Source of the DNA: Microbotryum silenes-acaulis
Lineage: Eukaryota; Basidiomycota; Microbotryomycetes; Microbotryales; Microbotryaceae
NCBI GenBank assembly: GCA_003665825.1
Contig: QPFY01000003.1
Span: 62,001 to 126,000, forward strand
Length of the DNA stretch: 64,000 nucleotides
Direction: 5' to 3'
Below the pieces are notes generated by a model. It saw only the letters and a list, made by a program, of their open reading frames with translations. It did not search any database and was not told where the DNA came from. The position numbers and the translations under genes are program-made. Of the stretch, positions 1 to 64,000 are shown piece by piece (position 1 is the first letter of the stretch; each line of letters begins with the position of its first letter).

Positions 1-898
1 CGACCTGAAACCATGCGGGGCTCCGCGGGCATGCCGGTCCGGATCCGATGCCTGACAAGATGGATCGCCCCTAGTATGAAATAGGTGCGAGCGCCTCAGA
101 CTCTCACAAACTCCCAGAACTGCGTCTGTCGAGACTTTGCACCAGTGCGAAACTGCGGGCCTTCGGAAGCATCCGAGTCGGCACGACAATGCGCCGCGCG
201 CATGCAGTCAGCTTGCGGTGGTCAGGGCAGCGGCGACATCATTGCGCCGCTTCAGATCGCGGAGTCACGATCAACGACCTTCGCCGAGGGAACAATGCGT
301 CGGAGATTCCGAACTCGAATGACCATGAAACGACCAGTCATTGGTCAATTGTGGGCTCAGGAGTTCGTCCCAAGGTGAGGTATACATTCAGGTATCTGTA
401 AAAGGGACACCGACCTAATGTCATCAGGTACTTACCTACTAGTATTGATGGCCGAAGCTTTAGCATGGCAGACCCCGTCAGGTCGACACGCAGGAGTGGG
501 GGTTTTATGTGGTGTAGCTACGGCTCCAGGCCGCAATACAGAGGACTCGTGACTCTGTATGGATTTAAGGTCCATTTTGACCCACTCTGCCCTGATCATT
601 ATGGCGTGGCCTTTCGAGTCCCGTTTGGATACGCTGATTGGGGCGGCCTAACAGTGCATGAGTTTGGTGTGTTTAGGTTACGGTGGTCGTACTTAGCCTG
701 AGTGGAACCACACTGAATTCAAATTAAGTCCGGTGGGAATCTCGCTAATCTATTTTTTGCACGTACCTCGACTGCCTCCTCGCTCCGCTCGTTGCCAGCC
801 GAGGTACGCGCAAAAATTCAAAATTTTCGCCGGCCCGGAGGCCCCTTCACTTGAAAATCGCTTATCGTTCTCAGCTTCTACTGGCTAGTTCAATCCTT
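1..898 (+). repeat. Left arm of outer inverted repeat (runs off left edge)
   Basis: Positions 1-444 are the reverse complement of 18,816-19,259 (position p pairs with 19,260-p); I found no mismatch by eye, and all three shadow reading frames are identical between the arms. Pairing resumes at 817 and continues to about 898 against 18,805-18,724, but with several substitutions and an indel. A 372-bp stretch (445-816) is present only in this arm. The repeat reaches base 1, so its outer end lies outside the window. The right arm covers most of the upstream region of the MFS transporter, so this arm is a second copy of that upstream sequence placed before the BNR_4 gene. Confidence 0.93.
445..816. 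other. 372-bp segment present only in the left outer-repeat arm
   Basis: Where the left arm has these 372 bp, the right arm has 10 bp (18,806-18,815, GTAGACACGA on the corresponding strand). The segment ends with a hairpin: 753-770 and 800-816 are near-complementary (CGTACCTCG against CGAGGTACG, flanked by T-run and A-run). It is either an insertion in the left copy or a deletion in the right copy. A 78-codon reading frame at 465-701 has no recognisable product. Confidence 0.6.
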
Positions 899-1278
899 CA
901 ACCTCATGTTTCGATCTTTTGACTTGCTCCTGTTGTCGAGAACCAGCTTTTAGGCCAAAAGCCAAAGTGTTCAGGGGAATCTACAGGTGCAGGCTGTCGC
1001 GTCGCGGCTGCCGAGTCCGTCGCAAAGACACCCCGAAGAAACGCGCGCTAGTCCCGCGCTCCCACCTCTCGGACACCGGACCCGTTCGCTCCGATTCGAC
1101 CTGATCGTCTTCCCGGTATCTGGTCAATGCCTGCCGAACTAGGGCTCGCTCACTTCTACCATCCCCCATCAGCGATCTGCGAATGAGCATATTCTCGACA
1201 TGGTCGACAAGGTTAAAATACTTCGGGACGCGGGCACGACAACGTTAGGCAGCTCGCCCGTCGCCCGTCGCTCGCTGT
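899..1278. other. Upstream region and unresolved 5' exon(s) of the BNR_4 gene
   Basis: No independent gene is recognised. The N-terminus of the BNR_4 protein should lie here: the first firm coding sequence starts near 1,279 after a possible acceptor (TGTCAG), and an ATG at 1,199 is one candidate start that would need an intron to reach that frame. Confidence 0.4.
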
Positions 1279-1656
1279 CAGCTGAACGGCGGTGCGTTCG
1301 TGCAAGACTGCCTCGTCACCCGCCGAGGTGAGTTGCACCGAATGGATGCATAGAGGCAGTGAAAACCGAACGTCCACTGATGAAGACTACGCGTTCTCGG
1401 GACCCTTGAGTAGGCTGGCAGTATGCCGCGTTCTACCTTGACAACCGACCCGGTGTTCGTCATGTCTACCTCGCGCGACGACAGCTCCCTTCCGGTGCTT
1501 GGGATACTATCATATTCACGGACTACGACCAGACCGAGGACGATGGACACAGTACGTCCTGGTCACAGATCCTCGCTGCCTGACCCGGCCCGAGCTCACG
1601 TCGTCACGTGACCGTCCAGACGTCATCTCGCTCGGCATCTGCGCAGCCGACGGATC

Positions 1657-1661
1657 AATCC
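1657..1661. other. Target-site duplication, left copy (AATCC)
   Basis: AATCC directly precedes the TGTAAGG end of the element. The same five bases in the same orientation follow its other end at 11,636-11,640. Keeping a single copy restores the BNR_4 codon series ATC CAC TTG. Confidence 0.9.
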
Positions 1662-2043
1662 TGTAAGGCTCGGCAGCCAATCAGTAGGTCCAAGCTCAAA
1701 CCTCGGACCGACGGACCGACTTGCCTGACCTCCCTTTCATTTCCCTGCCTCTGACTGACAACCATTGTGCATCCCTTTGTCATCCTTCCCTATTTTCCTA
1801 GTTCACCACAAAGAACCACATTGTCTAGTTAGCTCCCTTTCACAACGCCAGATTCCTTAAATAGTGATCCATAGCTCTCTTCTCTCTTTTCCTCTTTTCT
1901 CATCCTTTACGGGACCCTCACTCTTGACACACTTGACAATCGACTGGTTTTGGGACTGTCCATTCGTCAAGCACCTCGAGAGAACTACCGAGGAACCCGC
2001 CTTTACTTACGCCTACCGCTGAGTAATCTGGGCTCCTTACATC
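1662..2043 (+). repeat. Left terminal inverted repeat (382 bp)
   Basis: Reverse complement of 11,254-11,635 with one difference seen (GCACCTCG here, GCACTTCG in the other arm). The repeat itself is bounded by TGTAAGG at 1,662 and CCTTACA ending at 2,041, so each arm looks like a small LTR or solo element with its own inverted ends. Confidence 0.95.
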
Positions 2044-2224
2044 GTGCGAGAAGTTGGTCCATCGTGAGTGCCTTGGACATTGTCTCTGGCTGCTCTCCTT
2101 GTTGACTCTTGTCAACAACTTCAATGATAGGCTGCTTTCCCTTATCACCGGTATCAGACGTCTGGGCGTCTCTTGCGCGTAAATCTTCGTTGTCCATGGG
2201 ACTCATATCGATTGCAATCTTCAA
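2003..2224 (-). other. Short open frame beside left TIR, product unknown
   Basis: A 73-codon frame starts at 2,224 and runs into the TIR. Its first ~60 residues are hydrophilic and protein-like (MSPMDNEDLRARD near the start, LTMDQLLARC later); the last ~10 are read from the TIR. It could be a third small gene or the 5' fragment of an older gene (gag-like in feel only). No splice or homology support beyond composition. Confidence 0.25.
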
Positions 2225-2891
2225 AACTTTTCGGCGACCAGCGCTTCAAGTTCTCGGGTGCACGAGGTAGCTACACGCCCAAGTCCTTTCCGCGGGATTT
2301 TCCCGCGAGATTGCTTGAGCGCAGGCGGATCGCGGGATATTCAGGACCTTGACAGAGTGGTGTCTCAGGCGGGAGACTCCCCCGTCTGTATACCAGCCGG
2401 GTGACGACCTGGGAATCCCGTGGAGACCTTTAGGAGTGCAGGTACCAGGCTTTGCTTGCGGTTCCATTCTCGCGTTATCATATACTACATTTATAGCACC
2501 ACTTTATCCCTTTGAGAGCGTACAGTGAAAGCATTAGAAAGCCTTACAGGATCTATCTCGGCAGGGAGCACCCCCTACTAAAATCACTATAAAAAGCCCC
2601 TTATCCACATTAGAATCAGGAATGAACAAATGAAAACCGAAAAGGCTGAAACTTTGGACCCAATGAAGCAGTCCTGTAGGCCTTCTGGTACCTAACTCAA
2701 TTACCTGAGCAAGTACCTAGGGGATCAGATTGGAAGGGTGCCATTTAGGTGAGGTCAGGCCAGCTGCCTCCCGTGTTACCAATTCGAAACTATCTCGGGC
2801 TCACCTCAGGTCCACAATCTCAAATCATGAGCACTCCCGCGCTAATCCGCTCTGGATGCTGTCGATTGCGACTTCTGATTAGTCTGAACAA
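2225..2891. other. Element interior without recognised gene
   Basis: Between the left TIR-side open frame and the end of the unknown element gene. A GC-rich stretch (about 2,260-2,470) is followed by AT-rich sequence. No coding exon, tRNA-like primer site or reverse-transcriptase motif seen. Confidence 0.4.
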
Positions 2892-5096
2892 TCAAGTCAT
2901 CGAACACGGCAAGCGCGCGAAGGTCCGATCAGCGTGACGAAACTGAGAATAGGTGAGCACAGGCTGAGGACCAAATGCAGTGCCAGTGCCAGCCTTGACT
3001 GACCTTTGCAGCTTGATAAATGTCGAGAGTGGTCTTAGCAACAAGTAGGAACATTTGCGACTGGGCATCGTCCTTCGTAGTCTGCAATCGCGCGAGAGGC
3101 TGCTTCCAGTCCTTGGAGTCTTTGGCGGTGCCGAACTTCGAGGCAGCGGCCGAGCGGCGAGTCGGCTCGACGTACTTGGTCCAAAGGTAACTGAAGGAGG
3201 GCAGCACGTTGGATAGATGTCAGTACGTCAGTGCGCGTCATAATTGGATATTCTGTCGCACTCAGGAGGTTGAAGGCGGAATGGAGAGGAGTCCGAGACA
3301 GGTAGTCAACGAAAATAGGCTACGTACGTCCGAATGCTGAAATTTGGCTCTTTGTCCAGCTTGGCTCCAAGCCTCTTCCCGACTTTAACGAGGTAGTTTT
3401 GCAGACCAATGAAGAATTTAGAGCGGGTTCCCTTGTCTTCCTTTTCCCAGTCAAGAGCAAATTGTATCTGTGGCGTGTATACTTGTGTTAGCGAACTTCC
3501 CCACGTCCCTGCGCTCGTCGACATGATCCCCGAAACTCTAAAACTCACGGCCAGGCACCAATGGATGACATGATCGCCCGTCAAATATGCTTCGGTTGAC
3601 GGCCACTCCTTCATAACAAGCAGAGGATCCTTACTGAGGGATATGATATCTTGAATCTGGGGTGGACAGAAGATGATTGTAAGCGAGATGCAAAGCATGC
3701 AATGGCGAGTTCGGCACAGATGCACTCGAAGGTGGCCGAGCAGGGAGTCTCACGTACACGCCCGGCAAATTCCCTTCGCGCGTCAGCCACAACCTCTACG
3801 ATCGCCGCAGCGACCACTTTACGATACCCATCGTCGTGTTCATCTCTGCCGCTGTCGATAATTTGATTTGCAAGCAGGTACTTCTGTGGGTATTGCTTGT
3901 CAAACATTCAGACCCGAGAACCAAGGAAACACAAACCTCATGGCTGTGAAGCCGAGCATGGTTGTGAAGCTGACTCACTTTGAGAACCTCCGTTGCCCCG
4001 TTATAGAAGTTGGTGAGGCGAGGCGTACTCAGCATGGTCTTCGCATGTGATCTGAACTTTGACTGTGATAAGGAGGAACTTCATTTCCAGTTAGAAAACT
4101 TCGACGCATGAGGATTGGCGCCAAACACAGGAGTAGCGGCTTTCTACACCCTACAACGAACCTTGAAATCTCTGGCAGTGAGGGCAGCCACGGGTCGGCG
4201 CATCTGATCATGGACCATGATGAGCATGTTCATCATCATTTCGCCCTGAAGCCGGCGCTTGAGGGGATTCCCTCCCTGTCTTCCAAGCTGTAGTCAACAG
4301 AGCACATGTAAGACGTTGAATTGTACCTCTAACATAGAGGTGCTGTACTCACACGGGCATATTCGATCATGTAGTCCGTGCATTGGAGGCCTCGCGACTG
4401 GAGATCTTTTTTGATGACCGCGGTAGTAAAGGTACCCCCTTGGGTGTTCTCATCGTCGGAGACCTCGTCCTCCTCATCTCCACTTTCGAGAATAGTCGGT
4501 GCTATACTTGTGTCACGGGACCTCTCTCCGCCGGCTCCTGGGCTCACCGAACGTCGACCGGGTGCGGAGCTCACGGAAGAGCCCCTGTACGGGAGAAACG
4601 AGCGCTCCTCGTGCTCCGGCGCATCTTCATCCCCCGCAATCGCATTTGACAAGTCTCGACAACGGCGAGTGGGCGGGTACAGTGGTAGATTTTCCGCCGA
4701 TCTGTCTTCTGTTGTGGGGAGGGGTTTTGCTCCACTGCACGTGTACAAAGGAGCCTGTGTCAATCGTTGAAGTTGAACGAACAGCCCCGACCCCTATAAA
4801 CAAAGCCCCGTTCCGCCGAGAGAGGACGTACCTGTCGGTTTGGTTCATCCGCGGAGGTGACTCTAACCGTAGACTCGGTGTTACTATTTGAGGAAAGAAC
4901 TTGACACCGAGACACTGGGGAGGGAGTATTTGCGGGACTGGACAATACGCCCCCCGTCATCTGCGGGTTCGAAGTGCAGAGTTGAAGGATCCGGTCATTG
5001 GCCGCACGTAAAGGTCTGCTCGCTCTCCGCCAGCCGTACTACTATGATCGGATTCACGGAACTCACCCCCTGTTGCTGTATGGGAGTTGCGGACAT
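2892..5096 (-). CDS. Unknown protein encoded by the transposon (multi-exon)
   Basis: Function not recognised. Start at 5,096 gives a 30-nt first exon (MSATPIQQQG), then an exon at 4,832-4,960 and one from 4,754 to about 4,354. The N-terminal third is Ser/Pro-rich with an acidic patch (ESGDEEDEVSDDE). Further exons give KKDLQSRGLQCTDYMIEYAR, GEMMMNMLIMVHDQMRRPV, FRSHAKTMLSTPRLTNFYNG, LLANQIIDSGRDEHDDGY, STEAYLTGDHVIHW and YLWTKYVEPTRRS, a mainly helical body. The tentative stop is at 2,892-2,894. It lies in the same orientation as, and about 500 bp downstream of, the transposase-like gene, so an accessory role in transposition is a reasonable guess. CACTA-type elements also carry two genes, but no similarity to their second protein was recognised. 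Confidence 0.6.
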
Positions 5097-5604
5097 GGAG
5101 GTGAACACAGCGTGACGAAGAGAGAGAGAGGGGAGGGGGGAGGTTGCTGACTCGAAGTCAATGAATGGGCACAAGGTAAACAAAGCAAAGGCAAACAACG
5201 CAAAACTCAGTGAAAGGTCGGGTTATCCTGTCTGACTACGCGACTCCGATCACCTCCGATCGCGCATCTCAACATTCCTGAGCAATCGGTCCGAAGGCAT
5301 TGGCTTCGCGCCGGCCAAAGCCCGACGTGACGACCATATCATGGGCACCTTCAGTGGGGCAATACGTGGGTATTTCGAACCGGCGCGGCCAATGGGAATT
5401 AATCTACTATTTTGGACACTTTTGAAGATCCCGCAGCGACTGAACGATAGAGGCTCTACCCAACGACTGATAGTTTGCTAATCTGTACAATGCGCTGTCA
5501 TAAAAAGTGGGCAGCTTGAAATTCTCGAGCTGAACGCCGGCCATGTACGCTCAAATGGAGTGCAGAAAGTCAACGCGAATGGCAATTTCAGACGCTTCAG
5601 ATCT
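5097..5604. other. Spacer between the two transposon genes
   Basis: About 500 bp between the end of the transposase-like gene and the start of the unknown gene, both on the - strand. It should hold the promoter of the downstream gene. A purine-rich GAGAGAGAGG run lies at about 5,118-5,142. Nothing else recognised. Confidence 0.4.
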
Positions 5605-8600
5605 TCATCTCTTACTTCGCTTTCGGTTCGCCTTCAAATCGCAAGGTTCCGGATCCGAAACATAGCCTTCCGACGAAGACTGAATGCCAAGCCGCGATGG
5701 AGGAGTCCGAATCAGCTTGAGCTCGCGCTTTGCCCCACCCAGTGCGGGTAGAGCTGTAAGAGATAGAAGCGAGTGTACGTATATTTGCACTCATCATCGA
5801 TCTCATCCTCCCCGAACCCGCGTTACTCGTTGAGTGGGCGCGTTCTGAATCCACATCTTGCGTATCACTTTCCGACTCGGTGTTCCCAGCTGATTGCTTG
5901 CGTTCGAACGTCTCACCCTGCGGTTCCTCGCGCGGGGACTCCTCCTGCTGCGACTCTCCATCCTATGTAAAAGCATTAGAGCCTGACAAGCCTCTCCGCA
6001 AAATCGCCGCGTTTCTTGACGTTGACAGAGGCCATTCAACTTGAAGTGACTCACGAATTCATCGGGCTGCCACTGGGACTGGCTCCTTTGGTCTTCGCTG
6101 TCGCTGTCGGTTTCTGCAACGCTTGGAAGCTGATAATTGAGGAGGTACATGTTAGCGCGAGCAGTCCCATTGACTGGGCAGACAAGTAGAGGCATACGAT
6201 CCCTACCCTGGGTCGGCCACGACGCGCCACGTTGGGGCCCACCGCATTGCGCGTCTGAGCTGAAGGTTGCGATAGCCGGACTTTTTGTACGAAGCTGTCC
6301 AAATCTTCCGCGGCTGGAATTGGGGGCGCAAGCGGGACAACCAAGTCGTGCGATCGCTGGGTGATGGTACTCAGCAGCCAATTACGGTCGTCCCTATGGG
6401 TCAAGGCATTCTCGAGTCCGCCTGTGTCGATGCGCTCAATGCGAGCCTTTTTTGAGGCCGAGACGCGCAGTTCGCTGATGCGCAGTCATGCTGTACACTG
6501 GCAACTCCAAGCAAACACTGTAGACGGGACAGAAATATTTTTGTGAGCTGATAGTGCAACAGCTTTGCCTCCTCTATGCGCTGACTTACCTTCGTTGACA
6601 CTACAGAGGGGTGAGGCTCGAGAGACAGTCGGACGAAGCCAGTCGAACCGAGTTCTTCGCCGAGGCGGGCGAATTCTTCAAGCGCGAACCCCTCGTCGAT
6701 CAGGCTGCTTTGAAGCGTGCGACCGGTAGTCAGCACTAGCAGGGATACGACTCGGCCGATACGGAGTCCTGACTGATAGCATAACAGATAGGGCACCATT
6801 TAGTTACCCCAAGGATGGTGTCAAAGAGCGTACGGCAGGACTCACATTGGGTGAAGTGCGCACAAAGCACCAATGTCGAAGCAGGTACCGATCACCATTC
6901 GGAAGTGTGGCGGCCTTGGCCGCGCGAAAGTGGTCATACGCGGAGACCGACCCTTTCGCCTTGAGGTGCGGTAGATAGGATCGTGTTCGAGCTCCGACGA
7001 CGATTGCACTTGTTGAGAACGATGATAGTCAAAGCGGACTAGTGCCGGGGAACGGCGGTCAGAACGGTACCCGAGTCAGCTTCGATGAACAGTGGCACAT
7101 CAGCATCGTATGGCACCAAGAAAAATATGCACTCACTCCGATTCTGCGTCTCGGAATCCTCATCGACCATGAACCAAGACCTGATCACCGCGTTGTCCAT
7201 TAGACTCGCTGCCGCAGGACCGAGCGAGACAGCCCGGCCACCATGACGCCAAAGACCCCCACCCGCGACAAAGGTGAGCGCGGCTGTCTCCGCTAAAGTC
7301 TGCGCCACGTCACGCGATGGAGCTTGATGGTTGGTGCGCATATTGACTTGGCGCACGACCTTGTTTGCAGACTCGGCCACCGACGAATCGAAGAGCTTAG
7401 GAGGTCCGAAGCGGCGAATGGCCCCTTGAAGCTCGAGAAGGTAGTGGTACTTGACGCGAGCCAAGGTGAATGTCAAATTGCGGGTCATCGAAGCTTGGAC
7501 AAATACTCGCGCTAGCTCGCGATAGTCGTCCTGTGCACGGAAAAGTTTCCTTTAGTCTCGAGATAGCTGGCCTCATCATTCGACGGATAACGAGCCAACT
7601 CACGGCGTACTGATCAATACTTGTTGCGGAGGGAGCGAACATGTGATGGGTCAACTTTCCAAGGGCACTCCAGCAACGATTAGTCACTGGAGTGATCATG
7701 GACCGGCTCAACATGACCTCAGCGATGAAGGGAAGTATCTGCGCGATCATTCGATAATCGTGACCATCGAGGCCTCCCTTGTAGTCGACGTAGAAATTAG
7801 GCTTGAATCGTTCACCGAGCCCAGCTGTCGAAAGCGAACGGAAAGCGCCGCGCATGAAGTCGGCGGCTGTGGGTGTAAGGCCCGCCATTGTGTCAACCCA
7901 AAGATATTTGACAGGACCTAGCAGAAGAACGTGGAGCATGTCAGGAGGTGTGTCACGGTGGACGTCGAAATCTGCGGGGCGAGCTTGAACTGTCAGATGC
8001 GTTCCAAGCCGTGCAAGCACCGTCAACTCATTGACTTACGAGGAATGCGGAAGAATGGGCCAAGAACGGACCCAGAGGCTTTGAGTTCGGACAGCCGAGC
8101 CGAAGCGGCTGCCCGTGCTCGAACTCCGTTGGCGGTGGCAATCTTTTTTCGTTCCTTGGCGCCGGCATTGTTGTACGCTCTCGCCAACCCGGCATTTGGC
8201 TGAGGCAGGCCATCTTTGCTGTGAGGGACCTTGTGTGTCATCTCGACTGCATAGGCTTGGCGGATTTCTTCAATGACTTTTGCGGTGACTTTGTCGCGGG
8301 TGCCTGTGCTCCTTTGCAACTCCTGAACCCCGTGAGCGGTGCCGTCACGAGTCATCGTCTCGATCTGCGCCCATGATCCCAACATCGTTCTGTCCGCGTT
8401 ACGTTTGATGGGTGACTGCAGAATTCCAGCTCCGAGTTGTCAGCCATTTGCATGACGCACGAAGCTAACGCGGTCAAGGCTTGACTCACAGTAAAGTAAG
8501 TCATTAGGGTGTCGAACGTCAGTCGGTCGGCGGGAGATCCGCCCCATCGACAGCAGCGGCAGGGGAAGCGTGCTGCGGCCCCAATTGGACGGGCAGAGAC

Positions 8601-9935
8601 TTCGGCAGCCATCGGTGTGTCGTGTACCGTGTATAGCAGTGGCGTCCAAAACTGTACAGGGGCTCCGGTACGACCATCAATGGCCTCAACGGGCGATGAA
8701 AGCGTGGCACTAGAGTTTGTTGCATGAGTCAGCCAAAATTCGCCGGCTGGCTCGACACAGTCACATCACACGCACATAATGTCCGTAAACACAGCCTCCG
8801 CTAGATCGAGTGCCTCTCCCCAAGCGGTCACAGCGATGTGTTGAAGCGAGAATCGGCGGCTTAACTGCGAAGCCGGCAAACCCAGAGTCTGGATCGAGCA
8901 CTGTTGCATGCGCCGGGGGCGAATCAGTACAGTGTAATCTCCCACATGGGTGTTTGGGAGTGAGTCTGCACTGACCACGAACATCTTGTAGTAACGCTTC
9001 GACTCCCCACCGCCAAAATCATCCAAGAACATCCGCAGCGGGACAGTCAGAAGTCGTCCGCCTCGGGCTGCGGCTCTCGAGGCACTCGACGCCGGCAAAC
9101 AGGGTAGCAGCACCTCTCGATCTGCAGACAGTCCTGCGTGCGCAAAGTGGCCGTGTCAGGCGTGGCGAAATGTTCGGACTTGTCTCATGCACTTACGTAT
9201 GATCCTCCTCCTCTCCAGCTCCACTTCCCTTGCGATCGGAGGCCCGAGCAACTCCAACGGCATTAGGGACCACGCCCGGTCTGAAAGTGGCGACGACGAT
9301 AAGTCCGGCATATCCGCGGGCGGGAGTTGAACGCAGAAGCTACCATCGTCGCGGAGGACCGCAGGAACCGCCAGTGCGCAGAGTACGTGGTTGTGGGTGG
9401 AGTCGATAAAGAGGTATCCTCCACCTCTTTGAAGTACGACTTCCTGGGCGAAATAGTCGATGCCGTCATGCGAAGCCATCGGTGTTCAAATGGGTGCCGG
9501 TAATGTGTGGCGCCAGCGCGCAGTTTGACAGGCCGATTGCACAAAATCTTTGTCGTCATAGGAGGGGTAGAACTCTAATTGCTCGACGAGTGTGGGGGTA
9601 GCCAGCGCCTGCGGGCATATAAGAGAGCGTGCGTCAGCGGGGGGCACTGGCTGGGGGCACTGGACGCGGAGTCAGAGTGAGTGCCACTGGGAACGCACTG
9701 CAATGACAAAATCAGATGGAGGAATGACGAAGATTGTGCGGTTGTTAGGAATGACAACTGGCCGGGGATGGAACAGCTGGATTTCGTCGAGTAGGTTGCA
9801 TAGGAAGGTTTTGATGGTTTTGATCGAAGGCAGCTTGGTCACGCCGAGGACTTGTGCAAACTCGAGTATTTCTTGGAACTCTTGCGCGCCCATGCGACGG
9901 TGGGGTGATCGCCAGAAGAGAGAGACCACGCACAT
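5605..9935 (-). pseudogene. Transposase-like protein of a basidiomycete repeat family, with in-frame stop
   Basis: Conserved blocks in order along the - strand: a helical N-terminal block with TKLPSIKTIKTF (9,672-9,935), LEFYPSYDD and CQTARWRHTL (about 9,490-9,600), MASHDGIDYF, VPLRMFLDDFGGGESKRYYK, RFPCRCC, STGTRDKVTAKVIEEI, DVHRDTPPDMLHVLLLGPVK, GLDGHDYRMIAQILPF, IRRFGPPKLFDSS, TNHQAPSRDVAQ, SVQHDC, and a Ser/acidic tail ending in RKRSKR (stop about 5,605). I know this series from a large family of repeat-associated proteins of Agaricomycetes; I would place it near the CMC/Plavaka-type transposases but am not sure. Introns are short (9,134-9,196 is 63 nt). A TGA at 9,486-9,488 interrupts the frame between ARWRHTLPAPI and TPMASHDG; CGA to TGA would explain it. 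Exons upstream of 9,935, up to about 10,450, are unresolved. Confidence 0.7.
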
Positions 9936-11253
9936 CTGTGGCCAAGAATTCGCAGACCAGAGTCAGCATTAGTTACTAAGCTGAGAGGGCTTCGGCGCTC
10001 GGGTCACGACCACTCACAGCCGCGTAGTCTCAACACTGGAAGACCTCCGCTCGCTCACAGAAGAGATAGAATTGTTGGTTTCGAATAAAAGGTCGTCACT
10101 GTCGGGGGATGATACCCAGCTAAGATCCCCAACACCGATACCTTGCAGTTGGACTTGTTCTTTGTGCACATTCGTCTTGAAATGGGCCCGGGCTTGGGCA
10201 AGGCTCAGCCGTCGATCCTTATGTCGAGGGCAGACTGCGCAGCGGTATCCGATGCTCCCGGAAGAATTTGTTATGCTGATGATTGCTTCTGTGGTAGAGA
10301 AGGCAGCGAAGGATCGAAGGTTGAGCCACAGTCAGTGCGTCGAGAATGCGCGGCGCGTGCGACCACAGGCATCATGAGCAACCTGATTTCTCTACAAGAT
10401 CATCGAAGAAGCGTTGATCCGAATCCAGCCTCTCGGATACTGGCATAGTGCGTAAGTAAGTTGTACGCCGTAAGGGTCGATTGAAATGGGTAACACAAGG
10501 CCAAAAGGCGGGGCGCGGCTTTCTAATCTTTCTAATAAGGCGAATCGTCTCGGTGACTCTCCGGAGCAATTGCAAGATAGCCCCTCCGCGTGAGCGCTGA
10601 ACGCGGAGTCACGCGCTCACACTGCCGAGTCCTGCGTCTGCAGTGCTGACGCGTCGCGTACCTGGCCAAAGATCAACTTGTTTACATTTTAAATGCTGGA
10701 CTGTGTAACGATGAATGTTGCACCGTCTCAGTATTTTCCTCGGATTACTAGTCATGAAGCCAATCATTCCAGCTTTTTTTTACTTTCGTCATACACTCAG
10801 ATGGAGCAGACCACTTGATGGGCAAAGCCAATCAATCCCCCCCGGGATGTCGTTTTCGTGATCAGGTCATTCACCCAGACCAAAGCGTCTGATCCCCAGC
10901 AGCTCATGATCCCCCTCGAGTTCTCGCGGGGGCCTCAGGTGAAACCCACCTGGGAACTTCGTGATTAAGCCAATCTGGCCGCAGCTCATCGGCGCGCCTG
11001 GGAATCCCGCGCCGCAGGGTTGGGCGTGTAGGCTCGTCACAAATAAAGGGTAGGGAGGGTGGGTCTGTCCCTCTCCAAAAAGTTACAGAAGCTGAATCCG
11101 AAGGATTACAAGCTCTAGTGAAGGCAATACAGGATCGTATGCACTGGAACGGCTGACACACAAAGTGTTGGCACGGAAAAGCAATACACAAGGTAATGCT
11201 TCGAATACGAAATTCGGCAATCCAAAGGTTTGTCAGTTTGGATGTCAAAAAAA
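9936..11253. other. Element interior: 5' end and promoter of the transposase-like gene
   Basis: Expected to hold the unresolved N-terminal exon(s) of the transposase-like gene (about 9,936-10,450) and its promoter. From about 10,600 to the right TIR there is no recognisable coding sequence. Confidence 0.35.
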
Positions 11254-11635
11254 GATGTAAGGAGCCCAGATTACTCAGCGGTAGGCGTAAGTAAAGGCGG
11301 GTTCCTCGGTAGTTCTCTCGAAGTGCTTGACGAATGGACAGTCCCAAAACCAGTCGATTGTCAAGTGTGTCAAGAGTGAGGGTCCCGTAAAGGATGAGAA
11401 AAGAGGAAAAGAGAGAAGAGAGCTATGGATCACTATTTAAGGAATCTGGCGTTGTGAAAGGGAGCTAACTAGACAATGTGGTTCTTTGTGGTGAACTAGG
11501 AAAATAGGGAAGGATGACAAAGGGATGCACAATGGTTGTCAGTCAGAGGCAGGGAAATGAAAGGGAGGTCAGGCAAGTCGGTCCGTCGGTCCGAGGTTTG
11601 AGCTTGGACCTACTGATTGGCTGCCGAGCCTTACA
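11254..11635 (-). repeat. Right terminal inverted repeat (382 bp)
   Basis: Inverted copy of 1,662-2,043, ending CCTTACA at 11,635, immediately followed by AATCC. The TIR is open in the BNR_4 reading frame, so an apparent ORF starting at 11,514 fuses TIR sequence to the BNR_4 C-terminal part; this is accidental. Confidence 0.95.
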
Positions 11636-11640
11636 AATCC
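11636..11640. other. Target-site duplication, right copy (AATCC)
   Basis: Matches 1,657-1,661 in orientation and sequence; together they mark the insertion site within the Ile codon of the BNR_4 motif GSIHLSFD. Confidence 0.9.
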
Positions 11641-13257
11641 ACTTGTCTTTCGATGCCCACGACACCCCGCTGCACTATCGCCACTCGCTAGTTGATCTGA
11701 CGACTGATGCAGCGAACTCTCACTGGCGAACTGAATCCTTTTCGAAAGTACTCGACTGCTTACCCGGCTTAGAGCATCTTTCCAAAGCCGAATATTTCAA
11801 GGCAAGTCTCAGCCGGGTTCCCGCACTTGCGCTGTACCAGATTTTTACCGTGATCTATGTGCTTCCACAGGTATTGACGTATCCTCGCTTTCTTTCAGTG
11901 AGGGAGCCACCTGGTGCGCTTGTATTCGAGTACCGCATCGGCATTTCTGGTCAGCGCCGGCTAGCGAGTCAACTTCGCGACTATGGCTCTGACTCATGTG
12001 CACCATTGCTCGATTTTGCAGGGCTCGGCAGTGATTTATTGTGCGTGTATTCGGGGAATGTCGATGACGAAGGCTCATGGCGGCATCGAGGGGTGTATCT
12101 GCAAGGCGTGCAAAATAATACGTGCGTCTCAACAACTTATGAGACACTTTTTTGCTCCCCTGCACGGCAAGCTGACGCGTGACTCTCAATTGGGAAGGTA
12201 CATCAACGGGGTTGATGCGGACGCCAACGGGGCTTTGCATGTTTCTTGGACCTACCGATACTACGTTCCTGTCACTCTCGAGCAGTCTCGTCAGCAAGCG
12301 GGACCTAACGGGCCAGAAAACGTGAGTCAAGCCTCGAACGCGGTCGGGAGGCCCCTAGCATGCTATCGGCTTGCTTCACCCATTCTGAATACGCATCAAA
12401 ATCTGTCGGTAGAACCACGATTTGTGCTACGCATACTCTCCCCCGGAAGAGGACGGAACCGGCCCTGGGTTGCGGTGGTATGCTTCGGACGGTCACCCAA
12501 TCGGAATCTCCAGCTCGAGTCCGATCTTGCCATCGACCGAGGGAATTCTGGCGTTCGATATACCAAAGTACTCGGGTGATTCCCATTCAAATGTTCGGGA
12601 AGAACGCCTCAATATTTTGCTTATCCTACGCTTTCGTTGTTTCGTTGCTGCTTGATAGGCATTCTCAATCAGGAAGCCCAGTGCGTTACACCACGAGGCG
12701 GCTTTCATGCTCTTAATCGCGAGCTTGTCCGAGGGCTCGAAACCTGGTGCATATCCTTACCTCCCGGTTCGCCCATAAAGATTATTTGCGTTCCGCTGAC
12801 ACCCTATCGGATCCTGTTCAGGTTCGTCTACTCGCTCATTGACGGTGAATGGACAAAAGAGCCTTTACCGATTCTGCCACCGTCGCCGACGTCCGCTCGT
12901 GGGAAGATCCTAGTCTCCAGAAAGAGCGAACGCCTTCTGGCTCTGCTCCCGCTTGCCCAAGATCTACTCATCCTGACCAAAACTGTTCACCGAGGTTGAG
13001 AAAAGTCCCTCGTTATTCCCGATGCTGGGGGTGAGAAAGGAATGGAGGTACTCTACGATGTGAGTATCATAGGGTGACTCGCTCGTGCGTGTTTACAGGT
13101 GCTATTCTAACGATCACCCTTGGCCTCCTATTCCATTCAGCGCAATCGCCTCGCTGCCGATGACGGCGTGCTTTCTCTCTTTTTAGGAATATACGATCAA
13201 GAGAGTGGCCAAGCAACCATCAAGGTTGTTGATCTTGAACTAGACTGTGACTACTGA

Positions 13258-14038
13258 ACTCAATGTGGTCTGTAATCTTTGAAAGTTGAGCTCAGGTCCC
13301 ACGGAGGCATTTGGAGATATCCCTTTTGCAATCAGAGGCACCCCTTGCCACTCCAGAGGCCAGGACTCTGACTGGCACAAGCGAGCTTTACCATGACTTC
13401 GACATCTGAAAGCGGTTTGATTCGAGCGTTCGGTCTGCTGTCCCAAAGCCCACACATGTATCTGCGAAGCCAGCTCAGTCCGCGGCGCCGAGTCGCCGCC
13501 GCTGGCGGTGACCGGCCGCTCTCGCCCCTACATACAGATGCATTCGTGTGCATGCTTGTGCACATCAGTGGATAGTCACGCCAAGTCGTTTATGTCCCAT
13601 TCAATCGTCTCTGCCCCCCACTGCACACCTATACACCCTCGTGCACTCTCGGATCGAATTGGCCTCTGCGATCTGCTTCGTTACGAGACCCCATTCCGTC
13701 GCCCACCGTCGAGCCGACGTGGAGAAGCAGCAGGATGACTCGGAGGGCCCCAATTCACGGGGAGTGATTAGCGGGACAGTAAGAATAGTCAGCGTCAGAG
13801 TGAGAATACCCAGGAACGTGCGGGTCCCCCAAGGCCCGGTTCCGAAGGGCACACATGGGCATTACCAGCTGCGAGTTATAAGGTTCGGCAGCCAGCCAGC
13901 GGGGGTTCGTTGAAGTTTGGCTCTTTACACAAGTGTTCGGCGCGATGGAGTGGGTCACGTGAGCAGAGCTACCGTACAATTACACTCGCGAGGAACTACA
14001 CTCAGGTGGAAGCTTTCCAAAAAAAGCTCTCCTTTGCT
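13258..14038. other. Convergent spacer, no gene seen
   Basis: Lies between the 3' ends of the BNR_4 gene and the LRA3-type gene. Reading frames here are short and overlapping, with no recognisable motifs. Confidence 0.5.
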
Positions 14039-16307
14039 TCAAGGACCGTTGACTCCGTTGGCTCCGTTGGCTCCGTTCATCTTCGTAGTTGCAAGTTGAC
14101 GGTCTCTTGCATGCTTCTCATCGTACGTCATACTCAATCCACTGTCGGGATTAGGAGCCAAGAAGGCGGAGGCGGTGACCAATCGCGCGGCCGGGTTCAG
14201 CTCGAGACCGAAACCGGGCAAATCATCAGAAATGTCAATCGAACCACCGTGAGGGACCGGCTCGCTGAGGAAGAGGTTGCCAAAGACGGGGGCGATTGAC
14301 TTTCCGTCGGCCAAGTTTGCGATGTCTGTGACCATTACCGTGGATTGCTTGGTATGCCTCGGGTCTGCTCAAGTGCGAAGAGCAGCGAAAAGCAGACATA
14401 ACTCACATTCGCAAAATGGCGAATGAGGCTGTGACATGATAAAGTGGTACGAGTACGGTCCAGATCCGTGGGGCACTACTGGGATGTCATAAGCCGCCGC
14501 ATGCGCTGAGATTTTCAGGACTGCGACGGAAAGCTCATGTGTGAGTAGAGGGATCTTAGTGTTGTTGTAGGAGCGTCTCTAGTTACGTGGCGTCGATGGA
14601 TGACCTAATGTGAGATAGTGGATCGCTGAAGGTAAATCGACTGTAACAGAGCGAATGGGCGAGATGTGATATCGAGTGCGTGGTGATGTATTTCAACTAA
14701 CCTAATGTGAGATAGTGGATCGCTAAAGGTCAATCGACTGTAACAGAGCGAATGGGCGAGATGTAATATCGAGTGCGTGGTGGAGAAGAGAGAAAAACAG
14801 CTAGGCCAAAAGACGCAATCTCATGTAAACAACCAGCCGCTTCTGCCGCCTCTACCGGACCCCGCACAACACCCGCGCGCCCCGCGCCACTGCTAAGACC
14901 ATAAGTCCCTCTGGACCGCCGACCCCACTAATTTCCCACAACACTTAGGCGAGGGTTCAGAGAAAGGGGATCAACTCACGCTCGGTGAGGCCTCCCATCC
15001 ACATCACATCCGGTTGAAGCATGTCCACCGCTCGACCTTCGATGAGTTGGCGAAAACTGCGTGTCAGAGTTCACTCGTCGTCAGTGCTGTTGAGACGAAG
15101 CAAGCTTCTCAATTGAAACTGAAAAGCTCACCCGTATCGCGAGTATTCGTGCTCGCCAGTGGTCCATTTCACCTGAGGCAACCTCTGCTTCAATAGCTTG
15201 TGCCCGTCAAATTCATCTGGGTGCAGGACCTGCAATAGGGCATCACGGTAGCAGATCAGCGTCTGAGGTTCCACGGCTTTGGACGGCAGACAGTCTCGAG
15301 CCTCACCTCTTCCCACCATGTGATGTCAATGCCCTCGTCGATAGCGCCCTGAGCGAGTTGGATCGCATAGTGCACGTTCAAACTCATCCAACAATCGACC
15401 ATGAGTAGAAATCCGTCCCCCAGAGCTTTTCGGTGCGCTTTCAAAAAGTCGAGGTTGCGTCGCAGCGAGTCGAAGCCATCGTTCGGAGAGTAAGGAAGGG
15501 CGACCTTGGATCCCCAGAAGCCGAGTTCCCTCGCATAGGTGGGCTCGGGCCCTGTAAGATAGAAGGGGATCTTGGCGTCTTTGGCTCGGCCCCCAATGAT
15601 TTTCTGCCGCAGCAAGCAAGAAAACAAGCAGATTCAGAATTTTTGTAGCAAAGGTAGCGGCCACGAAGGTTCTGCAGTACTGAATGAGACTCACATAGAC
15701 GGGCTCGCCACGAATCTTGCCGAGCAAATCCCACACGGCCAAATCGACGACAGAGATGGCAGCAACCGGTAGACCCTTGCGGCCTTCGGAATGATAAAAA
15801 TTATACATACCTCCATTAAAAAAGGTTTGACGTAAAGAGAGAGTGGGAGCGTGTGCTCCAAGCCAGAATGAAAACGCCAGCCCACTCACCATAGAAGGTC
15901 GACGCCTTGAACATTTGATCCCAGATCCTGTTCGTGTCCCTAGGGTCACTACCAATAACGAAGCGACTGAGATACTGTTCGATGAGCCAGCACGCTGGAG
16001 GACCTCCGAAGCCGGTCGAGATACCTTGGGTTCCGTCGCTGGCGGTGATGATGCAGACGAGGGATCCCAACACACCGATGCCGAGTGAGGTGCGGTCCTC
16101 CCGGTACTGCTTGTAGCCAGACATGGGAGTCGAGATGCCGCATTTGGCGTTGGGTAGGGTCGCATGGGGTTTGCCTCCATTGAGAATCCAGTGTCCCTCT
16201 TTCTGGCGATGATAGTCACCACCGTCTGAGCCGTCGGCGGGTATGAACGTCTCAACCTTGACGATGGTCGGCCATTGCTTCCTTGTGGCGCCGGAGTTAG
16301 CTGGCAT
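14039..16307 (-). CDS. L-rhamnonate dehydratase (LRA3 type, enolase superfamily)
   Basis: Catalyses loss of water from L-rhamnonate to give 2-keto-3-deoxy-L-rhamnonate, the third step of the fungal oxidative rhamnose pathway; cytosolic in known cases. Start at 16,307 (MPANSGATRK). Exons were traced by clean splice joins: 15,890-16,307; about 15,698-15,783; then KIIGGRAKDAKIPFYLTGPE; VKWTTGEHEYSRYG; LIEGRAVDMLQPDVMW; LLKISAHAAAYDIPVVPHGS; and a last exon with PVFGNLFLSEPVPHGG and PGFGLELNP. MVDCWMSLN (first metal ligand region), the following EE pair and VPHGSG are the superfamily landmarks. The C-terminus carries an extra tail with NGANGANGVNG, encoded by small nucleotide repeats. One intron (14,521-14,979, 459 nt) is far longer than the others and holds a 97-bp tandem duplication. 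The adjacent LRA1-type gene supports the pathway. Confidence 0.92.
14604..14783. repeat. 97-bp tandem duplication inside an LRA3 intron
   Basis: CCTAATGTGAGATAGTGG begins at 14,604 and again at 14,701; the second copy runs to about 14,783 with only a few differences. It lies within the 459-nt intron 14,521-14,979 and explains part of that intron's length. Confidence 0.9.
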
Positions 16308-16931
16308 GCTGAAGATTGCTGGGCAGGTGAAAGTAGGTTCAGGTGGCTGATCGAAATATTGGTAAGACGGGAAAGAGATGCGGAGGATTCGGCAGGAAGT
16401 GGAACGATGACAAGCGGGCCCAGATACCGACACTTGCCCGGCAATGCAATCGCTGCGCGGCCGACGCACTGCCGACGCAGCTCGGACAAGCGCCGACCGG
16501 TCGGGCGGCCCGATCGCACTCGGCCCAAGGTCGGGCCATCTTTGAACCGTCGGCGCGAGTGGGAGACATGGGCTGCTTCTCGGAGTTCTGTCGGGTCTCG
16601 GACATCGCAGCTGCCGGCGCGAACGAGCCAGCTCTAGCTGGCGCAGTGTAGGACTGGTAGTAGGCTGCACTCAATAGGTAGGTCTTATCGTGAAATGTGC
16701 TACACCTACACACTCCACGAACACACTCCATGAAAAATGAGTCGAATTTTTAAGCCTCGTAATATCACTATTTTTAGGGCGTTCAATTTAGTATCGGCGG
16801 TGTACCGGTGGAAGGTCCATTGAGGATCGGTTTCCGGTCTCAAGCGGAAATCGAAACCTCGGTGAAATGGAAATATGCGCATCGACCAACTTGGCCCTGT
16901 TATCACGACAGAAAGGTGACGTGAAGTGCTC
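16308..16931. other. LRA3 upstream / LRA1 downstream region
   Basis: About 620 bp between two genes on the - strand. It should hold the LRA3 promoter. Open frames in the 16,340-16,670 part are accidental extensions of the LRA3 first exon; no ATG-led gene is convincing. Confidence 0.5.
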
Positions 16932-18237
16932 TCATTGCAGGTTCACAAAAGCCCCTCCGTCCACCAGAACATAGGCTCCCGTCACTGTTCGCAGTCGTGA
17001 AGCTAAAAGTCAGATGACACGTAACTTGGAGCGACCGTGGTCATTCTGCGGAGGCTCTGCCCGCAAGTTGAGACGCTTACCATATGCCGCCATCTCGCTC
17101 AACAGGAATACTGCCGGACCCGCCAGATCCTCGGGTCGTCCCAATCTACCCAGTGGAATACGCTTTTCCATGTATGCGCGTTTGACGGGGTCCGCCAGGT
17201 CTTCAGCATTGATGGGGGTCTCGATCGTGCCTGCATGATGAAGAGGAAAGAAAACGGCTTTCAATTCCGAGGCGAGCTTCACAAGCCAGCTTCACAAGCC
17301 AGCAGACCGAAATTTCGCAACGGTTACCTGGCAGTACAGAATTACCTGTGACACATTTCCTCTTTGAAGGCATCAGAGTCATCCTGTCACTTTTGTCCCC
17401 CTCACTGGTATGGGTAAGAAGCTCACATCGAATTTTGTAAGGCGCTAACGAGATCGCACAAGATTCCATCAACGATTTTACACCGGCTTTTGTCGGAGTG
17501 TAATGGCTGTTGAGAGGCCGGAGCACAACCAATCAGATCGTCATATGTATTCATATAGCGCTCACAAAACAAAGACCGTCTTGCTGAGCTTACGCTTGTT
17601 CACCGCCGCCGACGAGTGCAGAGATTGACGACACGGCTACGATGGATCCGCCTCGAGGTGTCTGCTCCTTCATCTGTCTCGCACAAGCCTGTGTGATCCA
17701 TCCTTCAGCTCAGTCAGTTAGTACTCGGGCCATAACAAAATCTGGCTCCCTCTTGCGGACCTGCACAAAGTAGAAGGCACCGTCGAGATTGATGGCCCGC
17801 GTGGAGCGCCACACGTCGCGGGGAATGTCCAAGAATGCGTAGAAGGGGCACACGCCGGCATTCGAGACACAGCAATCAATTCGACCGAAAGCAGTGACTG
17901 CCGCTTGAACTATCTGGTGAGCGAACAACAGCTCGCTCAGATCGTCAGCAAGGGCGCTCAAACCCTCCCTCAGCTTCGAGGCCCTCACCTCGTCAGCCGT
18001 GCACTCATCGCTGATGTCTCCAGCGACCTGCACAGCACCCGGCCCAATAAGGCCGACACCGCTTCTCTCCTTCTCAATATCAGCGATGACCTGTGCAGCG
18101 TCGAGAGTAGCTTGCGGCGTATTGAGATGGTGAACCACGACTTTGGCGCCTGCGCGGGCGCATCCAAGAGCAATTCCACGCCCAATACCTTGCGAAGCCC
18201 CGGTGATGCAAACGACTTTGTCTTGCAGAAGCAGCAT
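16932..18237 (-). CDS. L-rhamnose 1-dehydrogenase (SDR family, LRA1 type)
   Basis: Oxidises L-rhamnose to L-rhamnono-gamma-lactone with NAD(P)+, first step of the fungal non-phosphorylating pathway. Start at 18,237: MLLLQDKVVCITGASQGIG, with the cofactor motif TGASQGIG. Then VVVHHLNTPQ, the NAG motif in CCVSNAGVCPFY, SIVAVSSISALVGGGEQA (catalytic Ser region), HYTPTKAGVKSLMES (YxxxK), LPGTIETPIN and LGRPEDLAGPAVFL, ending GAYVLVDGGAFVNLQ with stop at 16,932-16,934. At least five exons; the first intron falls after ECTADE and others lie around 17,170-17,700. The rhamnose-specific call rests on close resemblance of the N-terminal part and on the LRA3 neighbour; a generic SDR is the fallback. It is transcribed away from the MFS transporter across a shared ~1.2-kb region. 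Confidence 0.88.
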
Positions 18238-18723
18238 GTATGAGACCTATAGGGATAGCCGTAGCTTTGACGAGCGAATGGGGTGCGATATCGACGGACG
18301 GCGGTGGCCACGTTTGGGTTGGATCCGGCACGACGTAACAACCGAGAGTTGGAGTTGCAGTGGTGCGCGTCAAAGAAGTACCGCTGCAACAGTGCGCACG
18401 CACCGCAAGTCATCAACCGGGCAAATTAAAATCATCCAGCAGGAACTTGAATGCTCCCCTGCAAGCAAGCGATAGGAGGAATTCGGTACAACTAGATGCC
18501 TGCCTATCAATGTGCTCATTAGCAAGATGATCCGCGTCTACTTTTCTGCAGGTCTCTCGGCGAGCGGAGCAAGTCCCCCGAAACGACGTTGCCCATCTTG
18601 CTCAGTGGGGGACGACCCGAGTGCTTAAAGGAATGACCTTGGCCTGGACATTATTAGTGTTAACATCGACAGAGGCCAGGCGTCTCCCGTGCAGTGAAAT
18701 ACAAGGAATGTCAGGAGAATATT
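18238..18723. other. Divergent upstream region, LRA1 side
   Basis: Part of the promoter region between the LRA1-type gene and the MFS transporter, not included in the outer inverted repeat. No open frame of note. Confidence 0.5.
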
Positions 18724-19259
18724 GAGGATTGCACTAGCCAGTACAAGCTGAGAGCGATAAGCGATTTTCAAGTGAAGGGGCCTCCGGGCCGGCGAAAATT
18801 TTGAATCGTGTCTACTACTAGTAGGTAAGTACCTGATGACATTAGGTCGGTGTCCCTTTTACAGATACCTGAATGTATACCTCACCTTGGGACGAACTCC
18901 TGAGCCCACAATTGACCAATGACTGGTCGTTTCATGGTCATTCGAGTTCGGAATCTCCGACGCATTGTTCCCTCGGCGAAGGTCGTTGATCGTGACTCCG
19001 CGATCTGAAGCGGCGCAATGATGTCGCCGCTGCCCTGACCACCGCAAGCTGACTGCATGCGCGCGGCGCATTGTCGTGCCGACTCGGATGCTTCCGAAGG
19101 CCCGCAGTTTCGCACTGGTGCAAAGTCTCGACAGACGCAGTTCTGGGAGTTTGTGAGAGTCTGAGGCGCTCGCACCTATTTCATACTAGGGGCGATCCAT
19201 CTTGTCAGGCATCGGATCCGGACCGGCATGCCCGCGGAGCCCCGCATGGTTTCAGGTCG
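18724..19259 (-). repeat. Right arm of outer inverted repeat
   Basis: Pairs with 1-444 (as 18,816-19,259, no mismatch seen by eye) and less perfectly with 817-~898 (as 18,805-~18,724). It ends at the left window edge equivalent, so the homology may extend further toward the transporter ATG at 19,428. It covers most of the transporter upstream region. Confidence 0.93.
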
Positions 19260-19427
19260 ACTGACTTACTACCCGAAGCCGGCAGCGACGATGCCAGTGC
19301 TGGATTCAAAGTACTAGTGTCCACTGGACTCCGGGGTCCCGACTCCCCATCTCTTCTTTCTTCTCTTCGTCGAGTCTTCCATCTCTCCCCCTCCTTCTTT
19401 CGACCTTGCGCACTCGCTGCCCACCCA

Positions 19428-22001
19428 ATGGACCGACCTCGATCAACGACCTCCATGAGTGATTCGAAAGAGGAGCGCGCCGAACATGTCGAGCACGTCG
19501 ATCACTACTCGGCCACGCGCAAGAGTGCGCTCGACTCGTTGACAATCCCCCAGGCATTCAAAGCCTACAAGGTGGCGGAGATGTATGCGACGATCGCAGC
19601 TTTTTCAGCAATGTGCGACGGTTATCAGGTCAGTTCCTGCTCGTAGTCTTCCCTCTTTGGTCTAGCAGCGTCGAGGGGGTCGACTCGGGCAGCCCATCAT
19701 CCATCCACCCGTGCGCGCTCCGAACCTTCATTTTCACTTTGCATCGACCACACGATCGTCGATTCCAGGTGAACCTGAATGGCAGCATTATTGCCAACAA
19801 GGGCTTCATCCGACAATTTGGGACGGTCTTCACCAAGAGCGCCACCACAGGCACCATCACGACTTCTTTGAACCCCAAGTATGTCAGCGTGTGGGGGGGC
19901 ATGCAGTCCGTTGGTCAGGTGATCGGTCAGTTCTTGCTCCGAAAGGGCGGCAGAGGGCGGCACGGGTGTCTGGGGTCGGATGACCGGTCGGAGCGACGGC
20001 AAACTCACTAGCGCTTGCCAAATATACTAGGTATGACCTCGTCGTCGTTCGCTTCCGATTATTTCGGTCGCAAGAATGCGCTCTACATCATCTGGGTCGT
20101 CATGTGCGCCAGCGTGATCGTCGAGTGCGTCGCGAAGAACTGGAGTCACTGGCTCGGCGCCAAAATTCTCGCGGGAGTTGGGTGAGTGACGAGCGACCGG
20201 CCACGGCCACATTTCGGATTCGACGAGCCCGATACGATCGGTCTATCGACGTGAACGTCTGCTGAACCATTGCTCGGATTTTTCTCGAGCTCGCTATTCG
20301 ACAGCGTTGGAGCGATGCAAGCAACACTGCCGCCCTACATCGCCGAGATCGCGCCGACGTAGCTCCGGGGAGCGCTGGTCAACGCCTACTCGTGAGTAGA
20401 GCTTTATGCGGTGCCGTCTTTTGCGCCGATCGCAATGGTTGAGTTGAGGGTGTCGCGTTGAGCTTTTATTTATTTCTTTGAAGCGCTTGGTTCGTCGTCG
20501 GACAAATCCTGGCCCCTACGATTCTACAGCAAGAGAACAAGCGCCACCCTCTCATCTTCCGGCCGGCCATCTATTCGCAGTGGGCGTTCCTCGGCGTGCT
20601 AATCGTGCTCTGGGCGATCATTCCCGAGTCGCCGTGGTGTCACGCGGGGAAAGGCAACGAGGAGCGTGGCAAGGCCACTCTTCGTCGACTCAACGGATCT
20701 GTACCTGGTTATGACGTCAATGCCGAGTGGGATATCATGAAGGCGACGATCGAGCACGAGCGCATCGCCGCGGAGAAACTCAAGACTGGCTCCTTTGTCA
20801 ACATCTTCTACGGCACGAACGGGTGGCGTACGCTCATCGCATGCTGGCCTAAGTGCTGCCAGCAACTTACTGGTGTGCTTTCCAATCCTTGTTCAACATT
20901 CTTCCTTCGCGGCGCCGTATGGATGCACCTGAACGACTCTGAGGAGTAGAGACGCGTATGCTGACCCCGTCTCCTCTGTGCACTCCTTTTTGATGTCTCG
21001 GTCTCGCGCCTCTCGCGTCGCGTCGCGTCACGCTCGTCGCCCTCAGCTCTCGCTTGTGAACTCGTACGCGATCTACTTCTTCCAGCTGGCCGGCAACAAG
21101 GACCCTTTCAGGGTGACCGTCATCCTCGCATGCACCCAAATCGCTTCCGTCATCTTGGTCTCGCTGTACACTGGTGCGTTTCCTACGCCCCACTGCAGAC
21201 CGACTCAACTGACCCCGGGCCCATTCCCCCAAACCTTCTTCTGTCTGGACGTGTGTGTTCTTAGACACAGGGCCGACGAACCGCCACCTGGGTCGGCTAC
21301 GCTATCACCTCGCTGTCGGTCTTGGCGATTGGCATCATCGGCACGCAAGCCTACACCTCTGCGCCGCTCGGTTCGCTGTTGGTGAGCTCTCGCGCATTGA
21401 GGCCGGTCGAGCGCCGTGTCCGTTCTGAGCGTGCCTTGGTACTGAGTACTGACATCGGCCTCCTTTCAACACTACTCCGCTCGATGATCTTCTTCGCATG
21501 CTCGGCGATCTTCTTCAACACGGCGTCCGGCGCTATCGGCTACGTGTACCTCGCCGAGATTCCGACGCAGCACTGGCGCGCCCGGACCGCCGGTTTCGGT
21601 GCCGCGGTCGGTGCCTGCTTCGGCGTGTGCTTCTCCTTCTCAGTGCCGATCATGCTTAAGGGGGCGCCAAAGTGGGGCGTCAAGACAGGATTTTTCTTTG
21701 GTATCACGGGCACGATCGCCACAATCATCGCCTACTCCATCTTGCCAGAATGCGCTCAGTAAGTTGCGGCTCACATCTCGACCGGGATCCGTCGGTGGTG
21801 CGCATCCACTGACGCCGGCGTCTCGAATTATTTTATCTTTCTTCTCGCAGACGCACGACCGCCGTAATCGACGAGATATTCGAGAAGAAGGTCGCTGCTC
21901 GAGACTTTGCCAAGTTCGACACGGACGTGCAGAAGGCATGGCGCTCGGACCAAGTCGCTGCCGCTCGAGGCGAGAAAACCGAACTCCGCCACGAGCAGTA
22001 A
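19428..22001 (+). pseudogene. MFS sugar transporter (SP family) with premature TAG
   Basis: A 12-helix sugar porter of the fungal maltose/hexose type, in the plasma membrane. In-frame ATGs lie at 19,428 and 19,455 (MSDSKEERAEHVEH). Landmarks: NLNGSIIANKGFIRQFG after the first intron, the loop motif SDYFGRKNALY, LPPYIAEIAPT, ESPWCHAGKGNEERGK (sugar-porter PESP region), FFNTASGAIGYVYLAEIPTQ and LPECAQ followed by AVIDEIFEKK; stop at 21,999-22,001. At 20,360-20,362 the codon between AEIAPT and LRGALVNAY is TAG where homologues have a coding residue; CAG to TAG would explain it. Everything downstream stays in frame and conserved, so the lesion is recent, read through, or a sequencing error. Beside the rhamnose genes it may be the rhamnose importer (inference). 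Confidence 0.85.
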
Positions 22002-22479
22002 CGAGTCTTCATTGGGGTCGTCTTTCCTTTCGCGACCACCAACAACGGTGTCGTGCGGTTTTTGGTGCTCATGCGCTCGGTTTCGTCTGAAAGGTATGGG
22101 TACTACTTAAGTGTGTCAGATTTTTTTGTGTGTATTCTCCGTGGGATCATAGTAAACATCAATGTATTCACTATCAGAACTGTTAGTGTATATTCTCCGG
22201 GGGGGGGGGGTAGTATACAGCAATGTATCAGGTCCAACGACTATAGGGCCATTCCACAGAGGGTTTTGCGAACACGACCGACGATTTTTAAAACGAGTTT
22301 TGACTTCTGGTCAGACAACCGACGCAGACCGACGCGAGCGTGACTAAGCGTGACGAGTGCGTGACTTGCTCGCGCCACGCACTGTACTGCCGCGCAGACT
22401 TCGTGTAGCCGTGTAGCTCTCTGCCTCCGTCGACCAAGTCAGCTCTCCCGACGTTCCCTCTTAACGTCGAGCCCGCCTC
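22002..22479. other. Spacer between transporter and RAD2
   Basis: Holds two degenerate copies of a TGTATTCTCCG...CAATGTAT unit (about 22,130-22,167 and 22,188-22,229), the second expanded by a run of 12 or more G at about 22,199-22,210. Otherwise the promoter of the following gene. Confidence 0.6.
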
Positions 22480-25400
22480 ATGGTCGGTTCTCGGATCAGA
22501 TCCGGCGCTGGTGTACTTTTCCCATACGAGCCAACATACTCATCAGCCGTGTGTGTTGCCTCTGCCGCAGGGAGTGAATGGCCTGTGGTCGCTACTGACT
22601 CCGGTCGCGCGGCCGGTTAATCTCGATGCGCTTGAACGCAAGCGCCTTGCGATCGATGCCAGCATCTGGCTGTACCAGTTCCAGATGACCATGCGCGACA
22701 AGAAGTCTGGTGATGTGCTCAAGGGGGCCCATGTCAGTGAGTTCGAGCCGGCTCTCTGCTTGTTCACGGCTTCACCATGGCCCCGGCTGACTTCACCTCG
22801 ATGACGTCGTGCACACTTGCGGTGTCGCAGTGGGAACGTTTCGACGCATCATGAAGCTCATCTACCACGGTATCCGTCCCGTGTTTGTCTTCGATGGGAA
22901 AGCGCCCATGCTCAAGATGCGAACGATTGTATGTAGCTCTGCCCTCTGCCCGAGCGACTGCAATCGCGCCTTCCGAGAGGTCTAGCTCAGCCTCGGTGTC
23001 TCTCCTTCAGGATAATCGTCGCAAGCGCAAGCAAGGTGCAGGTCGCAACGCTGCCAAGACGGCACAGCTGTTGCTGTCTGCCCAGCTGAGAGCTGCGGCA
23101 GCTGGGGCTGCCCTTCGAAGGTTGGTCGTGTTCTCGGTGTGGGTGCCTTCTCTCCGTGTTCTCGGTGTTGGTTTCGCTGAGCGCGAACTTCGTTGTCCCG
23201 ACAGGCGGGGCCCAGACGAGGATATCTTGATGGACACGAGCGCGGCATCGACATCCGGCAATGCCCGTACAGCGCAGAAACTCAGCTTTGATCGTGACAC
23301 GGGTGAACGGATCGATGAACACACGACCTATTTGGAGGATCTTGAAGCCGGCATCGGTCCAAGTTCGAGTCGGCCCCCGCACACGCTACCCAAGACTCCG
23401 ACTCGTTCGGCAGGTCCTACAAAGATGGATCCCGCTTCGGCTCGCAAGAAACACGTCTTGCGCGATGAGTACGCCTTGCCCGAAATCGCAGGCTCGCTCG
23501 ACTCTCGCATTAAACCAACCGACGTCCGACTGGCGACGGAGGCCGAACAGCGCGAATTCCTCAACGAAATGAGGCCCGAATTCTTCGATTCTGCAGAATT
23601 CGCCAGTCTTTCGACGCAGCTCAAGTACGAGATCATTGGCGAACAACGGCTCAAATCACGACAAGTCAATCACCGACGAGTTCAAGAGATGAAGACGCTT
23701 CCATCCGCTCTCGACTTCTCCCAGAGTCAGATCGCAAATCTTGTTGTCCGCAATCAGTACACGCAAAAGCTATTTCAGGTCACGGACGAACTTGGACAAG
23801 CCGCGATTCAAATTCCAACGCGTATTGCGGGCGAGCGTAATCGAATGTACCAGTTGATCAAGCAGGACCCGAGCAAAGGCACGGGCTACGTGCTCGCTGT
23901 GCAGAATCCCGAGCTCACCAAGGACACCCCAATTGTAATCGACACCACTACTGAAGAGAGCAGCGATAGCACCGATTCGGATGAGTTTGAAGAAGTAGGA
24001 ATAGCCAAATAGTTCGTCCGCGGCTCCTTCCCCGTCCGAGCGAGCACAGCTAATCCTTTTCGAACAGCCATCCCAAGCGATCCGACGTCAACGAGGTGAC
24101 TCGGCAAGCCGAGGTTCTAGAGCTACTTCGTGCGAGGCACGAAATGAAGCGACCTCCAGTTGAGATCGATCCCTACCTTGATGTGGTCCCGGTCGAAGGA
24201 ATCAAATCTCTATTTGGGCACGATCGGAACCTACCTAGCCCAGTGCACTCGAGCCATTCGATCGACGAAGACGAGGGCATCCAAGCCGCCATCCACGAGT
24301 CGACACTGGCACCTCGGCATCTCGAGTCCGCCGACTTCCCCGGAAGTCCCAAAGAGGATCATTCCGCTCCGGCTCCGACTGTCGGCAAGTGTCCTACTGT
24401 CAGCAAGTGGCTTCCTCGGATCGACGATGACGGCGATAGCGATTCGGCCCACGACGCCGAAGATGGGCATACAGTCCAAGAGACTGCCCCCCGTCAAGTG
24501 ATCTCAGCACGCAGCGAATCAACTGACTCTGATTATCTCGAGGAGGTAGAGATCATAGAGATCATGCGCTCGTAAGTCGACATGCCGCATCCTGCTTCCG
24601 TTGAATGCGTGCCTGATGTTGCTATCGGAATGTATACACAGGGACTTCATTTCCAAGAGCGAGGTAAAGCTCAACGCCTCCTCAGCCTCCGCGGACTCTC
24701 GTAGATCCACTTCACCACTGCTGGCACCATCGCCCGTTGCCAGCGTGCCCCGCACTCCCCCACCGACTGCAACCACAGGTGAAACGTCATCACTTGTTTT
24801 GGACCTGACGGCTCCTGAATTCGTTTGGACGACGAATCCAGCGGCTGCAAGGACGCCCAGCCCTTCGGTGCCAACAATTTCGACCAGAATATCGCAGGGT
24901 GACATTGAAGAGGAAGCTCACTTGAACGAAATCGAAACGGACGGAGCGCGCAATGGTGCTCCTTCATCCGAGAGAGATTCGACACTCTCGGGCGGAGCCT
25001 TCGCCATTGTCGTGGGCAATTTGAACGCAACCACGGCGCCCGTGCTCGAAGCTTTAACACCGGATAGGAATGATATGGGTCTTCCTCAGGGCTCTTCGGT
25101 CTCCGAACATCCAGCGAATGTCCCACAAGCTGTGACGCCACCGCAACAGGACGACTCGGAAAACTCGGCCGAAGCGTTTCTAGAATGGGAAAGAAGTCCA
25201 ACGCCCCCCCGCCTGGCGGCTGAAGCTGTTGAAGCCTCGGAATCCTCCCGAGCCAGTGAAACACCTCACCTTGAGCACGAGGTCAATGAGGACGAAGTCG
25301 TCACTGGTGATTCAAGCGGTGATCGCTCTGACGATGACCACAATGAGGAAGGCGAGGTGATTGCGAGCCTTCGCCGCGAGCAAGCGCAATACGCGGACAT

Positions 25401-27119
25401 ACTCTCACAGCTCAAGAACCGACGCATCGAGGACATGCACGATGAGGCCCAGGCCGACATTGCCTCGCTATCAGCGCAACGCAATGTCGACCAAAGGAAT
25501 GCCGATGGGATCAGTCGGCAGATGGAGAATGACATCAAAGTGGGTGCCACCATGTACGGCCCTTCAAGAGGAAGCTGCACGCTGATTAACGACGCTCTGC
25601 CGCGACACGTGCAGGAGCTGCTCTCTCTGTTTGGTCTGCCTTTCGTCGATGCTCCTCAAGAGGCTGAAGCCGAGTGCGCGGACCTACTCTCGCGTAAACT
25701 TGTGGATGGCATCGTCACCGATGACTCGGATGTGTTTCTTTTTGGAGGGGCGAGCATTTATCGCAACATGTTCAACGATGACAAGTTTATTGAATGCTAC
25801 CTTTTGGCCGATCTTGATCGTGAGCTCGGACTCGATCGCAAAAAACTCGTCCGACTAGCGCATCTGCTGGGCAGCGATTACACCGAAGGTCTGCCCGGCG
25901 TGGGCCCAGTTCTGGGACGCGAACTGCTGGAAGAGTTCCCCGGCGATGACGGGCTTTCCGACTTCAAGGAGTGGTGGACGAAGGTCCAGAGCGGCAGAGA
26001 TGGCCCCGAAGACACGTCTAATGCTTGGAGACGCAAATTTGTACGTGCTCATCGCTTTCACGGCGCAAATCGCATTTGAATCCGCTTAATTTGCCCCCGA
26101 AATTGGTATTGACTCATGGCTCCTTGCAGAAAAAAGGACACAAGGATCTCGTTTTGGAAGAAAGCTGGCCCACCTCGGCAATCGTGAGTCGTGGGACGCT
26201 CTCACCCATAATTGGTATCCACTGACGCCCTTTGATCGTGTCCGCCCACAGGCCAAAGCCTATCTCGCCCCGGTCGTGAGCGGTGATGATGAGCCTTTCG
26301 AGTGGGGCTCGATCGATTTGGATGGCATTAGGGCGTGAGCGTTTTTCATCAGGAAAATGGGTCCCACAGGGGAAGAATTTGCCCACACCTGCTCATACCT
26401 CTACGACGTGCAGATTCCTTGCTCGCAATCTATCTTGGGGCCCTGAAAAGGTCAATGGCATCATGCTCCCTCTACTGAGTCGTCAGAAGGCGCGATCCGA
26501 CGGTATTTTGAAGCGTCAAGGCTTCATCTCAGAATTGTGAGTGCCTTTGGCGCAAGTTCGATCCATTCTGTTCACTGTCCTAATGAGTGAGTCGCTATGG
26601 TGCTTCCGGGTTGGCAGCTTCGATGTCAGTGTCGGCACTGGCCCGCTCCAAAGGCAACACCGTCGCGGTTATGCGAGTTCTCGACTCCAATCCGTGCTTG
26701 ATGTAAGCGGCAACATCCGAGACCTTTGGTGCGACTCGGAATCGACCGGTACTAACCCTTGGATCCTCAATTTGCAGCAACACCGAGCCAAGACGCTGAA
26801 GAAGGATACCTCCAAGGTCAAAGCTGAGCCTGAAGCCTCCACGTCAGAAATCCCGTCGTCCGCGACTCCGAACGAAATACCGAATCAGACCGGTACGCCA
26901 AGGAAGAAGCGCAAGACTCGAGCTGCCGGTGGTGCGCAGAGAAAGAAGCGCGCTCGCAAAGCGGCATTATTCCTCGATGATGATGCCGGGGATGCTGCGG
27001 ATGAAGAAGCAGAAACGGGCCCTGTTGTCTCCAAACGCCCTCCGCGCCGTAAAGCGACCAAGACCCCGGCAGCGGAGATTGTTGATTCGGACGACGACAA
27101 CGTTCAAGAGGCTGTGTAG
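22480..27119 (+). CDS. RAD2: Rad2/XPG nucleotide-excision-repair endonuclease
   Basis: Structure-specific endonuclease that makes the 3' incision in nucleotide excision repair, nuclear. The first exon is just ATG (22,480-22,482); a join to 22,571 gives MGVNGLWSLLTPVARP, the XPG N-terminal signature. N domain: RLAIDASIWLYQFQ and FVFDGKAPMLKMR with catalytic Asp residues. A long acidic, Ser/Thr-rich spacer of about 750 residues follows, as usual for this family. I domain near 25,640-25,960: APQEAEAECADL, IVTDDSDVFLFG, LLGSDYTEGLPGVGP (helix-two-turn-helix). Short exons follow to 26,540, then a basic C-terminal tail with KKRKTRAAGG and RKKRARK (nuclear localisation) ending EIVDSDDDNVQEAV. The ATG-only exon is inferred from the perfect join; the donor (GTCGGT) is weak. 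Confidence 0.93.
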
Positions 27120-27185
27120 TCCGGCAGCGGCCGGTGGGAAGCCCACTTGCAAGCGACAGAATTAAAGGACACGTGCTGCATTACA

Positions 27186-28684
27186 TCACGGGAACACAGG
27201 TAGTTTTATTTGCCTAAGACCGACACCAGCTTCTTCCAACACTCGCCGGCTGGCGGCGTCCATCGAATACGAGAGGGAGTACACCACCTCGATGACACCG
27301 CATTGCACAATCTTGACGGTGCACCGAAGGCAGGGGCATCTGTGTACACAACCAACCGAGTTTGTCAGCTTCGATCCTCGGCTTTCCCAGTGAAGATATA
27401 CTATACGATTGTCGATTCATTTTTGTTTTACCACCTTGTTGCTGTATTATATGCTCAGAGCACTGGGATTTTCGAAACGCGATCCGAGAGACTTACGTGT
27501 TGCAGTACAAAATCGCGCCTTCGGTCCCGCCTCCACTGACTCTCTCGCGCCCTGCTTCGAGTAGTGCGTTCTCTTCCGCATGGAGACAAAGACACTCGTC
27601 GAGGCCTTGACCCATTCTGATGGACGTCAAAGAGGTCGAATTCGCGGTGTCGTGGTCGGCGTTGGTTGCAAGGACGCGACCACTCGAGCCCGAGTTGCAC
27701 CTCCCACACCCGCCATCATTGCAATTGCGCACGCCGCGCGGTGTACCGTTGTACCCCGTCGAGACGACCCTCTTTTCGCGCACCAACACGGCTCCAACCC
27801 TTCGCTTCATGCAATTCGATCGCAAGGACGCGAGCGAGGCGAGCAGCATGAAGTAAGGATCCCACGATGGGCGCAGGGCTTCCTGCAATTTCGGCAGCGA
27901 TAGAGCGCGAAGGAACGGCGCCGGGTCCGAGTACGGATTTTGGATGGTCAAGTTGGCGAGGGGAAGAAGATCAATGAGCGGGTCCGGTCGGTCCTCGTGC
28001 GGGTATTGGAGGGGTGTTGCAGCTCTCCGAGGGGACGGACTTGGAGAAGGTGGGGCGTCCGCGGAGGGGGAGAGATGGGTCGGTGGTGGGGTCGACGATA
28101 TCCGATCGAGGGCTTGTGCGACGACCAAAGCTGTACGAGCATGGGCTGAGGTGTTGGGCGTCGTGGAAGCGGGCAGAGCACCATATGTCGAAATATCATC
28201 CGATTCGACGAAGCTTTCGAGTGAGCCCGAATTTAAGAGAGAACCATCCTCACGACTCCGAGAGCTGCGGTGAAGGGGGGTCGTTAGCCAGAAAATTGAC
28301 CACAGATATGTTTCTCTGCGCCAAGAGAACTAACCTTTTCTTGGTTCGGGAATACCTGACGCTCAAGGGTGCCTCCACGGCGACGATCGCGACAAAAGGC
28401 CTCTTGCTGAACTCGTGCAGCTTGACCGCATTCCTAAGGTCGGTGGTGACATAGTCGACCTTCCAGTACCTCGTCGCGTAGTCCAGGAACTCGGTCGACG
28501 AGTCAAAATGTAGATCTGAGGTGGAGGTGAAGTCGGAGCTGGATTTGGTGCCGTGGGTGGTGGGGGTGAGTTCGGAGATGGGGTCGCGAGGGAGATGAAC
28601 GCGCGTGTACGAGTGCGTGTCGAGGAGATGCTGCGCGAGCGTGTTCTTGCCCGACTGGGACGCCCCGATCAGAATGATGAGCAT
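27186..28684 (-). CDS. DCD1: dCMP deaminase
   Basis: Zinc enzyme converting dCMP to dUMP for dTTP synthesis. Start at 28,684 (MLIILIGASQSGKNTLAQ); an upstream in-frame extension begins with TTG and was not used. As in yeast Dcd1, an N-terminal P-loop-like domain (GASQSGKN, then FLDYATRYWKVDYVTTDLR and RPFVAIVAVEAP) precedes the deaminase: WDPYFMLLASLASLRSNCMK, RRVGAVLVREKRVVSTGYNG, the zinc site CLHAEENALLEAG, and after a short intron CPCLRCTVKIVQCGV with SYSMDAASRRVLEEAGV, ending at 27,186. Between GGCGRCN and the HAE site there is an additional Ser/Thr-rich stretch of roughly 20 residues. It is tail-to-tail with RAD2, only 66 bp apart. Confidence 0.94.
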
Positions 28685-28987
28685 CGACGTTGCGACTTTG
28701 TACAAGGGGCCTGTGAAGGAAACGAGAACGAAGCTGGCACTTCGCGCTCACTTTCTATCTCGAGAATCGGACGCGTCGAGGCGCGCGACAAGGCTAATAT
28801 AATAGTAAAAGGTCGTTCGGGAGAATGACCGAACCGGTGAGCTCGCGTGGATTACTAATGGCGATTATGTATAGCCCGCTCGACACCCGCTTCCGATCCT
28901 ACCTCTGACGAGTCGTCCCGGCCTGCCACTGCAGTGCGTCTGCTTCTACCAACATCGCCGTCCAAGCCACCTCCAAACTACCATACA
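28685..28987. promoter_or_regulatory. Divergent promoter DCD1 / DUF3074 gene
   Basis: About 300 bp between two divergent start codons. No specific site identified. Confidence 0.5.
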
Positions 28988-30092
28988 ATGCCTCAACTCC
29001 TGTCCTTGCATCCTCTCACCTTGGAACAGCTCCCAACCCCCACTACGGCCGAGCTTTCCACGCCGGGCGCTCGGACGGCGCTCGATGACCTCATCGCCCA
29101 ACTCACTCGGGAAGCCAAATCGCTCCTCTCGACCTTGACAGATCCAAGCAAACATGACAGTTCGCCCGACCCCTCGGTGTGGAAGTCGGGCAAGACCTTC
29201 AACCAATCCACGATCCCAACGAATTCCTACTCTGCTCACGACCCGGCCGGTCTGGTCCCCGATCATGAAGGACGACGCTGGTTTGCAAGGATTTCGAACC
29301 ACCCGGTCGCGAATTATGACAAGGTGGGGGAGAAAGAGAATCGAGCACAGTGTTTGCGAACAGAAGCTCACTTGACTCTTATCGCGGTTCTCTAGTGGCG
29401 AAGCGGCTTGCTCCTGGATCACTCCGAGAACGAAGTGCGCTACATCGAATCGTGCACCCAAGCCGAGCGACTGCACTCGATCGTGCCCAACAAACTCGAG
29501 GTGTGGACCACACAATGTGAGTCGCGACATTCAGCGCTTCACGTTCGTCTCTTTTCATCGGCGCTTCATCTCTGTCTCCTTTAAATCTCACTGAAGTCTC
29601 TTTGGTTCAAAAGACCACCTCGCCTTCCCGACCTCGAATCGTGATTTCACATTCGCGATCCTCACATCCGAGCAGGAAGCCGGGGTAGAATCCTCCGCTG
29701 CTCGTTCGTTCACGGTCGTGTCGGTCCCTTTCCATGCCCCCTCAAGATCCGGGTTCGTGAGGGCAAAGTACGTCTCGGTGGAGCACGTCATTCAGACGCA
29801 GGATGGCGTGAAATGGGTGTGAGCTGCTTCCGAGATCCCATCCGACGAGTTCCAACAGCATCGTAATTCTGACGAGACGTCTTTCCCTTTTTGCAGCATG
29901 GCCACCGCAAGCGACGCAGCGGGTCTCGTTCCCAAGTTCATCAGCGACATGGCCATGTATGTTCTCTTACGAGAGCTCATCCGCATCCAGCCAACGCGAC
30001 GTTCTGATCTCTGAACACTTTCGTGAATCACCAGGCCCAGCAAAATCGCCGAAGACGTGCCGTCGTTCCAGTCGTGGATCCTAAAGCAGTAG
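28988..30092 (+). CDS. DUF3074 domain protein (START-like fold)
   Basis: Start at 28,988 (MPQLLSLHPLTLEQLP). Exons give KTFNQSTIPTNSYSAHDPAG, EGRRWFARISNHPVANYD, then GLLLDHSENEVRYIESCTQA, RLHSIVPNKLEVW, DFTFAILTSEQEAG, FTVVSVPFHAPSRSGFVRAK, YVSVEHVIQTQDGVKW, and MATASDAAGLVPKFISDMAM with PSKIAEDVPSFQSWILKQ; stop at 30,090-30,092. This order matches fungal DUF3074 proteins, which are predicted lipid-binding START-like folds; the ligand and role are not known. Its 3' end lies 50 bp from the end of the opposite ribosomal-protein gene. Confidence 0.88.
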
Positions 30093-30141
30093 TCGATGTA
30101 GGACTGGGTATTATTAAAATGTTGTTAAACCATACCCCACA

Positions 30142-31116
30142 TCATGTCGACCTCTTGACGACCTCGATCTTCAATCGGTGGTTTTGGTCCAACTCCTTGA
30201 ACGCGACGACGCACTCGAATGAGCCCAATCGCTTGATACGGTTCTTCTCGATGCTGTTGCTCGTTTCACCCTCAACCTCCAACTGCACCGACGCGGCGGT
30301 CGACTCGAGATTGATGCCCTTCGACCGCAACTCGGTGAGGATGTCAGCGGTCGTAACGGAGCCGAAGAGCGCGTCGCTGTCCTGATGTGTGAGACGGGTG
30401 AATTCGAGCGTCGATATGTGCTTGAGCAAGTCGAACACGTTTTCTTCCCTCTGTAGTAATGTCGGTTGTCGGTCCTGCGAACGCCAACACCGTGAAACGT
30501 AGCGAAAAAGAACATCAGCCGTCATTCACTTTCGAGCTCGTTCGCAACGCCTCCCGCTGTGCCTCCACTCACGACAATCTCATCCAACACGTTCCCAGCG
30601 TTCAACAGGCTACTCTCCGTATCATCAGCCTTTGCCGGCTTGGCCCTACCCGACTTGATGATCGCGGCTTCCCTCCTGGTCTCGGATCGCATCATATCCT
30701 GTACGGCCGAAGCCGGTCGGCCGTTGAGCACGAGTAAGGCTTGGCCTCGGCCGTAGAGGTGGCGAGCGAAACCGCGGGAGACGGGGTGGCGTTCACCTGT
30801 GTTGCAGCGTAGGATAAAAGGAATGAAGGGGTGAGAATGGCGATTGGAAGGGAGCGGAGGGAGGCAAGCTCTCTAGACTAACCTCTCCGTCCAACCGACG
30901 GCACGGTCGACAGCAACTCGATCTCGACCAGCTTGTGCGCGAATCGCTGTAGGAGCGAGCAGAATAAGTTGGTCAGTACCATCATTCTAAGTGGCTCGGA
31001 CAGGAGGGGGAGCTGCAGCCCGTGGGAGCGCTCTTTCGCCCTTTCGCGAAACGCACCTTTTGCTCGAACTGACACCGGTTGCACACCGTCCTAGTTGCTC
31101 GTGAGAATAACGACAT
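30142..31116 (-). CDS. Mitochondrial large-subunit ribosomal protein bL9m
   Basis: Component of the mitochondrial large ribosomal subunit. Start at 31,116 with a basic, Cys-containing first exon (MSLFSRATRTVCNRCQFEQK) that may act as presequence. The second exon carries HKLVEIELLSTVPSVGRRGE and the next HPVSRGFARHLYGRGQAL, the bL9 N-domain pattern (V.LL...LGKKGEV..V..GFARNYL..). The C-domain shows SDALFGSVTTADILTELRS, corresponding to the bacterial L9 LFGSVT..DI motif. Stop at 30,142-30,144. Four exons. The central region is longer than bacterial L9, as in yeast Mrpl50. Confidence 0.85.
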
Positions 31117-32318
31117 ACTGAAGTACCAACCAGGGTGAGGTGCTGTGGTGCTGTGGTGCAGCTGGCTCGGATCGTCGGGTGGTGTTTAGAGAGAGAGAGC
31201 ACGAGCGCCGACACTTGACCGCCGCGAGAGTTGGGGATCGTTTTCTCCGAGCTAAAGCTAGCTAATGAGTGCTAAAAAGTCTAGCTAAGTCGCTGCAGTT
31301 GGGGTGCGCACCTCTCGCCGGCTCTCGGCGATTGGTCAGTGATTTGCACTTGGACCAACCTCACTATTGCAATGAACAAGTACGCTATATTGACATCGAA
31401 ACCGTTGTCGGGGATTATCGTTGTTGCAGGAATTATACTCTGTACGGCAATGCCCGCCCGCCATCATCGCCGCCGTCGCCGGGCGAGTGTTCAACTACCG
31501 CCGAGCGGCGAGAACGAATCGTGCAGTGTGCACTCCGTGAGACATTTATTCGCACGCCGGCACTTCAGAATACCTACCACAAATGCTTGGTCCGAGGACC
31601 CGGCGAACACGTGGAAGACAATATGTAGCCGCCTCGGGACTCGGTCACCACTTGGGGCAAGGAGTCGCGGTTCTGACACCGCCTCGGTGCAAGGCAATTT
31701 GGCTGAGTCGCCGGCAGCCTGAGCTCCTTTTCTTCATCTCTGTTTCATCTTTCCCTTCTTTCTTACTTTTTTCTTTTTCTTTTTTTTGCAAAAAAGGAGC
31801 TGGTAAAAAGGAAAAAGGGAATGAACTAGTTGGGGACGGTAACCGCCCTACAGCCCCCACGTACAAACTTGGCACCCATGTTGATTCAGCGTCTGAATTT
31901 TCTTCTCGAACAGGGATGATCTGAAGGGCGCTTGTTGCGTATGTGGGATCATGTGGAGCGGCACTGAGTTTCTTGATGAAACGGGCAGAACGGGCTCTTC
32001 AGACTCAAGGACGGTTAGCCGCTGGGTTCCCAAGGAGTATATAACCGTTGGGTGCCGGGTTTTTCTTTCTCCGGTTCGGCGTTTGCCAGGCAGCTCGCGC
32101 CCCTCGTGAGCGCCAGGGAAACATAAGCTTTTCCGGCAGCTTCCGAAATTCGCTGGCACCGCACGGCTCTGCATCACGGTTACCGTGAGCCATACTCTGG
32201 TTCTCTCTCCTATCCGAATTGCCGACTACTCAACTATCCTTGGTCTCTCTCCGTCGTTCACTTCCCTTTTCTTCCTGTTCATCATCTGCGACCTCATCGT
32301 TTCGTTAGTGCCGCAACC
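31117..32318. other. Long intergenic region upstream of the secreted-protein gene
   Basis: About 1.2 kb. It starts with the bL9m promoter and ends with a pyrimidine-rich stretch before the secreted-protein ATG. A T-rich tract with TTTCTTTTTCTTTTTTTTG at about 31,767-31,789 stands out. No convincing coding sequence, tRNA or repeat. Confidence 0.6.
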
Positions 32319-34704
32319 ATGCCAGACTTGTCGTGGTTTCACTCGGCCCTTCTCCTTTCATGTCTCGGGACGCTCGCGCTTTCGCAACCCATCAACCTAA
32401 CTACGCACCATCTCTACGACAGCTCACACGCCGCACAAGGTTTAGTTCATCCCGATGCCCTACGGGGGGAGCTCGTACAAACACCTTCAGCCTTGTTGAA
32501 TGCACTCGGTTTACGCGATGCTGAGTTGTTCGTGTGGGCGAGTCCGAAGGGTGCGTGCACTTGCGTCTTATCTTCTCTCGCGCCACTCCTATCAACAGGG
32601 GCAATTTCCGTGCGCTTTATCTGTTTCAGAACTGACTTCACCTTTTATCAAATCGAAAAGGCACGAGGGGGACTTCGCAGGTCGTTATAATGCAGATGGA
32701 CACTCTCGAGCAGGAGAAGGTAAGTCGCTACATTTTGGCGAAGATTCCTCCCGCGCTCGCTCCTGACAAGCGACGGCCCGCACGTTTCCAGGCCATCAAC
32801 ATGCAGCGATTTTCCCATCTCCTCGCTGGCGTCAAATGCAATTCTTCCCAAGTCACTATTCAATTCGTAACCAAAGCCGCTTTTGAAGCCGCCTCCCAGC
32901 TCTGGAGCGCTGTCAACTCGGATAAAATACACCACCTCAAGCTCTTCACGAACTGGGACGGATGCTACACCGATGGCGGCAACCTCAAGCCTTTTCATCT
33001 CACCAAGGCTTCCTTTGATTCAAAGAAACTCGCCGCGACTTTGACCGGAAATGAAACGAGCTGGAAGACGGCAGCCCACACCTTCCTCATGTCAAGCGGG
33101 ACGCACTTCGACGAAACTCTTGCCACCGCCGACGGTTCCTCACGGCCCTTGTTGACCCGAAGCTCGATCTTTACCAAAGCGGAAAAGGAGTTCGCGAAAG
33201 AATTTAAGTCAGTCGCGAAGTCGATCGACAAAGTAGAGTCCAAATTCCTCAAAGGGATCAAAAAGGGGTTTCATGTCACGCTCGCCGACATCGACAAAGA
33301 CCTCCGCGTAGCCTTCGACAAGTCCTACACGGGGACCAAAACTCTCTCCACTCCCGGAAACGACGCCAGTTTAGGTGGATCGGTGACGTGCACCGCTTGT
33401 GGCCCGCATGGGAGTCTGGTGTTTCACACTCACATCAAGGTCACGCTGGGGGGAAAGCCAACGGTGAAGCTCACCATGAAGCCGCAGAACCTTGGATTTT
33501 CGCTAGGGTTGGCGATGAGTGCGAAAGTGAGTGCGCTGGCTTGTGCTCGAGATGCATTTAACTCCCCTGTGTCGAGGTCTCGAACTGCAGAACTGACTAC
33601 CAAGAAAACCCTAATCACAGAGCGACCTCCCCGAGTCCTTTGGAATCGAAACTCCCCTCCTCGAACACCCAATCCCCGGCGCCGGGTTCAAGATCCCCGA
33701 ACTAGCCAACGTCGGTCTCACCGCTTCGCTAGGCTACGGAATCTCCGTCTCCAACTTCAAAGGCAGCCTCAACGTCGCCAAAAATGTGTCTGTCAGCATC
33801 CCTGATGGTGCGGAGGTCAAATTTCTCGTAACCCCTTCAAACGATGAGCAATCGAAGCTGCGAGGGAGTTGGGCTCCTGTTGCGCAGTCGACACCGATGC
33901 ATATTAGCGGATTTGGGTCGGGCGAATTCGCGGTCGGTCTCGGGATCTCGCTCAGTCTCAAAATGGAGGTCTTGAGCGTCGGTGGGTTTGAACCTTCGGT
34001 CTCGAGAATTCTGACAGCCACCTCGAACACTGCCGCTGATCTCGTCCCGGCTCCGCTTCCTCGCAGATATCACCCCTGCCAAAATCACGCTCAGTGGGCC
34101 CAGTGTTGGCTTCGGTAAGCTTTGTCCAATCCTCGTGCCCAAGTCCTCAAATTCAGCCGCGTAACTTCCCCCCCCCCCCCCCCCCCTTTCTTCAGAATTC
34201 GGTGTCTCAAGTAAAGAATGCGGGCCCTGCCCCTCCGTCAGCTCTTCACATGACCCAACGTATTACATCACCCCGAAGCTCGGTTTCTCCCTCTCCGTCG
34301 GTTCGGACCTCAGTGTTGGTTCGGGCATGTGGGGTCTCGGGATCCCGATCCCAGATAGCGGTGGACCTAACGTGAACAGCTCACAGGGAACAGGAGGTAG
34401 CGGCGGTGGAGGTGGCGGGACTAATCCTCCTCATCCCTCATCAACCCACACCAACCCGGATCAAAAGGACTCCTCCCAGCCCGCCGTCGAAACGAGGTCC
34501 GTCAACAAACGCCACAACCACGACCCAATCGGCGCCTCGAAAATAAGCATCAGTGCCTCCAAGACTTTGGTTGAACAGAATTTCCGGCTCCACAGCCCGA
34601 TCTGCTTTACGAGTGGGCATCATCAACGACGACCGTTATCGAACCACGGGAGGAAGGACGAGCCGGATGGAGGTACTCGACGACTTTCGAACTCATCGGA
34701 GTAA
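32319..34704 (+). CDS. Secreted DUF7029/DUF7223-type protein
   Basis: Function unknown. Start at 32,319 gives a signal peptide (hydrophobic FHSALLLSCLGTLALSQP). A dibasic KSKR near residue ~80 may be a processing site. The main exon has AINMQRFSHLLAGVKCNSSQ, AAFEAASQLWSAVNSDKIHH and LKLFTNWDGC, a DUF7029-like module common in fungal extracellular proteins, then GGSVTCTACGPHGSLVFHTH and, after an intron, AGFKIPELANVGLTASLGYG, a DUF7223-like beta-rich region. A Gly/Ser linker follows near 34,395-34,430. One intron contains a C-run of about 20 bases (34,168-34,189) before its acceptor. The 3' end is uncertain: frame use after about 34,570 is unclear and the stop could lie up to about 34,780. Confidence 0.7.
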
Positions 34705-35087
34705 GAAGTCCTCGGCCCAGCGGCTTCATCGTCATTGCTCTCTCGCACAGACTCCTTACTACGGTAACACCACGCTTTGATAGCATAACCCAGCGCTACG
34801 TAGAGTCTCTTCTTATATATATCGTGACACACCCCGGGGGTCTTATTCCTTGCCCAAGTTGTTCATGCAGTAACACAACGTTCTTTTGCACATCTCTCGC
34901 CGAAGAGGAGCCGACACTGGAGACAGATCCCCGAGCTGCGGGCGAATGGGGGAGATCCCATGCGAATCCTCGAAATCTTGAAACAGGAGCTCTGCTCCTC
35001 CCTTTGTCTCACAGTTCCCAAACACACAAATAAACCGAACTGCATTCCCACAATCCAAAGTCCTCTACCTCTCCCCCGCCCTCTGAT
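34705..35087. other. Convergent spacer, no gene seen
   Basis: Between the uncertain 3' end of the secreted-protein gene and the stop of the kinase gene. Possibly contains the last codons of the secreted protein. Nothing else recognised. Confidence 0.4.
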
Positions 35088-38083
35088 CTACTCCCCTTTC
35101 TCGACGATTTTCGCCCACTTAGCGAAACCTTCCAACCCCTTCAGATCCTCCGACTCTTCCAGTCCCGGTGATTCAGCCGGAGAACTGACGAGACTCGAAG
35201 CCTGCGTCGGCGTACCAGGCGTCGGCGTCCTCCCGCCTTCAGCTCCTCCGTTTGAGCTTCCATTCGAGCCCGTGTTGGCGGAAGCGCCCTTGTCGGAGTC
35301 TCCCTCGTCGACCGAAGTCGCTCTCCTCGACGAATCTTGACTGACGCGTCGCTTGCCCTTGAGTTTCGCGACAACGGACATAGCGAGAAAAGTCTACGCG
35401 GCGAGGCGCAAGAAAACAAAGAATGCGATCTGCATCAGCTCCCGATTTCTCCTTTCCTGATCCCGTTCCTAATTCCCAACTAACCGAAGCCCGATAAACG
35501 TTCAACGCCCTCTCGACCTCCTCCCTCGTCGGCTCTTCCAAATCCACGCAATTCTCCTCATACGGCACCAACCTATCCTCGCCTTCCTGATTCGTCCAGA
35601 GGTCGTCCCATATCTCCCCGATGCATATCCGCTGGTGGAGGTCTTTTTCGAGCATGCGTGAGAGAAGGTGTTGGAGGGTGGTGGGGAGGTGAGAGGGGTA
35701 GGTTGGGCTGGGAGCAGGGCAATTGAGGTCAGCTAAGAGGCGGAGGGTTAAAAGATTAGTAGAACTGGACGAACTTGACATTCTTGATCTGATGGAATAG
35801 CTCGGTCGCATCCGCATCGTCAAACGGTAGCCCACCGGTAACGAGCGCGTACAATGTCACACCTAGGAATACGTGAATGAGATTAGCTACGCGCACCCAA
35901 TCCTCGACGAGTGACCGATCAAACTCACCCAAACTCCAAATATCACTAGCATACCCATGCACATCCGGTCGATGCCTCACCGCCTGCGACCGATCCGCCC
36001 CACCCTGTTCCTGCTCACGCTCATGGTCATCCTGCCCCGCCCCTGCGCCCAACAACTCAGGTGGCATGTACGCCGGCGAGCCCTTGGCATCGAGTTTGTC
36101 CCCCGTCGAGGCGGTGAATTTGGATATGCCAAAATCGATGAGCTTGACGGAGCGCTTGTCGGCCATGAAGAGGCAGTCTGGGATGGCCGTAGCTTGTCAA
36201 TGACTCGTCTCAATCGGATCGGGTGTGGAGCTCGGGCACTCACTATCGGGTTTGATGTCGCGATGTATGATATGGTTATGATGGAGATATGCGACGCCTG
36301 CAAGATCATCCCCAAGTAAGAAATGAGCCATGCGACCGCACACTTGCTCCATCAAGATGGACGTACCAAGCACGAGTTGCTGAAACACGCGCCGAGCTTC
36401 GTCGAGCGGCATCGGATCGGTCTTTTTGCCGGCTTCGATGCGCATGATGGGGCCACCGGCGCAGAGTTCCATCACTATGATTCAGGATAGACGGTGTAAG
36501 CGCTGGAAGCGCTGCTTGAATGAGTAGAAAAGGCCAAGAGCTTACCGATAAGCAGAGCGTCATCGCTTGAATCGAGAAGAGATTCGTCCTTCAGCATCGA
36601 CGAAAAACGGCTGTCCCTGATATTCCCGTCACTCACCTCGTCACATCCAGAACCTCATGTATAGTCGCAATACACGGATGCTTGACCTTCTTCATGATAG
36701 CAATCTCCGTCCCTGTACCGCGCCGAGACCAATAAATCAGCTTCCAATGCGATATCACCAAGCTCGAAAGCGATTCCCACTTTTAACTCACGAACGAGAT
36801 CCAGGTTATCGGACCCTTGCTTATCATCGAAATCTTGCGTACACGCCCGTTTCGAGACCATTGTGGAGCCACCTCTCCCTCTCCCTCTTCCTCTCCCCCT
36901 TCCTCCCCCAGCCATGCGCTCCCTTCGTGCCTGTTCACTCGCGGCAATCTGCCTCAGTCGCCGCTTGCTGAATTCTTTTATCGCCTGTACGTCAAGAATC
37001 AGAGAAATATTAGCAAATATGAAAAAAGCTCAACTCTCCATCTGCTCAACATACGTATTCGACGCCCGTCTCCCTATCCGTCGCCCTTTCGACCGTCGCA
37101 TAACTCCCCTTGCCCAACGACCCCTTCTTATCCTTACCGAGCAAGTACTGATTGACGGATCGCACGCCATCCTCATCCTCTACCGCATACGCATTCAACG
37201 TCTCTTTGTAATTTCGTGCGGTACTACTCGAGCCACTCGCACCCGAACTCGATCTTCGTGGCGTCGAATGGGTCGCAGGACCACGCGCTGCTCGAGACGA
37301 CGAGTCCGAAGTGGGGCTCTGGATCGACGGATCGGACGCCGGTTCCTCCCTCAACGCATCGGTCGGCAAAAGGGACGATTTGCTCAAGGGTGACTTGAAG
37401 GTATGCGCATTCTCGATGGGCCATCCATGGGTTTGTAATCGCGCGGGCGATTCGACGGGTGTGGGAGGGGTGAGTGTATGCGAAACTACGGCGGGCGACG
37501 ACGAAGACGAAGACGACGACGAAGAAGCGGGTGTTTGCAACTTGGTCAAGAGGGGTGATGATGCACGAAGTTGGTTCTTGGAGGAAGATGGTGGACCCAA
37601 CGAAGGCGCGGTGTCTGTGGTCTTGTTGGACGGCTCTACGTCGGGGTTATGTGCTTGCTCCTGTCCAGACGATGTCGTGCTCGTGCTCGTGCTTTCGGTT
37701 GTGGTCACGGGCGGACACCTGGTGGGCACGATCATACTCGACGGTTCATCGACCTGCACCGAGTTGGGGAGGATCATGATCGTCGCCGGTGTCAACTCGG
37801 CCTCTTGACTGTCGTCACTGCGATGCTCGACCGTAGCCGAATGATCGATCGTCAACGTCGGCGGGGCTAGAGTAGTCCGAGAAGTCTGACTCTGGGACGA
37901 TAACGCGCTGCTCGGTTCTGATTCTGATTCTGATACCGAATCGTGCTGGGTCGGAACGAGTTCACGTCCAGCTCGTTGGGGGGACGGAGGTGACATGATC
38001 GCACCTGCTGAAGGGGTAGGTTCGGGCTGTTGTTCCTGGTCGGAGTCGTCGTTGGCGTCTTGACAGAGCAGCGTCTTCCACAT
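35088..38083 (-). CDS. CaMKK/Sak1-type serine/threonine protein kinase
   Basis: Likely an upstream kinase of the SNF1/AMPK pathway (Sak1/Tos3/Elm1, Ssp1, CaMKK group). Start placed at 38,083 (MWKTLLCQDANDDSD); the frame is open to an earlier ATG at 38,239. A Ser-rich N-terminal part of about 300 residues precedes the kinase domain: glycine loop LGKGSYATVERATDRETG, catalytic Lys in AIKEFSKRRLRQ, an Arg/Gly run (GRGRGRGRGRG) in the insert typical of CaMKK-like kinases, MELCAGGPIM, HHNHIIHRDIKPD, VKLIDFGISKFTAS, GSPAYMPPELLG, YASDIWSLGVTLYALVTGGL. The C-terminal tail is Ser/Gly/Pro-rich and ends at 35,088. Many short exons. The Arg/Gly insert between the Lys motif and helix C supports CaMKK-type over other CAMK groups. 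Confidence 0.85.
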
Positions 38084-38447
38084 GTGCGGCTCACAAGGCA
38101 ACCTAATGTGGCGCGAAGGGGAGCGAAGCAGAACCAAAGACGGGCATTTGCCGCGGCCAGCCCTGCAGCAGTCGGCCAGGCTAATTGGGCCAGATGGGGC
38201 CCAGGCTGGCCCAGGCTGCGGCTGGACGGAAATAGACACCAGGAATGGTCATGTGATTTAGGGGCAAACTCCATGCATAGGGGTTTGGCCTTCTTTTGAG
38301 CTCCCGAATAGGCTCTCATTTCCAACTCCGGGATCTGATCTCATTTCACGATCTCATTCCAGTTTTTTGTTTGTTTGTTTCAAAGACATGCACTGCAATT
38401 CCAATCGATCCGGACCAGCCCCACTTGGGTGACATCCGCTGCCCTCG
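38084..38447. other. Kinase upstream region
   Basis: Between two - strand genes. Contains GC-rich near-palindromic GGCCAGG/GGCCCAGGCTGG elements around 38,170-38,225. If the kinase starts at 38,239, half of this is coding. Confidence 0.4.
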
Positions 38448-38834
38448 TTACAGCAACCTCATTCCGAATCGCACCAGCAAACCCACGCTCAGCAACTACA
38501 CCAATCCAAAGTAGAAACCTATCAGTACAGAATCGACCACATACTCGCACCAGACCGCGCATGCTGAACGTACCGTCACCAAGCCCGAAGGCATGAACTT
38601 GCCCGACCTCAACGCCTTGGGCCCCATCATCCCGATCAACACCAAGCTGACGCCGACAATCAACCCAACCTGTCTCCTGTTCTTGGTCTGTTGGTACACG
38701 GCCCAAAGAAGCAAAGCGCCCGAACCTCCTCCCGAAACGAGGGAAGCGACGCTGCCTCGTTTGAGGTAACCCATCGCGCCACCGAACGCGATCAACGACG
38801 CGGCCACGTAGCCAAAGATGGTGTCGGCGTCCAT
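38448..38834 (-). CDS. TMEM14-family small membrane protein
   Basis: About 100 residues with several hydrophobic helices. Start at 38,834: MDADTIFGYVAASLIAFGGA, then GYLKRGSVASLVSGGGSGAL, QQTKNRRQVGLIVGVSLVLI and GPKALRSGKFMPSGLVT; a 78-nt intron (38,496-38,573) joins to LLSVGLLVRFGMRLL and a stop at 38,448. The Gly-rich G.MGY.K.GS..SL..G motif and KF.PSG near the C-terminus are TMEM14 (UPF0136) features. Members sit in mitochondrial or other organelle membranes; some are linked to heme or lipid transport, but the role here is unknown. Confidence 0.88.
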
Positions 38835-39350
38835 GTTTTGAGAGTGTGCTTCGAGGTGCGGTGGTTGTGCGAAGGTGTTGTGCGATCGATGCAGCGAGTG
38901 CCTTGTCTCGTGTGAGCGGTCGAGCGGCGTGGGGGGGAAGAGCCAACGAGCTCGGTGGCTGCCGGTGGGGAAAGGCCAATTAATTGGAAAATGGGCTAAT
39001 GCCGCGAGCAAATGGTGCAATTACCAATTACGCGGGCGCGTTTTAGCTGAGCGGACGAAGAACGATCGAACACCATCGAATTCGGGGTTAATTCGCATTA
39101 GCAACTTTGACGGCGCGCGCACGAATTCGGTAAGCCGAAAATGAGATTGGGCGCGCTCTAACGCCGAAATGTTATATGCGCTCTGGTCACGCGTGACATG
39201 CGTGACACGCGCGATCGACGCGACTTTTGCTCGACGCCCTCGACGCGCCTTTCCTCACCTTTTTCTTTAGCCACCGACCCCACATTCCCAGCTTCTGCAT
39301 AGACGCCACCACCCAACCTCTCCTATCCAACCTCCTCCTTCTCCGTGCCG
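38835..39350. promoter_or_regulatory. Divergent promoter TMEM14 / PRMT5
   Basis: 516 bp between two divergent ATGs. Contains a cluster of short inverted CGCGTGACA/TGTCACGCG-like words around 39,185-39,215. No specific factor site assigned. Confidence 0.45.
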
Positions 39351-42300
39351 ATGACGGACCGACTGGTCGTTGCGCTGCACCTGCCTCAAGAGCTGCTCCC
39401 TCTCAGCGGCTCCCACGCGGTCGTCGCAGGCAACAATCCCTCGAAGGCCCACTCCACCTCGACCACTCCACAAGGCTATGGTCCACCCATGCCCGTCGAT
39501 GGCACCCCTTTGACGCGTCTCGTCTCCGCCACGCTCTACGACCACAGCCCCACCTCATCAAACGACCACCCCAACTCGCACCGCAATCGAACAGAATACG
39601 ACCTCGTCGCTCTGCCCCTGACGAACCGCAATTGGCAAGAACGGTGGGAGAGCATGTGCGTCAGCATGACCAGCCAGAGCCAATTCGATCTGCAGGCACA
39701 GACGGGCAACAAATTCCAGTCGCAACAGGGACAATCGGTGGCGGAAGAGGCCGAGAGTTGGAGAGGTGGGGGAGCATTCCACAGGCATCAGGTCAACGTT
39801 ACGCGTAGTGGTCAGTATGCGCACTAGGAATCTCACTACGAGCAATTTATCACTGAAAAACAAACGTCTTTCCTCCCAGAGGAGACGGCAAGTCTGATCG
39901 CGTTCGCCTCCGATTGGCTCGAACTCGACTCGCCCGACGAAGGACTGCGCTTCGACTCTGAACTCGTACGATCGACGATCTTTTAGTATCCTGCAGCACC
40001 CATCACCGGACTAACAAAACAGGCCGCTTTCTGTACAGGCCCTACGACAAGAGGTCACGTACGCCTCGTACCTCTCGCTCACGACCATCATCGTCGCGCC
40101 TCCAAGAGCAGAGTTTGCCGACTTTCTGCCCGACTATGCCCGCGCCATCAACGGCGCCCTCGCGAGCAGTTGGCATATCAATGTGAGCATCGCGTCGGGT
40201 AAAACCAGGCACGACTCACAGCAGGTGCTTATCTTGTACCCAACTTCACCCACAGATATCGATCCAGTTACCTTTGAGCTTGCACCCACCCCCACACCTC
40301 GGAGGCGGGTCATCGACACCCGTTGGATCGTGGGCCTCGGCACAGGATGACTGTCAAACCTGGGAGTGGTGGAACACGATCCGGTCCATGTGTGGCTATT
40401 CGCCTCGTCTGAGCATTTGTGAGCCCATTCAATCTCCCCGCATTGTTGTGGATCCAAGCTCAACCCGTTTCATTCTGTCGCACAGGTCTGGACCTGTCAA
40501 GCGCGCTTCCTGCCACCCAATTTCTCGGTCGATGGGCCGCCGAACCGGTCAAGCACATCTTCCTCCCTTGCTCGACCTTCATCCCCAACGCCAAAGCCTA
40601 CCCCGTCTTGACCAAATCTCTGCAAGCCTTTTTGAAAAGATGTTTCCGCTTCAACCCGACCGTCATTCTCTCTGGAACCCAGAAAGGTCTTCACGCGATG
40701 GGAGGCCCCTTGGCTTACGTCCAATACGTCCGACATCTACATCGCAAAGCCGCGCCATTGGACCCGGTCGAACAGTACGCGCAAGGGTACATGGACCATC
40801 TGCAACTGCCCTTGCAGCCTCTAATGGACAACCTCGAAGGCGAGACGTACGAAGGTTTTGAAAAGGATCCCGTCAAGTACCGCCAATACGAAGAAGCCGT
40901 CTACCAAGCCTTGCTCGATCGACCAGAACGAATGCCCGTGACCATCTTCGTCGTCGGAGCAGGTCGAGGCCCCCTCGTCGCAGGCTGTCTACGCGCCGCC
41001 GAGCGTTCGCGCCGAAAAACCATCATCACGGCCGTGGAGAAGAATCCGAGCGCGTACGTGATCCTACAAGAGCGAGCTGCGCTGGAATGGGGGTCGTCGG
41101 TCAAGCTCGTCTTTTCGGACATGCGGAGTTTTCACCCTCGAGAACAGGCGGATATCATCGTTTCAGAGTTGTTGGGCTCGTTCGGGGACAATGAACTGAG
41201 TCCCGAGTGCCTCGATGGCGTGATGAGGTGTCTCAAACGTGAGTCCGGCGCGAAGGTCACTCGAGTGCGATCCCTACTGAATTATCTGGCGTCGACGCTT
41301 CCACAGCCGATGGCATCTCGATCCCCTCCTCCTACACCTCTTACCTTGCCCCCATCACGACCTCAAAGTTACACGCCGAAGTGACCCGCCCCGTACCCCT
41401 AGGCACCTCCTCGACTTCAGCGGATTACAAACCCGCCGAATCACCCTACGTTGTCATGTTCTCTGCGTTCCATATCCTCAGTGCTAGTACGGGGCAAGAA
41501 GGTGGGGAGAGGGTGCAAGAGTGTTGGAGTTTCGTTCATCCCAATCCGAGGATCATTTTCGGGCAAGATGGTCAGTTTTCTCAGGGTCCTCTCTCGGTAC
41601 GACCACTCCACTCATGCTTAACCATCTCTCCTTCGTTTTACCGCAGGTCTCCCCTTAACAAACAGCCACAACACCCGATCCGCACACCTCAGTTTCCATA
41701 TTCCCTATTCAGGCGTCTGTCACGGTTTTGCGGGTTATTTCGAAGCGACGTTGTACAAGAACGTCGGGTTGTCGATCCACCCCGAACGCGCGGCGGGGGA
41801 CATGTTGAGTTGGTTCCCAATCTTCTTTCCTTTAATGGTACGTTTGGGTTAAGTTGTACAGAAAGAATCCGATTGATCGTTTCCTCCGCACCACCACCCA
41901 GGATCCCATCTACCTCCCCGCTTCCTCCTCCATCGACGTGCAAATGTGGCGCATGACGGACAGTTCCAAGCGTAAAGTCTGGTTCGAATGGGCCGCCTCG
42001 GCGTACATGACTATACCTTCCCCGATCACCACACCTTCCCCCAACCCCAATACAACAACAGTCACCACAGCTAGTGCTACAGGTGGCGGAGCCCGCACGT
42101 CGTACGATCCCCGAACGACCTGGATGGCGATGCCCAGCCCCCTGATGGACGATGGGATATTCCACTCCGCCCCCAGTCCCATGATCGGTTCCACGCCCCA
42201 CCTCACGAACGGTACTTCCCCAACAGATCGTCGGCACAGTGGCCGAATGCCCAGCGCTCCAGACGAAGAAGGCTCGAATCAACAATCCCATACGTCGATG

Positions 42301-42381
42301 TCGATGGTGATGAACAGGTTGTTGATCAATCAGAGCAAATTGCATAACCCGGGTGGTAGGACGAGTCATATTGGAGTTTAG
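39351..42381 (+). CDS. Protein arginine methyltransferase PRMT5 (Skb1/Hsl7)
   Basis: Type II arginine methyltransferase forming symmetric dimethylarginine on histone and Sm proteins. Start at 39,351 (MTDRLVVALHLPQELLPL). N-terminal TIM-barrel part: YDLVALPLTNRNWQERWES, LTTIIVAPPRAEFADFL, CQTWEWWNTIRSMCGY. Rossmann part: YEEAVYQALLDR, motif I TIFVVGAGRGPLVAG, ITAVEKNPSAYVILQ, VKLVFSDMRSF, and the double-E loop SELLGSFGDNELSPECLDG. C-terminal beta-barrel exons include FHGYFEATLYKNVGLS-like sequence at about 41,730-41,785 and KRKVWFEWA with a Thr/Pro/Asn-rich insertion (about 42,010-42,350) unusual for the family. Stop at 42,379-42,381. At least seven introns. Confidence 0.93.
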
Positions 42382-42804
42382 GTTGGAGCAAAGGTGGGCG
42401 TAGCATATTTTATTTTATTGTGGTTGCGTTTGATTTCTTGGAACTCGACCTCTTCCGTGTTTGCATCACCTCCCCCAAGTTCCCGTTCGGCATTGGGGTC
42501 TCGAACTCAGAATGTTAGAAGAAAGTGCTGCACACGAGGAGGAGACGAACGAGCGTGAATAAATTGCTGTTGCATGCAAGGTTAGGTATCGTTTTGCGAG
42601 AGATAGAAAACATGAAAAACAAAAAGTGAAAGTGAAAGTTGCTAAAGAAAGAGGGCAGGAGGAATACCCTCTTTGTTAGTAGAGACAAATGTCTAGTGCA
42701 GAGCGAAAAAGTGATTAGGTAGTCTTGTCCAGAGAGTCCAAGGCGGTTGAAAGGAGAAAGCACGTATCGCCGGTGTTCTTGACCAAGCAAGTTCCCGATG
42801 CCGA
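42382..42804. other. Convergent spacer PRMT5 / PX-kinase
   Basis: Holds the 3' regions of both genes, AT-richer than the coding sequence. No gene recognised. Confidence 0.5.
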
Positions 42805-45800
42805 TCATTTGTGGGATCTAAAGTTGAAGCCCAATTTCTTGAGCGTCACACCGGCCTTCTTCGGTTTCCGAATACTGGCCCCATCCCCACTCGCCGCTGC
42901 AGCCGCAGCCCCACGGCTCAGCGCAGCAAGCATCAACAGATCCGGTCCACCTCCCCCACCCGCGGCAGCGCCATTCCTCCCTCTCCCTCTCCCAATAGCC
43001 TCCAGAGTAGGCGAAGGCGACCTCCTCGAGCCCGTGGTGGTCGTCGTCCCGGTCGTCGTACTCGACCCCTTCCTCGAACTGTTCGTTGCGAGCCCCGACG
43101 GGATCCTCAAAGGGAACGAGGTCCCGCCGCCACCTCCAACTCCTCCTCCTCCTCCTCGAGGCGTCATCAGCACCAAGCGATACTTGTCCTTGAAGCCACG
43201 ACCCCAGAGTGTTGTCGTTGTCGACGACCTGGCCTCCTTCCCTCCATTGCGAGAGGTAGGAGCAGCAGGCTCATGATCGACGACATCCCAGTCTGAATCC
43301 GAAGTGCCGGATTCGAAGGACGGTCGAACCGCTTCGGGGGTGTGCGCAAGTGCGGATGGGTCATGCAATTGAACGTGGTCGAGTTGATTCGTGACCTCTT
43401 GAAGCGACGACGTGCGATAATCACGATCCTGATCGTAGGATGTAGGTTCCTCAACCTGATTTTCGTCCATGACCATCGCCTCGACCCGACTTTTAGTCTC
43501 CTCCGCTTCGCTATCTCCTACCGATGTGGGTCGAGCAACCCCCTCCTCCTCCTCTCCACCCTCGTCAATCTGCGAGGTCTCGCTATAGAACGATTCCGCA
43601 TCGCGGCCGTAGTATGAATCTGCGCTCCAAATCAGAATACACCTCATCAGCACACACACACACACCCTCGTTTAATTCTTCACTCGTCCCCACTCAAACT
43701 CACATCCATCAAATACGTCCCTCCCCTCCTCATCGACCGCCGACTCCGGCTCTCCATCGGGCGAGTCCCTCCCGGATCCTTCTTCGGGTGCAGCGCCGGT
43801 CCCAACTTCGTTGGGCATGGAGAGGAACATCTCGTCGAATTGCGACGTGTCGCATGGGTCCGATGGGTTCAGGGTTGGGATAAAAGGGGGTACGTACTGC
43901 GGCACGACACAAGGAATTTATGAGGAAGGGGGGGGAGGGGGGTGTGAATGCGACAGACTTCTTCACGACTCACACGCCGATGATAGACGTGTTCCCACAC
44001 GATCATACTGAAGTACGGGTGTCGCTTGATGCGTTCGTCGGTCATACGCAACAGAGGATCGCGTTGTAGCAGACCTCGGAGCAGGGACTTGGTGTCATCG
44101 TCAAAGATGCGATCCGTGTCGTCGAAATTGAGGTCTTCGTGTAGGACGCGGTGATACACTGGATGTGAATGAGCGTGTGAGCGTAAGTAATCTTGAGACC
44201 TTCACAAGGTGGGGGTTTGGATGTACTTGTGGCATGATCCTCGGACCAGTAAGGCGTGACACCCGCAAGCATCTCCCACAGCATCGTTCCAAGCGACCAA
44301 GCATCCACCTCATACGAATAAGGCTCTCCAAGTAAGACCTCTGCAGCACGGATCGAAGGGCCAAATCAATCAGACACCACCGGCATATTCATCTTCTTCA
44401 CACCAAGCTCACCAGGACTCAGATACTCTGCCGTTCCGCAGAACGTTGTTGTCGTTTCTCGTGTCGCAGGCCAGTTCGCCACCGAGGCCGAAGCTCTTCG
44501 TTCGCCATGCCCCGATGAGGAAAGCCAGTGAGGTCGCGGGAGTCCATCGTCGTCCTCACCAGCACGAGATGATCGATCTCGAGTCGCGTGTCCAAAGCTT
44601 TGTCGGATGACACGGGGAACAATTCAGCATCGCGTATGAGCCGTGAGGGGCAGAAGCTTGTACTCACTCTTTCGACAGCCCAAAGTCAGTCAGCACAATA
44701 TGCCCCTCGGCATTGATGAGCACATTCTCCGGCTTGAGATCGCGATAAATGATCCCATTCGCATGCAACCCTTGCACCCCCTCGACAATCTCCGCCGTAT
44801 AAAACCTCGCACGGTCACGACCCAACCTACCCCATCTCGCAAGTTGCGTCGCCAAATCGCCCCCGGGGTGAAAGTCCAACGCAAGGTAGAGGGTCTCGTG
44901 ATCGTGGAAGGAGTAGTGTAGCCGGACGACGAAAGGATTGATGGTCGCGTCGCGCGCACACATCTTGAGCACGGCTTGCTCGGTCTTGGTATGCGCCGAT
45001 TCACGATGGGCGAGGACCTGTAGGCTCGTACGTTTGTCAGTATTGGCCTATCAAGAGCCTACTGAGATGGTGCCGTCGCTCACATGCTGTTTATGAATCG
45101 CCTTGAGTGCAAAGAGCGCTCCGTCCGTCTTTTGCCGTACGAGTAAGACCTTGCCCGCGCATCCTTTGCCGAGCACGCGCAGGATCTCGAACGAATCGAT
45201 CGTCACGGCCTTGTCGTCTTTTCTCCTCCTCCGCAGTGTCTTGCCTTTTTGCTTCGTCGAAGAGGTTGCGACGGCATCACCAGATGTTTCGACGACGGAA
45301 GCGGGTCGTGATGCGCCAGGCGATTCGGTCGCTTTGCTCGGCTCCGGACTCTTCGGTATCGCATGAACCTCGGGCAGCGACTCGGGTTCCTCGATCAATT
45401 CCTCGACCCGCTCAGCCACGATATCGCTAGGCAAGCCCTGTTCGATCTCACTCCCAGCCGTACTAAGCGTGTCGCTCCCTGAGCTACTATTGCGTTTGCC
45501 GTTCACGTCAAAGTCGAGTTTGGACGACGGGATCGGCGGTAATGGAAAGAGCTGGACATGTTCGGAGCTTGTCGTCCCCGAGGATGGGATGCTGTCCTCC
45601 GAGACGTTTAGATGACCTCGCTTCGCTTTGGTCGATGAAGGTCCAATATATTTGGCGACGTTGCTCTGGGTCCCTTTGATCCGTCGTTCCAATCGCGCGC
45701 TCTCCAGGTCGTCCGGCCCACTCGCGGAGAAGAATGTTTGAAACGCCGAACTCTCGCGCAGCACCTTGTCCCCACTCAAATCGGTCAACCAATTCCCAAG

Positions 45801-46623
45801 CTCCGTAACGTCCATGATGGACATGTCCAAGCTATTTGCCCTTGCGCTCGAGGATGAAGAAGACGACGCTCGACGAGGCGAAAGTGTTCGTTGAAGGGTC
45901 GCGAACACGGCGGTGCGTGATTTTTTCGGGGTGAAGGTGATCAAGGGCGGTGTGGGCATCGGCCGAGCGGGGACACGACCGGGGAAGTTATACCTCAACT
46001 GGACGATATGGAATGTAAGAGCCTATCTCAGTCAAGTGTCATGTCGAAAAGCGGGATTGAGCGACGGACGACTCACGTCAGCTTCGAGTTCGGCAACGTC
46101 GGCCAGACTTCGACGCAGGGTCAAGCTCGAGGTCGGTGTTGACACGTAGATCGTCAAGTTCTTCTGCTCCAGGTCATTCTATCGATACAATACTATTCAG
46201 CTTTGATTGAATTCGCTTCTGGTTGAATGCACTCACCGTCCTGCGCCTGAGCCCACCCGTCGATTTACCGCCCCTCGCCAAGACGACCGAAACGACCCAG
46301 GCGTCCCTATCCTGAATGCCCGACACCGTCTTGGGCTCCCTCTGATCCCGTTCCCGCAGTTCGCCTTCCTCCCCTTGCTCGAAAAAGTTCTTCCCCAGCC
46401 CCAACCGATCGGCGCTAGGGACGCCAACAACGTGTCCGACCGAAGCGGCGGTGAAGGGCGCGGTTGTTGTGCTACCCCTGGATTTGGACGTGGGCGCGCC
46501 GGCGCTGGCGACGAAGGGGGTCGTCGGACTCGGGGACCCGGCGATGGTGTTGAAATTGTGCGGTACGGAGGGCGTCGCGGGGGCGAACCAAGCGTTAGCT
46601 TTGACTTGGAAAGAAGCGACCAT
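42805..46623 (-). CDS. PX-domain AGC-family protein kinase
   Basis: Start at 46,623 (MVASFQVKANAWFAPATP). N-terminal PX domain for phosphoinositide binding: WVVSVVLARGGKSTGGLRRR, LTIYVSTPTSSLTLRRSLAD, LRYNFPGRVPARPMPTPP, GNWLTDLSG and SSAFQTFFSA. After a Ser-rich linker comes the kinase domain: FEILRVLGKGCAGKVLLVRQ, ALKAIHKQHV, VRLHYSFHDHETLYLALDF, IIYRDLKPENVLI, LTDFGLSKE, TFCGTAEYLSP, DAWSLGTMLWEMLAGVTPYW, RHPYFSMIVWEHV. The AGC tail carries PPFIPTLN and a hydrophobic-motif-like VFDGYSYYG formed across an intron, followed by a Gly-rich C-terminal region and SHK stop at 42,805. The PX-plus-AGC layout resembles SGK3-like kinases; assignment to a named fungal kinase is not made. Expected at endosomal or vacuolar membranes (inference). 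Confidence 0.85.
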
Positions 46624-47458
46624 TCTCCTACACCGTCCTTGTTGGCCGAGTCGAACAAACACCCGCAGCAGCAGCGGCAACAAGCGACTGAAACCCGACT
46701 TGAGGCTGAGCGCAACGGCACGTGAACGGGCCTCGCGAAGCGACGCGCCTCGTATGGCCTCAACGACGGCGACAACGACGACGGAACCGTTGACGTCGAC
46801 GACGTTGACCAGATGCAGAACCCAAGTCCCCGAGAGCACGAACAAGGGGGAGGACGAGTCCACGAAGCCTGGCCCAAGAGGAGGTGTTGTTGTCTCGAAC
46901 TAACCCAATCGACCGAGGAGCCACCTGGGTCACCGAAACAATCCGGCTCCAGAGTCCGCCGAGAGGGGCACGGGCGAGCGAGTGTTCAGTCCGAAGGTGC
47001 CAGCTGCTGATGGGGCTACGAGCGAGTCACCCGTCCGGTGTCGTGTAGGTGTTCGACGCGTCAACAAAGGAGTGACCGAGTCGGCTATCCAAAATGAGGA
47101 CGACCCCAAAGGCATACCAAGTTGACCGAGAAACAGAGGGAGGAGGCCCGAACCCTATAAAAGCGCAAGCGCGATTTTTGACTTGTTGCCAAAACAGCGA
47201 CACAGAAGCGCCGAGAGGCGTGCGCCAGCTGAGATACAAACCCGCTCATAAGCCATCATCGCTAGATCGTAATGCCCAATTATTCCCGTCCGTCCCCAAG
47301 TCGGCGGTCGGCGGCACCCCACATCTGCCTCCGTTTCACCCCGTCGCGATCTCAGAAACGTGCGCCGTCGAGTCTCGATCGTGCGTCGTCAGATCCTCGA
47401 TCCACAACGCAACAAGCTCAAATCCATCGAGAACAGCCGCCGCCAAAAACTCAATCCC
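46624..47458. promoter_or_regulatory. Divergent promoter PX-kinase / HPC2
   Basis: About 835 bp between divergent starts. Reading frames extend from the kinase first exon into this region but without a better ATG. No specific sites assigned. Confidence 0.45.
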
Positions 47459-50400
47459 ATGGCGCCCAGTTTCCCGCTCGGTGAACACCCTGACGGCGAT
47501 CCATTCGCGGCGCAAGATCGCGAACGGCAGGCTAATTCGCGCCTCGGTCGCATGGAGGCACGCGCCCAACAGGAGGAGCAACAACGCCTCAAGCAAGAGC
47601 AAGCAGCCTTACAAGACCGTCGTTCCCACACCAACACCGCAGCACCCACCCGAGCTGGATCATCCACCTCTTCTTCCTACCAAGGACCGAGTACGAACGC
47701 GAACGGTGCGGGCACAGGAGGTCACCGAACCGCATTCACGGTCGCCCCTCCACCTCCAGGGCGCGCCCATCAACGCAACAGTGCCCGTCTATCCTCGCAC
47801 AGCAGCAACATCACCATTACCACCACTAAGAAGAGGGAACCCGATCTCGTCATCAGCGACACCGAGGACAGCAGCACGACGCCGAACGCTCAATCCCCGT
47901 CGGCGGCTTCGGCAGCGGCACCCCGCGCGGTCCCGCACACGACAAACATACTCCCTGCAAGAAAGCGCCCACGCGGAGAGAACGATCAACCGTTCTCCGT
48001 GACAGTACAAAGTGGGATCCCTTATGTTAGAACGACGGTCCCGACGCCTGTCAGAGCGGCCCCGGCGAACGACGAGGCCGATGAACCGATGAGCGACGCG
48101 CCCGCACGCGCCGGTGATGATTCGACACTTCTTTCGACTCCGGCCAAACCGGCGAGGAGAGTGAGAGAGAGCAGTCTCAGTAGCATTGCTTCGTCACCAC
48201 ACGCTGGGCATACTTCTCCTTTACGCACCGGTGAAGAAGGGGATGAAGAAGAGGACGAGGAAGACGAGGGAGAGGAACAGGAAAAGGGAGAGGGAGATCC
48301 CGAAGGAGATGATGATGGGGAAGACGATGATGAGCAGGACGACGAAGACGACGAGGATGATGACGAAGATGACGAAGACAGTGAAGCAGACTCGGAGGAC
48401 GAGGACAGCAAAGTTGCGGCATCAGTGACTCGACCCAAGACTGTCGATGGTGTTCCGGACTCGGATGAGAATATGGGGTCGCTGGGCAAGGACTCAAAGC
48501 CTGCAACGAATGCAGTCGGTTCAACGTCTAACGGAACTGATGAGAAAAAGGACGCCAAGCCCTCCCCGCCACCACCCGAAATGTCAGCCGTCCGCCTCAC
48601 CTACTCGTTCCCACCTCGCGGAACGGAACACGGCGTCCTGCAGATCAACATCGGCGAGATGGCGCGTGAAGCCGGTTACGATCCCTCCAAGGACAACATC
48701 GCTCAAGTCGCTAGCAGTGATGGCGAAGAAGATCACTCTGACGGGAGTGATAGGGAAGGGAAGCAGAAGCGTGAAGGGGAAGAAGCGAAGCCAGGGGAAA
48801 CGTTGCCTGTCAGGCTGCCAATCCCGGGTGTCGTAGGACCTCCTAAGGTAAGCCTATTCGATTCGAACCTGACCGTTGACGGGCTGAGCTGATCCTCTTT
48901 CGTGACCACAGCTGAAGAAGCGAAGGCGTGCACCTAACACTGTTCTTGGCCGTTTTGGTGGCTACGACGTCGAGGACCCTTTCGTCGACGATTCCGAGAT
49001 CAACCTCTACGAGGTAAGCAAGTACTTCGACCCGAGATCTTACGAAAGACTTGCTCACGCCTTTCAAATGGGAGCATTTGGTACAGCCCAAGTTCACCGC
49101 GCAACCCAAACGTGCGGGGTTCCACGTCTGCGTTGGACCGGTCGCGATCCTCACCAAGAGTCACCGAGGCAGGATTCCGGGGTCCAAGAACAAGCCCAGG
49201 GTACGTCTGCACTCAATGTATGTTGCATTACGCTCAGGCTAAATCATCGAGACGTGACCTGTGTCCCTGAACAGGTTTTGGGCGGACCAGAGGCAGGCGC
49301 GGGTGAGTATTCTTCCTTTAGTGAGCGTGGGGGAGCCGCTGATAACAGAGGAACACGATCTCGCAGATGGACATGCGGCCATTTCTGCCGCGTCGACATC
49401 AGCCTTGCCCACATTTGGAGCGATTGGACAAGGCGCTGGTGGGCCCCCAGTCAAACCTCCGAAGAAAAAGGCGAGTCAAGTCAAGTCAAACCGAGCGAGC
49501 AAATGCACGGGTCTTCGACGTAACTAATTCTTGTTCCTCTGATCCCTTTAGGGCACTTTCTCGGCAGAGATGCAGAGGGAGATCGATCGTCTCAAAGAAG
49601 AGGTCGCCAAAGGTCAGTCGAACGCGTGCCAATCAAATCATACCGCCCGCGTGCTCTTCGGACTGAACTTGGAAAGGTCCAACTGGCAGAATCGTTCGAG
49701 GTCAAAAACAAGTTTCCCCCTCGCCTTCGACCGATCCTGGTCGACGTTGCGATGCGCGCGCTCGAACTGGACGAATACGACGACGACTTCTTCGCCATCA
49801 TGCCTAAGATATTCCCCTACAATCTCTTCACGATGAAGAAACTCATCAAGCGCGAGGTATTCCCTAAGCGCATTGCGGCCTACGAAGCCGAACAAGATCG
49901 ACAGATCGAGATCATTCGACAGAACGTCGTGGAGTTGTTGCCGATCTCGAAGAAGAACCATGCGGAGGATTATGCGCACTACAGGGCTGAAAGGGCGGCG
50001 TGGGAAGAGAAGGAGCGCAAGAGGCTTGAAGGGGGTGGGGGGACACCTGAGCCTATACAGGGGGGATTTCCTTCGATTGCAGGAGTGGCAGCGGCGACGG
50101 GTTCCGATGATGAGGACGCGACGGGACCGGGCTTGGCTACGACCGGACGTGAGTCTCGATCTTCCAATGACAACGGAGCGATATCAGTGTGCAGGCTGAC
50201 CAATTGGATTCTCTTTTCGTTCGCCCAGCTCGCGAGCCAATCTACAAGTTCCGCTTCAACGAAGCGATGAGGGTCGCCTTGTACAATGCGTGCGAGATCG
50301 GGGACCGGATGAGCGAACTGATCGTCGAGAAGCAGTGAGTCGACACCGCCTCGTAGACACGAATGGTCTTGGTCTGAGTTTGCGGTGGATGGGGTCGCCT

Positions 50401-50736
50401 TCTCACAGAGAATTGGAGAAGGCCGTCGAACAAGGCCAGAAAGTCCACTCGGCCGCGAACGACCGCAAGATCTTGTATGCCAAGGTCAGTCAAACCCCGC
50501 TAGTTCGCACGTGCAGTCTCGTTCCTTCGCGCTGACCGTCAGACTCGCACTTGCTCTTGATCCAGCTTCTCAAATTCTGGCCTAGTGGGGATATGACCTC
50601 CAACCAACTGTCACGAGAGAGTAAGCACACATCCCAAGTCCCCCGATCAAGCACCTCTCACTCACGCCCCGACGTCCCCGCTCCCACCGCAGTGAGCGCA
50701 GCGAAGAACAAGCTCATCCGCCAAAGTCAACGATAG
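47459..50736 (+). CDS. HPC2: Hpc2/ubinuclein-type HIR complex subunit
   Basis: Subunit of the HIR histone H3-H4 chaperone complex, nuclear. Start at 47,459 (MAPSFPLGEHPDGDPFAAQ). The first exon is low complexity: a Gln/Glu coiled stretch (RAQQEEQQRLKQEQAA), Ser/Thr/Pro regions and an almost purely acidic block of about 90 residues around 48,235-48,410. The Hpc2-related domain spans later exons: NTVLGRFGGYDVEDPFVDD and SEINLYE, then PKREGFHVCVGPV-like sequence. The C-terminal part has GTFSAEMQREIDRLKEEV, FPPRLRPILVDVAMRALELD, FPYNLFTMKKLIKREVFPKR and FNEAMRVALYNACEIGDRM, as in ubinucleins. Stop at 50,734-50,736. Confidence 0.9.
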
Positions 50737-51373
50737 CACCACAACGCCGCGACCGAAGCTTCTCTACCGAAGCTTGCCCCACCCAATACCCCATTCTGCA
50801 TCACCCCCTTGTATCCAACTGTCCGTGCGATTTTTTTCTCTTACACTTTTATGATGAAGAAAGTCCAAACTTGTTGCTTAGATTGCCCAATCGCGTCATG
50901 TTCTATGTAATACGACGCGTGTAGTCTACTATGACATCACCCTCCATATGACATGTTTATAAACTCAATCATCTTTGCGGATCAAGTCCATGAAATACTG
51001 CTTGAACAACCCTAGTACTCTACACCACCCCCAAACCGTAGAATCAACGCTCGAAAACCCCATCACGTGACGGTCGTTCTGCCAACTCTGCCAACTTCGA
51101 CGGGTCAGGAAACACTTCACCCGCGCCTCGACGTTCTCTAAGAGTTGCCAAATTGGGATTTCTTCTCGCTTCCGCTCGGCTCAACGGCCCGGGCAAAACC
51201 ATACCGCGCGTCGCGCGACATTGTACGTTTTTCTCACAGCATAGAGTCCATGGCAGGGTCTGTTTGCACGATGAACAACAACAAATCTGGTGAAAAGGCA
51301 GAAGTAAGAGAGAAGAGCGAGATAGTGGTGAAGAAAGTAAGCGAAGAAAAGCAAACGTGCGCCCAGCGCATTC
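50737..51373. other. Convergent spacer HPC2 / Zn2Cys6 gene
   Basis: About 640 bp of 3' flanking sequence, AT-richer than its neighbours. No gene, repeat or RNA recognised. Confidence 0.5.
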
Positions 51374-54300
51374 TCAAAATTTCGGAGCCGGCATCCCGGG
51401 CACGTTCTGGAAGAAGCTCGACCACGAATCGACATCAAAGATGTTCTCCGGCGGCAGCATCATGTTCCCACCCGCGCCTGCGAAACCACCGTTCATCATC
51501 TCGGGGTGGGTGTTGAAGCCGAAGGGGTCGAAATGGTGGCCCGCGACGCCGCCGAGGAACATGTTCGACGTCGCGGAAGTGTTCCCTTGAGCTCCTGGGT
51601 TGATCGAAGCGTTCGCAGAAGTCGATCCGGCTCCATCTGCGTTATTGCTCGGGTCGTTCGCGTTGGTAGCGGCGGCGGAAAAGTTGAGCATAGGATTAAA
51701 GTTCATCGTCGCGAAATCACCAGGTGTCGGCATCGGAGTCGACGTAGGCTCATCGGCAGGTCGATCATCCCCATCCGTGGGTGCACCATCTTCACGCATT
51801 CGATCTGTCTGGCCAGGGGATTCGACAGCGGTTGATCCCGTGACCGATTGCGCAGGTGTCTCGTCCATCAATCCCGCGTTCTCTTCGCCTTCTTGATGCG
51901 TGCTCCTGATCGAACTCTCATTCCCCAATGGCGGACTATGCCTCAACAACCCATTCGACTCGGCCGGTTCAAGTGGACTGATCGCACTTCCCCCCGCAAC
52001 ACTCGATCCCGCCTGTGCTCCCAAAGGCCCCACAGCTGAAGCGGGTGAACTCGTCGCGGACGGGGTCCTCCTCTCGCTCCTAAAGTATGACACCCCATTC
52101 TTGCCCTTCTTATCGACGTACTTAAGGTGCCAATCCTGCTCCCTCTGCCTGACCCCCGGCGTAGGGTTCAACGTCGTGATCGCGGTCGTGTTGGACCCAG
52201 AAGCGGGGGACATCCCTTCGGCCGCTTCGGGGGCCCATTTCTGCACCGACAGAGCGGTCTGGTACAAGAGATGGAGAATCTCGCTGATCTTGTACCGTAG
52301 GTGCGTCTCTCCGTCGGGGACGACAACGCGCTGTACAAAACACCCGCCGGCAGACGGGGATTAGCCCTATGCACGACCGGAGGTCCGTCGTTGGTCTGGG
52401 GTGAGGACGCACCTTCATGATATCACGAGCAAGCTTAAGCGTTGCCAGCGGCTCGGCATCCCGGCGCCGGATGTGGGAGTGGTATTGGATTAGTGAAGCG
52501 ATGAAAAAGGCGTAAATACCGCTGCGAGGGCAAGCGATTCGTGAGCAAACTCAAACAGCTGCGGTCATTCACCGAATTGCACAAATAGGCACAGAGACTC
52601 ACACGAACCACCCCTCCAGCACCGCCTCATTCTTATCAACCCACTCGATCGCCTCTCTCGACTCGGTCTCCAGCTGACCCCATTCGACGACCCCGACACT
52701 GAGGTGCGCGAACCGCTTGGGCAACTGAAACGAAATGCTCATGAAAGGCCTCGTGACCAAGAACTTGGCGGGTAGGTACAACAACCTCAAGAATCCTTGT
52801 TCAGCCGTCGACTTGTTGGGTCCGTTGAACCTCAATTCCGAAGGGAGGCCCGAGACCCAGTGCTCGAGATCGTCGAAGAGGGAGGTCGCATCCGCTGCTG
52901 ACAAGGTCATGATCCCCGTGGGGGAGTAGATAGCTTTGATGATGCGACCGAGTAGGATCGAGAGCGAAATCAAAGCGCCGTTGAAGAGGTAAGGCTTTCG
53001 TTCAGCGTCGAACTCGGTGCCAGGTCGTATGTCGAACACGGAGGGTAGGAGACAGTCGCAATCCGCCAAATCGATCATCATAGGGCATCCGTACTGCGTA
53101 GGCGTAAGTGTTTTACGTCAGGTGGATCTCAAAGCATTCGAGGGAGCGAGACGGCTCTGTTCGGATACTTACGATGGCAGCAATCCACCGATCGGCAATC
53201 AGACACCCACCCCAGACCCTCCTCCTCAACTCGCAATGATCTGCCTCAGACTGCAACTTCTTCTCCGTCCCAAACTTGCGATGCAGCCCCAAATCCTGCG
53301 CCATCCTGATCGCGACACCGAGCAAGTTCCACGTCTTGCTCGCTGGCGTCTTCTTCTCCAGCTCCAGCGAGAAGGCATAGACGAGCAGGGCCTGGATATT
53401 GGACATGCTCGAGTCGTCGAGAAAGTCTTGCTCGCGCAGGGTCGCGCGAATAGTGCCTTTGATCGTCCTCAGGATCGCCGGTGCGACGTGGTGACTGAGC
53501 CCCGAGATGCCGCACAGCGTATTGAACAGCAAGATCGACGTTTTTTTGTTCGCCGCAAAGTCAGCCCTGGTCACGACGGGGAAGTGCCGGCTATGTGTCG
53601 TAAAGTAGTGGTTCAAGAGCTGTTCGGCAACGGGTGAGTCCAAGCCCTGGATCGCCTGCGGCGCATCCGGACCCCCTGCTTCTCCCGTATAGTCCCCACC
53701 TCCATGGATTCGGATGAAGCCATCTCCCGTCTCGTCTACGGTTAGTGATTGCGAGTATTTGGAGTCTACCAAGTTAAGGCGTTCAGCGGGGAAGGTCGAG
53801 GTCGAGTGCATGAGATGTGAGATCGAGGTTGGGCCGACGATGCGCATTTCCCTATTGCGTCGGAACGGATCCGAGTCTTGGTTGCCTTGAGTCTGCATCT
53901 GAGTTGGCAGATGGCCGGCAAGTGGCTTATTCGACGAGAAGGAAGGCCGATTCGCCGAGGATGGGTGAGCCTCGTAGTGGTACTGTCCTATCAAACTGGA
54001 CGTATGAGGAGAAGCCATGGACTGCGAACCGGTCGATGAAGCTCGGTGGTGCGCCTGACTGAGCGCCGCTAGTTGAGACGCAGCGACGGCCGACGAAGGG
54101 TCGTCGGCTTGTTTAGGTTTGGAACGCTTGTTCCGAGTTTCCGCGATTGGTAGGAACTTGTGATGGGTCGAGTCGTGAAAAGGTTAGTCCTTGATGGCTG
54201 CAACGCGAAAAGGGGGGGAGGGGGAGGGGAACACTGACCCAGGTACACGCCGTGTGGTGAGAGTGACAGTGCACGCATACGGGTGGCTCCGTATCCGGCA

Positions 54301-55103
54301 AGGCATCGCACCTATGATACAATACGCATACGGGGTGCTGTTAGTCTTGCCGTGCTAGAGCTCTCTCGGACTTTGACCCGGAGCACTCGCCTGATCTTCT
54401 TTCTGCGACAGCTATCGCACGCCCTCGGAGTCTTGGAGCGCTTCCTCTTCGCGGATGCGCTATCCTCGTCATCCTGTTCGTCCTGACTACCCGCGGCATC
54501 AGGTGTCCCCGCAACGTTGATGGTCGAGCTGATGGTCGAGCCGCTGGCGCTGATTCTCCTCTTGCCGGTCGATGACGACGATGAGCCGTAAGGGGAATGG
54601 TCCTGCGCCGTGGTCAAGGGGGGTGCGCCGATCGGATGCCTCGACATGGAGTCGTAGTGCGCCAATGACCCGGGCAACGAGTTGGCCGGAGGAGGAAGAG
54701 GGAGCATCGGTATCGAGCTGGACGAGGGCGAGGAGCCAGTCGCGGCATTGGCGGCGTTGGCTCGCATCAACAGCGCCGAGGGGGACGGCAGCCCGTAATT
54801 CGTCGACGAGTTGTTCATCCCGTTCTGGCCGCTATTGCTACTACTGCTGAGAGCTGAGTTGGGATTCGGATACATTCTCGGCAGATTGGGAGGGGGTAAA
54901 GTCGAGTGTATGCCGTAGTCGGCGATAGAACCGCCGCCGAGCGAGGCTGAGGAGGAGGCTCGTAGTGGAGGCATGCCGTGAGCGCTTCCGTTGCCGCTTC
55001 CGCTCGCGATGGCGTTGGCAAGCGAGTACATGCCACCACCACTGCCGCTGCTGCTGCTGACGCTGTCAGCCCCACCGTACCCGTACGCTGATCGGTTCTG
55101 CAT
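51374..55103 (-). CDS. Zn2Cys6 fungal-specific transcription factor
   Basis: Nuclear regulator. Start at 55,103 (MQNRSAYGYGGADSVSSSSG). A long Ser/Gly/Asn-rich N-terminal region precedes a basic stretch (KRKRSKTPRACDSCRRKKIR) and the zinc cluster, split by an intron: CDSCRRKKIRC, DALPDTEPPVCVHC, HSHHTACTW (six Cys). The middle homology region (Fungal_trans) covers LNHYFTTHSRHFPVVTRADF, FNTLCGISGL, NIQALLVYAFSLELEKKTP, SKTWNLLGVAIRMAQDLGLH, RRRVWGGCLIADRWIA and YGCPMMIDLADCDCLLP. The C-terminal exon is Asn/Pro/Ser-rich, likely activating, ending GMPAPKF at 51,374. The target pathway cannot be told from sequence; xylanolytic-type regulators are similar in layout. It is divergent from BiP. Confidence 0.9.
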
Positions 55104-56092
55104 GGCTTGGGGCGGGGCGGGGAATTTACCTCGGTAGTCGTGTCCCCCTGGCGCTCACTGTGAGCGATCGAACAGTGATGACCGCCGGTGTAGGAGAGAC
55201 AAGTCACTCGCCTCCTTTGCACGGCCCACGGAGGCCCACGGCGGCCACGCCGAAAAAGCGCCGACTGATTAGCCGCGGATCTATTCCTGTCCAGGGCAGT
55301 TGGTTGGAAACCACCGGCCACGGTCAATATTTACGAACTGGTACGAGCCACCGACGGGTACCTTCAACTGTAAATGTAAATGTATGCATGAAGCGGAGCA
55401 CAAAGTCAGAAGGATCTCGGAATCGCTTGAAGTGTACACCTATGCATTTGATAAGGACAATCCAAGTTTTTCGCGCCGGCAGACCAAAACCCCAACTCTC
55501 GGCGCAACAATTCCTCCGCGCTCCGGCCCGATCCAGTTCCAGGGGCTTCTGTTCGAGCTCGTCATCTAGTCATCGCCGCGATTGCACGCTCTCTCTCTGC
55601 AACACGGTCTTGTTCGTTTACGGAGAGGTCTGGGTGCCACAAACAACTGGAGAAGAAACTGATGAGGTGGAATTGCGTTGTGAAGAACCTTTCCAGCGAC
55701 ACGTCACTGCAACCATCTGGAACATTCGTATCTAGCGGCTTCATGGGATGTACTGCAGGATTTTTCAGGAAACAAGTAATACAAACATTTGCGTTCGCAT
55801 AACACCGGGCAGTAGGTATGTACCGGCCACGTCAGATGGATATTCGAGGCGTGAGGGTTCGATTGGAAAGGCCCAGAACGAGCCACGTCAGGCCACGTCA
55901 ATCGGTGCAAATGAAGGCGCGTCGTCGCCTGTCGTCGCTGGACGACTGCTGGACGCTGTGAGGAGGGCGGGTGGTGTGGCGCCGGCGCGCGTGTGCTTTC
56001 CTTTCCTTTCTTCCCCTTCCTCACCTCTGTCGATTGGACTCATTCGCCGATCCATAGTACACACCCACTTGCCACTACACTTCTCAACAAGA
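55104..56092. promoter_or_regulatory. Divergent promoter Zn2Cys6 gene / BiP
   Basis: About 990 bp shared upstream region. The BiP-proximal 270 bp hold three CCACGTCA words (listed separately); a related ACACGTCAC lies at about 55,699-55,707. A pyrimidine-rich tract precedes the BiP ATG. Confidence 0.6.
55827..55900 (+). promoter_or_regulatory. Three CCACGTCA sites (UPRE-like) upstream of BiP
   Basis: CCACGTCA occurs at 55,827-55,834, 55,883-55,890 and 55,893-55,900, the last two 10 bp apart, 190-270 bp before the BiP start. The reverse complement TGACGTGG is the known mammalian unfolded-protein-response element core bound by XBP1, and fungal Hac1-type factors bind related ACGT-core sites. 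Inference: the BiP gene is induced by ER stress through these sites. Confidence 0.6.
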
Positions 56093-59041
56093 ATGGCTCC
56101 TACACCGAGTCGCAAGACGCTTTTGTCGGCGTTGCTGCTCGTGGTGATTGCTCTCGTCAGCTTTTCCCCCGTGGCCCAAGCCGCCAATGAAGAGGTGAGT
56201 GCTCGTGCTCGGGGCTTCCACCACGTTCTCGCGTGGCCACAGTAGATACCCGTAACGTGACGAGACTGCCAGGCGATCACGTACACCCTTGTCGACCGTT
56301 GCTGACCATGCTCGTCCTCCTCTTCCCGCCGTGCCTGCTGATTCATGGCGCCACGTTATACTCGCCGTCGTACGCTGGCTGTTCGCGTGCGCTTCTCCTC
56401 TGACGTGTCAATTGTCCGTCATCTTCTGCCTCGCCTCGTCTCGCCTCGCCATGCCCTACATCGCCCTCGAACCATGGCATCGCGTGCACGACGTTCCTTC
56501 TACCATGATACTGCATCCCATTTTGCCATTTACAGTACGGCACAGTTAGTAAGTCACGCTCCGGGTGCCCCCTTTGCCGGTCACTTGGTCACTTTTCCTT
56601 CACGTTCCATCACACCAGCGTGGCGCTTCCGACGCCGGCTCTACGTGGACAGACGAGCTGACCTTTCCCCTCGCCGCCCGTCTTCCTTGCTGCAGTCGGT
56701 ATCGATCTGGGAACAACATATTCATGCGTTGGGTAAGCCTCTTGTCCGGGCTTGGAACGCCTTTGTGTGTGCACGGTTCGAGCGAGGCCTGCGGTGGACC
56801 CGGGGGCTCTGGCGGGCGGCACACGTCGACGGGCACCCTGCTCGCACGCGCTTCTCAACGTTACGAGGCGCAACTGCACGCCAGGACCGTACATCGTAGT
56901 AGTTCACGGGTTGCCAGGGGCTGCCGCCCGGGAGGGCTGTCTACGATTGATGAGTCTCTTCGAGTCCCGTCTCTCCCGCCTGGCGGCCTCGATGACGAAG
57001 ACGAACGCGCTCGCTTCCCGTGGGAGATAGCGAACCACGTAGCCTCACAGAACCCGTTGCCGCGACATCGCTTGCACACGCTTTCCCCCATTGTCCAGGG
57101 CAGTTCGCTGATACGTGCTTCATTCCCATAGTGTACAAAAGAACGGCCGGGTCGAAATTTTGACCAATGATCAAGGTAACCGCATCACACCATCCTACGT
57201 CGCTTTCGCGGCCGGCTCCGGCGAACGACTCGTCGGTGACGCCGCCAAGAACCAGGCCCCTTCGAACCCTACCAACACCATCTTCGACATCAAGCGTTTG
57301 ATCGGTCGCCGCTTCGCGGACAAGGCCGTCAAGGAGGATATCAAGCACTACCCCTTCACCGTCAAGCCCGGCAAGCATGATCAGCCCGTCGTCGAGGTCT
57401 CTGTCGGCAATGAACGCAAGACCTTCACCACCGAGGAGATCTCGGCTATGATCTTGGGCAAGATGAAGGAGACCGCCGAGGCCTACCTGGGCAAGAAGGT
57501 CACCCACGCCGTCGTCACCGTCCCAGCCTACTTCAACGACGCTCAACGACAAGCGACCAAGGACGCTGGCACGATCGCCGGTCTGAACGTTCTTCGAGTA
57601 GTCAACGAGCCCACCGCCGCCGCGATCGCCTACGGTCTCGACAAGACCGGTGGCGAGCGCAACATCATCGTCTACGATCTCGGAGGAGGAACGTTCGATG
57701 TCTCGCTCCTCTCGATCGAGGACGGTGTCTTTGAGGTCTTGGCCACCTCCGGTGACACCCACTTGGGTGGTGAGGACTTCGACAACCGCGTGATCGACTA
57801 CATCGCCAAGACGTGGAAGCGCAAGTACGACGGCCAGGACATCACCAAGAACCTGCGCACGATGGGTAAACTGAAGCGCGAGGTCGAGAAGGCCAAGCGA
57901 ACGCTCTCGTCGCAAATGTCAACCAAGCTCGAGATCGAGGCCTTCTTTGAAGGCCAGGACCTGTCCGAAACCCTCACCCGCGCCAAGTTCGAAGAGTTGA
58001 ACCTCGACCTGTTCCGCAAGACGATGAAGCCCGTCGAGCAAGTGCTCAAGGATGCCGGATTCAAGAAGGAGCAAGTTGACGACATCGTCCTCGTCGGTGG
58101 TTCGACCCGTATCCCCAAGGTCCAGGAGTTGCTCAAGGAGTATTTCAACGGCAAGGAGCCCACCAAGGGTATTAACCCCGATGAGGCCGTCGCTTACGGT
58201 GCTGCCGTCCAAGGTGGTATTCTCTCCGGTGAGGAGGGTCTCGGTGATGTCGTCCTGATCGATGTCTGCCCCCTCACCCTCGGTATCGAGACGACCGGCG
58301 GTGTCTTCACAAAGCTCGTGAGTCGCTAGACGCCCCGACGGAATGTCTTCTATTGTTGCTTGTTACTCATTGCATCCACTTCCGCTACAGATTGACCGCA
58401 ACACCGTCATCCCCACCAAGAAGTCCCAGATCTTCTCGACCGCTGTCGACAACCAGCCCACCGTTTTGATCCAAGTCTATGAGGGTGAGCGTGCGATGAC
58501 GCGCGACAACAATCGTCTCGGCAGATTCGAATTGACCGGTATGGCCCCCGCCCCTCGCGGTGTCCCCCAAATCGAGGTCACGTTCGAGATCGACGCTTCG
58601 AGTATTCTCCGCGTCAGCGCCGTTGACAAGGCGACGGGCAAGTCCGAATCGGTGACGATCGAGAACGAGCGAGGCCGTCTCTCGCAAGAGGAGATTGACC
58701 GAATGGTCGCCGAGGCCGAACAGTTCGCCGAGGCGGACGAGCTTTTGAAGAAGAAGATCGAGTCGCGCAACGCGTTGGAGAACTTCATCTACTCGGTCAA
58801 GGGTCAACTTGCCGACACCAAGGATGGTCTTGGCGCCAAATTAGACAAGTCCGACATCAAGACCTTGCACGCCGAGTTGAAGAAGTCGCAGGACTGGCTC
58901 GAGGCGAACGCCGATGCGTCGGTTGAGGACTTGACCGAGCAACTTGAGACGCTCCAAGGCGTCGTCACGCCCATCACGAGCAAGATCTACGGTGGTGCCG
59001 GCGGATCGGACGAGCCCCTCTCGAACCACGACGAGCTTTAG
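56093..59041 (+). CDS. KAR2: ER chaperone BiP/Kar2 (Hsp70)
   Basis: ER-lumen Hsp70 ATPase for translocation, folding and ERAD. Start at 56,093: signal peptide with [19 protein letters not shown] and cleavage near AQAANEE. Five exons: 56,093-56,194; a 13-nt microexon 56,536-56,548; 56,696-56,732; 57,132-58,317; 58,391-59,041. The joins give [19 protein letters not shown], the Hsp70 phosphate-1 motif. Others: [47 protein letters not shown], then the substrate domain [18 protein letters not shown]. It ends SNHDEL, the ER retrieval signal. Length about 660 residues, normal for BiP. The first three introns (341, 147 and 399 nt) are longer than most in the window, a frequent place for regulatory sequence. 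UPRE-like sites lie upstream. Confidence 0.97.
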
Positions 59042-59253
59042 ACGTTGTCTCCCTTCTGATGACCCGGACCCCCAACCCCACAAAAGAGTAGTGTTTTCCT
59101 TTCCCTTTCTTTTTTTTTCTTTTTCTTTCTTTTTTGGGTATGGCACTTGCATTCCGTTGCATTCCATCCCATTCGGGTGTGAAATAGTACGCTTTGCCCT
59201 CTCGAATGCACGTGAGAACGACGAGAGACCGAGACCAAATGCCGGGTGGTAGC

Positions 59254-60763
<1,510 letters not shown>

Positions 60764-61167
60764 CTTGTCTTGAGTGATGGCCTCTTCCTATCGCTTGGTA
60801 GCACCTGGGCGGAGTGGGCGTGGGAGTGGGAGGAAGTGGAGCGCGAGACGGGCCTCGCAATGGAGCATTCCGGCAGACCTCGGCCGACCACGGAGCCTCC
60901 TCGGCAGTTTTGCCCCGCTCAGTCCCGCTATTTCATCTAATCTGCCGCGACCTTTTTCTTTCGAGCCAATTATGTGATGTTTCTTTTGGTTCTTGGGTAA
61001 GATACAGTAGAGTGGGATTCCCCTGGTATCTACTAAAAAGCAGAGCGTTCGCCCCCTTGGGCTGCCAATGCTAATTTCGTACGGGACCCCTAACCAACCT
61101 GATCCCGAGACTCAGCCATTTCAGAGGGTTTATTCATAAAAAGTCGCCCAATCTTATAGTCGCCACG
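60764..61167. other. Spacer TGS1 / GST-like gene
   Basis: Holds the TGS1 promoter and the 3' flank of the GST-like gene. No other coding sequence recognised. Confidence 0.5.
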
Positions 61168-62437
61168 TCACGCGTGAATCCTAGCCAATGTTTTCTCAAA
61201 ACCTTCTTCCCCTTGCCAAAACTTCTTCTCCAACCTGATCCTCCACTCCTTGACCGCCTTCTTCTCGTCCCAAATTTCCTCGCACAACTTGGGCACCGCG
61301 ACGCGCATCATCATGTACCTTCCGTAAGCGACATAATCGACGAAACCCGGCTGGTCCTTTGATGCGAGGTATGAGTGTCCCCGGTCGGTCAAGAGCGCTT
61401 CGAGCGGGAGGAGCGAAGCTTTGGCGCGGGAAACGAGGGTCTCTTGAGGGGTGGAGGTGAGGAACTTCCATCCGTCCTTCATGCCGAGCTTAGCATCGGA
61501 TTTGAACCAGCCTCGTTCCTATGAGGGCGCACGACGGTCAAGTTGACGGGAAGGAAAGGATGAATCGCGGGCAGCGGTGAGCGCTTGAAAATTCGGCAAT
61601 ATAAAACTCGTTCAGGTCACTCACGGTATTCGTGTCCTCCGCATCACCGGGATGCAAAGCCGCCAAAGGCTCGGCCGAGATTTCAAAGAACGTTGACCAT
61701 TGCGCATCCGACGATCCGAACCCGCTCGAAAAGACGAACGCGTACGCCTTGGCGACGTCCATCTCGGGAGAATCCAGTTGCACCGGGTTCGGTGACGAGG
61801 GCAGGAACAGCGAGGGTGCATCGGGGTAGTTGATGTCGAGCCATCTATTCTCGGAATGGCGCGATAGTTCGTGTAAGTCTCGTGTACGTTTTGTGTCTTA
61901 GATTTCGCGAGATACGTCGGGGTTTCGGTTGCTTAACTCGGCGATCTTCCAGCTATCCGAAATGAGCTCGCCCGAGGGGAGTTCAATAGTCGGCGCTGCA
62001 CGCCCCATCGCAAGGTGACAACACACTATTGTAAGAACATCACATTTCCACGGCCATAGTACGCTCTCCGACGAGCTTTCAGCCCTGAAACTCACAGAGA
62101 ATCCTGTCCTTGCCATGCTTCTTGGCCAGCGCCTTGAGGTCGGCCATCGTGACCGGCTGAGTCACAAAGTCTACGCCCTTGTGTAACAGCGACAAACGCG
62201 TCTTCCAAGGGTTGGGTGCCCAGAAGGGACCATCTATGTCACGAGAGCAGTATGTGGTGGTTAGAACATTGGTGTGGTTCCCGAGACGATCCGGATGAGT
62301 CAACTCCGACGAAAGTGCCGAGCACGTCCCGCTGTCCCAAAGTCCGGACAACGTTCTTCGTCTATAGTACCGAGGCAGAAGAAAAGGGATCCCTCACCAG
62401 GTTCGAGGTAAAGGTCATACAGAATGATCGGCGCCAT
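61168..62437 (-). CDS. Glutathione S-transferase-like protein
   Basis: Start at 62,437 (MAPIILYDLYLEPG). The N-terminal thioredoxin-fold part spans three exons: DGPFWAPNPWKTRLSLLHKG, VDFVTQPVTMADLKALAKKH, then APTIELPSGELISDSWKIAE, matching the beta-etherase/UstS-like GST group of fungi (ILYD....SPN.WK.R..L..K). The C-terminal helical part includes YAFVFSSGFGSSDAQWSTFF, LVSRAKASLLPLEALL, KDQPGFVDYVAYGRYMMMRV and FWQGEEGFEKTLARIHA; stop at 61,168-61,170. The pattern of five to six exons is supported by clean joins. Substrate is unknown; aromatic ether cleavage or detoxification are family possibilities. Confidence 0.82.
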
Positions 62438-62918
62438 TTCTTTCCGTTGAGTCGCGTCGAAGCGGTGCGATCATAGGAGAACCTCGCGGCGGCGGCCGGT
62501 AAGCGCATGCCCTACGCTAGCCCACGCTCGGCCCCTCTCGGCCCCCACTCCCACGAAAGAGAGCACGCGGCAACCCGCGGTCCGGTCGATCGGCACTCCG
62601 ACCAAATCTATCTGGCGGTGTGAGTCAAGAGAAGCGCCCCGTTCCACATACTTTGCCATACTTCAAACGGTGATATAGTATTTCAGAGAACAGTTCAAAA
62701 GCCAAGTTGTACTGTGCGCCGGTTAAGAAACGTCTACAGAGCGAGATCAACACTACCTGTTGAACTTAGTTTGCACGCGCGACTCAACGTTCGGCTCGAG
62801 TCAACGTTCTCGAGTCAACGCGCCGGGCCTCCGCGCGAAGTGACCTTCATACTAAGAGGTACTGCCGCAGGGTTCCTTTCTCCCTTTCTCAGTCTGTCTT
62901 CACCGGAGAGCACGCCGA
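62438..62918. other. Spacer GST-like / aldo-keto reductase
   Basis: GST-like gene promoter and 3' flank of the reductase. No coding sequence recognised. Confidence 0.5.
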
Positions 62919-64000
62919 TCAGGCGACCGAGACCGGATTCCACGAGCAAGCGCCCTTGGACCCTTGATCGAGCGAATCCAATTTGACCATGTCTTCCGGG
63001 CCCAGCTCAAAGTCGAACACGGCCGCATTCTCCTTGATACGGGAGGGGGTGTCACTCTTGGGAAGGGGGACTGCGTCGATATTCGTGTAGAAGAGGTCAG
63101 CGTTCAGGACATGTCTTCAAGTAGCTGCCACAGGGATGGCTCGGGGCCACGCACCGTAGCCCTTTTGCAAAGACCACCTGATTAATACCTGGGCCGGTGT
63201 CTTGTTCGTCTGCGAGTCAACGAAACCAGATATTGAAACTACTGAGTGATCACACGCCTAGTTTGGATGTTTCACGGCCAGACAGTACCCACCTTTTTCG
63301 CTACCTCAAGCAATACAGGGTCCTGGAACCGGTCCCCCCTCACAAGCGGGCAATAAGCTTGCACGACGACCCTATGCTTATCACACCATTCGACGATCGG
63401 AGCCTGCCTCAACCATGGGTGGAGCTCAATCTGGTTCACCTCGGGGATATCGCACCCTGCATCAACGAGTTGCTGCAAGTGCTTCTCGGAGAAGTTCGAC
63501 ACCCCAATCGACTTGACTTCGCCTTTGGCTCGCTTTTCACAGAGCACTTTCCAGGCCTCGAGTCGCTTGGTCGGACCTGCGGTCGGGTCGTGAAGCAGAA
63601 AAAGATCCTGTTTACCACCCAGAGATGAAAGACGCGTCAGAGTGATCCAGCTAGAAAGGAGTCACTCAATCACTTCGGGTCTGGCGCCGAAGGAGCTCCG
63701 ACGAGTCGCGCTCGATTACTTAGGTCCCTCGTTTCAAATGGCTTACCCACTTGAGTCCTTCTTGATCGGCTTTCCAGGTGGAATCGTCGACAGCTTTGGT
63801 CATCTTCTCGGTGCCGTGTTCATGGCCCGTCGCCTATGAAAGCGTGGTGTACGAATGTGATGACACCATCATGTGGGGCACGCGGATAAGCAAACGACGA
63901 GCGATGTAGATGGGGCAAGCAAGACTCCGTATAATTAGCGTCGCCGAAGAAAATTGGCTCGTAGCGAATCGTATGACGTGCTCACCTTCGTCGTCAGCCA
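62919..64000 (-). CDS. Aldo/keto reductase, 5' part cut off or unresolved at right edge
   Basis: NADPH-dependent reductase of sugars/aldehydes, cytosolic. Recognised part: KMTKAVDDSTWKADQEGLK exon (about 63,754-63,833), LTRLSSLGGKQDLFLLHDP, RLEAWKVLCEKRAKGEVKSI with GVSNFSEKHLQQLVDAG, EVNQIELHPWLRQ (AKR signature 2), VVVQAYCPLVRGDRFQDPVL, small exons RWSLQKGY and PLPKSDTPSRIKENAAVFDF, ending ACSWNPVSVA with stop at 62,919-62,921. The N-terminal strands with the catalytic Asp/Tyr were not identified within the window; the sequence from about 63,840 to the edge probably holds an intron or 5' exons. GCY1/YPR1-like in pattern. Confidence 0.8.

Follow-up and report, generated by a model that had tools for sequence, protein, structure and literature searches.

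A BNR_4 gene of Microbotryum silenes-acaulis split by an aberrant, inverted-LTR retrotransposon copy that contains a DNA transposon

A BNR_4 gene split by a bounded insertion

The window analyzed here is a stretch of 64,000 bp from Microbotryum silenes-acaulis (contig QPFY01000003.1, positions 62,001 to 126,000) in which a gene of the BNR_4 family is split by a unit of 9,974 bp (1662-11635) bounded on both sides by AATCC. The features of the locus, in window positions, are the following.

1200-1661, plus strand: 5' part of the split BNR_4 gene, exons (approximate), from comparison with relatives
1657-1661, no strand: AATCC, left member of the 5-bp target duplication, from flank comparison
1662-2041, plus strand: inverted LTR, 380 bp, sense on the plus strand; its outer end is the U3 end TGTAAGGCTCGG
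2042-2044, no strand: fold-back junction, LTR plus TC fused to antisense gag, with 2-bp microhomology
2044-2273, minus strand: 5' part of gag, cut off at 2044 by the inverted LTR
2272-2273, no strand: left TA target duplication of the inner transposon, with empty sites in L046 and L031
2274-11028, minus strand (coding exons): inner DNA transposon, 8,755 bp, CACGCCCAA..TTGGGCGTG
2932-5038, minus strand: the other set of open frames within the inner transposon, with no Pfam match
6400-10331, minus strand: exons encoding the transposase, located approximately by manual reading; relative to other copies, 446 bp are absent at 10021-10024
11029-11030, no strand: right TA target duplication of the inner transposon
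11031-11255, minus strand: retrotransposon leader; the minus strand starts TCTTTTTTTGACATCC beside the LTR (expected primer-binding side)
11256-11635, minus strand: 5' LTR of the retrotransposon, 380 bp; its outer end is also the U3 end
11636-11640, no strand: right copy of the target duplication AATCC, from flank comparison
11641-13060, plus strand: 3' part of the split BNR_4 gene, exons (approximate), from Pfam, genome search and comparison with relatives

The initial annotation claimed that a BNR_4 gene is split and that its frame is restored once the insert and one AATCC are removed. This is borne out, as the flanks rejoined with a single AATCC give an open frame (...SLGICAADGSI followed by HLSFDAHDTPLHYRHS...); the motif HNVISLGI is readable only after a 68-bp intron (approximately 1552-1619, by manual reading) is spliced out. 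Two relatives, P0003 from Microbotryum saponariae (468 aa) and P0004 from M. intermedium (452 aa), run uninterrupted over the insertion site (GHNVISLGIC(A/D)ADGSIHFSFDAHDTPLHYRHS), and the target gene has lost no bases there. The right half of the gene matches BNR_4 (PF15892; E 7.9e-9) and is the single match in a genome search for the family, the left part alone not being picked up. The right part also carries an in-frame stop that is absent from both relatives compared.

The inverted arms of the unit pair base for base over 382 bp from the outer ends inward, with a single mismatch at arm position 314, and an independent inverted-repeat search returned the same arms (382 nt each, with a spacing of 9,210 nt). 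Neither single arm is surrounded by a duplication, which is present only around the full unit. Because a 382-bp inverted match coincides with a duplication at both outer ends, a chance origin of these features is excluded. The duplication and arms initially described are confirmed, and the proposal of a recent insertion that has exact ends and a 5-bp duplication and splits a BNR_4 gene is supported.

The arms as LTRs of a Ty3/Gypsy family

Searches for the arms and junctions covered one genome, as assembled. The arm gave 45 matches, among them solo units of 366-410 bp that start with TGTAAGG and finish with TTACA. One locus (L031) contains a direct pair of these repeats (403 bp each, two mismatches) with CAGCG on each side. 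Its interior is a single frame with two stops, the pieces of which were searched separately, and encodes gag, protease, RT-RNase H and integrase, in this order. Asp_protease_2 matches at the Pfam cut-off, RVT_1, RNase H and H2C2 above it, and gag, the zinc knuckle, rve and SH3_Tf2-1 (integrase end) below it. Since the repeats both stand alone and flank gag-pol as a direct pair, the arms are LTRs, 380 bp long (TGTAAGG..CCTTACA), of a Ty3/Gypsy retrotransposon. Target duplications were read in twelve units that retain both outer ends, namely the window unit, L031, eight solo LTRs and another two that are interrupted; the arm matches outside this set are incomplete, fall within a unit already counted, sit in duplicated sequence, form part of fold-backs or have an unclear far end. 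All 12 units start with TG and end with CA, and the flanking 5-bp duplications agree at five of five positions in nine units, at four in two and at three in one. The expectation that arm copies should carry 5-bp duplications therefore holds for 9 of the 12, the duplications marking LTR insertions and not a TIR element. The argument that one mismatch between the arms implies a recent event is valid in principle, because the two LTRs of a single cDNA begin identical.

The gag-pol frames of L031 fix the orientation of the LTR as TGTAAGG[C/T]TCGG...CTCCTTACA, followed by TCTTTTTTTGACATCC and then gag. They rule out the opposite orientation, with the poly-A tract as the polypurine tract. A tRNA-type primer-binding site was sought beside the LTR, where no TGG was seen and the sequence is that of the leader start given above. 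A further LTR-end match, on C2, is due to chance, the LTR similarity there being limited to 16 bp.

On the minus strand, the retrotransposon part of the unit consists of an LTR (11635-11256), the leader and 5' gag (11255-11031 and 2273-2044) and an inverted LTR (2041-1662), an order that makes both outer ends U3 ends. The two LTRs differ at 1 of 380 positions, and the leader and 5' gag are the only parts of the interior that are of retrotransposon origin. At the left, fold-back junction, gag and the LTR-leader boundary have 2 bases in common, and this junction occurs once in the genome when up to three mismatches are tolerated. The TG..CA LTRs and the 5-bp duplications, together with the gene order of L031, are those of Ty3/Gypsy LTR retrotransposons, whereas the window copy has LTRs that are inverted and not direct, so that U3 lies at either outer end, and its retrotransposon interior is confined to the leader and 5' gag; it accordingly is an aberrant derivative of this group and not a standard member. 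In the available text of the respective reports, a Gypsy-like expansion is described in Microbotryum (PMC5381629), as are abundant Copia and Ty3 elements whose copies of more than 10 kb are likely nested (PMC10502011). Retroelement sequence between inverted LTRs is also found in the tyrosine-recombinase retrotransposons of the DIRS-1 group, a separate class, as described in the available portion of PMC5633606; unlike these, the sister copies here have direct LTRs, integrase and 5-bp duplications, and no tyrosine recombinase was seen in L031.

This layout could also have arisen in two steps, from a direct-LTR retrotransposon, or two neighboring ones, with recombination or gene conversion subsequently flipping the left LTR. 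Post-insertion rearrangement is frequent in retrotransposons, and two other loci of this family (L042 and L043) are complexly rearranged; nevertheless, a single duplication at both U3 ends with no loss from the target gene, arms differing at one position, and a similar fold-back (L039) with a duplication of its own make this course of events distinctly unlikely. An assembly artefact at the inverted repeat might be suspected because the locus is bracketed by a recent segmental duplication, about 3.4 kb long and in inverted orientation. However, neither the target duplication, nor the unique inner junctions, nor related fold-backs at other loci would be expected from an artefact, which we regard as highly improbable.

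The nested DNA transposon

A search with the interior of the unit found that window positions 2044-2274 and 11033-11253 adjoin each other elsewhere in the genome, and that the stretch between them is found elsewhere without the arms. Empty sites of this inner element were read at eight places (L031, L033 twice, L034-L037 and L046), not all of which are independent, as the two in L033 and that in L034 have common flanking DNA. Together with copies of the element that lie away from the arms, the empty sites fix its boundaries. Among the six copies with both ends, five have TA on both sides, in each case within CTAG, the exception being L057, which is missing the left TA. The segment 2274-11028 is a separate DNA transposon nested in the retrotransposon copy.

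The transposase gene of the window copy is 446 bp shorter than those of L055, L056, L057 and L062, with 4 bp in common at the break. At the same point, L058 has 464 bp extra, and L060 and L061 are further rearranged. Scoring of 7,995 candidates yielded just two relatives of the transposase, both from Microbotryum: P0001, with 86% identity, and P0002, with 41%. A profile search returned solely its own member P0001; these searches scored only the candidates with the most words in common (7,995 and 7,993). The Pfam scan of the window covered 20 stretches, one of them BNR_4 and 19 from the inner element; the latter gave two matches, both far under the cut-off (E 0.47 and E 0.14). The predicted structure of the transposase has a mean pLDDT of 28.8. 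A possible likeness of its motifs to those of Plavaka gains no support from the Pfam test, the manual exon model matching no family at E 0.1, the Plavaka domain included.

As far as the available text of Kojima (2025; PMC12730594) goes, the CMCT DNA transposons comprise EnSpm, Plavaka and ESTA, have CA..TG ends and target duplications of 2-5 bp, and include TA duplications in ESTA. The inner element has ends of this kind (CAC..GTG) and a 2-bp TA duplication as in ESTA. Of the CMCT core motifs C(2)C and H(3-4)H, only the CxxC pair (C553 and C556) could be made out, conserved between the two related proteins compared. Unlike CMCT elements, the inner element has no Pfam match, and assignment to Plavaka is based, in the text available of PMC8290104, on the Plavaka transposase domain (Pfam 18759).

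The initial annotation took the entire unit for one large TIR transposon with 382-bp arms, and inverted arms, an exact duplication and transposase-like exons within would all fit such an element, moved by the transposase between the arms. This claim is not supported: the arms are LTRs found solo and as direct pairs around gag-pol, the transposase belongs to another element whose copies outside the arms have their own termini and TA duplications and whose empty sites exist, and the left junction is found only once in the genome. The repeats are not confined to inverted pairs bounding a transposase, and a single TIR transposon, rejected on these grounds, is improbable in the extreme. The original observation is sound and its label wrong: what was inserted is an aberrant retrotransposon copy whose LTRs are inverted, and a DNA transposon is nested in it.

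Fold-back junctions and the origin of the insertion

We consider it probable that two nested elements are involved, the first a U3-U3 fold-back cDNA of the Ty3/Gypsy family that inserted in the BNR_4 gene, and the second a TA-targeting DNA transposon that later inserted inside it. The parts and their order, the duplication, the nesting and the nature of the arms as LTRs are read from the sequence; the mechanism is inferred, the best reading being a snap-back or template switch followed by U3-U3 integration. The growing 3' end of the plus strand would pass U3-R-U5, the leader and part of gag, and then fold back or switch onto the plus strand of an LTR, copying it to the 5' (U3) end. The product would be a linear DNA with two U3 ends, usable by integrase because the LTR's own ends have TGTAAGG..CCTTACA in common. 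Integrase would insert this molecule into the BNR_4 gene as one piece, creating the AATCC duplication. In a second step the TA-targeting transposon (2274-11028) entered the gag/leader part. A point against the snap-back mechanism is that the microhomology at the window junction amounts to just 2 bp.

Related junctions are present elsewhere in the genome. The sequence LTR-TCTTTTTTT-GACAGTCCC occurs at four places, all exact in a search that allowed up to three mismatches (control, zero). These represent three unlinked loci, since L040 and L041 are one segmental duplication, identical over 1,506 and 970 bp around the junction. The L039 fold-back has CAGTG on both sides and arms that are identical at 234 of 235 bases; both arms are of a shortened, 361-bp LTR variant, which implies one common template. 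Its second arm is without the last 45 bp, and such a missing tip is odd if integrase requires the LTR tip. In L040, L041 and L042 most of one arm is missing and no duplication can be seen, and L042 runs on into retrotransposon pol sequence. The LTR of L039 belongs to one subfamily and those of L040 and L042 to another (92-94% identical, 50 gap columns), a difference that speaks for independent events sharing the GACA microhomology. The GACA tail could pair with TGTC at positions 117, 161 and 296 of the window LTR, position 296 agreeing with the junction seen. The shorter fold-backs (L039-L042) would be compatible with plus-strand strong-stop DNA snapping back 13 nt beyond the LTR, an end that is assumed because no TGG primer-binding site was seen beside the LTR. 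A hairpin of about 40 bp is present at the 3' LTR in L043.

Alternatively, the fold-back LTRs could be an old non-autonomous palindromic family to which the window element is related, without being a fresh accident of reverse transcription. The same junction at three unlinked loci and a diverged possible fold-back of similar layout (L047) would be in line with this, but the LTR subfamilies vary between loci while the two arms of L039 are nearly identical, and the window junction differs from the others and occurs once; on balance, such a family appears rather unlikely.

How regularly snap-back might occur can be gauged from a search with the LTR end plus TC, which gave 25 matches. Eight are exact, consisting of five fold-back or inverted junctions, two normal 5' LTR-leader junctions and one solo LTR, a count partly tilted toward fold-backs by exact-only matching. 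Three one-mismatch matches (C11 twice and C39, with common flanks) are normal junctions, and the other 14, which were partly inspected and not counted, are mostly solo LTR ends. Fold-back versus normal junctions accordingly number 5 to 2 among the exact matches, 5 to 5 with the one-mismatch matches, and 4 to 3 when duplicated loci are counted once. Among the LTR-leader junctions found for this family, fold-backs are about as common as normal ones. There is an even chance, in our estimate, that snap-back of plus-strand cDNA in this fungus repeatedly yields integration-competent, palindromic U3-U3 LTR elements.

A close described parallel is given by the integrated complex LTR elements with 5-bp duplications that result from template switching, as presented in the available text of Sabot and Schulman (2007; PMC1950507). 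The features in common are aberrant reverse transcription, one integration, a 5-bp duplication and near-identical outer LTRs; by contrast, those insertions are two-element fusions with a third, internal LTR, and the string 'invert' has no occurrence in that text. In the available text of the open-licence literature on inverted or palindromic LTRs and snap-back, no inverted-LTR insertions of the sort seen here were found, and the accounts there of inverted LTRs concern DIRS-1 elements and pairs of yeast LTRs in chromosome rearrangement.

Altogether, a derivative of an LTR retrotransposon combined with a nested insertion can mimic a large TIR transposon of the textbook type down to its exact duplication, which is why annotation from ends and duplication alone misclassifies such a unit. 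If the snap-back reading is true, integrase takes two U3 ends in nature, and LTR retrotransposons would be a testable source of fold-back elements that resemble TIR transposons or MITEs.

Leader and gag copies elsewhere in the genome

C8:247445-247829, a leader and gag fragment (locus L046)
C27 and C17 (twice), leader and gag like those of the window element (loci L035, L036 and L037)

L046, a fragment that starts at the boundary between LTR and leader, or at most one base from it, supplies the empty site nearest in sequence to that of the inner transposon. This locus has no LTRs, and no duplication is visible beside the fragment. In L035, L036 and L037, leader and gag are 94-97% identical to those of the window element, and the sequence upstream of the leader does not match its LTR; this upstream end is possibly a different LTR or a rearranged end.

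Further open frames in the inner transposon

Second open-frame set, window 2932-5038 on the minus strand

These frames, which have no match in Pfam, are likewise open in L056, another copy of the inner transposon.

Duplicated and inverted stretches

Loci L033 and L034 (C11:38000-46500 and C39), with sister-family 5' LTRs
Window 1-444, the part of C3:59000-62444 inside the window, arm 1 of an inverted segmental duplication
Window 18816 to about 22230 (C3:80816 on), arm 2

The 5' LTRs at L033 and L034 share an upstream flank, present twice on C11, head to head, and once on C39; this shared flank and layout indicate a duplicated, inverted stretch.

The BNR_4 locus is flanked on both sides by the arms of the segmental duplication. 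This duplication is recent; its arms are 99.93% identical (2,945 bp compared), and its length is about 3.4 kb including a less similar end (96% in the last 0.7 kb searched).
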